Made by a program: the position numbers and the translations under genes
Assembly (NCBI GenBank): GCA_001548435.1
Contig: AP017308.1
Span: forward strand, 2,613,030 to 2,677,029
Source of the DNA: Leptolyngbya sp. NIES-3755
Lineage (GTDB): Bacteria; Cyanobacteriota; Cyanobacteriia; Leptolyngbyales; Leptolyngbyaceae
DNA: 64,000 nucleotides
Reading direction: 5' to 3'
Notes under the pieces: model-generated
What the model saw: only the letters and a program-made list of their open reading frames with translations
Told to the model about the DNA's origin: nothing
The model's database searches: none
Shown here: positions 1 to 64,000 of the stretch, piece by piece
How positions within the stretch are numbered: the stretch's first letter is position 1
Layout: each line of letters starts with the position of its first letter

Positions 1-293
1 ATGGCAAGCGCGTCCAGAAGTATTCGAGAATAAAGCACCTTAAAAATTATTGTTATAAATATTACAAGCAACGAAAAATCACTAAACGGCATCTCAGGAC
101 TTTCACCAAATTTACACGATTGGGATTATGTATATTTGCATACATATTAGTGAAACTACTTACCGAAAAGTTTAAATAAGACACTCGATCGAATGAAGTT
201 TTTGCGAAACCGCGAACCTGCCCTAGTCGTTCTCAAGTCAGGGCAGTTATCGTCAGAGCGTCCACCGGAAAAACTTGTTTGAGATCGAAAGTT
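1..293. other. AT-rich stretch with no gene
   Basis: No coding region could be supported here. The only structure seen is a 7-bp inverted repeat, TATGTAT (127-133) and ATACATA (140-146), with a 6-base loop. It could be an operator or part of the promoter for the STAS gene that follows, but no clear -10/-35 pair was found. An upstream gene may end just outside the window. Confidence 0.4.
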
Positions 294-629
294 ATGCAGA
301 GTTTGCTCGTCCGTCCACAAACTACCATCATTCGCCCGTGCGGTTCTCTCAACGCTGCAACCGCTTCCGACTTCCAACGCCAATTTCATGCCGCGATTCT
401 TTCTGAACAAAATAGCGCTCTTCTCATCGATATGAGCCAGGTTGAATCCTTGGACAGCGCGGGTTTAATGGCGTTGGTTTCGACCCTAAATCTGGCGCAA
501 GCGAACGGAAAACGGTTGAGCCTCTGTTGTGTTTCAGTCTCGATCCGGATCGTATTTGAACTGACGCAACTTGATCGAGTCTTTGAGATTTTCGAGAGTC
601 TGTCCGCGTTTGAACTAGCAACCGCTTGA
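294..629 (+). CDS. STAS-domain protein (anti-sigma factor antagonist type)
   Basis: A protein of 111 residues made of one STAS domain, the fold of SpoIIAA-like anti-sigma antagonists. The sequence shows the family pattern: a beta strand ending in LLIDMSQV, then the DSAGL loop (about residues 55-59) whose serine is the usual phosphorylation site, then an amphipathic helix. Such proteins act in the cytoplasm by binding a kinase or anti-sigma factor in partner switching; no partner gene is adjacent. An in-frame TTG lies upstream at 279, but the ATG at 294 gives the usual family N-terminus. The gene stands alone, 84 bp before the radical SAM gene. The target pathway is unknown. Confidence 0.8.
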   Translation: MQSLLVRPQTTIIRPCGSLNAATASDFQRQFHAAILSEQNSALLIDMSQVESLDSAGLMALVSTLNLAQANGKRLSLCCVSVSIRIVFELTQLDRVFEIFESLSAFELATA

Positions 630-713
630 ATTCACTGATTCACCTTGCTTTTCATTCCGCCATCGGTCGCTATACTGGAAAGTCGATCGCGCTCAAGAAA
701 GGCAAGGTGAACC

Positions 714-3275
714 GTGACAATTGCAGTTGAAAATCTCCTAAATACTGATATTCTGCGTCCGGCTCGATATCTTGGCAACGAACTCGGAGCCGTTCACAAG
801 CCTTGGACTGATGCGACTGTTCGATGGGTCTTGACCTATCCCGAAATCTACGAAGTGGGGGCATCAAACCTCGGTCACATCATTCTTTACAGTATTCTCA
901 ATACACAACCTCGGCAGTTATGCGATCGAGCTTATCTCCCTGCACCCGATCTCGCCGCTAAACTCCGAGAAACAAAAACGCCTTTATTTGCGGTTGAATC
1001 TCGTCGCCCGTTGACTGATTTCGATATTCTCGGATTCAGCCTAAGTTACGAACTTGGAGCGACCAACATTCTCGAAATGCTCGATCTTGCAGGAATTCCG
1101 CTGACTTGGAAAGCTCGATCGGAGACTGATCCCCTGATTTTTGCAGGTGGACAAACCGCTACTTCAAATCCTGAGCCGTATGCTGATTTCTTCGATTTCG
1201 TGGCTTTGGGCGATGGGGAAGAACTTTTGCCTGAAATCGGATTAGTGATCGAAGAAGGTAAAGCCGCAGGATTGAGTCGCGAAGAATTATTGCTTGATTT
1301 GGCTCAAGTTCCGGGCGTGTATGTGCCCAGATTCTACGATATGGCTCCAGATGGCTCGGTCCACCCGAATCGTCCAGGTGTGCCAAAACGAATTCTTAGA
1401 CGGGTGGCAACTCCCATTCCCGCTTATTCGATCGGGCTAGTTCCATACGTGCAAACGGTTCACGATCGATTAACGATCGAGATTCGTCGCGGTTGCACCA
1501 GAGGCTGTCGATTCTGCCAACCGGGAATGTTGACTCGTCCCGCTCGTGATGTCGAACCCGAACAGGTTGTAGACGCGATCGAGGAAGGCATGAGAGCAAC
1601 CGGATACAACGAATTTTCGCTTCTGTCGCTCAGTTGTTCGGATTATCTCGCTTTGCCTGCGGTCGGAGTCGAGATCAAGAATCGGCTAAAAGGGGAAAAT
1701 GTTTCGCTCTCTTTGCCAAGTCAGAGAGTCGATCGCTTTGACGAAAATATCGCCAATATCATCGGTGGAACTCGTCAGACGGGAATTACGTTCGCGCCTG
1801 AAGCTGGAACCCAACGGATGCGTGACATTGTCAACAAAGGGCTAACCAATGAAGAATTGCTACGAGGAGTGAAAACGGCATTCGAGCAGGGTTGGGACAA
1901 GATCAAGCTCTACTTTATGATTGGGCTTCCAGGCGAAACTGATCCGGACGTGTTGGGGATTGCAGACACGATTCGCTGGTTGCGTCGGGAATGTACGAAA
2001 CAGGGGCGTAGACGGTTAGATTTCAACGTGACGATTTCTAATTTCACCCCGAAGCCGCATACCCCGTTCCAGTGGCACTCCGTTTCGACTAGCGAATTTA
2101 AGCGGAAACAGGCATTACTGAGAGACGCATTTCGATCGATAAAAGGAGTCAAAATCAATTTCACCGATACTCGAATCTCAGCGATGGAAGATTTTGTCGG
2201 ACGAGGCGATCGACGTTTAGCGCCAGTCGTTCAACGCGCTTGGGAACTCGGTGCGGGAATGGATTCTTGGTGGGAAAGTTTAGAGAAAGCCTTTGGTGCG
2301 TGGACACAAGCGATCGAGGAAGCGGGCGTGACTTGGAAATATCGCCAAGTCGAAAGTGGAGAATGGAATATTTTCGAGGCGAATGAATCGATTTCGCTGG
2401 ATGCTCTTTTGCCATGGGATCATTTGGATACGGGGATCGATAAGAAATGGCTGAAAGAAGATTTACAAAAAGCATTAGAAGCTTCGATCGTGCCTGATTG
2501 TTCGTTCGAGGGCTGTTCTCATTGTGGTGTTTGTGGCGTTGATTTTGGTCACAATATCGTAATTCCGCCGCCTGAAATTCCTGGATTTACCGGACATTTC
2601 GAGGCAAATCAGACACGGGCGCAACGTTTACGGGTACGAATGGGTAAAGAAGGCGAAATGGCATTATTGAGTCATTTGGACATCATGCGATTATTCGATC
2701 GTGCCGTTCGTCGCGCTTCGATTCCGGTGACATTCACAGGTGGATTTCACCCCTCACCCCGAATTGTCCCCGCGAGTGCCCTCCCTCTTGGAGTTAGCAG
2801 TTCCGGTGAAGTGGTTGATTTTGAACTGACTCGATCGATGAATATTGAAGAATTCCGCGATCGACTTGCTGCCCAACTTCCCGCAGAAATCCCAATCTAT
2901 TCGATTGAAGAAGTCGATCCAAACCAACCCGCCGCCGCTGTTCTACTCCAAAAGGCAGAGTACAGAATTGAAGTCGAATCCGAATCGGAGGCAAATTGGC
3001 AAAATTGGATCGATCAAACCGTGGCGAAATCGGAAATTTGGTTAGATCAAACAACCAAAAAGGGCAAGACCTATCCGTTAGATATCCGCGATCGCTTATT
3101 TGATCTGCAATTAATCGAGTCAACCGCAAACAAAGCAACGCTGCGATACATCGGTAGCTGCCAGAACGATGGAACGCTACTACGTCCAGAACAAATGGTT
3201 ACGATTCTCGAACAAGTCTCTGGACAAGAATTACATCTATTAACGATTCATCGCAGTCAGTTATTTTTGGCGTAA
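714..3275 (+). CDS. TIGR03960-type B12-binding/radical SAM protein fused to DUF2344
   Basis: An 853-residue protein. The N-terminal half has the layout of a B12-binding-like domain followed by a radical SAM domain with the cluster motif CxxxCxxC (C261, C265, C268 in GCTRGCRFC), so it should hold a 4Fe-4S cluster and use S-adenosylmethionine. The C-terminal quarter (from about residue 635, with SHLDIMRLFDRA and GGFHPSPRI) matches DUF2344/TIGR03936. The substrate of the family is not established to my knowledge. Genes of this type often sit next to RNase E/G genes, and here rne follows 409 bp downstream. Start is GTG at 714, preceded by an AAGGTGA box. An extra cysteine group (CSFEGCSHCGVCG, about residues 599-611) could hold a second cluster or metal. 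Confidence 0.88.
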   Translation: MTIAVENLLNTDILRPARYLGNELGAVHKPWTDATVRWVLTYPEIYEVGASNLGHIILYSILNTQPRQLCDRAYLPAPDLAAKLRETKTPLFAVESRRPLTDFDILGFSLSYELGATNILEMLDLAGIPLTWKARSETDPLIFAGGQTATSNPEPYADFFDFVALGDGEELLPEIGLVIEEGKAAGLSREELLLDLAQVPGVYVPRFYDMAPDGSVHPNRPGVPKRILRRVATPIPAYSIGLVPYVQTVHDRLTIEIRRGCTRGCRFCQPGMLTRPARDVEPEQVVDAIEEGMRATGYNEFSLLSLSCSDYLALPAVGVEIKNRLKGENVSLSLPSQRVDRFDENIANIIGGTRQTGITFAPEAGTQRMRDIVNKGLTNEELLRGVKTAFEQGWDKIKLYFMIGLPGETDPDVLGIADTIRWLRRECTKQGRRRLDFNVTISNFTPKPHTPFQWHSVSTSEFKRKQALLRDAFRSIKGVKINFTDTRISAMEDFVGRGDRRLAPVVQRAWELGAGMDSWWESLEKAFGAWTQAIEEAGVTWKYRQVESGEWNIFEANESISLDALLPWDHLDTGIDKKWLKEDLQKALEASIVPDCSFEGCSHCGVCGVDFGHNIVIPPPEIPGFTGHFEANQTRAQRLRVRMGKEGEMALLSHLDIMRLFDRAVRRASIPVTFTGGFHPSPRIVPASALPLGVSSSGEVVDFELTRSMNIEEFRDRLAAQLPAEIPIYSIEEVDPNQPAAAVLLQKAEYRIEVESESEANWQNWIDQTVAKSEIWLDQTTKKGKTYPLDIRDRLFDLQLIESTANKATLRYIGSCQNDGTLLRPEQMVTILEQVSGQELHLLTIHRSQLFLA

Positions 3276-3344
3276 TCAAACTTTCCGTAGTCACCCCACA
3301 TAAAATCAAATCGTCAAAATTGGTACGGATGCAAATTCGCACGT

Positions 3345-3684
3345 TATAATGCTTTGCATCACAGCTTGTGGTGAGCTAGGAAACCCCGTAGATGCTGTCG
3401 GGCGTTGGTCTTAGAGACTTGCTCAGGCTGTTAGCCAGATTTTCGTAATTCTTCATCCAGATGCAGCGGACGAAATATATACGATCGCTGCCTGTTTGAT
3501 CGAAGTTCACTCGTTGACTGTCCAAAGTCAGAGTGAGGATCGGTTTGAGGTTGTTTTTTCAAACCCTCTCACGTCGAGCACTACTCAGACTTCATCGTGA
3601 TAGAGAGTTCACGTTCTTATGTCTTTCGCGAAAGAAGCAGAACTTCAAAGGCTTCGATCGCATTCCCAGTTTTGAGGAAATTGA
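3345..3684 (+). promoter_or_regulatory. rne promoter and long structured 5' leader
   Basis: A perfect -10 box TATAAT lies at 3345-3350 with only a weak -35, which would give a leader of about 330 nt before rne. The leader holds a U-rich hairpin with arms GGTTTGA (3542-3548) and TCAAACC (3559-3565) around a GGUUGUUUUU loop, a perfect 14-bp palindrome TCTTTCGCGAAAGA (3622-3635), and a GAGGAAA ribosome site at 3674. Long U-rich rne leaders are known in bacteria as targets for RNase E autoregulation; that use here is inference. No coding region was seen between 3276 and 3684. Confidence 0.5.
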
Positions 3685-5790
3685 ATGCCAAAGCAAATTG
3701 TGATTGCTGAGCAGCATAGAATCGCTGCTGTATTTTCAGAAGATCAAATCCAAGAATTAATCGTTGCCACCGGAAGTCATCAGGTGAGCGACATTTATTT
3801 AGGAATTGTCGAAAACGTTTTACCCGGAATTGATGCTGCCTTTGTCAATATTGGCGATTCTGAACGAAATGGATTTATTCACGTTTCAGATTTAGGACCG
3901 TTGAGACTCAAGCGAGCGGCAGGTTCAATTACAGAACTGCTTGCCCCACAGCAAAAAGTTCTTGTCCAGGTGATGAAAGAGCCGACCGGAAATAAAGGTC
4001 CGCGCCTCACCGGAAATATTTCGATGCCGGGTCGTTATTTAGTTCTGATGCCTTACGGTCGTGGAGTCAATCTTTCGCGCCGCATCCGAAACGAAAATGA
4101 GCGAAATCGTCTCAGAGCCTTAGCCATTCTGATCAAACCCGCTGGTATGGGAATTGTGATCCGTACCGAAGCGGAAGGAATGCCCGAAGAGGCAATCATG
4201 GAGGACTTAGAAACACTCCAGAAGCAGTGGGAAGCGATTTTACAAGAAGCAGGTTCGACTCGTGCGCCTGCGCTTCTGAATCGAGATGATGACTTTATTC
4301 AAAAAGTTCTACGGGATGTCTACAGTTCTGATGTCAATCGAATCGTTGTCGATTCTCACACCGGATTAAAACGAGTTAAACAACAGCTATTAAACTGGGG
4401 CGGCGGCAAATCCCCCCAAGGAATTCTGATCGATCATCACCGCGATCGCATTTCCATTCTCGATTATTTCCGCGTCAATGCTGCAATCCGAGAAGCTCTC
4501 AAACCTAGAGTCGATCTGCCTTCTGGTGGTTACATCATTATTGAGCGAACTGAAGCTCTGACGGTAATTGATGTCAACTCTGGATCATTTACTCGATCGG
4601 CAACCGCAAGAGAAACCGTTCTTTGGACGAACTGCGAAGCCGCAACCGAAATCGCTCGACAACTTCGTTTGAGAAACATTGCGGGCGTGATTATCGTAGA
4701 TTTCATCGATATGGAGTCACGCCGCGACCAGTTGCAGGTTCTGGAGCACTTTAATAAAGCTCTTCGATCGGACAAAGCAAAACCGCAAATTTCCCAACTT
4801 TCCGAACTCGGCTTAGTCGAACTCACTCGGAAACGTCAAGGAAAGAATATTTACGAATTATTTGGTCGTCCCTGTCCGACTTGTGGTGGTTTAGGACACG
4901 TTGTGCATCTACCTGGAGAAAGTGAGGCTGAGGAAGGTGAAAGCCTCGATCCCCGTCCCGCTGCTCGTTATGACAGCACCCCTCGCCGCACTGAACCCCG
5001 ACGCGATCTTGCTCCTGCAACCGAATCCTTCTGGGAAGGGGACGATCTGGAGAGCGAAGGTAGCGATTCTGATCTCGAACTCTTACATCATCCGAGCTAT
5101 CAAGAACGCGGTCGATCGGCAAGAAATCGTCGCCAGCGTCGTCCTCGTATCGGTGAAGAAGCGCCAAGAGCAGAATTTCCGCGCAATGATGCCCCTGTTC
5201 GGGAAGCACCCCCTAGACCAAGCCGATGGGAAGAATCGGGAAGTCGCCCGAATGGGACAATTCCTGCTCCGACGCTCGTTTCTCGATCGACTGAATTCGC
5301 ACCTGAACCTGCGATCGAGACTCCCGTTGAAGAAGCCCCCCGCGAAAACCGCTACGAAGATCGGCGCAATAATCGCAACCAAAGACGCGATCGGTTCAAC
5401 AAAACTCCGGCTGAACCACCTGAAGTCGTCTATGTCGAAATGACCCCAGACGAGCAGGACGTTTACGCTTGGATGGGAATTTCACCGCTGATTTTATCGA
5501 ATCAAGAAGTGAAGAATCCGAAATCAGCAGTTGTCTCGGTTCTCCTTCCTGGTGAAGCTCCTCCACCTGAAGCGGTTCAAGCTGCTCCGGTTGAAGAGCT
5601 AACAACGATCGGTGTCCCCGCAGTTGAAGAGCCTGTCGTAGAACCTCTAGCCGAAGAGGATCTTCCTGAGATTGCAGCCGAAGTGGAAGCGCCTGAACCG
5701 GAAGCAGCACCCGTCGAATCTGCTGAACCAGAGGAAGAAGCCCCGGTGAGAAGAAGACGGCGGCGATCGTCTGCCACCGCGAACGAATAG
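3685..5790 (+). CDS. rne: Ribonuclease E (compact cyanobacterial type)
   Basis: A 701-residue endoribonuclease that starts mRNA decay and rRNA/tRNA processing. The N-terminal part has the S1 RNA-binding region, then the DNase I-like catalytic region with the two Mg-binding aspartates in IDVNSGSF (D296) and VDFIDM (D339), then the Zn-link CPTCGG (C397, C400) that joins subunits of the tetramer. The rest is a low-complexity acidic and proline-rich tail rather than the long scaffold of E. coli. The extreme C-terminus carries RRRRRRSSA (about 689-697), identical to the nonapeptide reported in cyanobacteria to bind PNPase. It follows a long leader and overlaps rnhB by one base (TAGTG), indicating coupled translation. 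Confidence 0.97.
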   Translation: MPKQIVIAEQHRIAAVFSEDQIQELIVATGSHQVSDIYLGIVENVLPGIDAAFVNIGDSERNGFIHVSDLGPLRLKRAAGSITELLAPQQKVLVQVMKEPTGNKGPRLTGNISMPGRYLVLMPYGRGVNLSRRIRNENERNRLRALAILIKPAGMGIVIRTEAEGMPEEAIMEDLETLQKQWEAILQEAGSTRAPALLNRDDDFIQKVLRDVYSSDVNRIVVDSHTGLKRVKQQLLNWGGGKSPQGILIDHHRDRISILDYFRVNAAIREALKPRVDLPSGGYIIIERTEALTVIDVNSGSFTRSATARETVLWTNCEAATEIARQLRLRNIAGVIIVDFIDMESRRDQLQVLEHFNKALRSDKAKPQISQLSELGLVELTRKRQGKNIYELFGRPCPTCGGLGHVVHLPGESEAEEGESLDPRPAARYDSTPRRTEPRRDLAPATESFWEGDDLESEGSDSDLELLHHPSYQERGRSARNRRQRRPRIGEEAPRAEFPRNDAPVREAPPRPSRWEESGSRPNGTIPAPTLVSRSTEFAPEPAIETPVEEAPRENRYEDRRNNRNQRRDRFNKTPAEPPEVVYVEMTPDEQDVYAWMGISPLILSNQEVKNPKSAVVSVLLPGEAPPPEAVQAAPVEELTTIGVPAVEEPVVEPLAEEDLPEIAAEVEAPEPEAAPVESAEPEEEAPVRRRRRRSSATANE

Positions 5791-6431
5791 TGCCTCAGAA
5801 TCCGACACTAGAAATGGAGCAGTCTTTGTGGAAACAGGGGCTGCTTCGTGTCGCAGGTGTGGATGAAGCGGGTTTGGGATGTTTGGCAGGTCCAATCGTT
5901 GCCGCTGCCGTTCTCTTACCGCTTGACTGTGAAATGATCGAAGGCGTTCGAGATTCTAAACTCTTGTCTGCTACGGCTCGATCGCGCTTTTTCAATTTAG
6001 TCAAAGAGAACGCGATCGCGGTCGGGGTCGGAATTGCAACCGTCCGAGAGATTGAACAAATTAACGTTCTTCGCGCTTCTTATCTCGCAATGCAACGGGC
6101 ACTAGGACGAGTTGCACCCTACGATCATGCGTTGATTGATGGTCGTCCGATTAAACAAGCAGATTTAGGGTCACACACTGCAATCATTGACGGCGATGCA
6201 ACTTGTTACGCGATCGCATCCGCTTCGATTATTGCAAAAGTGAGACGCGATCGATTCATGCAGAGACTTGCAAAACGGTATCCCCAATACGGTTGGGAAC
6301 GCAATGCAGGGTATGGAACCAAGCAGCATTTAGAAGCGATCGACCAATTCGGTATTACGCCTCATCACCGTCGAACTTATGCTCCGGTTCAGAGAGCGAT
6401 CGAGCAATTATCCCTCAATTTAGGGGATTAA
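5790..6431 (+). CDS. rnhB: Ribonuclease HII
   Basis: A 213-residue enzyme that cuts RNA in RNA-DNA hybrids and removes single ribonucleotides from DNA. Catalytic acids are visible: D25 and E26 in GVDEAGLG, D117 in ALIDGRP, and D154 in KVRRDRFM; the family segment ASIIAKVRRD is present. The usual GRG loop, which reads the ribonucleotide 2'-OH, reads GLG here (28-30), so the arginine is missing. Start is taken as the GTG at 5790, overlapping the rne stop; the ATG at 5814 is an alternative that keeps all motifs. It ends 17 bp inside the convergent DUF1997 gene. Confidence 0.93.
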   Translation: MPQNPTLEMEQSLWKQGLLRVAGVDEAGLGCLAGPIVAAAVLLPLDCEMIEGVRDSKLLSATARSRFFNLVKENAIAVGVGIATVREIEQINVLRASYLAMQRALGRVAPYDHALIDGRPIKQADLGSHTAIIDGDATCYAIASASIIAKVRRDRFMQRLAKRYPQYGWERNAGYGTKQHLEAIDQFGITPHHRRTYAPVQRAIEQLSLNLGD

Positions 6432-6993
6432 CTGCGATCGGATCAGTTGGCGTATTATTCTCCATCTGCAAAGCAACCCAGTTGCGGTAATCATTCAATA
6501 ACTGCTGCATTAAACGCTGTTTAATGGTCGATAGAACACTCATCAGCAAGCCATTTCCAGCCGTTTCAAGCAAAGGACGCGGCATAAATGTGAACGGTGG
6601 CGGAAGTTCGACCTGAACCACTAAATCAGCTTGACCCTTCAGATAAGTCACTCCATGCTGTTGGGCTGGTGAAAGTCGCCCATTCAAATCGAGTGAAAAC
6701 TTATCTCGGTTATAGTCAATTCCGCGCACATCACACGCGATCGACTTTAAATTGATCGTTGCAGGTTCCATTAACCAAACCCGCATATCAACTACAGGCT
6801 GAATACACAACGTCATGAAATTGAGTTGGCGCATTTTCAGCCGATACACATCTTCGTCCATCGGTTCAATCTGACTCGATGCGGCAAGTGCATTCACGAC
6901 TCGTTGCGGTTGCCGTAAATAATTTGTGATATGAATGGGCTGTTCTGGAACAACCAGATCAACTCCCAGTGAGGCAGAAAACCGAATATCCAT
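6415..6993 (-). CDS. DUF1997 family protein
   Basis: A 192-residue protein of a family shared by cyanobacteria and plant plastids. It resembles SRPBCC/DUF1997 proteins in its alternating strands and its C-terminal helix (MSVLSTIKQRLMQQLLNDY). No signal peptide or membrane segment is seen. Function is not established. It converges on rnhB, with the two stop regions overlapping by 17 bp, so the two transcripts can form an antisense end. The start ATG at 6993 follows a GGAGGTTC-like stretch when read on the minus strand only weakly. Identification rests on overall pattern, not on a catalytic motif. Confidence 0.75.
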   Translation of the reverse strand: MDIRFSASLGVDLVVPEQPIHITNYLRQPQRVVNALAASSQIEPMDEDVYRLKMRQLNFMTLCIQPVVDMRVWLMEPATINLKSIACDVRGIDYNRDKFSLDLNGRLSPAQQHGVTYLKGQADLVVQVELPPPFTFMPRPLLETAGNGLLMSVLSTIKQRLMQQLLNDYRNWVALQMENNTPTDPIAVNPLN

Positions 6994-7168
6994 CAGGGAA
7001 GGTTTGCGAGGAGGTTCTTACTAATTATGAACTAATTTTAAGGGGCTTATTCTAACTGTTCGTTCACCTTTTGAAATATAAACATATTTAGTTGAGCAAA
7101 GGATTACGGTTTTACAAAACTCAGCAGAATATAGAAATGACGAGAGTTTGAAAGTTGGGGAATTGGCG

Positions 7169-8014
7169 ATGACGCAGACGATCGCACATTTAGGACCACA
7201 CGGAACGTACACAGAATCGGCAGCGCTAAAGTATTTAACTTGGCTGTCACAGACTCGACATGATACAGCGTTTCTTTGTCCTTATCCCAGCATTACGCAA
7301 ACGATAGAAGCTGTTGCAAAAGGACAAGCTCATTTTGCTGTCGTTCCCGTAGAAAACTCGATCGAAGGCAGTGTGACGATGACGCTCGATGCACTCTGGC
7401 GACTGGATAATTTGAGAATTCAACATGCGATCGTACTTCCAATCCATCATGCGTTATTATCGATCGCAGAAGATTTAGACGAAATTCAAACGGTTTATTC
7501 TCATCCTCAAGCATTATCCCAGTGCCAAAATTGGCTCGATCATAATCTTCCGAATGTTCAATTAATTGCGGCAAATTCAACGACTGAAGCGCTACAGCAT
7601 TTAGGAGAAGATCAAACGATCGCAGCCATTTCCTCCCAAAGAGCAGCGCAATTATACAGCCTACCGATCCTTGCCTCTCCAATTAATGATCATCCAGAAA
7701 ATTGCACTCGTTTTCTCGTTCTCAGTTTGGATGCTTCAAAAGGTGGAGGTCGCACTTCTCTCGCCTTTAGTGTGAGTGCAAATCAGCCTGGAGTTTTGGT
7801 CAAACCGCTTCAAATCTTTGCAGAGCGAGGCATTAATTTGAGTCGAATTGAATCGCGACCGACTAAGCGATCGCTGGGTGATTATGTCTTTTTCATGGAT
7901 TTGGAGGCAGATACCCATGGAGATGCGATGCAGTCCGCACTTGCAGAATTAGCCACTTGCACTGAAACTCTCAAAATCTTCGGCAGCTATGATGTTCTGC
8001 CTTCAATCAGTTGA
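7169..8014 (+). CDS. pheA: Prephenate dehydratase
   Basis: A 281-residue enzyme that turns prephenate into phenylpyruvate in phenylalanine synthesis. The N-terminal catalytic domain opens with AHLGPHGTYTESAAL and contains VPVENSIEGSV and the NCTRFLVL motif (the TRF signature). The C-terminal ACT domain (SANQPGVLVKPL to GINLSRIESRP) carries the ESRP motif that binds phenylalanine for feedback inhibition. The ATG at 7169, after a GGGGA box, gives the expected N-terminus; the TTG at 7148 is less likely. No chorismate mutase domain is fused. Its 3' end overlaps the convergent GTPase gene by 28 bp. Confidence 0.96.
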   Translation: MTQTIAHLGPHGTYTESAALKYLTWLSQTRHDTAFLCPYPSITQTIEAVAKGQAHFAVVPVENSIEGSVTMTLDALWRLDNLRIQHAIVLPIHHALLSIAEDLDEIQTVYSHPQALSQCQNWLDHNLPNVQLIAANSTTEALQHLGEDQTIAAISSQRAAQLYSLPILASPINDHPENCTRFLVLSLDASKGGGRTSLAFSVSANQPGVLVKPLQIFAERGINLSRIESRPTKRSLGDYVFFMDLEADTHGDAMQSALAELATCTETLKIFGSYDVLPSIS

Positions 8015-9606
8015 GGTTCCTCATTCGCAATCAAGACAGGTTCAGGAATTGCTAGAGGTTGAAGCGGTTTGGCATCTTCTTCCAGCTTTGCACCAATTTC
8101 CAAAGGCGCTTCTTGAGGAGCAGGTAAACCATCTAGCGATCGAGCCATCTCAGGTTCAGGCGTGGAACTCGCTTGAATCGTCGGTTTCACCAATTGATCT
8201 ACTGCCTGTTTCACAAACATTTGCAAAAAGGGCAACCGTCGATTTTGCTCAAAGACTTTCTGCATAACTTGTTGCAGCACATCTTGTTTAATCTCTCCAC
8301 TTGGCTGACCTTCAAAGTATTCAATCAGGGTTAATCCAGCCATTCGAGTCAGATAGGCAGCGCTTACCCCTTGCATTAGTCCACCCGCGACAAAAGTGAT
8401 CGCGTTCGTTTTTAGAATTGATGCGATCGCTTGGGTCGAAACTTCCACAAGCCCCAATTTCACCATCACACTCGCCATCGTTGCCGCGACCGTCTTCGCT
8501 TGCTCCAATGTGAATTTGCGCTGATACAAATTGCTCAAATCGAATACCATTTGCCCATTAATTGCAGCAGCCGCTAACAAATCTAAAGCTGGGAATGGAT
8601 TCGCAAAGGCAGTTCCCGCCACAATCCATTGAGCTTGATCAATTTTCGGCATCGCTCGATCGCGTCTCACTCGATTTAATGCCGTTTTCGCTTCCGCCTG
8701 AACTGCTGTCACATTACTCAATGAACTTGCTAAAACAAGCTGCTGTCCTTCGTGTAGAAGAATTTGATTTAATCGATCGAGCAATGGCAAAATTTGCGGG
8801 TCTGGCTTTTCCAACCATTCTTTAACCGTTCCATCTGATCGATGTTGTCTAATCTTTAATGATTTTGGATTTGTTGCGATCGCAATTACATCTTGAGGCG
8901 CAAGAATTCCTGCCATCCGTTCCCGCAAATGATTCAAAATCGTCTGCTGCACTTCTGGTAAATATTGATCTTGTTTATTAAAAATAAGAAGTAATCGTTT
9001 TCCAACCACCGTTATTTTTTGAATCGCTTGAAATTCAGTAGCCGTTAGATCACCATTTGTCACAAATAAAACGACATCCGACGATCGAGCTAATTTCCAA
9101 GCATCTCTTTCTGCAATAATTCCGCCATCAGTTGCCGCAAATAATTCTGGTGTATCTTGCAAAATCAATTTCTGGGAAATACCTTCTGCCCAGCGGTTCT
9201 GTAATAGGTTGACCAGCATTGTTTTACCAACCGATTTTCCGCCTATCACTGCAAAGCGAATTTCGTCTCGATTGAGATCTGAAGTGATGTGATGAATCTG
9301 CGATCGCAAATCCGATAATTGTTGAGCACTGCCATCGATCGTTAGATCCTGAGACTCGATCGCCAATAAATCTAATAAATTCTTCGCTTCAACTAATTCG
9401 GTTTGTACTCGATTGAGTGTGACTGGCTCAACCTGAATCTTCGGGGTGTCATCTTTCTGAAATTTCAATGCCACCCAAGCAATTCCGCTACCGATGACGA
9501 TCGCAGGAAGCCAATCGCCCAAAGTATGTGTCAAATTTTCTAGAAACCACAGAGAAAGGGTTGCGCCGACACCCCCGAAAATTAGCGATCGCTGCCAATT
9601 AGACAT
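7987..9606 (-). CDS. Membrane-anchored dynamin/Era-like GTPase with DUF697
   Basis: A protein of 539 residues from the ATG at 9606 (an in-frame TTG at 9744 would add 46). Two hydrophobic segments lie near the N-terminus (about residues 5-25 and 32-48). The GTPase domain has the P-loop GGKSVGKT (about 122-129), DTPELF as G3 and NKQD as G4. A second hydrophobic part (MASVMVKLGLVEVSTQAIASILKTN and after) resembles DUF697 of YcjF-like proteins. The C-terminal 50 residues are proline- and glutamate-rich. Cyanobacterial proteins of this type have no settled function; a role at membranes is inferred. Overlaps pheA tail to tail by 28 bp. Confidence 0.8.
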   Translation of the reverse strand: MSNWQRSLIFGGVGATLSLWFLENLTHTLGDWLPAIVIGSGIAWVALKFQKDDTPKIQVEPVTLNRVQTELVEAKNLLDLLAIESQDLTIDGSAQQLSDLRSQIHHITSDLNRDEIRFAVIGGKSVGKTMLVNLLQNRWAEGISQKLILQDTPELFAATDGGIIAERDAWKLARSSDVVLFVTNGDLTATEFQAIQKITVVGKRLLLIFNKQDQYLPEVQQTILNHLRERMAGILAPQDVIAIATNPKSLKIRQHRSDGTVKEWLEKPDPQILPLLDRLNQILLHEGQQLVLASSLSNVTAVQAEAKTALNRVRRDRAMPKIDQAQWIVAGTAFANPFPALDLLAAAAINGQMVFDLSNLYQRKFTLEQAKTVAATMASVMVKLGLVEVSTQAIASILKTNAITFVAGGLMQGVSAAYLTRMAGLTLIEYFEGQPSGEIKQDVLQQVMQKVFEQNRRLPFLQMFVKQAVDQLVKPTIQASSTPEPEMARSLDGLPAPQEAPLEIGAKLEEDAKPLQPLAIPEPVLIANEEPQLIEGRTS

Positions 9607-9753
9607 TCTTAATACATTTTGCTGCTCACTGATTCCCAGGATAAGCGAAAGTTTCTCACTTGACTTGAGCAAAATTTGATTTTGTGCAGTTGATCCAGGA
9701 TAGAGCGTCCAACTCGGATTTGCTCTACCCTGAAAATTTGTCAAGACGCTGAA

Positions 9754-10560
9754 TTAAGCAGTCCGGTTAGATTTACGACGACGTGCGATCGCCATTGTCC
9801 CTGCAACCAAACCCAATCCTGCAAATGTGCCTGGTTCTGGTACTTTTTGCGTTGGTGGTTTCTCAACGGTCTGAACTGCCCACTCTTCAAATCCTCCTTC
9901 CGCTCCCGAAAACTGGGAGTACAAATACACGTATGGATTTGTAGAAGCCGCAAAAAGGCTGTCAGGAATATAAGTCAACAAATCTGCTCTACCACTGCCT
10001 GCATTGGAGTCAAACAGTTTGACAGTATTATCGCCGTTGCTATCCAAATCAAAAATCTTGACAGCATTTCCTCCAAAGGTTGGGTAGTTCAACAAGTTGC
10101 CCGCATTACCCAGGAAGATTTGCAACTGATTCAGATCGATTAAAGGTTTGCTTGGATCTTGACGAGTGGCATTGGGTTCATTGATGTCCAGAACGAATTG
10201 GCGATATGCAATGCCTCCGATCGTGACGATTGGAACGTCTGTGAGTTTTAGCGATCGCGTGAATTGTGGACTGTTGTTTTCGTCAAACTGCAAGGGGCGA
10301 CCACCAGTGTTATAGCCTTGTTCAGTCGTGCTGTTTCCAGGAGATTGCAGTCGAACAAAGGAATCCAGCACTCCGGTTCCTGCTGGATTGTTTGGATCGA
10401 TTTCTTGGAAAAATGCGCCATTTAAACTGCCACTTTGCAGACCTGTAGGCGTTAGGTTTAGAACTGCTGCTCCTGCTTGTCGATCGCTAAAGACATTCAT
10501 CAAAGCAGCACAGGTCACAGCGATCAACCAGCTTTTATGGATCTGTTTCACCATCTTCAT
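9754..10560 (-). CDS. PEP-CTERM secreted protein
   Basis: A 268-residue exported protein. It has an N-terminal signal peptide (KSWLIAVTCAALMNVF, cleavage near AGA-AV) and at the C-terminus a PEP-CTERM sorting signal: VPEPGT, then a hydrophobic stretch, then the basic RRRK end. Such proteins are sorted by exosortase and often reach the outer surface or matrix. The middle is rich in Asn, Gly and Asp, with no known enzyme motif; a DSNGDN stretch could bind calcium. The 194-bp-long region after the start (10561 on) separates it from psbA, which is on the same strand but ends at its own terminator. Confidence 0.85.
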   Translation of the reverse strand: MKMVKQIHKSWLIAVTCAALMNVFSDRQAGAAVLNLTPTGLQSGSLNGAFFQEIDPNNPAGTGVLDSFVRLQSPGNSTTEQGYNTGGRPLQFDENNSPQFTRSLKLTDVPIVTIGGIAYRQFVLDINEPNATRQDPSKPLIDLNQLQIFLGNAGNLLNYPTFGGNAVKIFDLDSNGDNTVKLFDSNAGSGRADLLTYIPDSLFAASTNPYVYLYSQFSGAEGGFEEWAVQTVEKPPTQKVPEPGTFAGLGLVAGTMAIARRRKSNRTA

Positions 10561-10814
10561 ACTCCGTGTCTAAGTAAATACTCAAATACTTGTCGGACTG
10601 TACGCTTAAACACGGGGCTATGCTTCTACGTAAAAATATTTATGCTTTGTATCTCCGACAACACAATATTATTCGATAGCAGTGAATTTATCTATAGTTT
10701 TAAAGGGATTCGCGGAGACTTTACGGAGTCGGATAGAAGTATGAAGTTGAGTACATAAGTAAAAACGCTGATATTCTACTTCGGGGTGAAGCAGTACGAA
10801 CTCCCTCTAAACAT
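10561..10814. other. Non-coding stretch between psbA and the PEP-CTERM gene
   Basis: No gene is supported here. It must hold the promoter of the PEP-CTERM gene on the minus strand, but no convincing -10/-35 pair could be picked. GGAGT-like elements recur (CTCCGTGTC near 10562, ACGGAGTCGGA near 10724) without a clear palindrome. Confidence 0.35.
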
Positions 10815-10842
10815 GAAAAAGCCCCCCATTGCTGGAGGGCTT
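10815..10842 (-). terminator. psbA intrinsic terminator
   Basis: On the minus strand AAGCCCTCC pairs with GGGGGGCTT around an AGCAAT loop (one G-U pair), followed directly by TTTTT. It begins about 25 bases after the psbA stop and is a textbook Rho-independent terminator. Confidence 0.9.
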
Positions 10843-10867
10843 CATCGCTCAGTCAATCAGTCGAGCA

Positions 10868-11950
10868 TTAACCGTTGATTGCAGGTGCAGACAGCGCCAC
10901 AGGTGCAGCTTCGCCAGCAGCCAAGTCGAGCGGGAAGTTGTGAGCGTTGCGCTCGTGCATCACTTCCATCCCCAAGTTCGCACGGTTGATCACGTCAGAC
11001 CAGGTGCTGACCACACGTCCTTGCGAGTCGATGATCGATTGGTTGAAGTTGAATCCGTTCAGGTTGAACGCCATCGTGGACACACCCAATGCGGTGAACC
11101 AGATGCCGACGACGGGCCATGCTCCCAAGAAGAAGTGCAGGGCACGGGAGTTGTTGAACGAGGCGTATTGGAAGATCAACCGTCCGAAGTAGCCGTGGGC
11201 TGCAACGATGTTGTAGGTCTCTTCTTCTTGTCCGAACTTGTAACCGTAGTTTTGGCTCTCGACTTCGGTGGTCTCACGCACCAACGAGGAGGTGACCAAC
11301 GAACCGTGCATTGCACTGAAGAGCGATCCACCGAAGACACCTGCTACGCCCAACATGTGGAACGGGTGCATCAAGATGTTGTGCTCGGCTTGGAACACCA
11401 ACATGAAGTTGAAGGTTCCAGAGATACCTAAAGGCATTCCGTCCGAGAACGATCCTTGTCCAATCGGGTAGATCAAGAACACTGCGGTTGCTGCTGCAAC
11501 AGGCGCGGAGTACGCGACGCAGATCCAAGGACGCATTCCCAAGCGGTAGGAGAGTTCCCATTCACGTCCCATGTAGCAGAACACGCCGATCAGGAAGTGG
11601 AATACAACCAGTTGGTATGGACCGCCGTTGTACAGCCACTCGTCGAGTGATGCTGCTTCCCAGATCGGGTAGAAGTGCAAGCCGATCGCGTTCGACGAGG
11701 GAACGACTGCACCGGAGATGATGTTGTTGCCGAACATCAACGAACCAGCTACGGGTTCGCGGATGCCGTCGATGTCTACAGGGGGTGCTGCGATGAATGC
11801 AACGATGTAGCAGATGGTGGCAGCGAGCAGGGTCGGGATCATCAGGACTCCGAACCAGCCTACGTACAGGCGGTTGTCGGTCGAGGTGACCCAGTTGCAG
11901 AACTGCGCCCACAGGTTAGCGCTCTCGCGTCTCTGTAAGGTGGTTGTCAT
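10868..11950 (-). CDS. psbA: Photosystem II D1 protein, E130 form
   Basis: The 360-residue precursor of the D1 reaction-centre protein in thylakoid membranes. Five membrane helices are present. Ligands of the Mn4CaO5 cluster are seen: D170 (SFSDGMP), E189 and H190 region ([10 protein letters not shown]), and the C-terminal [13 protein letters not shown]. Residue 130 is Glu ([10 protein letters not shown]), the form linked to high-light D1 in cyanobacteria with several psbA genes; low-light D1 has Gln. Ser264 (QYASFNNS) of the QB pocket is intact. A 16-residue C-terminal extension follows Ala344 and would be removed by CtpA. The ATG at 11950 gives the exact family start; an in-frame codon at 11983 is not used. 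Confidence 0.98.
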
Positions 11951-11988
11951 GATTCTGTATGAGTGCTTAATTGGTTTACTCAAAGATT

Positions 11989-12006
11989 AGATTGACGAAT
12001 CAATCT
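11989..12006 (-). promoter_or_regulatory. Hairpin at the 5' end of the psbA mRNA
   Basis: A perfect 7-bp inverted repeat, AGATTGA (11989-11995) and TCAATCT (12000-12006), with a 4-base loop. Given the promoter at 12015-12043, transcription should start near 12008, so the stem would be at the very 5' end of the message. It could shield the mRNA from 5'-end-dependent RNase E or RNase J. The role is inference. Confidence 0.5.
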
Positions 12007-12014
12007 ATGAATCT

Positions 12015-12043
12015 AGATTAAGGGAGTTATTTCAATTTGTAAA
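12015..12043 (-). promoter_or_regulatory. psbA promoter
   Basis: On the minus strand a -35 box TTTACA (12043-12038) and a -10 box TAATCT (12020-12015) are separated by 17 bp. The start would be near 12008, giving a leader of about 58 nt. Boxes of this kind are typical of cyanobacterial psbA promoters. Confidence 0.7.
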
Positions 12044-12123
12044 GGGGTGAATTAAGTTTTTACTCATATTTTGTAACAATGCGTTTACAGTCGCGGAGGT
12101 CGATCGATAAAATCTGCCCCGTT

Positions 12124-13161
12124 TCAGGACTGAGAGGCATCCCCGATTCTGAGATTTGACAGCGCTTGCTTCATGTCAGTCTCTAAGAAACGATCGACTG
12201 ATCCATGAACCCAAGCAAAGGATTTCTGATGATCTTCACAAATTCGCTCAAATCCAAGGACGTGCCGCAACCTCTCATAAATCGGATGAACGATTAAGGT
12301 ATACAAATCGCAAATTTCTGGATAGTCGCTCCGAATCGTCAATAAAGTCTGCTGAGCATCCTCTAGAAGTTGGCAAAGTGTCGTAACAGAAAGATAAGGT
12401 TGATCAATCACCCAGGCTCGAATATAAATCGATAGGCAAGATCGATCACCCGGAGATGCCATAACGAATGGATCAACTGGATTATCTGTGGTTAGGTAGA
12501 AACTTTTGTTCGGTTGCTGAAAGAAATAACCATCGGATTCTGCGGCGACTGGGAAAAGCACAGAGGCAGCAACGACCGCGTAATTATCAGAGCGGCGCAA
12601 AACTCGCATTCCAGTCCCGTACTGTTGTGACCAAATTCTGAGAACTTTTGCCACCTTTGACATTGCAGCCCCATCACGAATCATTGCTGCATAGTTTCGG
12701 GTGTAGAGATTTGCGATCGAAATGGCATCAGTACGCGGATTAAACGCATCTGCAAAAAGTTCAATCGGTCTATCTGGCTTGGGCAATTCCAAATCAGGCA
12801 GCGATCGAATTTGTAAACAAAGTGAACTTCCGTCGTATTGCTTATCGAGCAGTCCCAAAGCCACTAAGCGATCGATCATCATTCCAGCCGCTCGATCGCT
12901 CCCTCGATCTTGCCCTTGGTAAAACAATTCAGCCGCTTCTCGATGCGTACAGCTAATCAGACCATTTGGAGCATGAAGCTCTTTTAGATTCGCGGGAAGT
13001 CGCCCATTTACCTCTTCCTGCTGCTTCAAGAGAAGATAAGCCCACAAGCGCACAAAATATTCTGCTTTGCGTCGTGTGAGTCCGCCTCGACGTTGAATCA
13101 TGGAGACGTATGGGCGCTGGGTCTCGATCGGAAACAAACGGTCTACGAGTTCTGGGAGCAT
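12124..13161 (-). CDS. Conserved hypothetical protein, cyanobacterial type
   Basis: A protein of 345 residues if started at the ATG at 13161 (MLPELVDRLFP); the open frame extends to 13374 but the extra 71 residues look non-coding. The N-terminal third (GGLTRRKAEYFVRLWAYLLL) looks like a helical, possibly winged-helix, region. The C-terminal third, ending in VHPIYERLRHVLGFERI, has some likeness to a GNAT-type acyltransferase end, but this is weak. No signal peptide or membrane segment. It is divergent from the LuxR-type gene and shares with it the intergenic region that holds phased TTC repeats. Function unknown. Confidence 0.65.
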   Translation of the reverse strand: MLPELVDRLFPIETQRPYVSMIQRRGGLTRRKAEYFVRLWAYLLLKQQEEVNGRLPANLKELHAPNGLISCTHREAAELFYQGQDRGSDRAAGMMIDRLVALGLLDKQYDGSSLCLQIRSLPDLELPKPDRPIELFADAFNPRTDAISIANLYTRNYAAMIRDGAAMSKVAKVLRIWSQQYGTGMRVLRRSDNYAVVAASVLFPVAAESDGYFFQQPNKSFYLTTDNPVDPFVMASPGDRSCLSIYIRAWVIDQPYLSVTTLCQLLEDAQQTLLTIRSDYPEICDLYTLIVHPIYERLRHVLGFERICEDHQKSFAWVHGSVDRFLETDMKQALSNLRIGDASQS

Positions 13162-13415
13162 GACAGATGAGGGGCTTGTAAATTGTGGAGCAAAACAACT
13201 CGATCGGGTGACGCAATTTGATCTCCTGATCAACGACAATTTGAGATGAGAAATTACGGATGCTTTTCTATTCGTGATTCGGATTAGTTCTCGATCAAAC
13301 TGCTGAAAAGTCAACTGAGTTAACGTCACTCTGAGACAGCCGAAGTGATGCAGTGCCAATCGTTTCAGTGGCATTCCTTTTATTATGGTTGGTCATTTCT
13401 TTCAGGCTAATGAAA

Positions 13416-13500
13416 TTCCTAAAACTTCAAATTAATTCAGGCTAGTTCACCCCTGTTCAGGTTACTTCGGTAGTCTTCAGGGCGATCATTGTATCTTCAG
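13416..13500 (+). repeat. 10-bp-phased TTC direct repeats upstream of the LuxR-type gene
   Basis: TTC occurs at 13416, 13426, 13436, 13446, 13456, 13466, 13476 and 13496, every tenth base, with one degenerate unit (TCA) at 13486. Five units read TTCA and three of them TTCAG (13436, 13456, 13476; also 13496). The flanking five bases vary. The spacing equals about one helical turn, so all units face the same side of the DNA, as expected for an operator bound by several regulator copies. The period differs from the 11-bp period of Pho boxes. Confidence 0.6.
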
Positions 13501-13545
13501 AATGACAATGAGCAGAATGGGGCAGTGCTTAATGATGCTGAAATC

Positions 13546-14229
13546 ATGATTGTTCCATTTTTCTCCGTGCCCCCCGCGCATCATGTCGCTTGGGTTAATG
13601 TTTATGCTCAACAACGATCGACTCGCCGTTCTCGTCGCAGCAATCCAGAGGACGGGAATAGACGAGAATTTTCGGGTACTGCTGCTAATTTAGAAGGTGA
13701 TTTTGTTAGTGAGGATGCGCTTTGGGGGATGTTGCTTGAGGCGATGCCCTTAGGTGTGCTGGTGCTGGCATCTTCGCTTTCAATGGTCTACTGCAACGAG
13801 AAAGCGAAAGCGTTATGCGATCGCTTACGAAACGAGGAGAATGAACTTCCGATTAGTATTTGCCAACTTTGTCAGCGACTAATTCAAGGAGAGTCGTCAG
13901 AGCCTCTGATCATGGAGTATCAGGAGCAAGATCTGTTCTTTCGCTTGCAAGCTCGCTGGATGAATATAGCTACGCCACAACCGTTATTGTTGGTGCTAAT
14001 CGAGGATTGTCATGAATCGATGCGGAATGAATTAGCGATCGAGCAAGATAAGTATGATCTGACCGATCGAGAAGCTGAGATTTGGTTCTTGTTACGCCAA
14101 AAGTATTCATATCAAGACATTTCGGCTTTGTTGAATATCAGTATGAATACAGTTAAGACGCACGTTAAGAACATTTATGCAAAGCGAAAGAGCTTAGCAA
14201 ACGATCGTAAAATTTGGTATTCCAGATAG
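13546..14229 (+). CDS. LuxR-family transcriptional regulator with PAS-like domain
   Basis: A DNA-binding regulator of 227 residues from the ATG at 13546 (an upstream TTG at 13489 is in frame). The C-terminal 60 residues form a LuxR/NarL helix-turn-helix (LTDREAEIWFLLRQKYSYQDISALLNIS then NTVKTHVKNIYAK). The middle (LLEAMPLGVLVLASSLSMVYCNEKAKALC) is the pattern of a PAS domain. There is no receiver domain, so control is probably by a ligand or by expression. The cofG start is 21 bp downstream, suggesting an operon. The phased TTC array just upstream could be its own operator. The signal sensed is unknown. Confidence 0.82.
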   Translation: MIVPFFSVPPAHHVAWVNVYAQQRSTRRSRRSNPEDGNRREFSGTAANLEGDFVSEDALWGMLLEAMPLGVLVLASSLSMVYCNEKAKALCDRLRNEENELPISICQLCQRLIQGESSEPLIMEYQEQDLFFRLQARWMNIATPQPLLLVLIEDCHESMRNELAIEQDKYDLTDREAEIWFLLRQKYSYQDISALLNISMNTVKTHVKNIYAKRKSLANDRKIWYSR

Positions 14230-14250
14230 TAGGTTTATTCTGGTGCGCTG

Positions 14251-15222
14251 ATGCGATCGATTACTTACAGTCCGGCTTATACGATCGTTCCTACTTACGA
14301 GTGCTTTAATCGCTGTACTTACTGCAATTTTCGGACAGATCCAGGTCAGGATAGTTGGCTGAGCCTGTCCGAAGCAGAAAGCATTTTAAGCAAGCTTCAG
14401 AATGTCATTGAGATTTTAATTTTAAGTGGAGAAGTTCATCCGCATCATTCTTCTAGATCTGCTTGGTTCGATCGTATTTTTGCTCTCTGCGAACTTGCCC
14501 TTTCGATGGGATTTCTACCGCACACGAATGCTGGAATTCTCACATTTGATGAAATGGCGAAATTAAAAACTATCAATGTCTCGATGGGTCTAATGTTGGA
14601 ACAAATCACACCAACATTATTAGAAACCGTTCATCGTCATGCACCGAGTAAAATTCCAGAAGTGCGATCGCAGCAATTAGTTTGGGCAGGAGAGTTACAG
14701 ATTCCATTTACAACCGGATTGCTATTAGGAATTGGCGAGAGTGAGCACGATCGTATCGACACTCTAGAAGAAATTGCTCGAATTCACGATCGCTTCGGTC
14801 ACATTCAAGAGGTTATCCTACAGCCATATAGTCCAGGGCATAAAGAAAGCCTTTCTCAATCTGCTTTCAGTCCACAACAATTGATTGAATTAATCAAAGT
14901 TGCGCGCCAGATTTTGCCAGAAGCGATCGCAATTCAGATTCCTCCCAATCTCGTTCCAGACGATTTGATCGCCTGCCTAGAAGCGGGTGCAACGGATTTA
15001 GGTGGCATCAGTCCACACGATGAAGTGAACCCCGACTATCCGCATCCTAAAGCTTCGGATTTAGAGGCATTACTTAAGCCGTATGGATTCAAATTAGTTC
15101 AGCGATTACCGATTTATCCACAGTACGATCGATGGCTTTCAAACCGATTGAGAAGTACCGTCCAATCTTACAGAGCGACTGGGCTTGCCACACCTAAAAA
15201 TTCTGTTACATATCGAAGATAA
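14251..15222 (+). CDS. cofG: FO synthase subunit CofG (deazaflavin synthesis, radical SAM)
   Basis: A 323-residue radical SAM enzyme. The cluster motif CxxxCxxC is CFNRCTYC (about residues 18-25). The family segments SGEVHPHH, TNAGILTFDEM, GLMLEQITP and the C-terminal GGISPHDEVNPDYPHP match CofG, which with CofH joins 5-amino-6-ribitylamino-uracil and tyrosine into 8-hydroxy-5-deazaflavin. In cyanobacteria this chromophore serves DNA photolyase. cofH is not in the window. The gene follows the LuxR-type regulator by 21 bp. Its 3' end overlaps the convergent hydrolase gene by 55 bp. Confidence 0.93.
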   Translation: MRSITYSPAYTIVPTYECFNRCTYCNFRTDPGQDSWLSLSEAESILSKLQNVIEILILSGEVHPHHSSRSAWFDRIFALCELALSMGFLPHTNAGILTFDEMAKLKTINVSMGLMLEQITPTLLETVHRHAPSKIPEVRSQQLVWAGELQIPFTTGLLLGIGESEHDRIDTLEEIARIHDRFGHIQEVILQPYSPGHKESLSQSAFSPQQLIELIKVARQILPEAIAIQIPPNLVPDDLIACLEAGATDLGGISPHDEVNPDYPHPKASDLEALLKPYGFKLVQRLPIYPQYDRWLSNRLRSTVQSYRATGLATPKNSVTYRR

Positions 15223-16025
15223 GTTTCAGGATCTTCCAACATTGGAAAGTGTGCGGTATTTGGAATCGTGACGTGCTGTACTCGATCGCTTAATGCCGCC
15301 GCTTTCCCTCCCATTTCAGCAGGAATAATCTTGTCGTATTCTCCTGAAATTAACAACGTCGGAACCGAAATCCGAGCGAATTCATTCGGCATTGTTAGTG
15401 CTGCTTCTTCACTCACAGCAGAGAACATTGTTCCAAGTGCTGCCGCTTCATCTGCTAATAAGAAATCAGCCAAGAAAGCACGGCTCATATCGCGTGGAAC
15501 AGACTGATGGAGAAATCGCTGCATGAACAAGCGATCGGTAAACGGCAAACTATAGAGCCAAGGCAAACGGAATTTCACCACGTAGCCACCGAACTTATGA
15601 AACGCTTTGAATGCTCTCTCTTGATATTCAAAAATGCCGCTACAGGTGAGAATTGCTCGATCGACAAATTCCGCGTATCGATTCAGGAATAAAGCCGCGA
15701 TCGACGATCCAGTCGAATGAGCATTCAGACACACTTTCTGAAGTCCCAATGCCACTAATAATCCCGCCAAATCTCGCACATACACATCTAATTCATAAGT
15801 CGATTCGGGTGCATTGTCCATTCTTGAGCGACCGAATCCGCGCATATCGTACAGCAAACAATCGAAATGATGAGAAAGCGATCGAGCCGTACTTTCCCAA
15901 TACTTTGAAGAGCCGCCCCAACCATGAACAAAAACTAAAACTGGCTTACCGCTCGGTTGATTGTCTTCCGATTCGGTAAGCCATTCGTAGTAGTGATTAA
16001 AGCCGTTAACTGAAATGTAAGCCAT
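15168..16025 (-). CDS. Alpha/beta hydrolase
   Basis: A 285-residue alpha/beta-hydrolase-fold protein. The oxyanion region HGWGG, the nucleophile elbow AHSTGS (usually GxSxG, here with Ala first), the acid D in SGEYDKIIP and the histidine in NTAHFPMLEDP are in the right order. The substrate cannot be read from sequence; esterase or ester-cleaving roles are possible. No signal peptide, so cytoplasmic. It is downstream of the clpX terminator and its tail overlaps cofG by 55 bp in the opposite orientation. Confidence 0.85.
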   Translation of the reverse strand: MAYISVNGFNHYYEWLTESEDNQPSGKPVLVFVHGWGGSSKYWESTARSLSHHFDCLLYDMRGFGRSRMDNAPESTYELDVYVRDLAGLLVALGLQKVCLNAHSTGSSIAALFLNRYAEFVDRAILTCSGIFEYQERAFKAFHKFGGYVVKFRLPWLYSLPFTDRLFMQRFLHQSVPRDMSRAFLADFLLADEAAALGTMFSAVSEEAALTMPNEFARISVPTLLISGEYDKIIPAEMGGKAAALSDRVQHVTIPNTAHFPMLEDPETYLRYVTEFLGVASPVAL

Positions 16026-16028
16026 GCT

Positions 16029-16085
16029 GAAAAAGCAGATTGATTCCTAATAATTTTTAGGGTATCACTCGATTTTCAATCTGCT
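16029..16085 (-). terminator. clpX terminator
   Basis: On the minus strand AGCAGATTG pairs perfectly with CAATCTGCT (fwd 16077-16085 and 16034-16042), followed by TTTTTC. The loop is long (34 nt). It lies between the clpX stop and the hydrolase start. Confidence 0.65.
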
Positions 16086-16094
16086 AATTAAGCT

Positions 16095-17432
16095 TTATGC
16101 TGATTCCGGTTTTGGAATGGAAGACGGATGGAGTAAGAGTTCAGCGGTTGATCGCTTCTCAACCATTTCACGGGTAATCGTGCAGCGAGTCACATCTTTT
16201 CGGGATGGCAACTCGTACATGATATCGAGCATCATTTCTTCGACAATGCTCCGAAGGGCACGTGCTCCGGTCTTCCGACGATACGCTTCTTGTGCGATCG
16301 CTATCACCGCATCGGGCTTAAATTCAAGCTGCACGTTATCCATCTTGAGCAATTTCTGGAACTGCTTCACCAGTGCATTCTTAGGTTCAGTCAGAATTTC
16401 AGCAAGTGCATCTTCGTCCAGCGGATCAACAACTGCCATGACTGGAATCCGACCAATGAATTCAGGAATCAAACCGAATTTCACTAAGTCATCTGGTTCT
16501 AGATGTTGCAACACATCAGCAGTGCGCTTCTCTTTCGATTGTTCGCCAGATTGGACAAAGCCCATTGCTCGTTTGCCCATCCGTTGTTCGACGGCTTTAT
16601 CAAGTCCAACGAATGCACCGCCGCAAATAAATAGGATGTTGCTGGTGTCGATTTGGATACAGTCTTGGTAAGGATGCTTCCGTCCGCCTTGAGGGGGAAC
16701 ATTCGCGATCGTACCTTCCAACATTTTCAATAGCGCTTGTTGAACGCCTTCGCCCGATACATCACGGGTAATCGAAGGGTTTTCACTCTTCCGCGCAATT
16801 TTATCGATTTCGTCAATATAGATAATTCCGCGTTGCGCTTCTTCCACATCAAGATCAGCGACTTGAAGCAATCGGAGGAGAATATTTTCCACATCCTCAC
16901 CGACATAACCTGCTTCAGTCAGCGTCGTCGCGTCTGCCACCGCAAACGGAACATCAAGAATTTCAGCTAAGGTCTGAGCCAGAAGCGTTTTGCCGCATCC
17001 AGTTGGACCAATTAATAGAATGTTTGATTTCTGAAGTTCAACGGCATCATCCGGGGAAGCTTTACCATTTCCCTTAGCTTGTAAGAAGCTCAAACGCTTG
17101 TAATGGTTATAGACCGCAACCGAGAGAACTTTTTTCGCCTCATCTTGACCGATCACGTGTTCATCTAAATATTTCTTGATTTCACGCGGTTTAGGCAGTT
17201 GATTCAAGGAAATATTTGCAGAACGCGATCGACGTTTTTCTGGGGCTTGCTCTCGGCGCGGGACAGGTTGCGGAGCAGCAGTGGAGTCGAACAACTCCTC
17301 ATCCAAAATCTCGTTGCACAAATCTACGCACTCATCGCAGATGTAAACACCAGGACCAGCGATCAGTTTGCGGACTTGCTCTTGGGACTTGCCACAAAAA
17401 GAACATTTTAGATGGGAGTCGTACTTTGACAT
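16095..17432 (-). CDS. clpX: ATP-dependent protease ATPase subunit ClpX
   Basis: A 445-residue AAA+ unfoldase that feeds substrates to ClpP. The N-terminal zinc-binding domain has C10, C13, C32 and C35. Walker A is GPTGCGKT (142-149), Walker B is [10 protein letters not shown], the pore loop GYVG follows the AAA+ start, and the region around MGFVQSGEQ corresponds to the ClpP-docking loop. The stretch between the zinc domain and the AAA+ domain ([20 protein letters not shown]) is a linker seen in cyanobacteria. It lies 9 bp behind clpP, in a tig-clpP-clpX operon. Confidence 0.97.
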
Positions 17433-17441
17433 AGCTGCCTC

Positions 17442-18137
17442 TTATCTTGCTGCGGCGACAGGTTCGTTTGCTTTCGGGAGATTTTGCCGAGTGATCACTT
17501 GGTCAATCAATCCGTAAGCCTTGGCTTCCTCGGCAGACATAAAGAAATCACGCTCTGTGTCTGCTTCGATGCGATCGAGCGGTTGTCCGGTGTGCTGAGC
17601 GAGTAATTCATTCAGCTTGCGCTTATGATAAAGGATTTCTTTCGCTTGGATCTCGATGTCCACGGCTTGCCCTTGAGCGCCACCCAACGGCTGGTGAATC
17701 ATGATTCGAGAACTCGGCAAAGACATCCGTTTTCCAGGGGTTCCACCGGACAGAAGGAACGCCCCCATACTAGCAGCTAGTCCAAAACAGATGGTGACGA
17801 CATCACAGCTTACTTGCTGCATGGTGTCATAGATTGCCATTCCCGCTGTGACCGAGCCACCCGGAGAATTGATATAGATTTGGATATCTTTGTCAGGATC
17901 TTCGGCTTCGAGGAATAGAAGTTGGGCGACTAGAGAATCGGCAACACTGTCATCGATCGCGCTTCCGAGGAAGATGATGCGTTCGCGCAAGAGACGCGAG
18001 TAGATGTCGAAGGCACGTTCGCCGCGCCCAGACTGCTCAACCACCATCGGAACGACATTGGTTGGAGCGGCTTGAGAGACGACATCCAGCGTGCTGAGAT
18101 TTTGAATGATGTAGTCGTGAGATTGGGAGTTATACAT
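17442..18137 (-). CDS. clpP: ATP-dependent Clp protease proteolytic subunit
   Basis: A serine protease subunit of 231 residues from the ATG at 18137. The catalytic triad is S123 ([10 protein letters not shown]), H148 (MIHQPLGG) and D197 (ERDFF). Compared with the shortest ClpP forms it has about 30 extra N-terminal residues before [15 protein letters not shown]; the ClpP encoded beside clpX in other cyanobacteria is also longer, so I keep the upstream ATG, though the ATG at 18047 remains possible. It is co-transcribed with clpX (9-bp gap), and a large hairpin separates it from tig. All active-site residues are intact, unlike ClpR. Confidence 0.94.
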
Positions 18138-18234
18138 GAGGCAAGCGGCTACGTTCCACAAGTTCAATTCTAGCCAACAAACGATAAGTTATCAGGCTTA
18201 CATCTGAATGCTTAATGATTTGCTGGATTGGATT

Positions 18235-18288
18235 TATAAATGATTGGGGAATTAGGCAGGTGAAACACCCACCCCACAGTCATTTATA
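18235..18288 (-). other. Compound hairpin between tig and clpP
   Basis: Nested inverted repeats: TATAAATGA (18235-18243) with TCATTTATA (18280-18288), TGGGG (18245-18249) with CCCCA (18272-18276), and GGTG with CACC (18259-18262, 18266-18269). It begins 8 bases after the tig stop. There is no clear U-run, so a processing site, stabiliser or partial attenuator is as likely as a terminator. Confidence 0.6.
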
Positions 18289-18295
18289 GTGATCC

Positions 18296-19699
18296 CTACT
18301 CTACAACTTCTACATCAACCGCTTGCGCTTCGGTTTCGTCGGATTCCTCTACCTCTTCAGGTTCGTCTTTTTTCAAGGTTCCTTCGGGGACAAGCTCGAT
18401 CGATGAATTCGAGGTCAGCCAATCCATGATTTTTTCTTTGAGCAAGTCTTCTTCGACTGCGCCTCTAAGCCGATTCATGTCGATGTCACGTCCTTCCAAT
18501 TCGGTCAGCAGTTCTTGAACTTTATTATTCAGTTCGTCTTCTTCGACCTTGAGCGATTCTTGCTTGGCGACTTCACCGAGCGCGAGGGTGCGCTTGATTC
18601 GCTCGATCGCATCAGGGCGCGATCGCTCTTTCAACATTGGAATCGTGTCCTTATTTAAGAGCCGCTTGATATCGATGCCTTGTTGCTGAAGCTGCATTGC
18701 CGTTTGCGTCACCATATATTCGACTTCGCGTTCGATCATGGTTTCGGGCAATTCCACCTCAACTTGATTCAGCAATTCGTTCAGAACGGCTTCCTCTTTA
18801 TTAGCTTTGGTTTGCTGTTCTGCTTCTTCGGCAAAACGCTTTTCTAAGGATTCGCGCATTTCAGCGATCGTTTCAAATTCGTCACCGCTCGCTTCTTTCG
18901 CAAAGTCGTCATCGACTTCCGGAAGTTCTTTGCCCTTCAATTCTTTGAGCGTAATTTCAAAGGTTGCAGGTCGTCCAGCGAGTTCATCTTGAGGATAATC
19001 TTCGGGAAAAGTAACCGAGATTTCTTTAGTCTCACCAGCATTCATGCCGATGATTCCTTCGATAAAGCCTGGAATAAAGCGACCTTCTTCGAGTTCAAGT
19101 TGGAAATCAGACGCTTCACCACCCGAAACTTCGATTTCTTCTTCACCGTCCACAGGTGTGTACCGACCTTTGAAATCGACAACTGAAACATCACCTTTTT
19201 GAGCGGGGCGATCTTCGATTGGAATTAAAGTCGCCATTTGCTTCCGGTAATCTTCAATCACCGAATCGACTTTTTCTGGATCAGCCTTAATTTCTTCTGC
19301 TTGAAGCGTGAAATCTTTGTACTGCTTTAGCGTGACTTCAGGAGACACATCTACCGATGCCGAGAACGTTAGCGCTTGACCTGGCTCATAGTTAGCGATC
19401 AATTCATCAAACGACGATCGCAATTGGAAGTTTCCTAATGCGTCGATTTTTTCCTGCTCGATCGCTTGTTTCAGCGCAGCATCGACCAATTCTTCGATCA
19501 CAGAGGCTTTAATCCGCGACGCTCCAATGCGTTGGATCAGAACCTGACGCGGTACTTTGCCTTTACGGAACCCCGGAATATTCATCGATCGCGTGAAATC
19601 CTGCACCACGCGATCGTAGGTCTTCTGAGACATCTCTGGCGTAATTTCAATTTCTAACCCGATTTGGCTGGCGGGTAGCTTTTCCTGGGTAACTTTCAT
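18296..19699 (-). CDS. tig: Trigger factor
   Basis: A 467-residue ribosome-associated chaperone and peptidyl-prolyl isomerase. The ribosome-binding signature GFRKGKVP is present near residue 45. The FKBP-like PPIase domain covers about 155-245 (KGDVSVVDFKGRY to FEITLKELKGKELP), and the C-terminal helical chaperone arm follows, ending in a glutamate-rich tail. The ATG at 19699 (MKVTQEKLP) is the family start; an in-frame codon 15 bp upstream was rejected. First gene of the tig-clpP-clpX cluster. Confidence 0.96.
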   Translation of the reverse strand: MKVTQEKLPASQIGLEIEITPEMSQKTYDRVVQDFTRSMNIPGFRKGKVPRQVLIQRIGASRIKASVIEELVDAALKQAIEQEKIDALGNFQLRSSFDELIANYEPGQALTFSASVDVSPEVTLKQYKDFTLQAEEIKADPEKVDSVIEDYRKQMATLIPIEDRPAQKGDVSVVDFKGRYTPVDGEEEIEVSGGEASDFQLELEEGRFIPGFIEGIIGMNAGETKEISVTFPEDYPQDELAGRPATFEITLKELKGKELPEVDDDFAKEASGDEFETIAEMRESLEKRFAEEAEQQTKANKEEAVLNELLNQVEVELPETMIEREVEYMVTQTAMQLQQQGIDIKRLLNKDTIPMLKERSRPDAIERIKRTLALGEVAKQESLKVEEDELNNKVQELLTELEGRDIDMNRLRGAVEEDLLKEKIMDWLTSNSSIELVPEGTLKKDEPEEVEESDETEAQAVDVEVVE

Positions 19700-20006
19700 C
19701 GGCGTAAGTGGCAAAGAATGCGAATTTCTATCAAGCAGTAAGCTATACTAACCGATTCTAGTCACGGTTGCGCGATCCGTTTGGGGGAATCTTAAGGATT
19801 AAACTGACAAAATGACGATGCGATTCTGCGATAATTCAGGGAACACTCTTCACGAAAAGGGTTTCCATTCGAGACTTGAATTCGTGCCCAAAGCGAGTTA
19901 GTCTCTGAAGGAACAGAACAAAATCTTTATTATTTTTATCGAAGTTCACGTAAGCGAAATCTTATTGATGCTTGTCTAGTTTGAAGCCTGTTTGGAGGAA
20001 TTTATT

Positions 20007-21047
20007 TTGGGTCAATCCTATCGAGTAGCGATTTTAGGGGCGACGGGAGCGGTTGGAACTGAACTATTGGAACTGTTAGATCAGCGTAATTTTCCGGTCT
20101 CTGAATTGAAGCTGTTAGCCTCTCCACGATCGGCAGGTTCAACGCTAACTTTTCAGGGCGAGAGTTTAGCGATCGAAGCAGTCAACGAGAATTCGTTTAA
20201 CAATATTGATATCGTGCTGGCTTCGGCAGGCGGATCAATCTCAAAACAATGGGTGAAGGATATCGTGGCGGCGGGAGCCGTGATGATCGATAATTCGAGC
20301 GCGTTTCGGATGCAGCCAGATGTTCCGCTCGTTGTGCCTGAAGTGAATCCAGAAGCAGCCGCGAAACATCAAGGCGTGATTGCCAATCCGAACTGCACCA
20401 CGATTTTGATGTCGGTTGCGGTTTATCCGTTGCATCAAGTCATGCCGATTCGTCGGATTGTGGCATCGACCTATCAATCGGCTTCGGGTGCGGGTGCGCG
20501 AGCGATGGAAGAAGTGAAAACTCAATCGATCGACATTCTTGAAGGCAAATCACCGAAAGCCGAAATTTTGCCGTATCCATTAGCGTTTAACTTATTTCCG
20601 CACAACTCGAAGCTCGATGAATCCGGGTACTGCGAAGAAGAGTTGAAGATGGTAAATGAAACTCGCAAAATCTTCGGAGCGCCAGATCTGAGAATTACTG
20701 CAACTTGTGTACGGGTTCCCGTCTTACGGGCACACTCAGAAGCGATTAACCTAGAGTTTGATAGTCCGTTTGCGGTGGGGAAAGCGCGAGAAATCCTACA
20801 GACAGCACCAGGCGTGAAGCTTGTTGAGGATTGGAGCGCGAACTATTTCCCAATGCCGATCGATGCCAGCGGTAAGGACGAAGTTTTAGTCGGACGGATT
20901 CGCCAAGATATTTCTAACCCGAATGGTCTAGAACTTTGGCTGTGTGGGGATCAGATCCGCAAAGGAGCCGCACTGAACGCGATTCAAATTGCAGAATTAT
21001 TGATTGCAAAGAACTTGCTCAAACCAGCTTTAGCAACGAATCGATAG
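20007..21047 (+). CDS. asd: Aspartate-semialdehyde dehydrogenase
   Basis: A 346-residue NADPH enzyme making aspartate semialdehyde, the branch point to lysine, threonine and methionine. The nucleotide-binding loop GATGAVG is at the N-terminus, the active-site cysteine is in NPNCTT, and the substrate/His segment is RVPVLRAHSEAIN. The start is taken as TTG at 20007 because GGAGGAA lies 6 bp before it; an in-frame TTG at 19992 precedes that ribosome site. It is 24 bp ahead of dapA and divergent from tig across about 300 bp. Confidence 0.94.
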   Translation: MGQSYRVAILGATGAVGTELLELLDQRNFPVSELKLLASPRSAGSTLTFQGESLAIEAVNENSFNNIDIVLASAGGSISKQWVKDIVAAGAVMIDNSSAFRMQPDVPLVVPEVNPEAAAKHQGVIANPNCTTILMSVAVYPLHQVMPIRRIVASTYQSASGAGARAMEEVKTQSIDILEGKSPKAEILPYPLAFNLFPHNSKLDESGYCEEELKMVNETRKIFGAPDLRITATCVRVPVLRAHSEAINLEFDSPFAVGKAREILQTAPGVKLVEDWSANYFPMPIDASGKDEVLVGRIRQDISNPNGLELWLCGDQIRKGAALNAIQIAELLIAKNLLKPALATNR

Positions 21048-21071
21048 TTATAAGAGGAGTTTAAACAGAGT

Positions 21072-21968
21072 GTGGTAAATTTTGGAACTGTTTTGACTGC
21101 CATGATCACGCCATTTACAGCGGATGGAGCAGTCGATTATGATGTCACAGAAAAATTAGCGGCTCATCTAGTCGAGACGGGTACGAATACGATCGTCGTT
21201 TGCGGTACGACCGGAGAATCCCCGACGCTTTCTTGGAATGAAGAATTTGAACTATTCCAAGTTGTGAAAAGTGCGGTTTCGGGTCGTGCGAAAGTGATGG
21301 CGGGAACTGGATCAAACTCGACATCAGAAGCGATCGCAGCAACGAAAAAAGCCGCTAAAATAGGATTGGATGGTTCGTTGCAGGTCGTACCCTACTACAA
21401 TAAGCCGCCACAATCGGGATTGTATGAGCATTTTCGAGCGATCGCGGAATCGTCGGACTTGCCACTGATGCTCTATAACGTACCAGGACGAACTAGCCAG
21501 AATCTTCAGGCTGAAACGGTGGCTCGACTTTCAGAAGTTCCGAATATTGTTGCGATTAAGGAAGCGAGTGGCAATCTAGATCAAGTGAGCCAAATTCGAC
21601 GGATGACCCCGCCTGAATTTGCAATTTATTCTGGAGATGATTCTTTAACCTTACCGATGTTAGCGATCGGTGCAAAAGGTGTCGTTAGCGTTGCCAGCCA
21701 TTTAGTCGGAACGCGATTGCAGCAAATGATCCAAGCATTTGAAAAGGGTCAAGTTCAGAAAGCAACCCAAATCCACTTAGAGCTAATTCCATTGTTCAAA
21801 GCCCTATTCGTCACGACCAATCCGATTCCTGTTAAAGCTGCACTGAGCCTGCAAGGGTGGCAAGTTGGCGCACTTCGTCTACCGCTCTGCGCTCCTGATG
21901 AAGAGGTGAAACGCCAAGTCAAGCAAGTCATGGCGGAACTCAACTTGCTGCAAGCGGTGCACGTCTAA
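21072..21968 (+). CDS. dapA: 4-hydroxy-tetrahydrodipicolinate synthase
   Basis: A 298-residue aldolase-type enzyme that condenses pyruvate with aspartate semialdehyde on the lysine/diaminopimelate path. The catalytic lysine sits in [11 protein letters not shown], the tyrosine in [16 protein letters not shown], and TTGESPTL is the substrate loop. GTG start with AGAGGAG upstream. It sits in an asd-dapA-rnj series, so both lysine enzymes are made together. The N-terminus ([12 protein letters not shown]) is complete. Confidence 0.96.
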
Positions 21969-22058
21969 AGTTTTCTGCACAACTAAATATTTCACAGTTC
22001 ACAGGATTTTCACTGCCTGCTGAACTCCAAGTTTTTCTCTTAAACCTGAAGGATACTG

Positions 22059-23819
22059 ATGACTCAAAGTAACTCGTCTAACGCACTAAAAATCATTCCG
22101 CTCGGCGGACTTCACGAAATTGGTAAGAATACCTGTGTGTTTGAATACGGCGATGAGATTGTCCTGCTCGATGCAGGTCTCGCCTTCCCAACCGACGGAA
22201 TGCACGGTGTAAATATCGTACTCCCTGACATGACCTATCTGCGTGAGAACCGCGAAAAGATTAAGGGCATGATCATTACTCACGGACACGAAGATCATAT
22301 CGGCGGCATTGCTTTTCACCTGAAGCAGCTAGATATTCCGGTAATGTATGGTCCGCGTCTCGCTCTGGCACTCCTCGAAGGCAAGCTCGAAGAAGCAGGC
22401 GTTTCCGATCGCACTGAACTAAGAACTGTCCGCCCTCGTGACATCGTTCGCATCGGGACGCATTTCTTCGTTGAATTCATTCGGAATACGCACTCAATCG
22501 CGGATAGTTTCACCGTTGCAATCCATACCCCAGTCGGTGTGGTTGTTCACACAGGCGACTTCAAATTCGACCATACTCCGGTCGATGGTGAGAAGTTCGA
22601 CATTCAACGCTTAGCCGAATACGGTGAAAAAGGCGTTCAATGTCTGATCAGCGATTCAACCAACTCTGAAATTCCGGGCTTTACTCCGTCAGAACGATCA
22701 GTATTTCCGAATCTCGATCGAGTTTTCACCCAAGCCAAGGGACGCTTATTAATCACGACCTTTGCTTCATCGGTTCACCGGATCAATATGATTCTGGAAC
22801 TTGCTGAGAAGCATAATCGAGTAGTTTCGGTCTTAGGTCGATCGATGCTCAACGTAATCGCCCACGCCCGAAATCTCGGCTATATCAAGTGTCGCGATGA
22901 TTTACTTCAACCGCTGCACGTTGCACAGAAGACTCCGGATGAGAATGTCTTGATTCTGACCACCGGATCGCAAGGTGAGCCGATGTCAGCCATGACCCGA
23001 ATCGCCAACGGTGAACATCGCCAAGTGAAGATCCGCGAGGGTGACACCGTTGTATTCTCAGCGAATCCGATTCCTGGAAATACGATCGCCGTTGTGAATA
23101 CGATCGACAAACTGATGATGAACGGCGCGAAAGTCGTTTACGGCAAAGATCAAGGCATCCACGTTTCCGGTCACGGCTGCCAAGAAGATCAGAAATTGAT
23201 GTTAGCCCTAACTCGTCCGAAGTTCTTCCTACCTGTCCACGGTGAACATCGGATGCTCATTAAGCACTCCCAAACTGCTCAAAGCACTGGCGTTCCCGCT
23301 GAGAACATGGTGATTATTGACAACGGTGATGTTGTTGAATTGACCAAAGATTCGATTCGCAAAGCTGGCAAAGTTAAGGCTGGTATCGAGTTAGTTGATA
23401 CTTCTCGATCGGGCATGGTAGACGATCGCGTTCTGAAAGAGCGTCAGCAGTTGGCAGGCGATGGAGTTGTTACCGTTGCTGCAACTATCACCAATGAAGG
23501 TCGATTGTTTGCGAAGCCTGATGTGCATTTGCGTGGTGTCGTAACTTCGATGAATCTGGAGCAACTACGATCGAGAATTCAAGACTCGATCGAGTCTGTT
23601 TTAAGCGATCGTTGGAATGAGTTCTACAGCACGTTTGAGGGTCGAGTTGAGATCGATTGGACGGGCTTGCAAGTTCAGATCGAGCGAGAAATTCATCGCT
23701 TGCTGCGGCGAGAGCTTCAAAGCAATCCGCTGCTGGTGTTCTTGATGCAGAATCCTGAACCTGCTGCGGTGAAGGCAACTCCGACTCGTCAACGCGCTAC
23801 GGCGAAAGTGGCTTCTTAG
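22059..23819 (+). CDS. rnj: Ribonuclease J
   Basis: A 586-residue metallo-beta-lactamase/beta-CASP RNase with endonuclease and 5'-3' exonuclease activity. The metal motif THGHEDHIGG is present, further ligands are in RNTHSIADS and VHTGDFKFD, and the beta-CASP region includes HVSGHG and PVHGEHRML. The C-terminal domain (from about 460) is followed by a short basic tail. Coexistence with RNase E is normal in cyanobacteria. Third gene of the asd-dapA-rnj series; a hairpin follows the stop. Confidence 0.95.
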   Translation: MTQSNSSNALKIIPLGGLHEIGKNTCVFEYGDEIVLLDAGLAFPTDGMHGVNIVLPDMTYLRENREKIKGMIITHGHEDHIGGIAFHLKQLDIPVMYGPRLALALLEGKLEEAGVSDRTELRTVRPRDIVRIGTHFFVEFIRNTHSIADSFTVAIHTPVGVVVHTGDFKFDHTPVDGEKFDIQRLAEYGEKGVQCLISDSTNSEIPGFTPSERSVFPNLDRVFTQAKGRLLITTFASSVHRINMILELAEKHNRVVSVLGRSMLNVIAHARNLGYIKCRDDLLQPLHVAQKTPDENVLILTTGSQGEPMSAMTRIANGEHRQVKIREGDTVVFSANPIPGNTIAVVNTIDKLMMNGAKVVYGKDQGIHVSGHGCQEDQKLMLALTRPKFFLPVHGEHRMLIKHSQTAQSTGVPAENMVIIDNGDVVELTKDSIRKAGKVKAGIELVDTSRSGMVDDRVLKERQQLAGDGVVTVAATITNEGRLFAKPDVHLRGVVTSMNLEQLRSRIQDSIESVLSDRWNEFYSTFEGRVEIDWTGLQVQIEREIHRLLRRELQSNPLLVFLMQNPEPAAVKATPTRQRATAKVAS

Positions 23820-23830
23820 GATTTCGCGGA

Positions 23831-23866
23831 TCAGTCGTTGCAATCTGTCACGATCGCAACGACTGA
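23831..23866 (+). terminator. Hairpin after rnj
   Basis: A perfect 11-bp inverted repeat, TCAGTCGTTGC (23831-23841) and GCAACGACTGA (23856-23866). No U-run follows, so it may act as a processing or stabilising hairpin rather than a strict intrinsic terminator. Confidence 0.6.
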
Positions 23867-23914
23867 AAATAGTGCGATCGGCGTGATTCTTGCTATACTC
23901 ACAGAGTAACGAGA

Positions 23915-23987
23915 GGGCATGTAGCTCAGGGGATAGAGCACCAGATTCCGGTTCTGGGTGTCGCAGGTTCGATTCCTGCCATGCTCG
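23915..23987 (+). tRNA. tRNA-Arg (anticodon CCG)
   Basis: A 73-nt cloverleaf. Acceptor arms GGGCATG and CATGCTC pair with G-U wobble, the D arm has AGCTCAGG, and the anticodon stem CCAGA/TCTGG holds the loop TTCCGGT with CCG at 23948-23950, reading CGG. The T arm is GCAGGTTCGATTCCTGC. CCA is not encoded. A TATACT box lies just upstream at 23894. Confidence 0.97.
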
Positions 23988-24003
23988 TTAAGTAGAAATA
24001 TTA

Positions 24004-24039
24004 AAAGCCCTTGAAGGTCTAATAATCTTCAAGGGCTTT
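24004..24039 (+). terminator. Terminator-like hairpin after tRNA-Arg
   Basis: AAAGCCCTTGAAG (24004-24016) pairs perfectly with CTTCAAGGGCTTT (24027-24039), a 13-bp stem with a 10-base loop. The A and T ends make it usable on either strand. Confidence 0.75.
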
Positions 24040-24232
24040 GCTGCTGTGGAGCGCCTGTAGTGCAGCCGGAAGCTGAGGGAATGGCTCATCACATAATTGA
24101 GTCCGGAATTTTAACGCTAAGTGTGACTGTATAAATTGCCTAAAGACATACATAGGAACACTACGTTAAACTAATCGAAATTTGGTGCTAAGAACAATTA
24201 GCCTGTATAGATTGTTGCAAAGGAGTTCCCGA

Positions 24233-24775
24233 ATGTCTAATTTCGTCTATGTCGATAATTCAAATGTTTTCATCGAGGGAAAGCGTGTTAGCGCTGTGAA
24301 GCAGGGTTATGCTTTGGATATATGGGATGCAATGAATAACCGTATTATCGATAACACTTATAGGCTTGATTTTGGTAAGCTACATAGCTTTACCGCAGGA
24401 AGTGACCCTTCAAAGATTAAGAGAGCTGTTTTGTTCGGATCTCGCCCTCCAAAAAGTGATTCTCTTTGGAGTATTGCTGAAAACGTTGGTTTTGAACCCA
24501 TCATCGTAGATCGTAATGTTGCAAACAAAGAGAAAAAAATCGACACAGGTATCGTGACAGAGATGATGCGTGATGCTTACACGAAAATGATTAAAACTGA
24601 TGACATTATCACTCTCGTGGCAGGAGACTCTGATTTCGTTCCTACTATTAGAAGTCTTCGTGGAGATGGATATACAATTGAGGTCTTCTTCTGGAATCAT
24701 GCTTCACAAGAATTGAAGACCTCGTGCGATAGATTCGTTGCTCTTGATCCACACCTCAACTATCTGGGCTACTAA
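24233..24775 (+). CDS. NYN-domain (LabA/DUF88-like) protein
   Basis: A 180-residue protein with the PIN-like NYN fold. Acidic residues expected to bind metal are in YVDNSNVF, KKIDTGIVTEMM and LVAGDSDFVPTI. Family members are predicted RNases; LabA-type members affect clock output in cyanobacteria, but this one has no extra domain and no clock neighbour. The ATG at 24233 is chosen for the AGGAG box at 24220; earlier in-frame codons lack one. The gene has no CGATCG site although its neighbours are rich in them, so it may be acquired. A role in defence or RNA turnover is open. Confidence 0.82.
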   Translation: MSNFVYVDNSNVFIEGKRVSAVKQGYALDIWDAMNNRIIDNTYRLDFGKLHSFTAGSDPSKIKRAVLFGSRPPKSDSLWSIAENVGFEPIIVDRNVANKEKKIDTGIVTEMMRDAYTKMIKTDDIITLVAGDSDFVPTIRSLRGDGYTIEVFFWNHASQELKTSCDRFVALDPHLNYLGY

Positions 24776-24974
24776 CTCAAGTACGACACCACGGCGGCGA
24801 TCGTGTTAACGTGAAAACATTAATACGATCGCTATTTCAACAAATACGCCATCCTCTTCATCCCGTTAAAATAGCGCATACTGATTGAATGCTGCAAAAA
24901 AGCTAATGTCGATCGACACCCATACAAATCCCAGCAGCTAATCAGGAAAGAGATCGCATCTTAACGGAGGTCAG

Positions 24975-25181
24975 ATGAATTCACAGATTCTTGACGAAGT
25001 GATAGAGCAATTACGTGGGATGCCAGAGAACTCTCAGAAGAAAGTTTTGGAGTTTGCTAAAACTCTCAATCACTCTACGATTCGAGGCGTTCCAGGATCT
25101 CAACTTCTGCGCTTTGCAGGCGCGATCGCACCGGATGATATTGCACTGATGCGAGAAGCGATCGAGCAAAATTCATTCTAA
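24975..25181 (+). CDS. Small antitoxin-like protein (orphan)
   Basis: A 68-residue protein starting at ATG after a strong GGAGG box. The helical N-terminus (LDEVIEQLRGMPENSQKKVLEFAKTLN) and the C-terminal LLRFAGAIAPDDIALMREAIEQ match small cyanobacterial proteins commonly found ahead of PIN toxins. No toxin follows; the next gene is a macro-domain protein 42 bp on. It may be an orphan antitoxin, or act with the downstream gene. Identification is by resemblance only. Confidence 0.65.
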   Translation: MNSQILDEVIEQLRGMPENSQKKVLEFAKTLNHSTIRGVPGSQLLRFAGAIAPDDIALMREAIEQNSF

Positions 25182-25222
25182 TTCTCTACTAATTTGCTTG
25201 GCTCACCAGGGTTAGCTTATAA

Positions 25223-25837
25223 ATGGCACATTACCTTGGAGATTGCCAATTGAAACTCATCCTCACCGCCCCGAATCCTTCTCTGTTCGCAGCATTTCAA
25301 GATCAGTTCTCTCGATTTGCGGACGTTGAGATTATTGGCGATCGCTTTGAGTGGATTCCAAATTTTGATTGTTTGGTGAGTCCTGCCAATTCTTTCGGCA
25401 TGATGGACGGTGGAATGGATGCTGCAATTACTCAATTTTTTGGCGTATCCCTAGAGCGAAGAGTTCAGCAGCGAATTCTTGAAGACTATCTTGGTGAACA
25501 ACCTGTCGGAACCTCGTTCATTATTGAAACTGAACATCCGAAACATCCGTTTCTCGCTCATACTCCAACAATGCGAGTTCCCATGTCGATTCAAGGCACA
25601 GATGTTCCTTATATTGCAATGTGGGCGACGCTTTTAGCTGTTCGGCAGCATAATAAGACTTCGCAGAAAGCGATCGAGCGTTTGGTTTGTCCTGGATTTG
25701 GAACGGGAATTGGTCAAGTTCCCTATTCTGAGGCGGCTCGACAAATGGCGATCGCTTACGATCACTTTCTCTATCCACCCAAAGTCATCAACACTTTCGT
25801 TGCCGCATCCAGGCAACTTCAAATCTGGGAAGGTTAA
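25223..25837 (+). CDS. Macro-domain-like protein
   Basis: A 204-residue protein. The segment VSPANSFGMMDGGMDAAITQFFG (start near residue 52) and the later VCPGFGTGIGQVPYSEAARQM are the two hallmark loops of macro domains that bind ADP-ribose or related nucleotides. Such proteins remove or read ADP-ribose from proteins or nucleic acids, for example as antitoxins to DarT. No ADP-ribosyltransferase is adjacent. Both ATG 25223 and an internal position are possible starts; the first is kept. Downstream is a convergent two-gene operon. Confidence 0.78.
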   Translation: MAHYLGDCQLKLILTAPNPSLFAAFQDQFSRFADVEIIGDRFEWIPNFDCLVSPANSFGMMDGGMDAAITQFFGVSLERRVQQRILEDYLGEQPVGTSFIIETEHPKHPFLAHTPTMRVPMSIQGTDVPYIAMWATLLAVRQHNKTSQKAIERLVCPGFGTGIGQVPYSEAARQMAIAYDHFLYPPKVINTFVAASRQLQIWEG

Positions 25838-25871
25838 GCACAACTTCTCCCTCCTGTTGCGCTCTTAGACA

Positions 25872-26393
25872 CTACTCTCTCTTTCTTGCTGCCACTCCCG
25901 CTCCGTATCCACCAATTCCTGAAATTCCTGCAATTATGACTTTCTCTGCAAGCTCTTTGTCCTTCGTTAACCCTGCATATCCAAAAACCATCAAAGCCAG
26001 AACAAGAATCGCTCCTATGCTTAATCTCTTCGTGACCTCGCTAGATTGACTTTTTTTGAAATCTCGCTCGTTCTCTTTTTCGAGGTTATCCAGAGTTTGA
26101 GTTATATGTTCAGAGGTAAGGCGCTTAGCAAGAGATGAGGAGCCAGATGACGATATACGATTCATCGAAATGAGCATCGAAGATACTACCTTCCTTTGAT
26201 CTGGAGGTAAATCTTTCAGTGCTTCGACTACTTCAGTGGGTACAGCATCGTCAGCTTGGCTGTCTGAAGATGTATTGGATGCGGAAGCGGCTAATTCTGT
26301 GTTCTGTTCGCCTGTGGGTTTAGGTGAACTTCCTTTAGCTTCCGGTTCTGGCATATTCTGGTTTTCCACACTGATATCCTGCGCTTCTGACAA
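25872..26393 (-). CDS. Predicted membrane protein, DUF2335-like C-terminus
   Basis: A 173-residue protein. The first 55 residues are disordered and rich in Ser, Glu and Asn. A helical part (LKDLPPDQRKVVSSMLISM, then ITQTLDNLEKENERDF) is followed by two hydrophobic segments (SIGAILVLALMVFGYAGL and KVIIAGISGIGGYGAG), ending in RKRE. This layout resembles DUF2335 membrane proteins, but I am not certain. It is 7 bp downstream of the next gene, so the two form an operon. It has no CGATCG site. Function unknown. Confidence 0.65.
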   Translation of the reverse strand: MSEAQDISVENQNMPEPEAKGSSPKPTGEQNTELAASASNTSSDSQADDAVPTEVVEALKDLPPDQRKVVSSMLISMNRISSSGSSSLAKRLTSEHITQTLDNLEKENERDFKKSQSSEVTKRLSIGAILVLALMVFGYAGLTKDKELAEKVIIAGISGIGGYGAGVAARKRE

Positions 26394-26400
26394 GGATTGG

Positions 26401-26706
26401 CTAATTTAGCATGTCTGTCAGAAGTGCTTCACTAACTTTTTTAAGAGTAAAATCAACATCTTCAAACACACTCTCAATTCTCAAGCTAATCGTGTTTTCA
26501 ACAAAAGTAGAGAATACTTGAGAAACAAGAATCTTATAAACCTCATCGCTGATTTCGTCCTCTGTGTACAAATACTTCAAATAGGATAAAATTCCCTTCA
26601 AAGCTTCCACGTTGACCGCCTCATATTCTCGGCGTTGAGACGACCCATTGAGGGAGGATTTTGAAGTATCCCTACTTCTTTTAGCTGACTTGCTAATTGT
26701 AGCCAT
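26401..26706 (-). CDS. Hypothetical protein, first gene of a two-gene operon
   Basis: A 101-residue protein not recognised. The N-terminal 30 residues are basic and Ser/Arg-rich (KSAKRSRDTSKSSLNGSSQRRE). The remainder is predicted helical, with VEALKGILSYLKYLYTEDEISDEVYKILVSQVF, typical of a short protein-interaction domain. No membrane segment. The membrane protein gene follows after 7 bp, so the pair likely works together. No CGATCG site, in contrast with the surrounding chromosome. Confidence 0.6.
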   Translation of the reverse strand: MATISKSAKRSRDTSKSSLNGSSQRREYEAVNVEALKGILSYLKYLYTEDEISDEVYKILVSQVFSTFVENTISLRIESVFEDVDFTLKKVSEALLTDMLN

Positions 26707-26861
26707 CTGAAAGATCCCTCATTATATCGAGATACATAAATAACAGCAATATCTCCCTGTATCGCCAGTATTATGACTCGTTTGATCGCTTAATTCAAGT
26801 ATTTCCTGTAAGGAAAAATAAGTGCAAGTACTTCCAGATTCTAAGATCAAGTTAGCGAGGG

Positions 26862-26891
26862 AAAAAGAGCGATCGCACAATACGATCGCTC
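26862..26891 (-). terminator. Glutamate synthase intrinsic terminator
   Basis: On the minus strand GAGCGATCG pairs perfectly with CGATCGCTC across a 7-base loop, followed by TTTTTC. The stem is built from HIP1-type GCGATCG cores. It starts 9 bases after the gene's stop. Confidence 0.9.
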
Positions 26892-26899
26892 CCTCTTCA

Positions 26900-29800
26900 C
26901 TAAGCCGAAACCGCTACTTTCTCGACATCCGGATTTGCTTCAGGCGTATCTTTCTCAGACGGTGGAACCACTTGCCAGAACTTCGGCAGAGCCTCTGACC
27001 AGTTCGCCAAAATCGCTTTTGCTTTCGGGCTACCCGTATGTTCTACGTGCGCTTCAAGCAGTTCTTTTAGCTGTTGTTCACCCGCAGGTGCAGTCACTCG
27101 CTGAACTTTAACGATCTCAGCATTGACTTTCTCTTGGAAGCTGCCATCTTCATCGAAGAAGTAAGCCAATCCGCCCGTCATGCCTGCGCCAACGTTCCGA
27201 CCTGCGCGACCGAGAACGACCACTACGCCGCCCGTCATATATTCGCAACAGTGATCGCCCACTCCTTCGACAACGGCTTCAGCGAGTGAATTTCGGACGG
27301 CAAAGCGTTCTCCGGCTTGTCCATTCGCGAAGAGCCGTCCACCCGTTGCACCATAGAGGCAGGTGTTACCAATGATCACGTTTTGAGAAGGATCATAGGT
27401 TGCTTCGGATGTGGGCTTGATTGCGATCGCTCCCCCGTGCATTCCTTTACCTACATAATCATTCGCTTCACCGACTAGGTTCAGCGTCATACAAGGCAGG
27501 TTAAATGCCCCGAAACTTTGTCCAACACTTCCAGCGAAGTTCAGAGTAATTTGACCCCCGAAACCGGAATTGCCGTATTGTTTCGCGATCGCTCCCGAAA
27601 TTCGAGTGCCAACGGTTCGATCCGTGTTAATCACATCGATCGATTTACTGACATCACCTTGGTTCTGAATCGCAGCTTGAACATCCGCATCACTCAGAAT
27701 TTGATCATCAAGAACAACGCCATTGCTATGAACGGTTTCATGATTCAGCCAAGAGCGATCGCTTCTCGTATCTGGTAGTTGAGTCAAGCAATCAAGATTC
27801 AACAGTTGAGTTTTAGTTAAACTCACACCTTCACGCAGCTTCAGCAGATCAGCACGTCCGATGATTTCGTTCAGGGACTTGTAGCCCAAACGAGCTAAGA
27901 GCGATCGAACTTCCTCAGCAACAAATAAGAAGAAGTTCACGACATGTTCAGGCGTACCAGGGAAGCGCTTCCGCAGTTCTTCCTTCTGGCTTGCAACTCC
28001 AACCGGACAGCTATTGGTATGACAGATCCGTGCCATGATGCAACCTTCTGCAATCATCGCGATCGAGCCAAATCCAAATTCTTCGCCGCCCATGAGTGCA
28101 GCCATTACAACATCCCAGCCCGCTTTGATGCCGCCATCGACTCGGAGAATGACGCGATCGCGCAATTGATTCTGCATTAGAACGCGATGCACTTCGGTTA
28201 AGCCCAATTCCCAAGGGCTTCCTGCGTGTTTGATCGAGCTAAGTGGAGATGCACCTGTACCGCCATCGTGACCGGAGATTTGAATAATGTCCGCGTTCGC
28301 TTTAGCGACTCCAGCCGCGATCGTGCCAATTCCCACTTCTGCCACCAGTTTCACCGAGACTTGAGCCACGGGATTGATTTGGTGCAAGTCGAAAATCAGT
28401 TGGGCGAGATCTTCGATCGAGTAAATGTCATGGTGCGGCGGCGGAGAAATCAAAGTCACTCCAGGCTTCGATCGACGTAACAATGCAATGTAAGGACTTA
28501 CTTTTGGTCCCGGCAATTGTCCGCCTTCACCCGGTTTCGCACCTTGAGCCATCTTAATTTCGATTTGCTTCGCGCTCATCAAATACTCAGGTGTCACCCC
28601 AAAGCGACCGGATGCAACTTGCTTGATTGCAGAATTGGCAGTGTCTCCGATTTTTAGCCCCTTTAAATGCGGTAAGAGCGGTGAAATTCCGTCTTGCACT
28701 TCATCAAGAACTTTATATCGGACGGGGTCTTCTCCACCTTCACCAGAGTTCGATCGACCTCCTAAACGGTTCATTGCGATCGCTAATACTTCATGCGCTT
28801 CTCGTGACAACGCGCCGAGAGACATTCCACCCGTACAAAAACGCTTCACGATTTCGGTTGCGGATTCGACTTCATCGACCGAGATAGATTCGCGATCGCT
28901 CTTAAAGTCGAGCAAATCTCGTAAAGCTGTAATCGGACGGTTTGCTAGATGCTGTTGATACAACTCATAGTGATCAAAGCTATTCGTTCTGACTGCTTGG
29001 TGAAGATGCTTCGCAAGTTCCGGGCTGTTCATGTGGTACTCGCCACCCGGACGGTACTGCACAAAGCCAAAGTTTTCGAGCTTCTTCGTGGTCAACTCTG
29101 GGAAAGCGCGACTGTGGAACGAGAGAATTTCTTGAGCAAGTTCAGCGATCGTTAATCCACCTAATCGTGATGCAGTTCCAAAGAATCCTAAGTTGAGCAA
29201 ATCGCCACCAATCCCGATCGCTTCAAAGATCTGAGCGGCTTGATAGCTCGATAGCAAGGAGATTCCCATTTTCGAGAGGATCTTGAGTAATCCATCCTCG
29301 ATCGCTTTACGGAAGTTCGCTTGCACAGCAGTTAAACTCGCAGCTTTAATCTTTCCACGCTCCATTAGGCTTTGAGTTTTAGAATCAGACCACCATTGGC
29401 GAACCGACTCTAATGCTAAGTAAGGACAAACTGCACTTGCACCATAACCAATCAAGCAAGCAAAGTGATGAGTACTCCAAGCTTGAGCGGTATCGACAAT
29501 TAGAGAAGCTTTCATCCGAAGTCCTTGACGAATCAGATGATGGTGAACGGCTCCGACTGCTAAGAGCGGTGGAATGTAGCTTTGATCAGCGTTTAATCGA
29601 GTGAAATTACCGGATTGATCTAAGCGATCGCTTAACACCAAAATCTTTTTGCCCGATCGCACCGCTTCCGCTGCCTGTTCGCATAATTTCTGGACCGCAG
29701 CTTTCAGCCCATCCGGTCCCGCAGCAATTTCAAACAATGTCGAAAGATTAGCAGTTTCAAGACCTGAGTTCCGAATTTGATCCAGTTCCGGTTCGGTCAA

Positions 29801-31552
29801 CACAGGTGACTCTAGCAAGAATAGATTCGCGCCTTCGGATTTAGTCTCTAGCAGATTTCCGCGTTCTCCAAGTTGCATCGTCAAAGACATGACGAGTTTT
29901 TCGCGCAGCGGATCGATCGGTGGATTCGTGACCTGAGCAAACCGCTGTTTGAAGTAGTCGTACAGCAAGTGAGGACGTTCAGATAAAACCGCTAAAGGAA
30001 TATCATCACCCATGCAGAAGGTCGGCTCTTTTCCTTGTGCCGCCATATCTTGGATGACCATTTCTACGTCTTCCAGGGTATAACCGAATGCGGTTTGATG
30101 CGTGAGAAGAGACGGCTGATCCATTTGAGCCGCTGCTAAATATGCCTGAGATTGTAGCGTTTTCCGATTTTGCTTTAGCCATTCTCCATACGGATGAGCA
30201 TTCGCGACTCGCTGTTTGATTTCCCAGTTTTTCAGAACTTCGAGCGATCGCAAATCGAATGCGATCATTTGCCCAGGACCGAGCCGACCTTTTTCGATCA
30301 CTTCAGATTCTGGAATATCGACGACACCTGCCTCGGATGCGACGACGAGATAGCCATCACGTGTGATTGTGTAACGAGCGGGACGAAGACCATTTCGATC
30401 GAGCGTTGCCCCCACAATTTTTCCATCACAGAACGCCAACAAAGCTGGACCGTCCCAAGCTTCTTGAATACCACTGTGATACTCGTAGAAATCAACAATC
30501 TCAGGATGATCGGTCAGTTCAGGCTGATTTTTGTAAGCCTCTGGAACCATCATCATCAGCGCTTCTGCTGGGCTACGTCCGGAGCGAACAAGCAACTCCA
30601 TCACGTTGTCTAAGTTGGCAGAATCGCTATTAGCGGAATTCACAGTTGGTTTGAGGGCACTGATGCGATCGCCCCAAAATTCATGTGCCAAATCTGCTTC
30701 TCGCGCTCTCATCCAGTTGACATTTCCGAGCAGCGTATTGATCTCACCGTTGTGACCCAAAAGCCGCATCGGTTGGGCAAGGGGCCATTTCGGCATTGTA
30801 TTGGTACTGAAACGCCGATGATAAAGCGCAAAAGAGGTTTTGTAGTTGGGATCTTGCAAGTCTTGGTAAAACTCGCCCAGAATTGCCGATCGCACCATGC
30901 CTTTGTAAACGATCGTGCGAGTCGAGAACGAGCACACATACAGTTCATCAAATCCAGGGTTTGCTTGCTCTGCCAGAATTCGATGAATCTGCTTACGAGT
31001 GAGGTAGAGTTTACGTTCCAACTCTTCGCCGCTCAGCGTGTCAGATTTCACTAACAATTGCTCGATCTGTGGCTGATTTTCCCGCGCTTGAACGCCAAGA
31101 ATTTCCGGTTTGACAGGGACGGTTCGCCAACCTAAAAACGTTAAGCCTTCTTCAGCAATAATCTTCTCGGCAATTTCTTTGACGGATGCTGCGATCGCAT
31201 TATCTTGCGGCAAAAACACCATGCCCACCCCAGTCTGATCTGGAGTCAGAGTTACACCTCGATCATTTGCCCACTGGTTCAGAATCTCCCAGGGAATCGC
31301 CGCCATCAAACCCGCGCCATCTCCTGAATCCTGATCCGCGCTACATCCACCCCGATGTTCCAAGCAAGCGAGGGCAGACAACGCCTTCTCCATCAGATCG
31401 TGGCTGTTGCGACCTTTCTGATCCGCGATAAAACCGACACCGCAGGCATCCCGCTCCTCAACTAGCCAGCGCTGACCTGCATATCCATTGAATTGATTGT
31501 GAGACTCTGACGGAACACTTGCTTGACTCATGGAAGGATTCATTCGATTCAT
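26900..31552 (-). CDS. glsF: Glutamate synthase, ferredoxin-dependent type (Fd-GOGAT)
   Basis: About 1550 residues from the ATG at 31552; the open frame runs on to 31654 but family proteins start nearer here. The mature enzyme begins at the cysteine of ERDACGVGF, the amidotransferase nucleophile, after removal of a short propeptide. It then has the GAT domain, the central domain, the FMN-binding barrel ([32 protein letters not shown]) with the 3Fe-4S motif [15 protein letters not shown], and the C-terminal GXG beta-helix. It makes two glutamates from glutamine and 2-oxoglutarate. No small NADPH subunit is adjacent, favouring the ferredoxin type over gltB. Ends at a strong terminator. Confidence 0.94.
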
Positions 31553-31734
31553 TTCAAGAAGAGATTTTGGGATTGATCGGAAACAAACTGGGGAAGAGAA
31601 ATAGCGCGGAGAATCTGGGAGAAGCTTTTGTGAAGAAAAGAGACTAATGCTCACATAAACTTAACAATCGGGGAAAAAATTCTGCGCGTCAAGCGATTTC
31701 GTCATCCTAGAGAATGCTCATAGACAAAACCGCC

Positions 31735-31801
31735 AACTCTGTTGCAAAATCTCAAACCTGGGAAACAATTTGCCCTCGATCGCTTCAGGTTTAACAGAGT
31801 T
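31735..31801 (-). promoter_or_regulatory. Long bulged hairpin in the glutamate synthase leader
   Basis: Two nested perfect repeats: outer AACTCTGTT (31735-31743) with AACAGAGTT (31793-31801), inner AAACCTG (31754-31760) with CAGGTTT (31786-31792). One side is continuous for 16 bases; the other has a 10-base bulge. A minus-strand -10 box TATAAT (31875-31870) with a weak TTGCCA -35 would place this in a leader of about 310 nt. No GTA-N8-TAC NtcA site was found. The rest of 31553-32100 holds no gene. Confidence 0.5.
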
Positions 31802-32100
31802 TTACAGCCCCCACGAGATGATCGGGAGATCTAGCTTAACTGAATTTTTACAAAGACTGGGATAAGAATATTATAGAAAACTTTGCGCTCTGGCAATCCC
31901 TGTAAGATTGCGAGGATCAATCGGATGATTACAGAGCCTAATCCTGATGAAATCTGCTTTCTAGCGAATGGGATGAGCAAGAACGTGCAACACTGAGAAG
32001 TTAGGATTTCTTGATAGTTCCAGATTCGTCAATCAAGATTTGGCGATCGCAGTAAAATAACCTGCGGCATTTACGGATTCTCTGCGTGAATTTTTGTCAG

Positions 32101-33885
32101 ATGGCTTCTCTTCGACTCGGTTTCTACCTACTTGTGTTTTGGTCAATTTCATTTCCTGCTTTCGCAGATGCTCCTGCGGCACTAGATTTTAATCTCGCCC
32201 AACAAACACCCCGTTCTAGCCCTGCTCCTTTGAATTTCAATTCACCGATCGTGCAAGGAAATCAAATCATCTTAAACGGACAGAGCGCTAGTGGAAATTG
32301 GCTCCAGTGGCAGGCAAATGGGGTAACTCGAATCGGATTAAGTGATGCTGTCTTGACACAGAGATTTGGAGCAGATTTACTCAGTACAAACGATGCAAGC
32401 CGTCAGCCAATCCAATGGTTTTCTGAAGCGGTCTTTCCAACTCGATTGGCTCCACCGCTGCGATATCTAGATGTAACAGAATTTGCTCAGAGAAATGGCT
32501 GGCAGACTCAGATTAGTGGGAATACGTTACAGATCACGACTCCGATCGCGAATCTCACCGCGATCCAACAAGAACAGCCTGCACCGAATGTCGATCGCAT
32601 TACGATTTCGCTCGATCGACCCATTACTTGGCAAGCTGATCCACAAGTCAATGAACTTGTTTTAACTCTTGATGCTCAGGCGGATCAGAACCAATTAGGA
32701 AAATTTAAGCCAACTCCAGCAAGTCGAATTCGATCGCTGAAAATTGAGCCAAACGGAAATCGAACGACTGTCAGAATTGGCGTTCCGCTGAGTTTACGAT
32801 CTCGAATCACGACCGCATCAAGCCCCGATCGCATCACGATCGAAGTCGGTTCAAATTTCTTGAGCGATCGCGATATCTTATGGGCGAATGGCTTGTTTTG
32901 GAGACAGCGATCGCTCTCCGTTGGCACGAACCAATTCCCGATCGTTTGGCACGAAGCAAATCCCCGTCAAGTTAGCATTCGTCCGATTTTGCCCAATTCC
33001 ACAACCTTGACTGGAACGCTGCCATTATTTACGACAGCTCAACAATCTTTGGCGACCGCTGCCATTAACGGCGGATATTTCAATCGCAATAATCAGTTAC
33101 CGCTTGGAGCAATCAAACTCGATAATCGATTTGCATCCGGTCCAATTCTGAATCGAGGGGTCGTGGGTTGGGACGCAGCGGGAAATTGGAGATTCGATCG
33201 CTTAATTCTTCAAGAGACTGTGACTCTCGCCTCTGGTCAACGTTTCCCTTTAACTACTTTGAATTCTGCCTTTGTTCAAGCTGGAATTGCGCGATATACC
33301 GCTGATTGGGGTAGTACTTATACGACTCTGACCGATAACGAAATCCTTCTTCCCATTCAAAATAATCAAACGGGCACACAACAACCCGTTCCAACAGCAG
33401 GAACAGCGATTCCAATTCCGACAACCGGATATTTGTTGGTATTTCGATCGAACCGTACTGCCGCTGCCGCCTTTACTCCCGCAATTCCAGTTCAACTCGA
33501 AAGTGCCTTCAATCTCCCAGATCTAGCCGCATTTCCGAATTTAATCGGGGGCGGACCTCTTTTAATCCGAAATGGTCAAATCGTTCTAGATGGTCGCTTA
33601 GAGCAATTTAGTACCGCATTTATTCAAGAGAGAGCAGCGCGAAGTGCGATCGGACAAACCGCAGATGGCAGAATCCTAATTGTCACTGCACAAAATAATA
33701 CTTCCGGTGTGGGGGCATCCCTAAGCGACATGGCACAAATCATGCAGCAGTTAGGAGCAGTTAACGCTTTAAATCTAGACGGGGGAAGTTCGACCACGCT
33801 TTATTTGGGGGGGCAACTGCTCGATCGACCCTCCCGATCTGCGGCACGAGTTCACAACGGAATCGGAGTATTTCTCCAACCGTAG
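32101..33885 (+). CDS. Secreted phosphodiester glycosidase (NAGPA-domain) family protein
   Basis: A 594-residue exported protein from the ATG at 32101 (GTG at 32086 adds five). The signal peptide is LGFYLLVFWSISFPAFA. The N-terminal half resembles cell-wall amidase-N or copper-amine-oxidase-type repeats of beta structure (VDRITISLDRPITW). The C-terminal half is the NAGPA domain: AINGGYFN, NLIGGGPLLIRNG, RSAIGQTADGRILIV and ALNLDGGSSTTLYLGG. Enzymes of this type uncover N-acetylglucosamine phosphodiesters in lysosomes; in bacteria they act on envelope polysaccharides. It is alone, in the periplasm or outside. The substrate is unknown. Confidence 0.85.
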   Translation: MASLRLGFYLLVFWSISFPAFADAPAALDFNLAQQTPRSSPAPLNFNSPIVQGNQIILNGQSASGNWLQWQANGVTRIGLSDAVLTQRFGADLLSTNDASRQPIQWFSEAVFPTRLAPPLRYLDVTEFAQRNGWQTQISGNTLQITTPIANLTAIQQEQPAPNVDRITISLDRPITWQADPQVNELVLTLDAQADQNQLGKFKPTPASRIRSLKIEPNGNRTTVRIGVPLSLRSRITTASSPDRITIEVGSNFLSDRDILWANGLFWRQRSLSVGTNQFPIVWHEANPRQVSIRPILPNSTTLTGTLPLFTTAQQSLATAAINGGYFNRNNQLPLGAIKLDNRFASGPILNRGVVGWDAAGNWRFDRLILQETVTLASGQRFPLTTLNSAFVQAGIARYTADWGSTYTTLTDNEILLPIQNNQTGTQQPVPTAGTAIPIPTTGYLLVFRSNRTAAAAFTPAIPVQLESAFNLPDLAAFPNLIGGGPLLIRNGQIVLDGRLEQFSTAFIQERAARSAIGQTADGRILIVTAQNNTSGVGASLSDMAQIMQQLGAVNALNLDGGSSTTLYLGGQLLDRPSRSAARVHNGIGVFLQP

Positions 33886-34047
33886 CATCGGCTACCACTT
33901 CTTCACGGATTTCGCAATTCAAATCAAGACTTCGTGAAATCTTGCGAAATCGTCCACTATAAGCAAGCATGACCTGGATTGGTTTGTTAGTCTTTGTGGT
34001 TGGGAATCCAATCTGCGAAATTCTATTACTTATTGAGGAGAGAAACG

Positions 34048-34458
34048 GTGGCTCAGGCTCAAGAAAAAACTCAAACTCCAGCCCTTGTGCTGTCTCCAAC
34101 CCCTGGTAAAGCGGCTGCAACCGAACTTCGTCCCTGGGGTTCGTTCACAATTCTCGAAGAAGGTCGCGGTTACAAAATCAAACGAATCGAGGTCAAACCT
34201 GGGCATCGCCTAAGTTTGCAAATGCACCACCACCGCAGTGAACATTGGATTGTGGTTTCTGGAACTGCAAAGGTTGAGTGTGGTGAAAATCAAATTACTC
34301 TGAGCAGCAATCAATCGACTTACGTGCCCCAATGCACGACTCACCGGTTAGAGAATCCTGGCGTGATTCCTCTGATTCTGATCGAAGTTCAGAACGGTGA
34401 ATATCTTGGAGAAGATGACATCGTACGCTTCCAAGACGACTACTCCCGCGCAAACTAA
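34048..34458 (+). CDS. Cupin-type mannose-6-phosphate isomerase-like protein
   Basis: A 137-residue protein starting at GTG 34048, which follows GAGGAGA; the open frame extends upstream to 33994 without a ribosome site. It matches the stand-alone C-terminal cupin of type II phosphomannose isomerases: RPWGSFTILEEG, KRIEVKPGHRLSLQMHHHRSEHWIVVSGTA, and VPQCTTHRLENPG. The HHHxSEHW motif carries the metal-binding histidines and glutamate. It could isomerise or epimerise sugar phosphates, feeding GDP-mannose. The sugar nucleotidyltransferase half is absent. A strong terminator follows. Confidence 0.85.
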   Translation: MAQAQEKTQTPALVLSPTPGKAAATELRPWGSFTILEEGRGYKIKRIEVKPGHRLSLQMHHHRSEHWIVVSGTAKVECGENQITLSSNQSTYVPQCTTHRLENPGVIPLILIEVQNGEYLGEDDIVRFQDDYSRAN

Positions 34459-34476
34459 GAATTGAATCTAATTCTG

Positions 34477-34516
34477 AATCGGGGCAGTTCTACGGGATTG
34501 CCTCGATTTGTTTTTG
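34477..34516 (+). terminator. Terminator after the cupin gene
   Basis: AATCGGGGCA (34477-34486) pairs with TGCCTCGATT (34499-34508), a 10-bp stem with one G-U pair, followed by TGTTTTTGG. A clear intrinsic terminator. Confidence 0.85.
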
Positions 34517-34555
34517 GAATCTGCGATCGCGATACGATGAAAAACGCGAATTTCT

Positions 34556-34897
34556 ATGTTTAATATGATCGAATTAAGTCCGTCTGCGATCGCAGAAATC
34601 CAACGTCTTCACAAACGCCATCCCAATCCGTCCGCCTTTTTCCGTCTCCAAATCGAATCCGGCGGCTGTCAGGGACTTTCCTACATGACTAAGTTTGAAA
34701 CTGAATTGAATTCGAGCGATCGCATTCATCAATGTCACGGCATTCAAATCGCGATCGATCCGCATAGCGCTCAATATTTGGAGAATTTAACGATCGATTT
34801 CTCTGAAGACTTGATGGGCGGTAGTTTTCGCTTCCACAATCCGAATGCCAAAAAAAGTTGTGATTGCGGTGTCTCATTCTCAATCATCGAGAGCTAG
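34556..34897 (+). CDS. A-type iron-sulfur carrier (IscA/HesB family)
   Basis: A 113-residue protein (110 if ATG 34565 is used, the usual family N-terminus MIELSPSA). The three conserved cysteines of the family are present: one in SGGCQGLSY and two in SCDCGVSF. Such proteins carry Fe-S clusters or iron from the SUF machinery to targets. Length is normal. It stands between the cupin terminator and the str operon, with no isc or suf genes near. Which A-type subclass it belongs to cannot be decided from this view. Confidence 0.9.
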   Translation: MFNMIELSPSAIAEIQRLHKRHPNPSAFFRLQIESGGCQGLSYMTKFETELNSSDRIHQCHGIQIAIDPHSAQYLENLTIDFSEDLMGGSFRFHNPNAKKSCDCGVSFSIIES

Positions 34898-34933
34898 AAT
34901 AGACAAGCTTTACAATCCAAAAGGTCGATCGAC

Positions 34934-34974
34934 TTGTCAAACTGTTTGACAGGGGTATCGCTCCATTGGTATGT
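34934..34974 (+). promoter_or_regulatory. str operon promoter with a palindrome over the -35 box
   Basis: TTGACA (34945-34950) and TATGTT (34969-34974) are 18 bp apart. The -35 box is the right arm of a perfect 17-bp palindrome, TGTCAAAC-T-GTTTGACA (34934-34950). The leader to rpsL is about 55 nt and holds a small GGAG/CTCC hairpin. The palindrome has the form of a repressor or activator site. Confidence 0.65.
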
Positions 34975-35032
34975 TTAGTGATCGTTGAAAGTCGGAGCAG
35001 TTTCAAAGCTGCATTCTCCCATACATTAAAAA

Positions 35033-35419
35033 ATGCCCACCATCCAGCAACTCATTCGTAGTGAGCGCAGTAAAGCTAAGAAGAAAACCAAATCCCCGGC
35101 TCTGAAGAGTTGCCCTCAGCGTCGTGGAGTTTGCACACGGGTTTATACCACTACGCCAAAAAAACCGAACTCCGCTCTTCGTAAAGTGGCACGGGTTCGC
35201 TTAACTTCAGGTTTTGAAGTGACAGCGTACATTCCCGGTATCGGTCACAACTTACAAGAGCACTCCGTTGTGATGATTCGGGGCGGACGGGTAAAAGACT
35301 TACCTGGTGTCCGTTACCACATCATTCGTGGAACCCTTGATACGGCTGGTGTCAAAGACCGGAAGCAAGGACGCTCCAAATACGGTGCAAAACGTCCGAA
35401 GCCCGCAGCGGCGAAATAA
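35033..35419 (+). CDS. rpsL: 30S ribosomal protein S12
   Basis: A 128-residue decoding-centre protein, first gene of the str operon. Signature segments [17 protein letters not shown] and [29 protein letters not shown] are exact. The lysines whose change gives streptomycin resistance (PKKPN and GRVKDLPG) are wild type. A 180-bp gap with a hairpin separates it from rpsG. Confidence 0.98.
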
Positions 35420-35450
35420 ACCGTTGCTCGTTAGAATTAATTTGCCAGAT

Positions 35451-35487
35451 GAACCTCGTCGCTCAAGAACTTGAGTCAATGAGGTTC
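35451..35487 (+). other. Nested hairpin between rpsL and rpsG
   Basis: GAACCTC (35451-35457) pairs with GAGGTTC (35481-35487), and inside it CTCAAG (35462-35467) pairs with CTTGAG (35470-35475). No strong U-run follows. It may be a processing site, partial terminator or S7-type control element in the str transcript. Confidence 0.55.
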
Positions 35488-35599
35488 GTTTGTTAGCGAT
35501 CGAAGCTATTTTTAGAGCCTTTTCTCACGACACTCTTTTGAATTCCACGATCGCGCTCTGATTATCTCCATTTACTGTTCTTTCTCTCTAAGGCTAATT

Positions 35600-36070
35600 A
35601 TGTCTCGTCGCGTCGTCATCAAAAAGCGTCCCATTCCCCCCGACTCTGTTCACAATTCGCGCCTCGTCACCATGATGGTGCGGCGAATCATGGAGAGCGG
35701 CAAAAAATCTCTGGCAACCCGTATCGTTTATGATGCGTTTGACATTATCAAAGAGCGCACCGGCACTGAACCGCTAGAGACGTTTGAGCGGGCAGTCAAG
35801 AATGCGACTCCTTTGGTTGAAGTGAAAGCGCGTCGGGTCGGTGGTGCTACCTACCAAGTGCCGATGGAAGTCCGTACCGATCGTGGAATCGCTCTGGCGT
35901 TGAGATGGTTAATTCAGTTTTCTCGCTCTCGTGCAGGCAAATCCATGTCAGCAAAGCTGGCAAACGAACTGATGGATGCTGCCAACGAAACGGGAAGCGC
36001 GATCCGGAAGCGCGAAGAAACGCACCGGATGGCAGAAGCCAATAAAGCATTCGCACACTATCGGTATTAA
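35600..36070 (+). CDS. rpsG: 30S ribosomal protein S7
   Basis: A 156-residue primary 16S rRNA-binding protein of the small-subunit head. [38 protein letters not shown] and [18 protein letters not shown] are family hallmarks. Second gene of the str operon, 67 bp ahead of fusA. In E. coli S7 is the operon's translational repressor; the binding site has not been identified here. Confidence 0.98.
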
Positions 36071-36137
36071 AAAGTATAGAATCTTAATAGACGCAGTAGT
36101 GTGATTTAACCCTTTCACAGATGCTAAGGAGGTAGCT

Positions 36138-38273
36138 GTGGCTCGTACCGTCCCGCTCGAAAGAGTAAGAAACATCGGGATCGCCGCGCATATTGATGCG
36201 GGCAAGACAACAACAACAGAACGGATTCTATTTTACTCCGGCATCGTGCACAAGATTGGCGAAGTGCATGAGGGGACAGCCACAACGGACTGGATGGAAC
36301 AAGAGCGGGAGCGGGGAATCACAATTACCGCTGCTGCAATCAGTACTCAATGGACTCGTCGCGATGCCGACAAGCCGAACCAGCCCGGTGAAGGCGAACT
36401 CGAACACAAGATCAACATCATTGACACTCCTGGGCACGTAGACTTCACGATCGAAGTCGAACGCTCAATGCGAGTTCTCGACGGTGTGATCGCGGTGTTC
36501 TGTTCGGTTGGTGGCGTTCAGCCTCAGTCTGAAACCGTGTGGAAACAGGCGAACCGTTACAAAGTTCCCCGCATGGTGTTCGTCAACAAGATGGACAGAA
36601 CGGGCGCAGACTTCTTCAAGGTCTATGACCAGATTCGCGATCGGCTTCAAGCGAATGCGGTTCCGATTCAAATTCCGATCGGTGCTGAAGATCAGTTCAA
36701 AGGAATCGTTGACCTCGTTCGGATGAAGGCTTACATCCACAAGGATGATTTGGGTCGTGAAATCGAAGTCACCGAGATTCCTGAAGACCTGAAAGATAAG
36801 GCTGATGAGTTCCGCACCAAGCTAATCGAAGCGGTTGCAGAAACCGATGAAGCGCTGCTTGAGAAGTACTTCGCAGGTGAAGAACTGACCGAACAGGAAA
36901 TCAAAGACGGGATTCGGAAAGCGACGATCCAAGGAATTGAAGGAGAGTTCTTCGTTCCTCTGCTTTGCGGTTCTGCCTTCAAGAACAAAGGCGTTCAGCA
37001 GATGTTGGATGCGGTTCTGGACTATCTTCCTTCCCCGATCGACATTCCGCCGATCCAAGGCACGATGGCAGACGGCAGCGTTCAAGAGCGCCCGCCTCAA
37101 GATACTGCCCCGATGTCTGCTCTGGCATTCAAAGTCATGACTGACAAATTTGTGGGTCGTCTTACCTTTGTGCGAGTTTATTCTGGAGTCCTTTCAAAAG
37201 GCAGCTACATTTACAATTCGACCAAAGACAAGAAAGAGCGCGTTTCGCGTTTGATCATTCTCAAAGCAGATGAGCGAATCGACGTAGACGAACTCAGAGC
37301 GGGCGATTTGGGAGCAATTCCTGGACTATCTGACACGCTGACAGGCGATACGCTTTGTCCTGAAGGCGACAACATTGTTCTAGAGTCGCTGTTTATCCCT
37401 GAGCCTGTGATCTCGGTTGCAGTAGAACCGAAGACCAAAGGCGACATGGAAAAACTTTCTAAAGCGCTCAAGGCACTGTCTGAAGAAGACCCGACCTTCC
37501 GCGTGAGTATTGATCAAGAAACCAACCAAACTGTGATTGCCGGAATGGGCGAATTGCACTTGGAAATCTTGGTCGATCGAATGCTCCGCGAATTCAAAGT
37601 CGAAGCAAACGTTGGTGCGCCTCAAGTGGCTTACCGTGAAACGATTCGCAAAGCCGTCAAAGCTGAAGGCAAATTTGTCCGTCAGAGTGGTGGTAAAGGT
37701 CAATATGGTCACGTTGTGATCCAGCTTGAACCGGGCGAAACAGGTACGGGCTTCGAGTTTGTCTCGAAAATCGTGGGTGGTACAGTTCCGAAAGAATACG
37801 TCGGACCTGCCGAAGCAGGCATGAAAGAAGCTTGCGAAAGCGGTATCGTTGCGGGCTACCCATTGATTGACGTGAAAGCCACACTCGTCGATGGTTCGTA
37901 CCACGATGTAGACTCTTCTGAAATGGCGTTTAAGATTGCTGGATCGATGGCGATCAAGGATGGCGTAATGAAAGCCAACCCGGTACTCTTAGAACCAATG
38001 ATGAAGGTTGAAGTCGAAGTGCCAGAAGACTTTCTTGGTAGCGTCATGGGCAACCTGATCTCGAAACGTGGGCAAATCGAAGCCCAAGGTGTTGAGCGCG
38101 GAATTGCCAAAGTCACCACCAAGGTTCCACTGGCAGAAATGTTTGGATATGCTACGGATATCCGATCGATGACTCAGGGACGCGGTACTTTTACAATGGA
38201 ATTCAGCCATTACGAAGAAGTGCCCAAAAACGTCGCTGAAACCATCATTGCGAAAAACAAAGGGAACGCTTAA
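36138..38273 (+). CDS. fusA: Elongation factor G
   Basis: A 711-residue translocation GTPase. G1 is [11 protein letters not shown]2 includes [11 protein letters not shown]3 is IDTPGHVDF and G4 is NKMDRTGA. The C-terminal domains IV and V are complete ([30 protein letters not shown]). Between G2 and G3 there is a short insertion rich in charged residues and Gly/Pro ([18 protein letters not shown]). Both cysteines that control redox inactivation in Synechocystis EF-G have counterparts: C122 (AVFCSVGG) and the one in [14 protein letters not shown] start with AAGGAGGT upstream. tuf follows 23 bp later. Confidence 0.97.
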
Positions 38274-38296
38274 TCAGGAAAGAGGAATAGTAATTC

Positions 38297-39526
38297 ATGG
38301 CACGCGCAAAGTTTGAACGGAATAAACCCCACGTCAACATTGGCACGATCGGTCACGTTGACCACGGCAAGACCACGCTCACGGCTGCAATCACGATGAC
38401 CCTTTCAGCTCTGGGTCAAGCGGCAGCCCGGAAGTATGAAGACATCGACGCAGCTCCGGAAGAAAAAGCACGGGGTATCACGATCAACACCGCTCACGTG
38501 GAGTACGAAACCGAGTCCCGGCACTATGCTCACGTGGACTGTCCTGGACACGCTGACTATGTGAAGAACATGATCACGGGTGCGGCTCAGATGGACGGCG
38601 CGATCTTGGTAGTTTCGGCTGCTGACGGTCCGATGCCCCAAACTCGTGAACACATCCTCTTGGCTCGTCAGGTGGGCGTTCCCCGTCTGGTTGTCTTCAT
38701 GAACAAGAAAGACATGGTGGACGACGAAGAACTGCTCGAACTCGTCGAGTTGGAAATTCGTGAACTGTTGGATTCTTATGAGTTCCCCGGCGACGAAATT
38801 CCAGTGACGGCAGGTTCGGCACTTCAAGCAGTTGAAGCAATGACCGCGAACCCCAAAACCAAGAAGGGCGAAAACGAGTGGGTTGACTGCATCTACAAGC
38901 TGATGGACTCAGTTGACGAATACATCCCGACTCCTGAGCGTGATGTTGATAAGCCGTTCTTGATGGCAGTTGAAGACGTATTCTCGATCACAGGTCGGGG
39001 TACGGTTGCAACGGGTCGGATCGAGCGGGGTGAAGTCAAGGTTCAAGATGAAGTTGAACTGGTCGGTATCCGCGACACTCGTAAGAGCACCGTCACCGGA
39101 ATCGAGATGTTCAAGAAGAGTCTCGACAAGGGTATGGCAGGAGACAATGCTGGTATCTTGCTTCGGGGTATTCAAAAGGCTGATATTGAGCGCGGTATGG
39201 TGCTGGCGAAGCCTGGTTCCATTAAGCCTCACACTCAATTCGAGTCTGAAGTGTACATCCTGAAGAAAGAAGAAGGTGGTCGTCACACTCCGTTCTTCCC
39301 TGGCTATCGTCCTCAGTTCTACGTTCGTACAACCGACGTAACCGGAACCATCAGCAACTTCACGACTGACGAAGGTGGCGAAGCTGAAATGGTGATGCCT
39401 GGAGACCGGATTAAAATGACGGTTGAACTGATTAACCCGATCGCTATTGAACAAGGAATGCGCTTCGCAATCCGTGAAGGCGGTCGTACCGTTGGTGCAG
39501 GTGTGGTCTCGAAGATCCTCAAGTAA
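38297..39526 (+). CDS. tuf: Elongation factor Tu
   Basis: A 409-residue GTPase that brings aminoacyl-tRNA to the ribosome. G1 [10 protein letters not shown]2 ARGITI, G3 DCPGHADY, G4 NKKDMVDD and the domain II/III segments [23 protein letters not shown] and [17 protein letters not shown] are all standard. Last gene of rpsL-rpsG-fusA-tuf. A strong terminator follows at 39544. In most cyanobacteria rpsJ follows directly; here it is 2.5 kb away, and a 31-codon remnant of another tuf lies in between. Confidence 0.98.
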
Positions 39527-39543
39527 GCACCTAGCGAAATGAG

Positions 39544-39579
39544 AAAGCTACCAGTGGTTTAGGCTAGTGGTAGCTTTTT
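39544..39579 (+). terminator. tuf terminator
   Basis: AAAGCTACCA (39544-39553) pairs perfectly with TGGTAGCTTT (39568-39577), a 10-bp stem, followed by TTC after the T-run. It should end most str operon transcription before the accessory genes. Confidence 0.85.
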
Positions 39580-39634
39580 CGTTAGGAATCTCTTTCGCCT
39601 ACAATCAAATAAAGCCTTAGATGGTAAACAGACT

Positions 39635-39841
39635 ATGCCTGAGATTGTCGAGATTCCGATCGAACTCACTCGCTTCCAACTTCCCGAAGCGGTTGAAGCT
39701 CGTTTGCAATTTTTACTCGATCGACAAGATGAAGGGCACTTATTATCTCAAGCCGAACGGCAAGAGGCAGAAGGACTGATTGAATTGGCAGAATTTTTAT
39801 CTTTACTGCGTTTGCGATCGATACAGGTGATGAAGCGATAA
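39635..39841 (+). CDS. Small conserved cyanobacterial protein
   Basis: A 68-residue protein, MPEIVEIPIELTRFQLPEAV and then a helical, acidic end (QAERQEAEGLIELAEFLSLLRLR). Proteins of this type recur in cyanobacteria, often beside short genes that look like toxin-antitoxin or nuclease partners. Here the next open frame (ATG 39844) is only 16 codons, so a partner may have been lost. It lies between the tuf terminator and the tuf remnant. Function unknown. Confidence 0.6.
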   Translation: MPEIVEIPIELTRFQLPEAVEARLQFLLDRQDEGHLLSQAERQEAEGLIELAEFLSLLRLRSIQVMKR

Positions 39842-39901
39842 CGATGCTGGCAATTTGGGCAGAGGAAGGATTGCTGGGTCGTCCGCCATCGTAATTTTCA
39901 G

Positions 39902-39994
39902 AATCTGATCGCGATTGAACACAGATTGCGCTTCGCAATCCGTGAAGGCGGTCGTACGGTTGGTGCAGGCGTGGTCTCAAAGATCCTTAAGTAG
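39902..39994 (+). pseudogene. 3' remnant of a second tuf gene
   Basis: Thirty codons plus stop that align without a gap to the end of the real tuf (39434-39526). The last 21 residues (from RFAIREGG to KILK) are identical in protein but differ at silent sites (ACC/ACG, GGT/GGC, TCG/TCA, CTC/CTT, TAA/TAG). The upstream codons show a few amino-acid changes, and before 39902 the likeness stops. The pattern of silent changes suggests a once-functional copy that diverged under selection before being truncated, rather than a fresh duplication. Confidence 0.85.
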
Positions 39995-40012
39995 AAGCAA
40001 CTAGCTAGGTGC

Positions 40013-40055
40013 CGTGAAAGCCCCAAGTAGATTTTTCTGCTTAGGAGCTTCCTTT
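40013..40055 (+). terminator. Possible relic terminator after the tuf remnant
   Basis: AAGTAGA pairs with TCTGCTT around a T-rich loop (40025-40042), and the flanks GAAAGCCCC and GGAGCTTCC can extend the stem with bulges. No long U-run follows. It could be the terminator that went with the lost tuf copy. Confidence 0.35.
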
Positions 40056-40167
40056 ACATGGGACAAGTAATCTTTCCATCGAACGTTTCATCTGCTATTC
40101 GTATACGGATTTAACCCAACGTCACTTCTTACTGGTTACAATTAGTACGCTGAAAAAAAATCAGACT

Positions 40168-40686
40168 ATGGAAACAAGCTTGTTATGTGTGCCCAGACTT
40201 GATGACGCTGAGAAAGAGCAGGTTAGAAAAATAATCTCAGCCCTCTCTGAAGGTAAGGTTTCAATTGAAGGAACTGCAATTATGCCTGCTCAAACCCAAC
40301 TCTTAATTGGTATCCTTGAATGTACGTTGAAAGCTAAGCTAAAAATTGTTTCGGAAGGGAAAGCTCGCGAACTGGCGGGTAGTCGCCAGAAAACTGAACG
40401 ACCTGGAGAGGTGGCTGCCATTCGCTTTAATGGACATCTCCGGTTTGTTTCAAACCGAACTGATGTTGCCATACAAGTTGCAGAGGACCTGGAAGACAGA
40501 GTTGCTTTCGATAACGACAATAGAGTTTCGTGGAGCTGGGGAAAAGCTATTCAAGTTCTTGAGGAAATGAAAAAGTTGCACAGAGACGCTTGGTTTGATC
40601 GTGATGAGGGTGGTGGCATCTATCTCAAAGAGGCTAGAGACTGGAAAGCAGCAATCGAACGTGTTGAAGAATGGCTTGAAGATTAG
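40168..40686 (+). CDS. Hypothetical protein, unrecognised
   Basis: A 172-residue protein not recognised. It is predicted alpha/beta, with an N-terminal helical part (DDAEKEQVRKIISALSEGKVSI), a middle AAIRFNGHLRFVSNRTDVAIQVAEDLED, and an acidic end (DWKAAIERVEEWLED). No signal peptide or membrane segment. It has no CGATCG site and lies in the inserted stretch between tuf and rpsJ, both consistent with recent arrival. Start ATG at 40168 lacks a strong ribosome site. Confidence 0.55.
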   Translation: METSLLCVPRLDDAEKEQVRKIISALSEGKVSIEGTAIMPAQTQLLIGILECTLKAKLKIVSEGKARELAGSRQKTERPGEVAAIRFNGHLRFVSNRTDVAIQVAEDLEDRVAFDNDNRVSWSWGKAIQVLEEMKKLHRDAWFDRDEGGGIYLKEARDWKAAIERVEEWLED

Positions 40687-40755
40687 GTTATCGTCATTTT
40701 CTGTTAGTCAATTCATCTTTTCATTTTGGTCCGGGTGCATACTATCCAACTCGCG

Positions 40756-40980
40756 TTAAGGCAAGGTTTTTGCCCAATCTCTCGCTGCCTCAGGAGAATA
40801 GAACACTCTTCGCCCTTTCTTCGCCCAGTCTCTCACAATGTCCTCCACCTTGTATTTCTGACCATACTCCTCAGCGGCAGCGCAATACTTTTCGATCGAG
40901 TCACGATCCATACCCTGCTGTATGGACTCTTCAACAAGCGCTAGAACTCTTGCACGGTCGAATTTTTGCTGTAAATTCAT
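40756..40980 (-). CDS. Small hypothetical protein
   Basis: A 74-residue helical protein, MNLQQKFDRARVLALVEESI and then KYKVEDIVRDWAKKGRRVFYSPEAARDWAKTLP. Not recognised. The size and charge pattern suit an antitoxin or small regulator. It is alone on the minus strand between an unrecognised gene and the aspartic-protease cassette. The 244 bp that follow (40981-41224) hold nothing I can identify. Confidence 0.5.
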   Translation of the reverse strand: MNLQQKFDRARVLALVEESIQQGMDRDSIEKYCAAAEEYGQKYKVEDIVRDWAKKGRRVFYSPEAARDWAKTLP

Positions 40981-41224
40981 CAGTAACTCCAGCTATACAT
41001 TTGATGAGTTCAGTCTCCTCTATGAAAAGGATCAATTTGTGTTCACATTGTTTCCGAGCAAGAATTTTTGGTGAAAACTGTTCGGGCACTCACGATGCTT
41101 CTTTAACTCTCTCCTTTGCTAAATCACATCTGGCGCAGGATTAGCTAGCGTACTGTAGTATATGTGACTTTTCCGTTCTGTATGACTGTTTTGATGCAGG
41201 TGCAATTTTGATAGAAGCTGTTGG

Positions 41225-41593
41225 CTACAAAATTTCATCTACGACAACTGTACCGCCATCACAAAAATCAATACCGAGATGACAGTCTTCAAGTAGAGCA
41301 GTTCCAATTAGAGGACGACGACCGATGCCTAATACAACAACTTCACGCTCTACACCATTCCACAAGATCGTTGCGAGATAGGCATAAGCAGCAACACTAG
41401 AGTCATCTGCAAGATTTGCATCAATTCGAGCAACGTAGGGAAGACCAAGCTCACCAATGATCGCAGGCGGCAAAGTCAAAAATCCTTCAAATCCTGTATC
41501 CACAACGCACTCAACTTCAAACTCTGAACCTTGTGGAAGTCGAAGAATCACATTTATCCTAGCTTGCAGCCCAATCACCGTTCCATGAATCAC
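41225..41593 (-). CDS. Clan AA (retropepsin-like) aspartic protease, cassette copy 1
   Basis: A 122-residue single-domain protein. The active-site loop is VVDTGFEGFLTLP (DTG of retropepsins) and the partner psi-loop is RPLIGTALLED. One such domain would need to dimerise to make a two-Asp active site. The layout is the same as the protein at 48408-48779, with shared VxDTGxxGFLxLPxxII, ATIxWxG and GGxV positions. It is second in a two-gene unit, 3 bp after the small protein gene. The target is unknown; the partner gene is the obvious candidate. Confidence 0.8.
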   Translation of the reverse strand: MIHGTVIGLQARINVILRLPQGSEFEVECVVDTGFEGFLTLPPAIIGELGLPYVARIDANLADDSSVAAYAYLATILWNGVEREVVVLGIGRRPLIGTALLEDCHLGIDFCDGGTVVVDEIL

Positions 41594-41596
41594 GTT

Positions 41597-41863
41597 CTAG
41601 TCCGTCCTGATTAACGTTCCACCGATCGCATAAACCGCATTAAATCCAATTCGCCCAGCCCAGATTGGTGCATTAGAATGTTTTGCTTGTAAATGACGAC
41701 TGAGGACAATTAAATCATCTCCGATCGCATAATCACCCGTCTCAACATCGATCGAGATTAATTTGCCGATGTTCTCTTGTGTCTCGACCTTGGAGCGAAG
41801 ATTGTTATAGATTGCTCTACCTTGTTGGGTAATTTCTTCGCCACTGAGTTTAGGGTAAGCCAT
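41597..41863 (-). CDS. Small partner of the aspartic protease, cassette copy 1
   Basis: An 88-residue protein with the core GKLISIDVETGDYAIGDD and the end WAGRIGFNAVYAIGG. It matches the protein at 48136-48411 in EE...G..IY, GK..x.ID.ETG....D and RIG..AV...G. It is predicted alpha/beta without a known motif. It is the first gene of the pair, and the protease starts 3 bp after its stop. Possible roles are substrate, inhibitor or antitoxin of the protease; none is shown by the sequence. Confidence 0.75.
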   Translation of the reverse strand: MAYPKLSGEEITQQGRAIYNNLRSKVETQENIGKLISIDVETGDYAIGDDLIVLSRHLQAKHSNAPIWAGRIGFNAVYAIGGTLIRTD

Positions 41864-42014
41864 GCTTGTTAAGCTCCAAGTTTAGAGTTTGTCACTATTC
41901 TAGTTCAAATGATTTCTCGCAAAAGATCGAGAGTAAAACGGTTTTAGCGCTACAATAGGTGACTGGCGCACAAGGCGCACCCCTACCGAACCATTGACAA
42001 CTTGGGAACACAAT

Positions 42015-42332
42015 ATGGCAACGATTCAACAGCAAAAAATTCGTATCCGCCTCAAAGCGTTCGATCGACGGTTACTCGATACCTCTTGCGAAAAAATCGT
42101 CGATACCGCAAACCGCACTAATGCCACTGCGATCGGTCCGATTCCGCTCCCGACTCGCCGCCGAATCTATTGCGTTCTGCGTTCTCCCCACGTTGACAAA
42201 GACTCGCGTGAGCATTTTGAAACTCGGACGCACCATCGCTTGATCGATATTTATCAGCCTTCTTCTAAGACGATCGATGCCTTGATGAAGCTTGATCTTC
42301 CCGCCGGTGTTGATATCGAGGTTAAATTGTAA
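42015..42332 (+). CDS. rpsJ: 30S ribosomal protein S10
   Basis: A 105-residue protein, [53 protein letters not shown] and [12 protein letters not shown]. The ATG at 42015 is the family start; a longer frame from 41994 was rejected. In cyanobacteria it normally follows tuf; here it has been separated, so it needs its own promoter. A TACAAT -10 candidate lies at 41951-41956 with no clear -35. Confidence 0.97.
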
Positions 42333-42437
42333 GACCTGTAGAGGATGCGATCGCATCCTTTATTTTTTGAATTTGATAACATCTCTTAACAGTAGATCCG
42401 CTACAGTAGAGGAAAGCACCCTCATCGTTTGCAGAGA

Positions 42438-43085
42438 ATGACTTCATCGATCGCGGTTCGAGAACTCCCCCTATTCCCTTTGCCCGACCTCGTTTTATTT
42501 CCAGGTCGCCCCTTGCCTTTGCACATCTTTGAGTTTCGCTATCGGATGATGATGAACACCATTTTGGATGGCGATCGACGATTCGGCGTACTCATGTGGG
42601 ATCAAGCGAAAGGACAGCCCGCGCCTGTGGGATGCTGTGCGGAGATTGTGCAGTTTCAAAGGTTGCCAGACGATCGAATGAAGATTCTAACCTTGGGACA
42701 GCAGCGCTTTCGAGTGTTGGAATACACCCGCGAGAAGCCTTATCGGGTTGGATTGGTTGAATGGATTGAAGACCATCCGCCGACTCAGGATCTAAGACCG
42801 TTGGCAAAAGATGTGAATCAGCTTCTTCACGATGTGGTGAGACTTTCGGAAAAGCTGTCGGGTCAAGATATTGAACTGCCTGAAGAAATTCCGAGTTTGC
42901 CCACTGAGCTTTCGTACTGGATTGCAAGTAACTTGCACAATGTCCCAGATGAACAGCAAGCGCTTCTAGAGTTGCAAGATACTCAAGCGCGGCTGGAACG
43001 AGAAGCTGAAATTCTGACCTCAACTCGAAATCATCTCGCAGCTAGAACGGTTTTGAAAGACACATTGAAGGACGTTGCGGAATAG
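42438..43085 (+). CDS. LON N-terminal (substrate-binding) domain protein
   Basis: A 215-residue protein consisting of the substrate-binding domain of Lon without the AAA+ or protease parts: ELPLFPLPDLVLFPGRPLPLHIFEFRYR at the N-terminus, then LTLGQQRFRVL, and a C-terminal helical region (LPEEIPSLPTELSYWIASNLH). Stand-alone copies are common in cyanobacteria and downstream of rpsJ. The role may be in protein quality control; the mechanism is not established. The ATG at 42438 is preferred over the TTG at 42429. Confidence 0.88.
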   Translation: MTSSIAVRELPLFPLPDLVLFPGRPLPLHIFEFRYRMMMNTILDGDRRFGVLMWDQAKGQPAPVGCCAEIVQFQRLPDDRMKILTLGQQRFRVLEYTREKPYRVGLVEWIEDHPPTQDLRPLAKDVNQLLHDVVRLSEKLSGQDIELPEEIPSLPTELSYWIASNLHNVPDEQQALLELQDTQARLEREAEILTSTRNHLAARTVLKDTLKDVAE

Positions 43086-43288
43086 TTGATGGCTTGCTCT
43101 AGAACATTGATGAAGACCAGTGTTGGGACTGCTGCGGAGCCGTTCGCAATAGGTGAGCAAAAACAAGAAACTCTGTCCTGACTTAGATGTCACACTGTGT
43201 AAATTTTAATAGCGGAACTTACCTATCAATCTCGCAAATTCCACTAGATTGATAGGACTGCTGTGATTTACCTGTGTATGAAATAGCC

Positions 43289-44251
43289 ATGAGAGTATTG
43301 CAATTTGTCTTTGGTATTCTGTCGAGCGTGGGCTACGTTGGGAACGGAATTCTATTTTTCTACATAGAATGGACGTTTCTACGACAGAACTTCATTCAGA
43401 TACTTAACCCGCTACTCCACCTCCAGGTTTTGAGTGTTTTGCTTACCACTCCTCTTTTCTGGGCTTTTCTTGCCATGTCCTTTCTAGGAGTTTTTGCCAC
43501 AGCAAGCATTGAGAGCTACTTGAAACAGCGCTCTCGGCAAGTTGAAAGAAATGCTGAGCCAAAAGCTAAGCAGGCTATTCATCAAGAGACGCGGTATGTC
43601 GATATTCCAACTCAGAAGAGTTCCAAAACACAAGCCCCAACTTCTACTAACGCTACAGTAGATGACATCACTCCTCAGACTGGGGAACGTCCATTCATTA
43701 GATGCCTCACTGATGAGCTAGAAGAGATTGCTGGTACAGGATGGAATAATGCGAAAGTGTTGAATCAGCTCCATCACGAGTTAAGTTTCCGTTCTAAAAA
43801 TAAATCTCGTGTTTTGAAAGAACGCATCTCGAATAGATTAGCGGAGTTGCAGAGTACACAAATTACTTGGTCAACAACAGCTAATCCTGGAGTGCAGAAT
43901 CTATCAACTGATGCTTTCAAATATGAGGAAGGGCTACTCAGACGCTATGGGTACAAAGTTGGTAAAGACGGTTTACCAGAGAGCGAACGTCGAGAGATTC
44001 TCGATAAAGTCTTCCTGCTTCCCCTATTGCAAATTGATAATTCTGCTTATTCAAGTGAGTGGGGCGAACCTAAAAGTGAGAAGAGATTAAAGAAACTAGC
44101 AGAATCTATTGCTGCATTCACTCGCAATGCTAAACGTCGTACTACAGGTGACTTTAGCATTGCTATTCAAGATTGGGAAGATGATTTAGAGTATCTGAAG
44201 AAAATGCACTACGATAACCGCTTTTCATTTCAGTATCCACTCACAAACTGA
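43289..44251 (+). CDS. Membrane-anchored hypothetical protein
   Basis: A protein of about 320 residues from ATG 43289. Two hydrophobic segments lie near the N-terminus (VLQFVFGILSSVGYVGNGILFFYI and VLLTTPLFWAFLAMSFLGVFA), then a long charged linker and a soluble C-terminal domain. The end contains LRRYGYKVGKDGLPESERREILDKVF, a motif (Gly-Tyr-x-Val-Gly ... Arg-Arg-x-Ile-Leu) that I have seen in accessory bacterial proteins of unknown role. No CGATCG site. It converges on the RNase gene with a 43-bp gap. Function unknown. Confidence 0.7.
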   Translation: MRVLQFVFGILSSVGYVGNGILFFYIEWTFLRQNFIQILNPLLHLQVLSVLLTTPLFWAFLAMSFLGVFATASIESYLKQRSRQVERNAEPKAKQAIHQETRYVDIPTQKSSKTQAPTSTNATVDDITPQTGERPFIRCLTDELEEIAGTGWNNAKVLNQLHHELSFRSKNKSRVLKERISNRLAELQSTQITWSTTANPGVQNLSTDAFKYEEGLLRRYGYKVGKDGLPESERREILDKVFLLPLLQIDNSAYSSEWGEPKSEKRLKKLAESIAAFTRNAKRRTTGDFSIAIQDWEDDLEYLKKMHYDNRFSFQYPLTN

Positions 44252-44294
44252 TTGCGGTTTGAAAGATCAAGACGAATGCTTGGCATTTTTTTAA

Positions 44295-46313
44295 CTATCC
44301 GATGGCTTGCTGTGCTTCTTGATGAGTCACTTCTTGGAAGCGGATTTCGTCGCGGCGTGGATCGACTAAGCTCACCTTGAGACGGAGTTGATCGCCAGGA
44401 CGAGCCGATCGCTGAAATACCATCGGCAATTCCAAACCCAATTCTTCCAACAGCACCAAACCTAATCCTTCATGCTCTCGCAACCAGCGCAACATCAGAG
44501 CATCCCAAATTTCATCAGAGTGCCGTCGCAAATATTCTAGGCTCCAGTAGCGGTTCGTTTGACGCTCGACAAAGACAGCTTCTTGAACGGCTAGACCAAT
44601 GTTGATCATCAGTTCTTTCACTTCCTCGACTGAGAAAGGTAGAACATCGCCGCGTAGATGTGCCTTGATTTGGAAGTGAGCGACTAGATCGCTGTAGCGA
44701 CGAATTGGAGAAGTCACTTGTGTGTAAGTATCAAGTCCTAAGCTGGCATGACGAGCGGGAGTGATCGTTAGTTCACTTCGGGGCATACAGCGACGAATCG
44801 CACACGATCGAACAGGTCCCGCTGGAAGCTGTAATAGTTCTTCGTCGGAAGGTAATTCTGGCTGAGGCTGACCCCGGAATGGTAACGGTAAACTGTGTGT
44901 CTGAGCGTAACGGGCGGCGACTTCTCCCGCCAAAATCATCATCTCAGCCACTAACTGACGAGAGATGGAGTCATCGAGAACCTCGATCGTAACTTCTCCA
45001 TCACTCTTTACTTTGATCGAAGACTCTGGCATGTGAATACTGACCGCACCTTGAGACTGTCGCCATCCAGTGCGCCGTTTTGCCCATTTTGCTAAGGCTT
45101 CGATTTCGGGTTCGTTTTGCACACTCAGTTGCAGCATTTCATCGACATCATCGTAAGTCAGGCGATACGTCGATCGAATTGAACTGGCATGAATGCTGTA
45201 CTCGTCTACTGCGCCTTCTTCGCTCAGAATCACACCAAAGCTGAGAGCGCAACAGATCTTACCCGGATTCAAACTCATCGGACCTGTCGCCAACTCAGAC
45301 GGGAACATCGGAATCATTCCCGTCGGCAAATAGATCGTTGTGATTCGCTTACGGGCATCAAGGTCTAATTCGTCACCCGGCTCCATCCAGCGAGTGGGAT
45401 CAGCGATGTGAATCCAGATTTTCTCGCGACCATCGGGGAGAAATTCGACGCTCAGACCGTCATCGATCTCGCGGGTGCTTTCATCGTCGATCGTATAAAC
45501 CTTCAAATGCGTCAAATCGAGGCGATTGACATCGAGATCAGCGGGTGGGAATTCCAAACGGTGGTGCGTCACTTCCAGAACCTTGTTAGAGAATTGAATC
45601 GGAATTTGGGCGCGCCGCAGGAACATATTCTCGTGTGGACTCCAGATGCCGAGATCGACGAGAAGCTGGAAGGCGGCTTGGGATGTTTCAGGGCGTTTCA
45701 GAGCAGCAAGGATTTCGATCGCGGTGGATCGGTTCGGTGCTTCTTCAACAGTAGCAAATCGCTCCAGTGCATCAAGTCGAGGTCGCTCACTCGGTTGCCA
45801 TTCGACTGAATTTCCCTGCAATGCGAGGTCGATTCGCTCTAAGAAACTCTGCCAGTCGCGTTGGCGTTGAGCTTCCATGTCGATTTGATGTTTGAGATCT
45901 GCGACTTGTGTTGCGGATCTTGGCTCATAGCGATCGCCTTTCTGCTTAAAGTAAAGCTTATCTTCCGACAATAAGTAGTAAGCGGCATAACACATTGCTG
46001 GACTCGTCTCTGAGAACAGCAGCATCGCTAACTCTTTTGGGTCGGTGCTGTCTCCGCCTTCGATCAGGATTTCCCAAGCGACTTCTAGACTGGACGGATC
46101 GAGGAAGGGTTTGACTTCTTTGAGAAAGGTTGGAATCTCGGACGGTTTAAACGTTTGGTTCGCGACTTCGTAGGTAATTTGGCGCGGATGAAGGGTATGC
46201 GACTGAGAACGATCGTCGATCGCGATCCAGTGTTTTTTACCTTCTGGACGATCGGCGACAGCGAGGCGGCGTTCTCCGTTGACGCGAAATTCGACTAGGG
46301 TTCCCTTCTCCAT
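44295..46313 (-). CDS. RNase II/R family exoribonuclease
   Basis: A 672-residue protein. The RNB catalytic core has the aspartates in TIDDESTREIDDGLSVE and ADPTRWMEPGDELDLDARKRITTIYLP, and the later SPIRRYSDLVAHFQIK. The C-terminal S1 domain (PGDQLRLKVSLVDPRRDEIRFQEV) is present. It degrades RNA 3' to 5'. The N-terminal 200 residues are less conserved than in E. coli RNase R and more like the cyanobacterial form. It follows rpmG and rpsR on the same strand, an order conserved in cyanobacteria. I leave the symbol empty because rnb and rnr cannot be told apart here. Confidence 0.92.
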   Translation of the reverse strand: MEKGTLVEFRVNGERRLAVADRPEGKKHWIAIDDRSQSHTLHPRQITYEVANQTFKPSEIPTFLKEVKPFLDPSSLEVAWEILIEGGDSTDPKELAMLLFSETSPAMCYAAYYLLSEDKLYFKQKGDRYEPRSATQVADLKHQIDMEAQRQRDWQSFLERIDLALQGNSVEWQPSERPRLDALERFATVEEAPNRSTAIEILAALKRPETSQAAFQLLVDLGIWSPHENMFLRRAQIPIQFSNKVLEVTHHRLEFPPADLDVNRLDLTHLKVYTIDDESTREIDDGLSVEFLPDGREKIWIHIADPTRWMEPGDELDLDARKRITTIYLPTGMIPMFPSELATGPMSLNPGKICCALSFGVILSEEGAVDEYSIHASSIRSTYRLTYDDVDEMLQLSVQNEPEIEALAKWAKRRTGWRQSQGAVSIHMPESSIKVKSDGEVTIEVLDDSISRQLVAEMMILAGEVAARYAQTHSLPLPFRGQPQPELPSDEELLQLPAGPVRSCAIRRCMPRSELTITPARHASLGLDTYTQVTSPIRRYSDLVAHFQIKAHLRGDVLPFSVEEVKELMINIGLAVQEAVFVERQTNRYWSLEYLRRHSDEIWDALMLRWLREHEGLGLVLLEELGLELPMVFQRSARPGDQLRLKVSLVDPRRDEIRFQEVTHQEAQQAIG

Positions 46314-46418
46314 TGAATCTGCGGGGTGCGATGGGTGATGAATAAATAGAGCAAAACGGGGGATTGCGACCGGGATTGCTCCACCCTACACTAGCGCCCC
46401 CGCAGAGGGTTGAAGGGA

Positions 46419-46634
46419 TTAGCCTTCTTGGTTGACGAATGGTAATAAAGCAATGACGCGGGCGCGTTTGATCGCGACGGTCAAATCACGCTGCTGTTTT
46501 GCGGTGAGTCCGGTGATTCGGCGAGGCAGGATTTTTCCGCGCTCGGTGATGAATTTGCGGAGCAGATCGACATCTTTGTAATCGATCGGATCACCAGGTT
46601 TGATCGGGGAAACTCGACGGCGGAAGTAAGTCAT
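46419..46634 (-). CDS. rpsR: 30S ribosomal protein S18
   Basis: A 71-residue protein, [20 protein letters not shown] and [39 protein letters not shown]. Length and ends are normal. It is between rpmG (78 bp upstream) and the RNase II/R gene on the same strand. The intergenic stretch to the RNase is short and holds no clear terminator. Confidence 0.97.
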
Positions 46635-46712
46635 GGCGGTGTAATTGGTAAAGGGTCAATGGACTGTAGTGAAAACTACGGGCAAAAACTTACCAGCTTT
46701 TGCTGACAAAGA

Positions 46713-46907
46713 TTATTTAATTTCTTTGTGGGTGGTGTGCTTGTTGCAGTGCGTACAGAACTTGCTCAGTTCTAGACGGGCTGTGGTGTTTCGGCGGTTT
46801 TTCGAGGTGGTGTATCGAGAGACACCGTTGGAGCGCTTTGCCGGGTTGGTGCGGCACTCAGTACATTCCAGCGTAATGATGAGTCTTACGCCTTTATTCT
46901 TTGCCAT
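46713..46907 (-). CDS. rpmG: 50S ribosomal protein L33
   Basis: A 64-residue protein, [18 protein letters not shown] and [30 protein letters not shown]. The two CxxC pairs of the zinc-binding L33 form are present (CTEC and CTHC). It is the first gene of rpmG-rpsR-RNase. The 246 bp between it and the divergent HEPN-like gene hold the promoters of both. Confidence 0.97.
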
Positions 46908-47153
46908 AGTTTTGATGCAAACAAATAAGAGGGATAAACGTGTGAAGACACGAAGATCTATTATTTCATACTTATCGCGAGATGGGCAAAAAGTTGTTGG
47001 GGGTGGAGGTGCGATCGGAAGTCCAATAGGGTAAACAAGTAGTTGGACTGCTTAGCTCCTTAGTAGCGGCAGTATCGCTAGAATACTTGATTTGTCTTCA
47101 AAGTTTAGTTGCAGTAAAGTTATCTGTGAGGTTACGCCTATGAGGTTAAAGCA

Positions 47154-47534
47154 ATGATCGATGCCCCTGTTTGGGAAGTAAATCTTGTTGTTTACGGCTC
47201 AATAACTGTCGAAAAACCTTTGAGTCTAAATGAGCCAAAAGGTTTTCAATTAAGTGGTCAGTTCTATAGTGATATTGAGATACGGCGAAGACGAAGTTCA
47301 TCAGGAATAGAAGCAACAGTTACGGCTTTTGCACCATCGAAACAGCTTGCTCGTGAAGCAGCAATTTTATATTTTGGGCAAATGCTTGATGCTCTTGCTG
47401 TCCAAGTTAATCAGCCACTTTACTTAAACTTTGGCGACAGCCTAAGGAATGGTAATGAGACTCACGATACCTTGAGAAGAGTAAAAAAAAAGAATGGCAA
47501 GAGGCTTTTAAGGAGGCTCGGCTCTTGGCTGTGA
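47154..47534 (+). CDS. N-terminal half of a frameshift-split HEPN-like protein
   Basis: The zero-frame product is 126 residues, VVYGSITVEKPLSLNEPKG to an out-of-place basic tail (KKKNGKRLLRRLGSWL). The last part is in the wrong frame: at the A9 tract (47483-47491) a shift of -1 joins it to the downstream frame, giving a 269-residue protein RRVKKK-EWQEAFKEARLL. The N-terminal domain is predicted beta-rich with IEATVTAFAPSKQLAREAAILYFGQMLDAL. ATG 47154 follows GAGGTTAAAG. It has no CGATCG site. The split may be sequencing error, decay, or programmed frameshifting. Confidence 0.65.
   Translation: MIDAPVWEVNLVVYGSITVEKPLSLNEPKGFQLSGQFYSDIEIRRRRSSSGIEATVTAFAPSKQLAREAAILYFGQMLDALAVQVNQPLYLNFGDSLRNGNETHDTLRRVKKKNGKRLLRRLGSWL
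47483..47527 (+). promoter_or_regulatory. Candidate -1 frameshift site (A AAA AAG and hairpin)
   Basis: The tract A9 then G gives, in the zero frame, the heptamer A AAA AAG at 47486-47492, the same slippery sequence as E. coli dnaX. Five bases later a 6-bp hairpin can form (CAAGAG 47498-47503 with CTCTTG 47522-47527, loop 18). A GAGAAG stretch lies 7-12 bases upstream. A -1 shift enters the GAA at 47492, in the frame of the downstream HEPN part. Confidence 0.5.
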
Positions 47535-47962
47535 CAGAACCAACTTTTCTACGTGCTCTGGGTTGGTATCGTAAAGGTCTGTATACTGAAGATCCATTTG
47601 ACAAGTTTTTAGCGTTTTGGAACTCAATTGAAATCGTAGCAGGTAAGTATCATCCTCCAATTCCAGAAGGCAGACCTAAAGGCTCTATCAGCCAGATTTG
47701 GGAAAGTTTTAAGTCGATCTGGGGCGAGTGCGATAACTGGGATATTATTCAGGGTCAAACTAAATGGATTGACAATAACTATGAAATTCGTAAAACAATA
47801 GCCCACGGTATAGAGCCTGTAGATATTGAAACGGTCAAAGATGTAGTTACGAAAATAGATACACTGCAATCAGTAGCGCACAAATTTCTTATAAATTGGA
47901 GACAGCGAAAACTCAAGCCTGAGGTCACGTCAGAGTTAAAGGAGAAATTTGGTTATTTTTAG
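47525..47962 (+). CDS. C-terminal HEPN-like half of the frameshift-split protein
   Basis: A 145-residue open frame, which continues upstream to 47492 when read from the slip site (EWQEAFKEARLLAVTEP). It is HEPN-like, close to MauJ-type proteins: LGWYRKGLYTEDPFDKFLAFWNSIEIVAGKY, and the Rx4H motif RKTIAH in NYEIRKTIAHGIEP. HEPN proteins with this motif are usually RNases in toxins or defence. On its own it lacks a good start codon or ribosome site, which argues for expression as part of the longer protein. Confidence 0.7.
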   Translation: MAVTEPTFLRALGWYRKGLYTEDPFDKFLAFWNSIEIVAGKYHPPIPEGRPKGSISQIWESFKSIWGECDNWDIIQGQTKWIDNNYEIRKTIAHGIEPVDIETVKDVVTKIDTLQSVAHKFLINWRQRKLKPEVTSELKEKFGYF

Positions 47963-48135
47963 TTCGCACGCCAAGATTTTACGGCAGCGGACGCACGAAA
48001 GCGGTTGGCACTAAGTTCAGGATTATCTACCGTTGCGTTTTGCCATTGAGCGCAACCAACCTTAAATCTATGAATTAGACCGTTTGTAGAACATTAAAAT
48101 TGAATTCTCAGCAAGCTTTAAACGAGGTCAGATCG

Positions 48136-48411
48136 ATGACAGTCCGGCAACCCCGCTACAGCAAAGAGGAATTTGCTCGACGTGGTGATGAGATTTACGA
48201 AACTCAGGTGCGCCCTCAAGTCGAGGAAGGCAATCACGGCAAAATTGTCGCGATCGACATTGAAACCGGAGCCTTTGAGGTGGCAGACGAAATTTTGGAT
48301 GCGACCGATCGCCTATTTGAGCGTATCCCAGATGCCCAACCTTGGATCGTTCGCATTGGACATCGAGCCGTTCATCGTTTTGGTGCGCGGAGTTTGAGAA
48401 AACCCGTATGA
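48136..48411 (+). CDS. Small partner of the aspartic protease, cassette copy 2
   Basis: A 91-residue protein starting at ATG 48136, 7 bp after GAGGT. It matches the protein at 41597-41863: EEFARRGDEIYE, GKIVAIDIETGAFEVADE and RIGHRAVHRFGARSLR. An in-frame TTG at 48100 was rejected. It overlaps the protease gene in ATGATG (stop TGA at 48409-48411, protease ATG at 48408), so translation is coupled. Function unknown; likely partner, inhibitor or substrate of the protease. Confidence 0.78.
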   Translation: MTVRQPRYSKEEFARRGDEIYETQVRPQVEEGNHGKIVAIDIETGAFEVADEILDATDRLFERIPDAQPWIVRIGHRAVHRFGARSLRKPV

Positions 48412-48779
48412 TGCAGGGTATCGTTAATCCAAGCTGTGAAGCAACCGTTTCGCTGGTCGTTCGCAATGCAAATCGTCAAACCCAACTGATTAATGCCGTG
48501 ATTGACACGGGTTATACAGGATTTCTGAGTTTGCCGCGTGACATCATTGTGACTCTGAACCTGCCCTGGACGGGTATCGATCGCGGGACATTAGGTGATG
48601 GCAGCGAAGTCACTTTTGAAGTTTATGCCGCAACGATCATTTGGGACGGACAATACCGAAATATCCCCGTCAATGAAGCGGACACAGATCCGCTAGTCGG
48701 AATGAGTTTGCTGTACGGCTACGATTTGTTTATTCGGGCAGTGGAAGGCGGCAACGTCACTATCAAGCCGATCGAGTAG
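48408..48779 (+). CDS. Clan AA (retropepsin-like) aspartic protease, cassette copy 2
   Basis: A 123-residue protein. The active-site loop is AVIDTGYTGFLSLPRDII and the C-terminal psi-loop is DPLVGMSLLYGYDL. It matches copy 1 along its length (GDGSEVTFEVYAATIIWDGQYR corresponds to ADDSSVAAYAYLATILWNGVER). A single DTG means it should dimerise. Start may be ATG 48408 or 48411. It overlaps the small gene by 4 bp. nadC starts soon after, on the same strand, and may be read through. Confidence 0.83.
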   Translation: MMQGIVNPSCEATVSLVVRNANRQTQLINAVIDTGYTGFLSLPRDIIVTLNLPWTGIDRGTLGDGSEVTFEVYAATIIWDGQYRNIPVNEADTDPLVGMSLLYGYDLFIRAVEGGNVTIKPIE

Positions 48780-48824
48780 TTGAAAATAAGTATGTTAACT
48801 ACGATGAGCAAGTCAGGTAAGAAC

Positions 48825-49688
48825 ATGATGAATCAGGCTTCTGTACTTCCACCATTTTTGATTCTCGATCGCATTCTTCAAGATTGGCTGCTCGAAGATA
48901 TCGGACGCGGCGATCGCACGACGCAAGCTTTGATTTCGCCTGGGACTCGTCAAGCGGTTTGGATTGCGAAAGAAACGGGAGTGATTGCAGGATTACCGAT
49001 CGCTGCAAGAGTGTTTTACTTATTGAATTCCTCCACTGTATTTACGCCATTGGTTGAGGATGGGGAATCGGTTGAGAAAGGACAAACGATCGCACAAATT
49101 CAAGGGGCGTATGATGCGCTGCTCACAGGTGAAAGAGTTGCATTAAATCTGGCGATGCGTCTAAGTGGAATTGCAACAATGACGCGGCAGTATGTGGAAA
49201 AGATTGAGGATTTGCCTGCTCAGTTAGTGGATACGCGCAAGACAACACCGGGATTGCGAGTGCTTGAAAAGTATGCAACTCAAGTCGGTGGCGCGATCAA
49301 TCACCGAATGGGTTTAGATGATGCGGTAATGCTGAAAGATAATCACATTGTGGCGGTGGGGGGAATTGGGAATGCGATCGCACAAGTTCGCGCCTCAATT
49401 CCGTATCCGTTATCGATCGAAGTAGAAACCGAGAACTTAGAAATGGTTCAAGAAGCGATCGACCATAAAGCCGATATCATCATGCTCGATAATATGCCGC
49501 TAGAGATGATGTCTCAGGCAGTGCAGATGATTCGATCGACGAATCAGCGAATTAAGATCGAGGCTTCGGGGAATGTCACTTTGGCGACACTGAGAGCGAT
49601 CGCAGAAACGGGAGTCGATTTTATTTCGAGTAGCGCACCGATTACTCGATCGACTTGGTTAGATTTGAGTATGAGAATTAAGATTTAG
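48825..49688 (+). CDS. nadC: Quinolinate phosphoribosyltransferase
   Basis: An enzyme of about 288 residues making nicotinate mononucleotide from quinolinate and PRPP in NAD synthesis. Hallmarks: LEDIGRGDRTT, GERVALNLAMRLSGIAT, VDTRKTTPGLRVLEKYAT, GGAINHRMGLDDAVMLKDNH, and the IEVETENLEMVQEAID/IIMLDNMP end. Several in-frame ATGs precede the domain (48792, 48804, 48825, 48828), and the start is not certain. nadA and nadB are not adjacent. The MntA-HepT pair follows 19 bp downstream. Confidence 0.94.
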   Translation: MMNQASVLPPFLILDRILQDWLLEDIGRGDRTTQALISPGTRQAVWIAKETGVIAGLPIAARVFYLLNSSTVFTPLVEDGESVEKGQTIAQIQGAYDALLTGERVALNLAMRLSGIATMTRQYVEKIEDLPAQLVDTRKTTPGLRVLEKYATQVGGAINHRMGLDDAVMLKDNHIVAVGGIGNAIAQVRASIPYPLSIEVETENLEMVQEAIDHKADIIMLDNMPLEMMSQAVQMIRSTNQRIKIEASGNVTLATLRAIAETGVDFISSSAPITRSTWLDLSMRIKI

Positions 49689-49707
49689 AAATCGGAGGGC
49701 GAATCAT

Positions 49708-50043
49708 TTGGAACAAACGATCGACATTGCACAAATTTTGCACGATCGCTTGAGAGTATCTGAAGCGGTGATAGAGGCGTTTTGTCACAAATGGAATATT
49801 GTTGAATTTGCGCTATTTGGGTCAGTATTGCGAGAGGATTTTAGGGACGATAGTGATATTGATGTATTAGTTGTTTTTGGGCAATCTCATCATCCAAGTT
49901 TGTCAGGATGGTTGGATATTCGAGAAGAGATTGAGGCGCTCTTTGGTCGAAAGGTTGATCTCATTCAAAAAAAACTGTTGAAAAATCCTTATAGCAAAGC
50001 TGAGATTTTACGATCGCATCAGGTCGTTTATGCTCATGAATAA
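49708..50043 (+). CDS. mntA: MNT-domain nucleotidyltransferase, MntA-type antitoxin
   Basis: A 111-residue minimal nucleotidyltransferase. The motif GSX10DXD is exact: GSVLREDFRDDSDIDVLV, with the later acidic residue in RKVDLIQ. In MntA-HepT systems this enzyme attaches AMP units to a tyrosine of HepT and blocks it. The start is TTG 49708, set by the GGAGGG box 8 bp upstream. Its end overlaps the HepT gene, a typical two-gene toxin-antitoxin order here with the antitoxin first. Confidence 0.88.
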   Translation: MEQTIDIAQILHDRLRVSEAVIEAFCHKWNIVEFALFGSVLREDFRDDSDIDVLVVFGQSHHPSLSGWLDIREEIEALFGRKVDLIQKKLLKNPYSKAEILRSHQVVYAHE

Positions 50044-50386
50044 TCGTGATGCAACTTCGCTTTGGGACATGGTGCAGGCGATTCGACGCATTCAAGAATT
50101 CATCGGCACTCTCACGCTAGATGAGTACTTGAATAGTCTGTTGGTGCAAAGCGCGGTAGAACGTCAGTTTGAGATTTTGGGGGAAGCAGCGCGGCGAGTC
50201 TCGCAGGAGTTTCAAGGGGCGCATCCGGAGATTGACTGGCGAGGTGCGATCGGGCTACGGAATATCATTGCTCATCGTTATGAACAGGTTGAACAGGAAA
50301 CGATTTGGAGCATTATTAAAACGGTTTTGCCTGACTTGCTGAAGCAGTTAGAAGCCCTGTTACCGCCACTGCCTGAAGATGATTAA
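50030..50386 (+). CDS. hepT: HEPN-domain RNase toxin, HepT-type (DUF86)
   Basis: A 118-residue DUF86 protein (116 if ATG 50036 is used). It has the toxin motif RX4HXY as RNIIAHRY; R and H form the RNase site and the Y is the residue AMPylated by MntA. The helical pattern FEILGEAARRVSQEF and the end ETIWSIIKTVLPDLLKQL are typical. It overlaps mntA by 8-14 bp, so it is co-translated. Toxicity is inferred from the family. Confidence 0.9.
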   Translation: MLMNNRDATSLWDMVQAIRRIQEFIGTLTLDEYLNSLLVQSAVERQFEILGEAARRVSQEFQGAHPEIDWRGAIGLRNIIAHRYEQVEQETIWSIIKTVLPDLLKQLEALLPPLPEDD

Positions 50387-50468
50387 GAGCGATCGCAGAG
50401 ACAGTGATTCAATCTGAAAAAGTTGAGGTATCGTTTGAAACACACGATCGCATAAAAGGATACCCGCA

Positions 50469-50885
50469 ATGTCTCAAGAGGTAGTGGGTTGGCTGAATGA
50501 AGTCAAAGACCTACAGCAGCAAGTGAAGGCAGCGAAGGCTGCGGCACAATCGGCACATGCCAGCACAGATAATTGGCGGAAACGCTATGAAATTGAAGCG
50601 GAACAGCGGCGGACAGAAACCTTGGCGTTGCAGAAAACGATCGCTGAACTTCAGGCAGAACTCGATCGATTGAAGAATCCGCCTGTGATTGAGATAGACA
50701 GTGAAATCGCTCAGTTTCAAACGGTTGACGAACTGCAAGCGAAACTGGCTGAAGTGTGGAGCGATCGTAATCAACTCGCTGAAGATCTTAAGGCAGAGCA
50801 ATTAAGCCATGCTCAGACTCGCAAAAATCTCACAACGGCTTTGGGTGACACGGTAGATATGCTCTCGAAGTTCAAGCAAACCTAG
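50469..50885 (+). CDS. Conserved cyanobacterial coiled-coil protein
   Basis: A 138-residue protein that is almost all heptad-like helix: WLNEVKDLQQQVKAAKAAAQSA, EAEQRRTETLALQKTIAELQAELDRLKN, and VDELQAKLAEVWSDRNQLAEDLKAEQLSHAQ. No enzyme motif, signal or membrane segment. It may be a structural or scaffold protein. It ends 4 bp inside the convergent glycosyltransferase gene. Function unknown. Confidence 0.75.
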   Translation: MSQEVVGWLNEVKDLQQQVKAAKAAAQSAHASTDNWRKRYEIEAEQRRTETLALQKTIAELQAELDRLKNPPVIEIDSEIAQFQTVDELQAKLAEVWSDRNQLAEDLKAEQLSHAQTRKNLTTALGDTVDMLSKFKQT

Positions 50886-52057
50886 TTCAATTGTCGTCCG
50901 CGCCATGTCCAGCCCCATCCTGTAACTGTTTTGACCATCGAAGTTAGTACGATCGCACAAACTAACAATCCGCCCACTCCGATCGCCCACCAATATTGAG
51001 TTGAAATTAACGTGTAAGGTTCGCTTCTGAGGCGGATGGAATAGTGTTGGAAAAGTGCGATCGCGCTGAATCCAAGCGTTAAACCCGTGGCGATCGTGAA
51101 GCCAGAAACCGCCAATTGGATGAGTGCGATCGCGCCTCCGATGAACGGCATGGAAAAGATGAGGAACGTCACAAAAATGCAGTAGAACGCGGCTTGATAG
51201 TTCCGATTTGAGCCTTCAAACCAGTTCTTCGTCCAACCTTCCCAGAGCGCAGAAAACGATCGATACATCTGCACTTCAGCGAGTCCGCGACCTAATCCAT
51301 ACCAGAGTCGAAAGTTTTGCTGTTTGATCCGGCGACTTAATTCGACATCTTCGACTACGTAATCATGGACAGCGGCATGACCTCCAATTGCATCATACGC
51401 ACTCCGACGAAACAACATAAATGGACCCGCTGCAAACGCTGTTTCTGACATGGGGTCATTCACAGGCGCAAAATCAAAGCCAACTGCTAATAAAAATACA
51501 ACGATCGGCTGGACGAGCCATTCAGACCAATGCCGACAGAGAATCACAACTGCTAAGGAGAGGAGGTCGATCTTTTCTTGTTGAGCAAATGCGATCGTTC
51601 TTTCAATACTCTGCGGTTTCAATCTCACATCCGCATCGATAAACAGCAAAAACTCGCTCTCAATCTGTTTCGCGGCTTGGGTACACGCCCAATTTTTCCC
51701 AACCCAGACTTCTCCTGCGGGTCGCTCTCCAGCCGACATCAATTTCAATCGAGCATCTTGTCGCGAGTCTTGGAAGAGTTCAACAATTTGCTTTGTTTCA
51801 TCAGTAGATTGGTCATCGACGACCCAAACTTGAAGGCGATCGGCTCCGATCGTTGTACTGTCTAAAACTGATGTAATACAAGCTTCGATATTTGCGGCTT
51901 CGTTGTATGCCGGAATGACCACCGCGACTTTTGGGAAGGAATCAGCGATCGCCAAATCAGGAACCACAGGAGCAGCTTGCAGGGCACGATCGAGTTTTCC
52001 AGAAAAAATCGTGATTCCCACGATCGAAACAATCAAGATCAACGAAACAAATATCAT
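50882..52057 (-). CDS. Family 2 glycosyltransferase, CruG/HpnB-like
   Basis: A 391-residue membrane glycosyltransferase. An N-terminal membrane segment (IFVSLILIVSIVGITIF) precedes the GT2 domain: VAVVIPAYNEAANIEACI, VVDDQSTDETKQIV, FIDADVRLKP (DxD), and the HDYVVEDVELSRRIKQ and RSFSALWEGW acceptor segments. Three or four hydrophobic helices close the protein. It resembles CruG-type carotenoid and hopanoid-associated transferases of cyanobacteria, but the acceptor cannot be read here. Divergent from psb32 by about 50 bp. Confidence 0.8.
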   Translation of the reverse strand: MIFVSLILIVSIVGITIFSGKLDRALQAAPVVPDLAIADSFPKVAVVIPAYNEAANIEACITSVLDSTTIGADRLQVWVVDDQSTDETKQIVELFQDSRQDARLKLMSAGERPAGEVWVGKNWACTQAAKQIESEFLLFIDADVRLKPQSIERTIAFAQQEKIDLLSLAVVILCRHWSEWLVQPIVVFLLAVGFDFAPVNDPMSETAFAAGPFMLFRRSAYDAIGGHAAVHDYVVEDVELSRRIKQQNFRLWYGLGRGLAEVQMYRSFSALWEGWTKNWFEGSNRNYQAAFYCIFVTFLIFSMPFIGGAIALIQLAVSGFTIATGLTLGFSAIALFQHYSIRLRSEPYTLISTQYWWAIGVGGLLVCAIVLTSMVKTVTGWGWTWRGRQLN

Positions 52058-52113
52058 GCCGAACCTACAACGCTTTATCTCAGCGTATAAGATCCGTTGT
52101 ATTTTTGAGAGAG

Positions 52114-52815
52114 ATGAATACCACGATCCGCATTATGAAAAAGCTCCTCCTAACGTTCTGCCGGGGCTGGCTCCTTGCTTTAGTTCTCTCTCTATCGCTT
52201 TGGGCTACTCCCGCGCTTGCTACCAGTTTGTATGAAGTGCCACCTGTCTCCGATGCGCGAGTGGTTGATTTGGGCGATATCATCAGCCGATTTAACGAAA
52301 GCAAACTGAATGAAACACTGAATGATCTGGCAACGAAAACAGGTCAAGAAGTTCACTTCGTCACGATCCGACGACTTGATTATGACGAAACCGTTCAATC
52401 CTTTGCCGGTAAGCTGTTTGAGCAATGGTTTCCGAATTCAGAAGAACGGGCAAATCAAACGCTGGTGGTTCTAGATAGCATCACGAATAATTCAGCGATC
52501 GTCACTGGAGAAAAGGTGAAATCGCTGATGTCGGATGAGATAGCCGCCAGTGTCGCTCAGGAAACGATGCAGGTTCCTTTGCAAAAAGGCGATCGCTATA
52601 ATCAAGCGTTTTTGGATGTCAGCGATCGATTAGTGGCAGTGCTATCCGGTGAGCCTGATCCGGGTCCGCCTGTTGTAGTTGATAATGTCAAAACTGAAGG
52701 AACCTTTGCATCGCGAGAAGAAACCGCAAAAAGTAATGCAATTCCCTGGGTGATTGGCTTATTGATTGCGGCGACTGTGATCCCGATGGCGACCTACTAC
52801 TGGTATGTTCGCTAG
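52114..52815 (+). CDS. TPM-domain thylakoid protein, Psb32-like
   Basis: A 233-residue protein. A signal/anchor (RGWLLALVLSLSLWATPALA) is followed by the TPM domain (LYEVPPVSDARVVDLGDIISRFNESKLNETLNDLATKTGQEVHFVTIRRLDYDETVQSFAGKLFEQWF starts near residue 35) and a C-terminal membrane helix (IPWVIGLLIAATVIPMATYYW). Psb32 proteins protect or help repair photosystem II. The ATG at 52114 has GAGAGAG directly before it; ATG 52135 is an alternative. A hairpin follows the gene. Confidence 0.85.
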   Translation: MNTTIRIMKKLLLTFCRGWLLALVLSLSLWATPALATSLYEVPPVSDARVVDLGDIISRFNESKLNETLNDLATKTGQEVHFVTIRRLDYDETVQSFAGKLFEQWFPNSEERANQTLVVLDSITNNSAIVTGEKVKSLMSDEIAASVAQETMQVPLQKGDRYNQAFLDVSDRLVAVLSGEPDPGPPVVVDNVKTEGTFASREETAKSNAIPWVIGLLIAATVIPMATYYWYVR

Positions 52816-52823
52816 AAATTATA

Positions 52824-52864
52824 GTGTCTCCAACTTTTAGCGCACAGCTAGATTTCGGAGACAC
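52824..52864 (+). terminator. Hairpin after the Psb32-like gene
   Basis: GTGTCTCC (52824-52831) pairs perfectly with GGAGACAC (52857-52864), an 8-bp stem with a 25-base loop. No U-run follows, so termination is uncertain. Confidence 0.5.
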
Positions 52865-52997
52865 AACTTAAGACAGAACAGAAGTTTCACCCGTGGCAGA
52901 TGGGGCGCGATACGCGAGTTCGTTAGGGTTGTTATTACTCACCAAGCTTTAGGCAAGCTCCTTGTCAAAGCTCTTTAACACACCTGATTAAGAAGCT

Positions 52998-55124
52998 ATG
53001 TACGCACCCATTTGGACGGGAAAAGTTTATCCACTAGGCGCAGCCTGGGACGGAAAAGGAACCAACTTTTCGATCTTTTCTGAACACGCCACGGGAGTCG
53101 AAGTTTGTTTATTTGATGCCCAAGGTTCAGAACTGCGGTTGCCGCTGTACGAAGGTGAAAATTTTCTCTGGCATGGTTACGTTCCTGGAATTGCACCAGG
53201 GCAGCGATATGGCTTTCGAGTTCATGGTGAGTGGAATCCACAACAGGGACATCGATTTAATTCAAATAAGCTCTTGATTGATCCGTATGCGAAAGCGATC
53301 GAGGGAAATGTCCAACATGGTGAAGCAATCTTTAGCTACCGCTGGGATGATCCCGCTGGAGATTTGGGATTTTCTCATTTAGATAGCGCTTCCCTGATGC
53401 CGAAGTGCATTGTTGTGGACCAGTCGTTTGATTGGGAAGGGGATCAGCTTTTACAAACTCCTTGGAACGAAACCGTCATCTATGAGATGCACGTGAAAGG
53501 GTTTACTCAAAAGCATCCAGAGATTCCAGAAGAGGTGCGGGGAACTTATGCGGGAGTTGCACATCCAGCCGCGATCGCACATCTTCAGTCGCTTGGAATT
53601 ACAGCAGTTGAATTAATGCCTGTTCATCACTTTCTAGCGCATCCTGGACATTTAGAAAATAAGGACTTAACGAACTATTGGGGCTACGATTCGATCAACT
53701 ATCTCTCACCGTATGCAGGCTATAGTTCCGACAAGACTCCGGGCGGTCAGGTGCGAGAGTTCAAAGAGATGGTCAAAGCACTGCACAAGGCTGGAATCGA
53801 AGTCATTTTAGATGTGGTTTACAATCACACCGGAGAAGGAAATCATGCAGGTCCAATGCTCTCCCTGCGCGGTATTGATAATAAAACCTACTATCGCTTA
53901 GTAGAAGGGAATGAGCGGTACTACATGGATTTTACCGGATGTGGGAACTCGCTCAATGTGCAAAGCCCCCAAGTATTGAAGCTAATCATGGATAGCTTGC
54001 GCTACTGGGTCACAGAAATGCACGTGGATGGCTTCCGGTTTGATCTTGCTTCTGCACTGGCACGGGAACTATATGAGGTTGATAACTTAGCTTCGTTCTT
54101 CGATATCATTCACCAAGACCCGATTCTGGCAGATGTAAAACTGATTGCAGAACCTTGGGATATTGGCGATGGTGGCTATCAGGTTGGAAACTTTCCGGTG
54201 CTGTGGTCAGAGTGGAATGGTCGCTATCGAGATGAAATGCGTGACTTCTGGCGTGGGCAAGATGGCAAGCTGGGTGAATTTGGCTATCGATTTACAGGTA
54301 GCCCAGATCTTTATCAACTGAATGGTAGAAGACCTCACGCAAGCATTAATTTTCTAACGGCTCACGATGGGTTTACACTGCGGGATTTGGTGAGCTACAA
54401 CGAGAAACACAATCAGGCGAACGGGGAAGAGAATCGGGATGGTGAAAGCCATAATCGATCGTGGAATTGTGGCATCGAAGGCGAAACAGATGATGCTGAA
54501 GTGCTAAGCCTTAGAGAACGTCAACAGCGCAATATGATGTCTACGCTGATGTTGTCTCAAGGCATTCCGATGATTGTGATGGGCGATGAAATGGGTCGCA
54601 CTCAGTCCGGAAACAACAATGCGTACTGTCAGGATAATGAGCTTTCTTGGCTCGATTGGGAATTGTGCGATCGTAATGAAGATCTCCTCAATTTCACCCG
54701 CGAGTTGATCCATTTCCGCCACGAACATCCAGTGTTCCGCCGTCAGCGCTGGTTCCAAGGACAAGCCATTCATGGTTCTAGCGTAAGTGACATTGCTTGG
54801 TTCAATCTGGATGGCAATGATATGACCTGTGAGCAATGGTGTAACGGGTACTCGAAAGCGATCGCGGTTTTCCTAAACGGAAATGAATTACCCGATCGCG
54901 GTCCGAAAGGTGGACGGATTCGGGACAATAGTTTCCTTTTACTGTTCAATGCTCACTGGGACATGCTCGAATTTGTGCTGCCTGCTCGATTACGTCAGCG
55001 TAAATGGTCAGCCGTGATCAATACGAAAGAGCCGAGATTTGTCACGGAAAAGATCACGTTTTCAGGAACGAAGACGGTTCCGGTGATGGGTCGATCGCTG
55101 GTTGTATTGCAATCGGGAATCTGA
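52998..55124 (+). CDS. glgX: Glycogen debranching enzyme
   Basis: A 708-residue GH13 enzyme that cleaves alpha-1,6 branches of glycogen. The N-terminal CBM48-like part begins GKVYPLGAAWDGKGTNFSIFSEHA. The catalytic barrel contains VILDVVYNHTGEG, the nucleophile in VDGFRFDLASAL, the acid in LIAEPWDIGDGG, and the third acid in LTAHDGFTLRDLVSYNEKHN. It gives the cell access to stored carbon at night. Convergent with map across 25 bp that hold a shared terminator. Confidence 0.95.
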   Translation: MYAPIWTGKVYPLGAAWDGKGTNFSIFSEHATGVEVCLFDAQGSELRLPLYEGENFLWHGYVPGIAPGQRYGFRVHGEWNPQQGHRFNSNKLLIDPYAKAIEGNVQHGEAIFSYRWDDPAGDLGFSHLDSASLMPKCIVVDQSFDWEGDQLLQTPWNETVIYEMHVKGFTQKHPEIPEEVRGTYAGVAHPAAIAHLQSLGITAVELMPVHHFLAHPGHLENKDLTNYWGYDSINYLSPYAGYSSDKTPGGQVREFKEMVKALHKAGIEVILDVVYNHTGEGNHAGPMLSLRGIDNKTYYRLVEGNERYYMDFTGCGNSLNVQSPQVLKLIMDSLRYWVTEMHVDGFRFDLASALARELYEVDNLASFFDIIHQDPILADVKLIAEPWDIGDGGYQVGNFPVLWSEWNGRYRDEMRDFWRGQDGKLGEFGYRFTGSPDLYQLNGRRPHASINFLTAHDGFTLRDLVSYNEKHNQANGEENRDGESHNRSWNCGIEGETDDAEVLSLRERQQRNMMSTLMLSQGIPMIVMGDEMGRTQSGNNNAYCQDNELSWLDWELCDRNEDLLNFTRELIHFRHEHPVFRRQRWFQGQAIHGSSVSDIAWFNLDGNDMTCEQWCNGYSKAIAVFLNGNELPDRGPKGGRIRDNSFLLLFNAHWDMLEFVLPARLRQRKWSAVINTKEPRFVTEKITFSGTKTVPVMGRSLVVLQSGI

Positions 55125-55130
55125 GCGTAG

Positions 55131-55149
55131 AGGGGTGTAAAAAGCCCCT
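55131..55149. terminator. Short shared terminator between glgX and map
   Basis: AGGGG (55131-55135) and CCCCT (55145-55149) around a GTAAAAAG-type loop, with T-rich sequence on both sides. It occupies the whole gap between the two convergent stops and may serve both strands. Confidence 0.5.
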
Positions 55150-55965
55150 TTATGGCAGCGTTAGAATCTCGTATCCATCTTCAGTGACCGCGATCGTATG
55201 TTCAAACTGTGCAGAGAGTTTCTTATCTTTGGTAATCACAGTCCATCGATCGCTTAAAAACTTCAGTTCATACGTGCCTTCATTCAGCATTGGCTCGATC
55301 GTAAATACCATTCCCGGACGCAATTTCACACCCGTTCCCCGTTTACCAAAGTGCGGAATTTGCGGCTCAGTGTGAAAGACTCGTCCCACTCCATGTCCAA
55401 CCATGTCCCGCACCACAGAGAATCCATTCGATTCGGCATATTCCTGAATTGCTGCACCAATATCACCGACTCTTGCACCCGGTTTCACTTCAGCAATTCC
55501 CCGCATCATTGCTTCTTTGGTGACTTCGACTAACTTTCGAGCGGCTTCGGATGGATTACCGACGAGAAACATCCGAGAGGTATCCCCGTGATAACCTTCG
55601 AGAATTGGAGTGACATCAATGTTGAGAATGTCGCCGTCTTTAAGAATTTGTTTGGGACTAGGAATACCGTGGCAAACAACTTCGTTAATACTGGTGCAAA
55701 TCGAACCGGGATACGGGGGATGATTTGGGGGAGCATATCCTAACGTTGCGCTAATTGCTCCGTGGGCTTTCATCCAGCGAGCGGCTTCGTCGTTCAATTC
55801 TTGAGTGCTGACTCCCGGTTTTACCAACGGTTCGAGATAATCTAATAACTGTGCTGCAAGCTTTCCAACCGTTCGCATTTTGTCGAGTTCTCGTGCAGAA
55901 AGGAGAACAATTCCGCGATGTTGAGTGGCTGGTTTGGAGACGGATAATAGATTTTGCAGATTCAT
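55150..55965 (-). CDS. map: Methionine aminopeptidase
   Basis: A 271-residue type I enzyme that removes the initiator methionine. Metal ligands are in LNIDVTPILEGYHGDTSRMF (two aspartates), VGHGVGRVFHTEPQIPHFG (histidine), FTIEPML (glutamate) and the C-terminal SAQFEHTIAV (glutamate region). The ATG at 55965 is chosen; the frame runs 33 bp further up. The start lies next to the divergent RHH gene and their shared palindrome. Confidence 0.95.
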   Translation of the reverse strand: MNLQNLLSVSKPATQHRGIVLLSARELDKMRTVGKLAAQLLDYLEPLVKPGVSTQELNDEAARWMKAHGAISATLGYAPPNHPPYPGSICTSINEVVCHGIPSPKQILKDGDILNIDVTPILEGYHGDTSRMFLVGNPSEAARKLVEVTKEAMMRGIAEVKPGARVGDIGAAIQEYAESNGFSVVRDMVGHGVGRVFHTEPQIPHFGKRGTGVKLRPGMVFTIEPMLNEGTYELKFLSDRWTVITKDKKLSAQFEHTIAVTEDGYEILTLP

Positions 55966-55992
55966 AACACTTCTTGCTGGCACAGCATAGCC

Positions 55993-56019
55993 TAGCATAA
56001 CACACGCTATGTTAAGCTA
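55993..56019. promoter_or_regulatory. Operator-like palindrome between map and the RHH gene
   Basis: TAGCATAACA (55993-56002) and TGTTAAGCTA (56010-56019) form a 10-bp inverted repeat with one mismatch and a 7-bp spacer. It ends on the ATG of the RHH gene. A further CATAGC lies at 55986. RHH proteins usually bind such sites near their own gene. Confidence 0.55.
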
Positions 56020-56228
56020 TGACAAACTTCAACGATCGAACTTCACCTATGGGCGGCAAAACAGATTTAGAGCGCGTGGTTGCTTACGTGCCTCCAGAAT
56101 GGAAAAAAGAACTCGAAGCCTGGGCAGAAACAGATGAGCGATCGGTGTCGTGGTTAGTGGCAAAATTGATTGAGAAAGCCTTACAAGAGCGGCAAAAAGC
56201 GCAATCTGAAGAAGCCGCTCGCCATTAA
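56019..56228 (+). CDS. Ribbon-helix-helix DNA-binding protein
   Basis: A 69-residue protein with the RHH pattern: strand DLERVVAYVPP, helix EWKKELEAWAETD, then RSVSWLVAKLIEKALQER. It has the size of an antitoxin or CopG-type repressor, but no toxin follows; the next gene is a convergent lipoprotein gene. ATG 56049 is an alternative start. A near-perfect palindrome at 55993-56019 could be its operator, which would also overlap the map promoter. Confidence 0.8.
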   Translation: MTNFNDRTSPMGGKTDLERVVAYVPPEWKKELEAWAETDERSVSWLVAKLIEKALQERQKAQSEEAARH

Positions 56229-56716
56229 GCTTTTAAGGTTGCTGCTCCAAAGGTTGCATTAAATCTGCGACACCAAATTGCAGCCGATTTGTAGTCATTC
56301 AAATTGACCTCTGCTGGAATTTCGTAGGTTTGTGCGCCGTTAAATTGCTTGAGCGGTGCGAGAATTACATAGCTACCTTGCTGGAGTGCATGAGCGGGAG
56401 GCTTGGTTTCTCCGATTATGTTGGCAGAACGGTGGAGAACAACGACTAAATCAGGTCCAGACGTTGAGGTTTCAAATTGTCGATCGAGTTGTAAATACCG
56501 TTTGCCATTTTGATTGATAATCTGAACGCCGCCTTTTGTAGAATGTTCGCCAGCGACAAAGCTCCCGGTTGCAATCACATCTGAACTGGAGGCTACGATG
56601 CTTGCACCGCGCTTCGCGTTCGGGCTTTCTGTAGTTGAGTTGGACTGAGAAGGAGTGCTAGAACATCCAAACATCAAGAGGGCTAACACACTGGAAATGG
56701 CGTAGAGTCGTTTCAT
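56225..56716 (-). CDS. DM13-domain lipoprotein
   Basis: A 163-residue exported lipoprotein. The signal peptide ends in the lipobox LMFGCSS. After a Ser/Thr-rich linker comes a DM13 domain (ATGSFVAGEHSTKGGVQIINQNGKRYLQL, GPDLVVVLHRS, YVILAPLKQFNGAQTYEIPAEVNL, SAAIWCRRFNATFGAATL). DM13 domains are thought to have a redox or electron-transfer role through a conserved cysteine (IWCRRF). It overlaps the RHH gene end by 4 bp. Promoter not identified in the 195-bp gap upstream. Confidence 0.85.
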   Translation of the reverse strand: MKRLYAISSVLALLMFGCSSTPSQSNSTTESPNAKRGASIVASSSDVIATGSFVAGEHSTKGGVQIINQNGKRYLQLDRQFETSTSGPDLVVVLHRSANIIGETKPPAHALQQGSYVILAPLKQFNGAQTYEIPAEVNLNDYKSAAIWCRRFNATFGAATLKA

Positions 56717-56911
56717 GATTTATGCTCCTATCTTCGATCGAACAGTAGATGCTTCTGTTTGATGAGAACGAATATCGGAAAAAATATCGAATTAATCGCC
56801 GCTCTCAGTCTGATTTTGAGGGAGAACGATTCAGATGAGATTACACAAACCTGTAAAGTATGAATTTCAACAGATGATTTATGATGAACTGAGACATTTT
56901 GGATTTGTCTT

Positions 56912-57250
56912 ATGGTTTCATCTGTCTCTCAGTTTCAAAATTTAACGCTTCATCTTGTCCTTGAGAAGACTGAGCATGGACAAGCAAGAGCGAGAGTTCT
57001 AGAGTTGCCGAATTGTGTTGTAGAGGCGGCAACGGATGAAGAAGCGATCGCTCAATTACAAGCAATCATCGCTGGACAGTTTGCAGACGTGAGAGTCATG
57101 CCGATCGAAGTTACCGTTAGCACTAAAGCTGAAAGAGAGAATCCGTGGACTGAGTTTATTGGAATGTACGAAGGAGATGCTGAATTTGCAGCGATCGCAA
57201 GAGAACTTCAGTTGGAGCGTGGATTTGACGAACTGGGGCTAACAGAATGA
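56912..57250 (+). CDS. HicB-like antitoxin of a PIN toxin
   Basis: A 112-residue protein. The N-terminal part (LTLHLVLEKTEHGQARARVLELPNCVVEAATDEEAIAQL) looks like the partial RNase H-fold of HicB-type antitoxins; the C-terminal helix (WTEFIGMYEGDAEFAAIARELQLERGF) resembles the toxin-binding tail of VapB-type antitoxins. The toxin gene starts in the ATGA overlap (57247). This mix with a PIN toxin is less usual than a plain VapB. Role inferred from order and size. Confidence 0.75.
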   Translation: MVSSVSQFQNLTLHLVLEKTEHGQARARVLELPNCVVEAATDEEAIAQLQAIIAGQFADVRVMPIEVTVSTKAERENPWTEFIGMYEGDAEFAAIARELQLERGFDELGLTE

Positions 57251-57675
57251 CGCTCTGGATTTTGGATACCGATATGGTTTCTCTGTTGTTAAGAAGACAT
57301 CCAGTAGTTAGTCAACGAGTCTTAGAAAATGGAGCCGATGTCGCCATTTCGATCATCACTGTTCAAGAGATCTTCAATGGTTGGGTCGTTCGGATTAATC
57401 AAGCGAAAAGTGTTGAAGAACTTGTCATGCTTTATAGCCAACTTCATAAGGCGATTCTGCTCTGTAAAAGAGTGCCTGTTCTGAATTTTGAGGAGACTGC
57501 CTCTCAGCAGCTAACAGCCCTGTTTCAAGACTGTCCATCTCTAACGAAACAGCGATTACAGAAAGATATGCGGATTGCAGCGATCGCGCTGTCACGTAAG
57601 GCAACTATCGTTACACGCAATTATCGTGATTTCTCTCAGGTTCCAAAACTTGTAATTGAGGATTGGACAAGATAA
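57247..57675 (+). CDS. PIN-domain RNase toxin, VapC-like
   Basis: A 142-residue PIN-domain protein. Acidic residues are in place: ILDTDMVSLL, ITVQEIFNGW, KDMRIAAIALS and RNYRDFSQVPKL. Such toxins cleave tRNA or rRNA. The start overlaps the antitoxin by ATGA, so translation is coupled. lnt starts 4 bp after its stop but is likely unrelated in function. Named VapC-like because the exact target is unknown. Confidence 0.86.
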   Translation: MTLWILDTDMVSLLLRRHPVVSQRVLENGADVAISIITVQEIFNGWVVRINQAKSVEELVMLYSQLHKAILLCKRVPVLNFEETASQQLTALFQDCPSLTKQRLQKDMRIAAIALSRKATIVTRNYRDFSQVPKLVIEDWTR

Positions 57676-57678
57676 GCG

Positions 57679-59166
57679 ATGAAGTGGAAGACAAGTTTAA
57701 CGATCGCGATTCTCAGCGCTTTGTTCATGGCGTTTGCCACTGCACCGATTAGTTTTTGGTGGCTGGCTTGGGTTGCTTTGACTCCATTGTGGGTGATTAC
57801 GGTTAAAACTCGATCGCCGAAAACTGCCATCTTCTGGGGCATTGTTTATCACGGATTTGCATTGCACTGGATTACTGGGCTACATCCGTTGATGTGGTTG
57901 GGGGTGTCTTGGATTGCAAGTGTGTCGATCGTGGCGTTTGCTTGGGGTTTTATTACGCTTTGGGGTGCGGTTTGTACTTGGATTTGGGCGTGGGGGTTGG
58001 CGAGGATTCCGAACAATGCGATCATGCGCGTGATTGCGGGAACTGCTTTATGGTCTGGGCTGGAATTGGTGCGGCAGTGGAGCGCATTGGATTGGACATC
58101 GTTGGCTTATACGCAGAGTCCAAGTAATTTAGTCATTCTGCATTTGGGACGGATTTCTGGAGCATTAACGGTAACGGCTGCGATCGTGGCTGTGAATGGA
58201 TTGATTGCAGAAGCTTGGATGGCTCGAAGTAAGCAACTGATTGGAAGTGCGATCGCGCTTTTCATCATTCTGCATTTGGTTGGATTTGGACTGTATCAAA
58301 CTGCGATCGTGCAAACTCCTGAAGCGAAATTAACCGCAGGGATTATTCAAGGAAATGTTCCAACGCGGCAGAAACTATTTTCGGAAGGATTGCGACAGGC
58401 GTTTAATGGATATTCTTCAGGATATCGATCGCTGGCGAATCAAGGAGTCGATTTTGTGGTCACTCCAGAAGGTGCATTACCTGTGTTGTGGCAGGGCGAG
58501 AATTTACGAAATTTGGTCACTCAGGCGATACAAGAGAAGCGAGTCCTCGTATTGATTGGGACTTTTGTACCGGAAGGAACGCGATACACTCAGAGCTTGA
58601 TTGCAGTTGCACCGGATGGAAGTACGATCGCTCGTTACAACAAAATCAAGTTAGTTCCATTGGGTGAATATTTGCCGTTTGAAAAGATTCTTGGAGGGTT
58701 GATTGGGCGCTTATCCCCGATCGAGTCTTTTATGGTTCCGGGCAAGTTCAATCAACAATTTGAAACTCCATTGGGAAGAATTGCGATCGGGATTTGTTTT
58801 GATTCTGCATTTTCAGAAGTGTTTCGGCAACAAGTCGCGAACAATGCACAGTTTTTAATTACTGCCTCGAATTTAGATCCTTACAGTACGGTTTTGATGG
58901 CGCAACACGAGGCGCACGACATTATTAGAGCAATTGAAACCGATCGATGGGCAGTTCGAGTTACGAATACTGGATATTCAGGAATTGTTGATCCGCATGG
59001 TCGCGTGAAATGGCGATCAATAAACAATCAATATCAAATTCATGCTGATACAATCTATCGCCAACAAACGCAAACGTTGTATGTGAAATGGGGCGATTGG
59101 ATGACTCCGACTTTATTAGGAATGAGTGCCGTTTTGCTGTTCTTCGTAAGTCGAAACCAGCGATAA
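57679..59166 (+). CDS. lnt: Apolipoprotein N-acyltransferase
   Basis: A 495-residue membrane enzyme adding the third acyl chain to lipoproteins. About seven hydrophobic segments lie in the first 220 residues, followed by the nitrilase-like domain with the triad E264 (VVTPEGALPVLW), the Lys of ARYNKIKLVPLGEYLPF (about 322) and C373 (IGICFDSAF). The last segment (LLGMSAVLLFFV) is a membrane helix. It overlaps the convergent bestrophin-like gene by 51 bp. Four bases from the PIN toxin stop suggest it is read with the toxin pair. Confidence 0.94.
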   Translation: MKWKTSLTIAILSALFMAFATAPISFWWLAWVALTPLWVITVKTRSPKTAIFWGIVYHGFALHWITGLHPLMWLGVSWIASVSIVAFAWGFITLWGAVCTWIWAWGLARIPNNAIMRVIAGTALWSGLELVRQWSALDWTSLAYTQSPSNLVILHLGRISGALTVTAAIVAVNGLIAEAWMARSKQLIGSAIALFIILHLVGFGLYQTAIVQTPEAKLTAGIIQGNVPTRQKLFSEGLRQAFNGYSSGYRSLANQGVDFVVTPEGALPVLWQGENLRNLVTQAIQEKRVLVLIGTFVPEGTRYTQSLIAVAPDGSTIARYNKIKLVPLGEYLPFEKILGGLIGRLSPIESFMVPGKFNQQFETPLGRIAIGICFDSAFSEVFRQQVANNAQFLITASNLDPYSTVLMAQHEAHDIIRAIETDRWAVRVTNTGYSGIVDPHGRVKWRSINNQYQIHADTIYRQQTQTLYVKWGDWMTPTLLGMSAVLLFFVSRNQR

Positions 59167-60060
59167 ATCTTGAGGATGAGTAGTCGGTTTTAATTCGATC
59201 AAATCCTGGACATTCTTGAGCATTGTTTCGCAAATTGCATCAAGCGGTAAATCGTTCGGATCGCGTCCAAAAGGATTCTCGATCTCGATCCCGATCGCTT
59301 CAATTCCAAACAAGGTAAAGCTAATCAAAACGACCACGGGAGCCGTCCACCAAACAAGATTTTCCACCACTTGAAACGGCAGGGAAAGGCAGTATAAGAG
59401 TAGCAATTGTTTGAGATGAATGGCATACGCGATCGGCATTGGAGTTTTCAAAATTCGCTCACATGCACCCAAGCAATCGACCAATCCGTTTAGCAGATTT
59501 TGCATCTCGGTAAGCTGGTGAATTCTAATGCGATCGCGCTGATATTGATACTGCAAATAATCACCAATCCAGAATGCCACTCTAAGGGGCGGATGTTGAA
59601 CTCCTTTTAACCGAACAAAGTGCTCTGGCAAAATTAATCTTTCAATTTCAGAGTCTAATTCCTCTTGTCGCAAATGAGCTTTCATTGCCACAGAAAACGC
59701 AACTAATAAATGCAGTGCTTCAATCTTATCGGCTCGATCTTGTTCCGTTCTCTCCGAAACTGCCACCCAAATTTGTCGGGCTAAATTACGAGTATCGTTG
59801 ACTAATTTTCCCCAGGCTTTTCTGCCTTCCCAAAAGCGATCGTATGCCGTATTCGTCCGAAACACGAGCAGCAAACCCAAGACGATGTTTGGAATCAAAC
59901 TTGCCAACGCAGGCATCGAAACAGGAAAGCCCTCGACAAAGAGAACGGTAATCAGCAAACCGAACATACCGCAGAAAATCGATCGCGGTAAAACTCGCAG
60001 CAGGACAGAGCCTTTAATTTGTAGGGCGGTTTGGAGCCAGCGTTTCTTCTCAAAACTCAT
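59116..60060 (-). CDS. Bestrophin-like (UPF0187) anion channel
   Basis: A 314-residue membrane protein from ATG 60060. Two N-terminal membrane segments (GMFGLLITVLFVEGFP, SLIPNIVLGLLLVFRTNTAYDRFWEGRKAWGKLVNDTRNLARQ) carry the family signature FRTNTAYDRFWEGRKAW. Two more lie near the end (LLLYCLSLPFQVVENLVWWTAPVVVLISFTLFGIEAIGIEIENPFG with the DPNDLPLD motif). In plants and algae relatives act in thylakoids; the ion here is not known. Overlaps lnt by 51 bp tail to tail. Confidence 0.85.
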   Translation of the reverse strand: MSFEKKRWLQTALQIKGSVLLRVLPRSIFCGMFGLLITVLFVEGFPVSMPALASLIPNIVLGLLLVFRTNTAYDRFWEGRKAWGKLVNDTRNLARQIWVAVSERTEQDRADKIEALHLLVAFSVAMKAHLRQEELDSEIERLILPEHFVRLKGVQHPPLRVAFWIGDYLQYQYQRDRIRIHQLTEMQNLLNGLVDCLGACERILKTPMPIAYAIHLKQLLLLYCLSLPFQVVENLVWWTAPVVVLISFTLFGIEAIGIEIENPFGRDPNDLPLDAICETMLKNVQDLIELKPTTHPQDLSLVSTYEEQQNGTHS

Positions 60061-60195
60061 GGAACACGATCGTCTCGCAACCGCTTCATGATATTGCACT
60101 CATAGACAAATGTTAAGAATCTTGTGGTTTCTTCTCTATGGAAACTCGTAACGCGATCGCAACATAATAGGATCAAATGATTCGTGAGGTATGTT

Positions 60196-60411
60196 ATGCC
60201 CGTCAAGAAAGGCGCAATGGTTCGTGTAATCCGCGAAAAACTCGAAAACAGCTTAGAAGCTAAAGCCAGCGATTCCCGTTTTCCCAGCTATATTTTTGAA
60301 TCTGATGGCGAAGTCGTGGATATTAAAGGCGATTATGCTTTCGTCAAATTTGGTCTGGTTCCTACTCCGAATATCTGGCTGAGACAGGATCAACTCGAAT
60401 CTACTAAATAA
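60196..60411 (+). CDS. ndhO: NAD(P)H-quinone oxidoreductase subunit O
   Basis: A 71-residue peripheral subunit of the NDH-1 complex in thylakoids, found only in cyanobacteria and plastids. Matches: [60 protein letters not shown]. The ATG at 60196 is chosen over an upstream GTG. It acts in cyclic electron flow and respiration. It stands alone. Confidence 0.95.
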
Positions 60412-60497
60412 ATCAAAATCTAAAGAATCCCAACTAAGCCGCCAGTCGATCGAGTCAACAGCGTTAAGCTAGAAATGATCGCACTGGCGGCACTGTT

Positions 60498-61460
60498 ATG
60501 AATACTCCGACTTGTACTCAGTTTCGTGTTTCAATCATCGGAGCCGGAAATGTCGGGAGTGCATTAGCCCAAAGAGTTGCAGAGAAAAATTTAGCGGACG
60601 TTGTGCTGCTCGATGTAGTTCAAGGTCGTCCCCAAGGATTAGCGCTCGATCTGATGGAAGCGCGGGGAGTGGAACGGCACGATCGACAAATTATTGGCAC
60701 GAATGATTACAGCGAGACAGCGGGATCAGATGTGATTGTGATTACCGCTGGTATTCCACGCAAACCTGGGATGAGCCGGGATGATCTGCTCAGAATTAAT
60801 GCCAACATTGTGCGGGAAACCGTGAAAAGCGCGATCGCTCATTCGCCCCAAGCTGTTTTGATTGTGATTACAAATCCGCTGGATGTGATGACTCATCTCG
60901 CTTGGCAAGTCAGCGGACTTCCACCGGATCGAGTGATGGGAATGGCAGGTGTACTCGATTCTGCTCGATTTCAGACCTTTATCGCAATGGAATTGAATTT
61001 GTCGATCGCAGACATCAACGCCACTGTTTTAGGTGGACATGGCGATTTGATGGTTCCTTTGCCAAGATATTCCACGGTTAACGGCATTCCAATCACGGAA
61101 CTTTTATCGGAAACTGCGATCGAGCGATTGATTGAACGAACTCGAAATGGCGGTGCAGAAATTGTTGAACTGATGCAAACCGGAAGTGCTTTCTACGCGC
61201 CCGCATCATCGGCTTGCTTAATGATTGAAGCAATTTTGTATAACAAATCTCGATTGATGTCGATCGCGGCTTATTTGAAGGGTGAATACGGCTTGAATGA
61301 TGTCTTTATCGGTGTGCCTTGTCGCTTGGGATGTCGAGGAATTGAGGCAGTTTTGGAACTCGATTTAACAGAGACAGAACGAACTGCGCTTCAGGCTTCA
61401 GCTACATCTATAAGAGAAAATGTCGATCGTGCAAATCAGCTTTTAGCGGCTACAGTATAA
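60498..61460 (+). CDS. mdh: Malate dehydrogenase
   Basis: A 320-residue NAD-dependent enzyme. The Rossmann loop is GAGNVGSALA, the substrate segment GIPRKPGMSRDDLL has the arginines that favour malate/oxaloacetate over lactate, and the active His is in VLGGHGDLMVPL. ALDLMEARGVE fits the LDH-like MDH class. It feeds the open cyanobacterial citric-acid path. A hairpin follows. Confidence 0.93.
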   Translation: MNTPTCTQFRVSIIGAGNVGSALAQRVAEKNLADVVLLDVVQGRPQGLALDLMEARGVERHDRQIIGTNDYSETAGSDVIVITAGIPRKPGMSRDDLLRINANIVRETVKSAIAHSPQAVLIVITNPLDVMTHLAWQVSGLPPDRVMGMAGVLDSARFQTFIAMELNLSIADINATVLGGHGDLMVPLPRYSTVNGIPITELLSETAIERLIERTRNGGAEIVELMQTGSAFYAPASSACLMIEAILYNKSRLMSIAAYLKGEYGLNDVFIGVPCRLGCRGIEAVLELDLTETERTALQASATSIRENVDRANQLLAATV

Positions 61461-61488
61461 GCAAATCTTAAAACTCCCCCGTAGAAAG

Positions 61489-61521
61489 AGACAGTCTGCT
61501 GAAAATGTAGGCAAACTGTCT
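61489..61521 (+). terminator. Hairpin after mdh
   Basis: AGACAGT (61489-61495) pairs with ACTGTCT (61515-61521), loop 19 with an internal GC/GC pair. Only TTC follows, so a weak terminator. Confidence 0.5.
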
Positions 61522-61562
61522 TCATAGAGTTCTGTATCTGTGTTGCCCTTAAGGAACTGACC

Positions 61563-62222
61563 ATGATTCGACGCTGGCTGGGTGGCTTGGTAGGTTTGAT
61601 GTGTCTTGCACCTGTTGGATATACCGTTTCGATCGTGGCGGCGACTCCAGAAGAAATGATTCGTCGTCCCTTTACCTGTCCTGGTCAGTCTAAAGGCGAA
61701 GCGAAAGAGTTTCAGGTATTGACGGTACGAAAGTGGTCAGAGGGCATGGTTGCACTCTATCGGGGAAATTGTTTAAACGATCGAGCGATCGCTCAAAAGA
61801 AAGACCTGAAAGCACAACCAATGCTGAGTTACCGAGTCGTAAAGCGTAACGGCATGGAATGGAACTTGCTGGGATCAGGTAGCTATTTTACAAAGCAAAC
61901 CAAGACTTCAGAAAAGTCGAAGAAACTGATCGAGTACGGAGTTGGTCGATCGAATGCCAAAGACAAGCGACAGCACACCGTCTTTTATGGCGAAGTCTTA
62001 GAACCGACTGTAGCAGCCGTTGAAGTGACTTTTAACAATGGGAAAGTGTTACGCGATCGAGGAATCGATGGAATGGTCTTGCTGGTGGCTCCTGGTGCAA
62101 CTGGAATTTGCGATGTCAGAGCACTAGGGGTGGATAATCAAATTTTGCAGCGAGATGAACTGATCCCAATCAACACCACAGCAGTCAATAATACTTGTCA
62201 GCCCATTTCGGGACAATTGTAA
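61563..62222 (+). CDS. Exported hypothetical protein
   Basis: A 219-residue protein. The start has a signal peptide (RRWLGGLVGLMCLAPVGYTVSIVAA). The mature part is beta-rich with VLTVRKWSEGMVALYRGNC, LLGSGSYF and VFYGEVLEPTVAAVEVTFNNGK, and two cysteines in CPGQSKG and IPINTTAVNNTC. No known enzyme motif. Probably periplasmic. It is followed by the minus-strand tRNA-Leu. Function unknown. Confidence 0.7.
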   Translation: MIRRWLGGLVGLMCLAPVGYTVSIVAATPEEMIRRPFTCPGQSKGEAKEFQVLTVRKWSEGMVALYRGNCLNDRAIAQKKDLKAQPMLSYRVVKRNGMEWNLLGSGSYFTKQTKTSEKSKKLIEYGVGRSNAKDKRQHTVFYGEVLEPTVAAVEVTFNNGKVLRDRGIDGMVLLVAPGATGICDVRALGVDNQILQRDELIPINTTAVNNTCQPISGQL

Positions 62223-62275
62223 GGATTCAGTTTTTTCTATTGATCAGATTTGATTGATAAGGATAACCCTCTAAT

Positions 62276-62308
62276 AAAAATGGGTCGCTCTGAAATTAGA
62301 ACAACCCA
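62276..62308 (-). terminator. tRNA-Leu terminator
   Basis: On the minus strand TGGGT pairs with ACCCA and GTTCT with AGAGC inside it, followed by TTTTTATT. Starts 11 bases after the tRNA 3' end. Confidence 0.75.
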
Positions 62309-62318
62309 CCTCTTAAGA

Positions 62319-62402
62319 TGCGGAACCCGGGACTTGAACCCGGAAGTCCTTGCGAACACTAGAACCTGAATCTAGCGCGTCTACCAATTCCGCCAGTCCC
62401 GC
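62319..62402 (-). tRNA. tRNA-Leu (anticodon CAG)
   Basis: An 84-nt class II tRNA with a long variable arm. Acceptor GCGGGAC pairs with GTTCCGC (one G-U), D arm has TGGCGGAATTGGTAGACGC, anticodon stem CTAGA/TCTAG holds TTCAGGT with CAG at fwd 62366-62368, and the T arm is CCGGGTTCAAGTCCCGG. Discriminator A; CCA not encoded. Confidence 0.97.
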
Positions 62403-62574
62403 AGGGCGAACTCGAATAAGTGTCGCGATTTCTGATTGTGACGTACCGAGTTTAGAATGTCAATCTTTTGAAGAATCGAATTTCGGATACCTCGATCGAG
62501 TACTGTTTACTTCCATGCTGGACAATTTCCAACTTTCCGGTAGAATCTAAACCAAATTTGAAGTAATTGTAAAC

Positions 62575-63960
62575 ATGCCGACTCAGGAGGACAGACCCAT
62601 TACTCTCGCTCCCAGCTTGTCAAATTCTCAATCTTCACCCGAAGATCGCCACCCTGTCCTTCATATCTGGGGAAAACAGCCCCTAAGTGGGCATGTCACA
62701 ATTAGTGGCGCAAAAAACTCCGCGCTCGTGTTGATGGCGGGTTCTCTTTTATGCTCAGGGACTTGTCGATTACGCAACGTTCCTTCACTGCTTGATATCA
62801 CTCGGATTGGTGAAATTCTCTCGGCTTTAGGAGTCAAAGTTTCTCATAGCCAAGGCATTCTCGATCTGGATGCGTCTGAGATTACGCAGTCGAAAGCGCC
62901 TTACGATTTGGTGAGTCAGTTAAGAGCCAGTTTCTTTGTCGCAGGTCCATTGCTGGCGCGGCTTGGAGTGGCACAGGTTCCATTACCGGGTGGATGCTCG
63001 ATCGGCGATCGACCTGTGGATCTGCACGTCAAAGGTCTGCAAGCGCTCGGTGCTGAAGTGATCATCGAACATGGAGTGGTGAATGCTCATGTTCGCGGCA
63101 ATCGGAAGCGGTTGACTGGAGCTAGAATTTATCTCGATTTCCCTAGCGTTGGAGCGACGGAAAACATCATGATGGCGGCAACCCTGGCAGAAGGGGAAAC
63201 GATCATCGAGAACGCGGCTCAGGAACCGGAAGTGGTCGATTTGGCGAACTTCTGTCGGGCGATGGGCGCACAAATTCGCGGTGCAGGAACCAATCGGATT
63301 GTGATCAATGGCGTTCCAAAGCTGCATGAAGTGGATTATTCGGTTGTACCCGATCGCATTGAGGCAGGAACCTTTCTGTTAGCGGGTGCGATTACTCGAT
63401 CGGAGATTAGCTTGTCTCCGGTTGTGCCGGATCATCTGAGTGCTGCGATCGCGAAACTACACGAAATCGGAGTGAAAGTAGCGATCAATGCTCCAGATAC
63501 GGTTCGGGTCTTGCCTGCTAGATCATTCCGAGGCACTGATATTGAGACTTTGCCATTCCCAGGATTTCCGACCGATCTGCAAGCGCCGTTTATGTCGCTG
63601 TTGACCTTAGCGGAAGGCGATAGCGTGATTACAGAAACGCTGTTTGAAAATCGGCTTCAGCACGTGGCGGAACTGAATCGGATGGGCGCAGATATTCGAT
63701 TGAAGGGCAATATTGCGATCGTGCGAGGTGTGCCTCAGTTGTCAGGTGCGCCTGTTCAGGGAACGGATTTACGCGCATCGGCGGCGTTAGTAATTGCGGG
63801 CTTGGCAGCGGATGGAATGACCACGGTTCGGGGATTAAATCATCTCGATCGAGGGTATGACAACATTGAAGCGAAGCTGCGCGGATTGGGTGCGAAGATT
63901 GAACGCGCTCATGAAGTGGCGATTCCGACCGCTCCGATTGAATCGAAAGTGGTTGGATAG
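62575..63960 (+). CDS. murA: UDP-N-acetylglucosamine 1-carboxyvinyltransferase
   Basis: A 461-residue enzyme that makes the first committed step of peptidoglycan synthesis. K47 and N48 in SGAKNSA and the catalytic C141 in [11 protein letters not shown] are intact; Cys rather than Asp predicts fosfomycin sensitivity. The N-terminus has about 30 extra residues before the domain. Later hallmarks are [32 protein letters not shown] and [18 protein letters not shown] 62575 is the first in-frame ATG. A terminator follows. Confidence 0.96.
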
Positions 63961-63969
63961 GATGAGGGG

Positions 63970-64000
63970 AAACTCGCTGGCGATCGCTGGCGGGTTTTTT
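63970..64000 (+). terminator. murA terminator
   Basis: AAACTCGC (63970-63977) pairs with GCGGGTTT (63990-63997) with one T-G pair, loop of 12 containing GCGATCGC, then a T-run to the window end. Confidence 0.85.

Follow-up and report, generated by a model that had tools for sequence, protein, structure and literature searches.

Two copies of a gene pair, a small gene followed by a gene for a retropepsin-like (clan AA) aspartic protease, lie in the 64,000-nucleotide stretch of the Leptolyngbya sp. NIES-3755 genome analyzed here (the window). The sequence features of the family to which they belong make it almost certain that this family is a self-contained cassette which brings its own promoter box, is taken up and rearranged by integron integrases, and also travels on plasmids. 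Decay of the pair is one-way: the protease is lost and the small gene is kept. The most likely function, for which we see about an even chance, is addiction-like (toxin-antitoxin-like), with the protease as the putative toxic member and the small protein as the putative antidote. Somewhat more tentatively, the pair may represent a new class of addiction module, in which a retropepsin-type protease toxin would be restrained by a small protein without a match among solved folds, and which would stabilize integron-bearing chromosomes and plasmids.

Two copies of the pair in the window

The first-pass annotation, made from the letters of the window and its open reading frames, had pointed out two such pairs. 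Both were confirmed on the sequence with their coordinates (Table 1), and the four motifs it had quoted are all present in the window pairs. In copy 1 the small gene and the protease gene are separated by 3 bp, and in copy 2 the protease start overlaps the small-gene stop by 4 bp. The resemblance is beyond chance, as both proteases score above the TIGR03698 cut-off and the copy 1 small protein recovers that of copy 2 at E ≤ 2.4e-9.

Table 1. Features of the two gene pairs in the window.
Feature	Position	Strand	Remarks
Copy 1 small gene	41597-41863	minus	88 aa, ATG start; proposed antidote/partner
Copy 1 retropepsin-like protease (clan AA, DTG)	41225-41593	minus	122 aa, GTG start; TIGR03698 73.5 bits
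Copy 1 -10-like box TAGAAT	41897-41902	minus	34-39 nt upstream of ATG; read by eye
Copy 2 small gene	48136-48411	plus	91 aa from ATG at 48136
Copy 2 retropepsin-like protease	48408-48779	plus	123 aa; TIGR03698 59.1 bits
Copy 2 -10-type promoter box TAAAAT	48095-48100	plus	promoter-box scan (locus L023)
Decayed attC site upstream of copy 2	47969-48051	plus	25.8 bits; attC model and alignment

Searching the 6.76 Mb genome with the copy 1 small protein returned 11 small-gene copies (E ≤ 2.4e-9; a twelfth row, at E 0.87, was excluded from the count). For nine of these, the next gene downstream in the same direction is an intact protease, the copy at C1:5874000 has a frame-broken protease, and the copy at C1:4185253 stands alone. 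TIGR03698 finds 14 places in the same genome at E ≤ 10, seven of them above its cut-off. One above-cut-off protease, at C1:1760467, has no small partner and looks like a member of a different subfamily; its neighbors are presumably sufB and sufC. Because this partnerless clan AA protease is present in the same genome, the clan AA fold does not appear to be toxic as such.

The protease is a conserved clan AA peptidase

Both window proteases belong to the NCBIfam family TIGR03698 (clan_AA_DTGF; curated cut-off 57.35 bits), which we take to comprise prokaryotic single-domain clan AA peptidases of the COG5550/COG3577 type. The catalytic DTG was kept in all 66 distinct intact pairs, and the second motif, P[LVI][ILV]G, was found in 62 of them, the remaining four carrying a one-letter variant; the proteases therefore have both the D-T/S-G active site and the hydrophobic-Gly motif of clan AA and the retropepsins. 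Judged by dN/dS, both genes of the pair are under purifying selection, with values of 0.07-0.09 for the protease (4 comparisons) and 0.04-0.10 for the small gene (7 comparisons).

A structural model of a read-through of the copy 1 small protein and protease (mean pLDDT 86.8, pTM 0.68) had as its best Foldseek match the Rickettsia conorii retropepsin-like protease (PDB 5c9b, E 3.6e-5), a match that, going by its name, falls in the protease part of the model. The two differ considerably, with 16% identity; the Rickettsia protease is membrane-bound and, to our knowledge, has no small partner gene. By sequence, neither the protease nor the small protein had a convincing solved relative. Little is known of the prokaryotic ORFs of about 120 residues of clan AA type (PMC2642776), and in the part of that paper drawn on here no partner gene, integron context or function is named for ORFs of the TIGR03698 type.

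The small protein has no match among described families

No model in Pfam, NCBIfam or PADLOC, libraries that hold described families only, matched the window small proteins above noise. The same was true when 94 members of the small-protein family were compared with Pfam, one member matching HigB_toxin at E 0.036. Toxin-antitoxin models likewise gave nothing above noise for either protein of the pair (best PADLOC match, E 0.033).

The AlphaFold2 model of the copy 2 small protein (mean pLDDT 88.4) predicts a helix (residues 10-29), two strands (37-41 and 47-50), a second helix (53-63) and a third strand (69-73), and the same helix-strand-strand-helix-strand order is seen in the copy 1 read-through model. 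In a search for solved folds resembling the small protein, Foldseek found none at E ≤ 0.001 and VIA-align none above Z 2.7, an absence that is no proof of a new fold.

DUF5678 (PF18929) is another small domain with a retropepsin partner, as in the window pair. At locus L182:1435-2064 (reverse strand) a single ORF fuses DUF5678 (54.9 bits) to Asp_protease_2 (34.1 bits), and at locus L185 a DUF5678 gene adjoins a retropepsin gene. Membership of the window small proteins in DUF5678 was rejected, as they match no Pfam family (the DUF5678 gathering threshold is 23.2 bits), and DUF5678 is not among the 11 families that the 94 members match at E ≤ 0.1. With a DUF5678 set of six sequences, profile comparison with the window small protein was not significant (probability 5.6%), and through the plasmid sister type described below the probability was 43%. 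A second type of pair is found in the same genome at C1:1277300-1277900 (minus strand; locus L137), where the gene for a 75-aa protein overlaps that for a 133-aa Asp_protease_2 protein; the 75-aa protein matches DUF5678 weakly, at 15.2 bits, which is under the cut-off.

The pair as an integron cassette

Where close copies of the pair were compared, the similar stretch did not end at the protease but went on to take in an imperfect palindrome of ~85 bp. Sites of this kind were chosen by eye from the 150-bp regions downstream of the pairs: 21 were taken, five were dropped (L026, L030, L041, L043 and L117) and one upstream site (L015) was added, which gave 17 attC-type sites, sixteen of them following a pair and one preceding a pair. 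attC sites have been defined as imperfect palindromes of 57-141 bp with the form RYYYAAC ... GTTRRRY and extrahelical bases (PMC3053210). The 17 sites fit this definition, except that some have G where the second position calls for Y and others have decayed outer bases; the outer arms were the selection criterion, so their conservation is partly due to selection. Pairing in the inner stem, which has one unpaired column, reaches 92%, and in 5 of 9 pairs both sides have changed; over the whole structure, pairing falls from 87.5% to 26-42% in shifted registers. Two of five measures on the alignment (both-side changes and further pair types) were not above shuffles.

As a strict attC regular expression matched only 3 of 114 regions, a covariance model was used instead. 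With 150 of 1438 candidates scored, this model found at least 12 sites at E ≤ 1 in the Leptolyngbya genome, and sites near at least four of the 11 small-gene copies, in the same orientation as the pair. Of the ten attC matches on the main contig (at least ten in all), five lie within 1 kb of a pair, which none of 20,000 random placements reached; when the two training sites were set aside, three of eight did so (one of them a close homologue of a training site), again matched by no random placement. Among the best 80 of 367 loci, the model gave 27 matches in 19 loci, all 27 on the strand of the small gene. Eighteen of these were outside the training set, lying upstream or further along, and the nine directly behind a pair were all training sites.

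The only match of the model in the window is the site that precedes copy 2 by 84 bp in the same orientation, which is weak when taken alone (E 0.0012 for the window, 0.12 for the genome). Within the window, no attC match was found for copy 1, nor was one found behind either copy; the lack of a match for copy 1 and the restriction of matches to 19 of the 80 loci count against the proposed reading.

The genome also encodes an integron integrase (TIGR02249, 456.6 bits, at C1:4058409-4059398), and the same model scored above cut-off in 12 of the 20 genomes of the relatives set (the window's own genome and 19 relatives). In a related genome (G009), intI adjoins an array that contains the pair and has 14 attC matches, every one on the same strand; the three weakest score 20-27 bits. 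In the 10 kb around the intI of the window's own genome (C1:4056000-4066000; locus L178) there was no match of the attC model at E ≤ 0.1, and for this reason the cassettes of this genome seem to be scattered. For the family, cassette membership rests on attC sites behind the gene and on integron integrases, whether elsewhere in the genome or adjoining the array.

A transposon was also considered as the carrier. In a blastn comparison of copy 2 with the copy at 5.87 Mb, the 84%-identical region comprised the pair with 19 bp ahead of the ATG and 6 bp beyond the protease stop; this shared region holds no transposase, and the attC finding supersedes the idea.

A -10-type box (at least 5 of 6 positions) was present in 81 of 102 upstream regions, compared with 22% in shuffles, with the reservation that the regions are non-independent and that the shuffles preserve single-base content only. 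Relative to the start codon, 67 of the 81 boxes occupy -36 to -41 or -45 to -50.

Plasmid carriage and a sister type

The window-type small gene or pair was found on nine plasmid records. Six such places were inspected, of which five hold pairs and one has a protease remnant. The suggestion in the first-pass annotation that the pair acts like a mobile two-gene module thus gains support from the attC sites, the integron integrase and the carriage on plasmids; the integron mechanism for this mobility is a point beyond that suggestion.

A divergent small protein beside a second protease (locus L119) led to a sister type, which occurs on 27 cyanobacterial plasmid records (some being the same plasmid sequenced twice) and in two of 96 class genomes. 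Its genes are homologous to those of the window, with profile probabilities of 97.9% and 98.6%, and the sister proteases tested scored 38.7 and 41.1 bits against TIGR03698, below the cut-off. Among 20 sister-type places, 13 have an intact overlapping protease, two a damaged one and five none. At five places, four of them with intact pairs, the upstream neighbor is an annotated ParA gene. One sister-type plasmid locus (L217) has a weak attC match (26.4 bits) on the strand opposite to the pair.

Outside the cyanobacteria, the small gene was seen, among the best 80 of 367 loci, on contigs labelled Armatimonadota-type, Poribacteria, Latescibacterota, Planctomycetes and others, mostly metagenome bins. 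In a Poribacteria MAG (locus L095) a PIN-domain gene (34.7 bits) takes the place of the protease behind the small gene, and at locus L048 an orphan small gene is in frame with a truncated PIN-domain gene.

Decay of the pair is one-way

We counted intact and broken genes in the relatives set and in a class set of 85 further cyanobacterial genomes, from which the rows of 11 genomes already counted, the window's own included, had been removed. A protease was called intact when its match spanned at least 110 model positions in the relatives set and at least 104 in the class set, and the E cut-offs were 0.001 for the former and 1e-15 and 1e-6 for the latter. In these counts, contig ends can mimic absence and related genomes are non-independent.

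All 36 intact proteases of the relatives set lie directly behind an intact small gene. Of its 57 intact small genes, 36 are followed by an intact protease, 12 by a broken one and nine by none; seven further protease rows without a small gene consist of two fragments or broken copies and five weak partial matches. The class set gave the same picture: of its 29 intact proteases, 28 immediately follow an intact small gene, and the remaining one (genome G034) is 1.1 kb from its small gene, with a transposase-like insertion between them. The 42 intact small genes of the class set have an intact protease in 28 cases, a broken one in four and none in ten, and one more protease row is a fragment without a small gene.

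Over the 105 genomes, the conditions under which the first-pass annotation would have given up its idea (a small gene mostly found without the protease, or no co-occurrence across cyanobacteria) did not arise: 64 of 99 intact small genes have a direct intact protease, 16 a broken one and 19 none (one of the 19 being the case with the transposase-like insertion). The 64 intact pairs are two small adjacent genes with a gap of -1 to 19 bp between profile matches, a layout like that of a type II toxin-antitoxin operon. An intact small gene accompanies every one of the 65 intact proteases (64 adjacent, one parted), and none of the 65 has a broken or missing one, as for a toxin gene that is not kept without its antitoxin gene. 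Conversely, 34 intact small genes have outlived their protease, which is broken or missing (the G034 case excluded). Weighted by gene length, 34 versus 0 gives P 8e-9, so the length of the protease alone is insufficient to explain the difference; counted once per genome, 17 versus 0 gives P 9e-5, and both values ignore the relatedness of the genomes.

One such loss can be seen at the locus of copy 2 in a relative (G005), where the protease has disappeared but its two neighbors, the small gene and the next gene along, are conserved; upstream, similarity returns beyond a differing stretch of ~1 kb. No protease of the TIGR03698 type was found in this genome. The orphan small gene has a dN/dS of 0.10 against copy 2, a value that includes the time before the protease was lost.

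The best 80 of 367 loci, which were found via the small gene, hold 84 small genes, with 51 intact proteases, 14 partial or broken (some of the partial ones perhaps divergent rather than broken), 16 with none and three at contig ends.

Addiction and its alternatives

In the most likely scenario, IntI would place the cassette, promoter included, at attC sites or at secondary ones. Made first, the small protein would bind the protease and keep it inactive, perhaps, as a guess, by blocking formation of the homodimer that retropepsins need. Free retropepsin-type protease would harm the cell, and it would be set free whenever the cell lost the cassette or just the small gene. Because of this, the small gene would not be lost first, and arrays and plasmids with the pair would be stabilized; copies would die protease first, since the protease would harm the cell once the small gene was lost. 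Addiction thus predicts the one-way decay and would fit the carriage on plasmids and in arrays. Against this, the same decay would also be expected if the protease had no use apart from its partner, or if the small protein served a separate purpose; the orphan small gene of G005, with its dN/dS of 0.10, bears on the latter.

The main rival, which we regard as possible but distinctly less probable, is regulated proteolysis, in which the small protein would be a substrate, adaptor or activator of the protease in a signaling or processing pathway. A protease without a role when its partner is absent would decay first, and regulated proteolysis therefore accounts for the strict pairing as well as the one-way decay. 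It would also suit the conservation of the small gene after the protease had been lost in G005, and the natural fusion of DUF5678 to a retropepsin, an arrangement more usual for partners in the same pathway. However, up to 11 intact copies per genome, a patchy distribution among close relatives and carriage on cassettes and plasmids are unusual for a housekeeping pathway, and a promoter box is found at most copies. Together, the one-way decay, the promoter box and the carriage on plasmids and integrons appear to favor a toxin-antitoxin system over regulated proteolysis.

Defence against phages or plasmids, in which the small protein would restrain the protease until an invader frees it (abortive infection), is improbable in our judgment. 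It would be in keeping with the pair on the Nostoc sp. MS1 plasmid pNSMS101 (locus L197), whose position, between pglX and pglZ, is within a BREX locus, and with other copies that adjoin ParDE and a nuclease A inhibitor gene or lie near a RelE/ParE-type toxin gene; these contexts, however, make up three of the six window-type plasmid places inspected, and the PADLOC models gave nothing above the noise level reported above. Phage carriage was likewise rejected, as no relative of the pair was found in phage records or IMG/VR.

Least probable is a selfish cassette without cellular effect, whose longer, unneeded protease simply decays faster: dead copies are numerous (small-gene fragments make up 23 rows lacking a protease and one with a broken protease, some rows being pieces of one gene), but both genes are under purifying selection, the catalytic residues are kept and length fails to explain 34 versus 0.

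Relation to known systems

Integron cassettes that encode toxin-antitoxin systems in two ORFs, and cassettes with their own promoters, have been described (PMC8618304), and the window pair resembles them in having two ORFs and its own promoter box. The systems named in the references of that paper, phd-doc and ccd, have other toxins than the pair, and retropepsins go unmentioned in the part of it drawn on here. In open-access literature on toxin-antitoxin systems, clan AA or aspartic proteases, cyanobacterial integrons and DUF5678, we found no description of the pair in the titles and abstract openings of the matches listed, and it may be described elsewhere.

If toxicity of the protease and an antidote role of the small protein are borne out, the pair would be a first of its kind, as we know of no earlier toxin-antitoxin system whose toxin is a retrovirus-type aspartic protease. 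The small protein would then be a natural protein inhibitor of a retropepsin, one recurrent cyanobacterial integron cassette would acquire a purpose, and orphan annotations as 'clan AA aspartic protease' a role. Whatever the function, a little-known protease family gains a partner gene, a mobility mechanism and a rule of one-way decay.

The window holds a further gene pair ~0.9 kb downstream of copy 2, at 49708-50386, where a nucleotidyltransferase gene (PF01909) is followed by one for a HepT-like ribonuclease (PF01934); we take this to be a toxin-antitoxin pair of the known MntA-HepT type.
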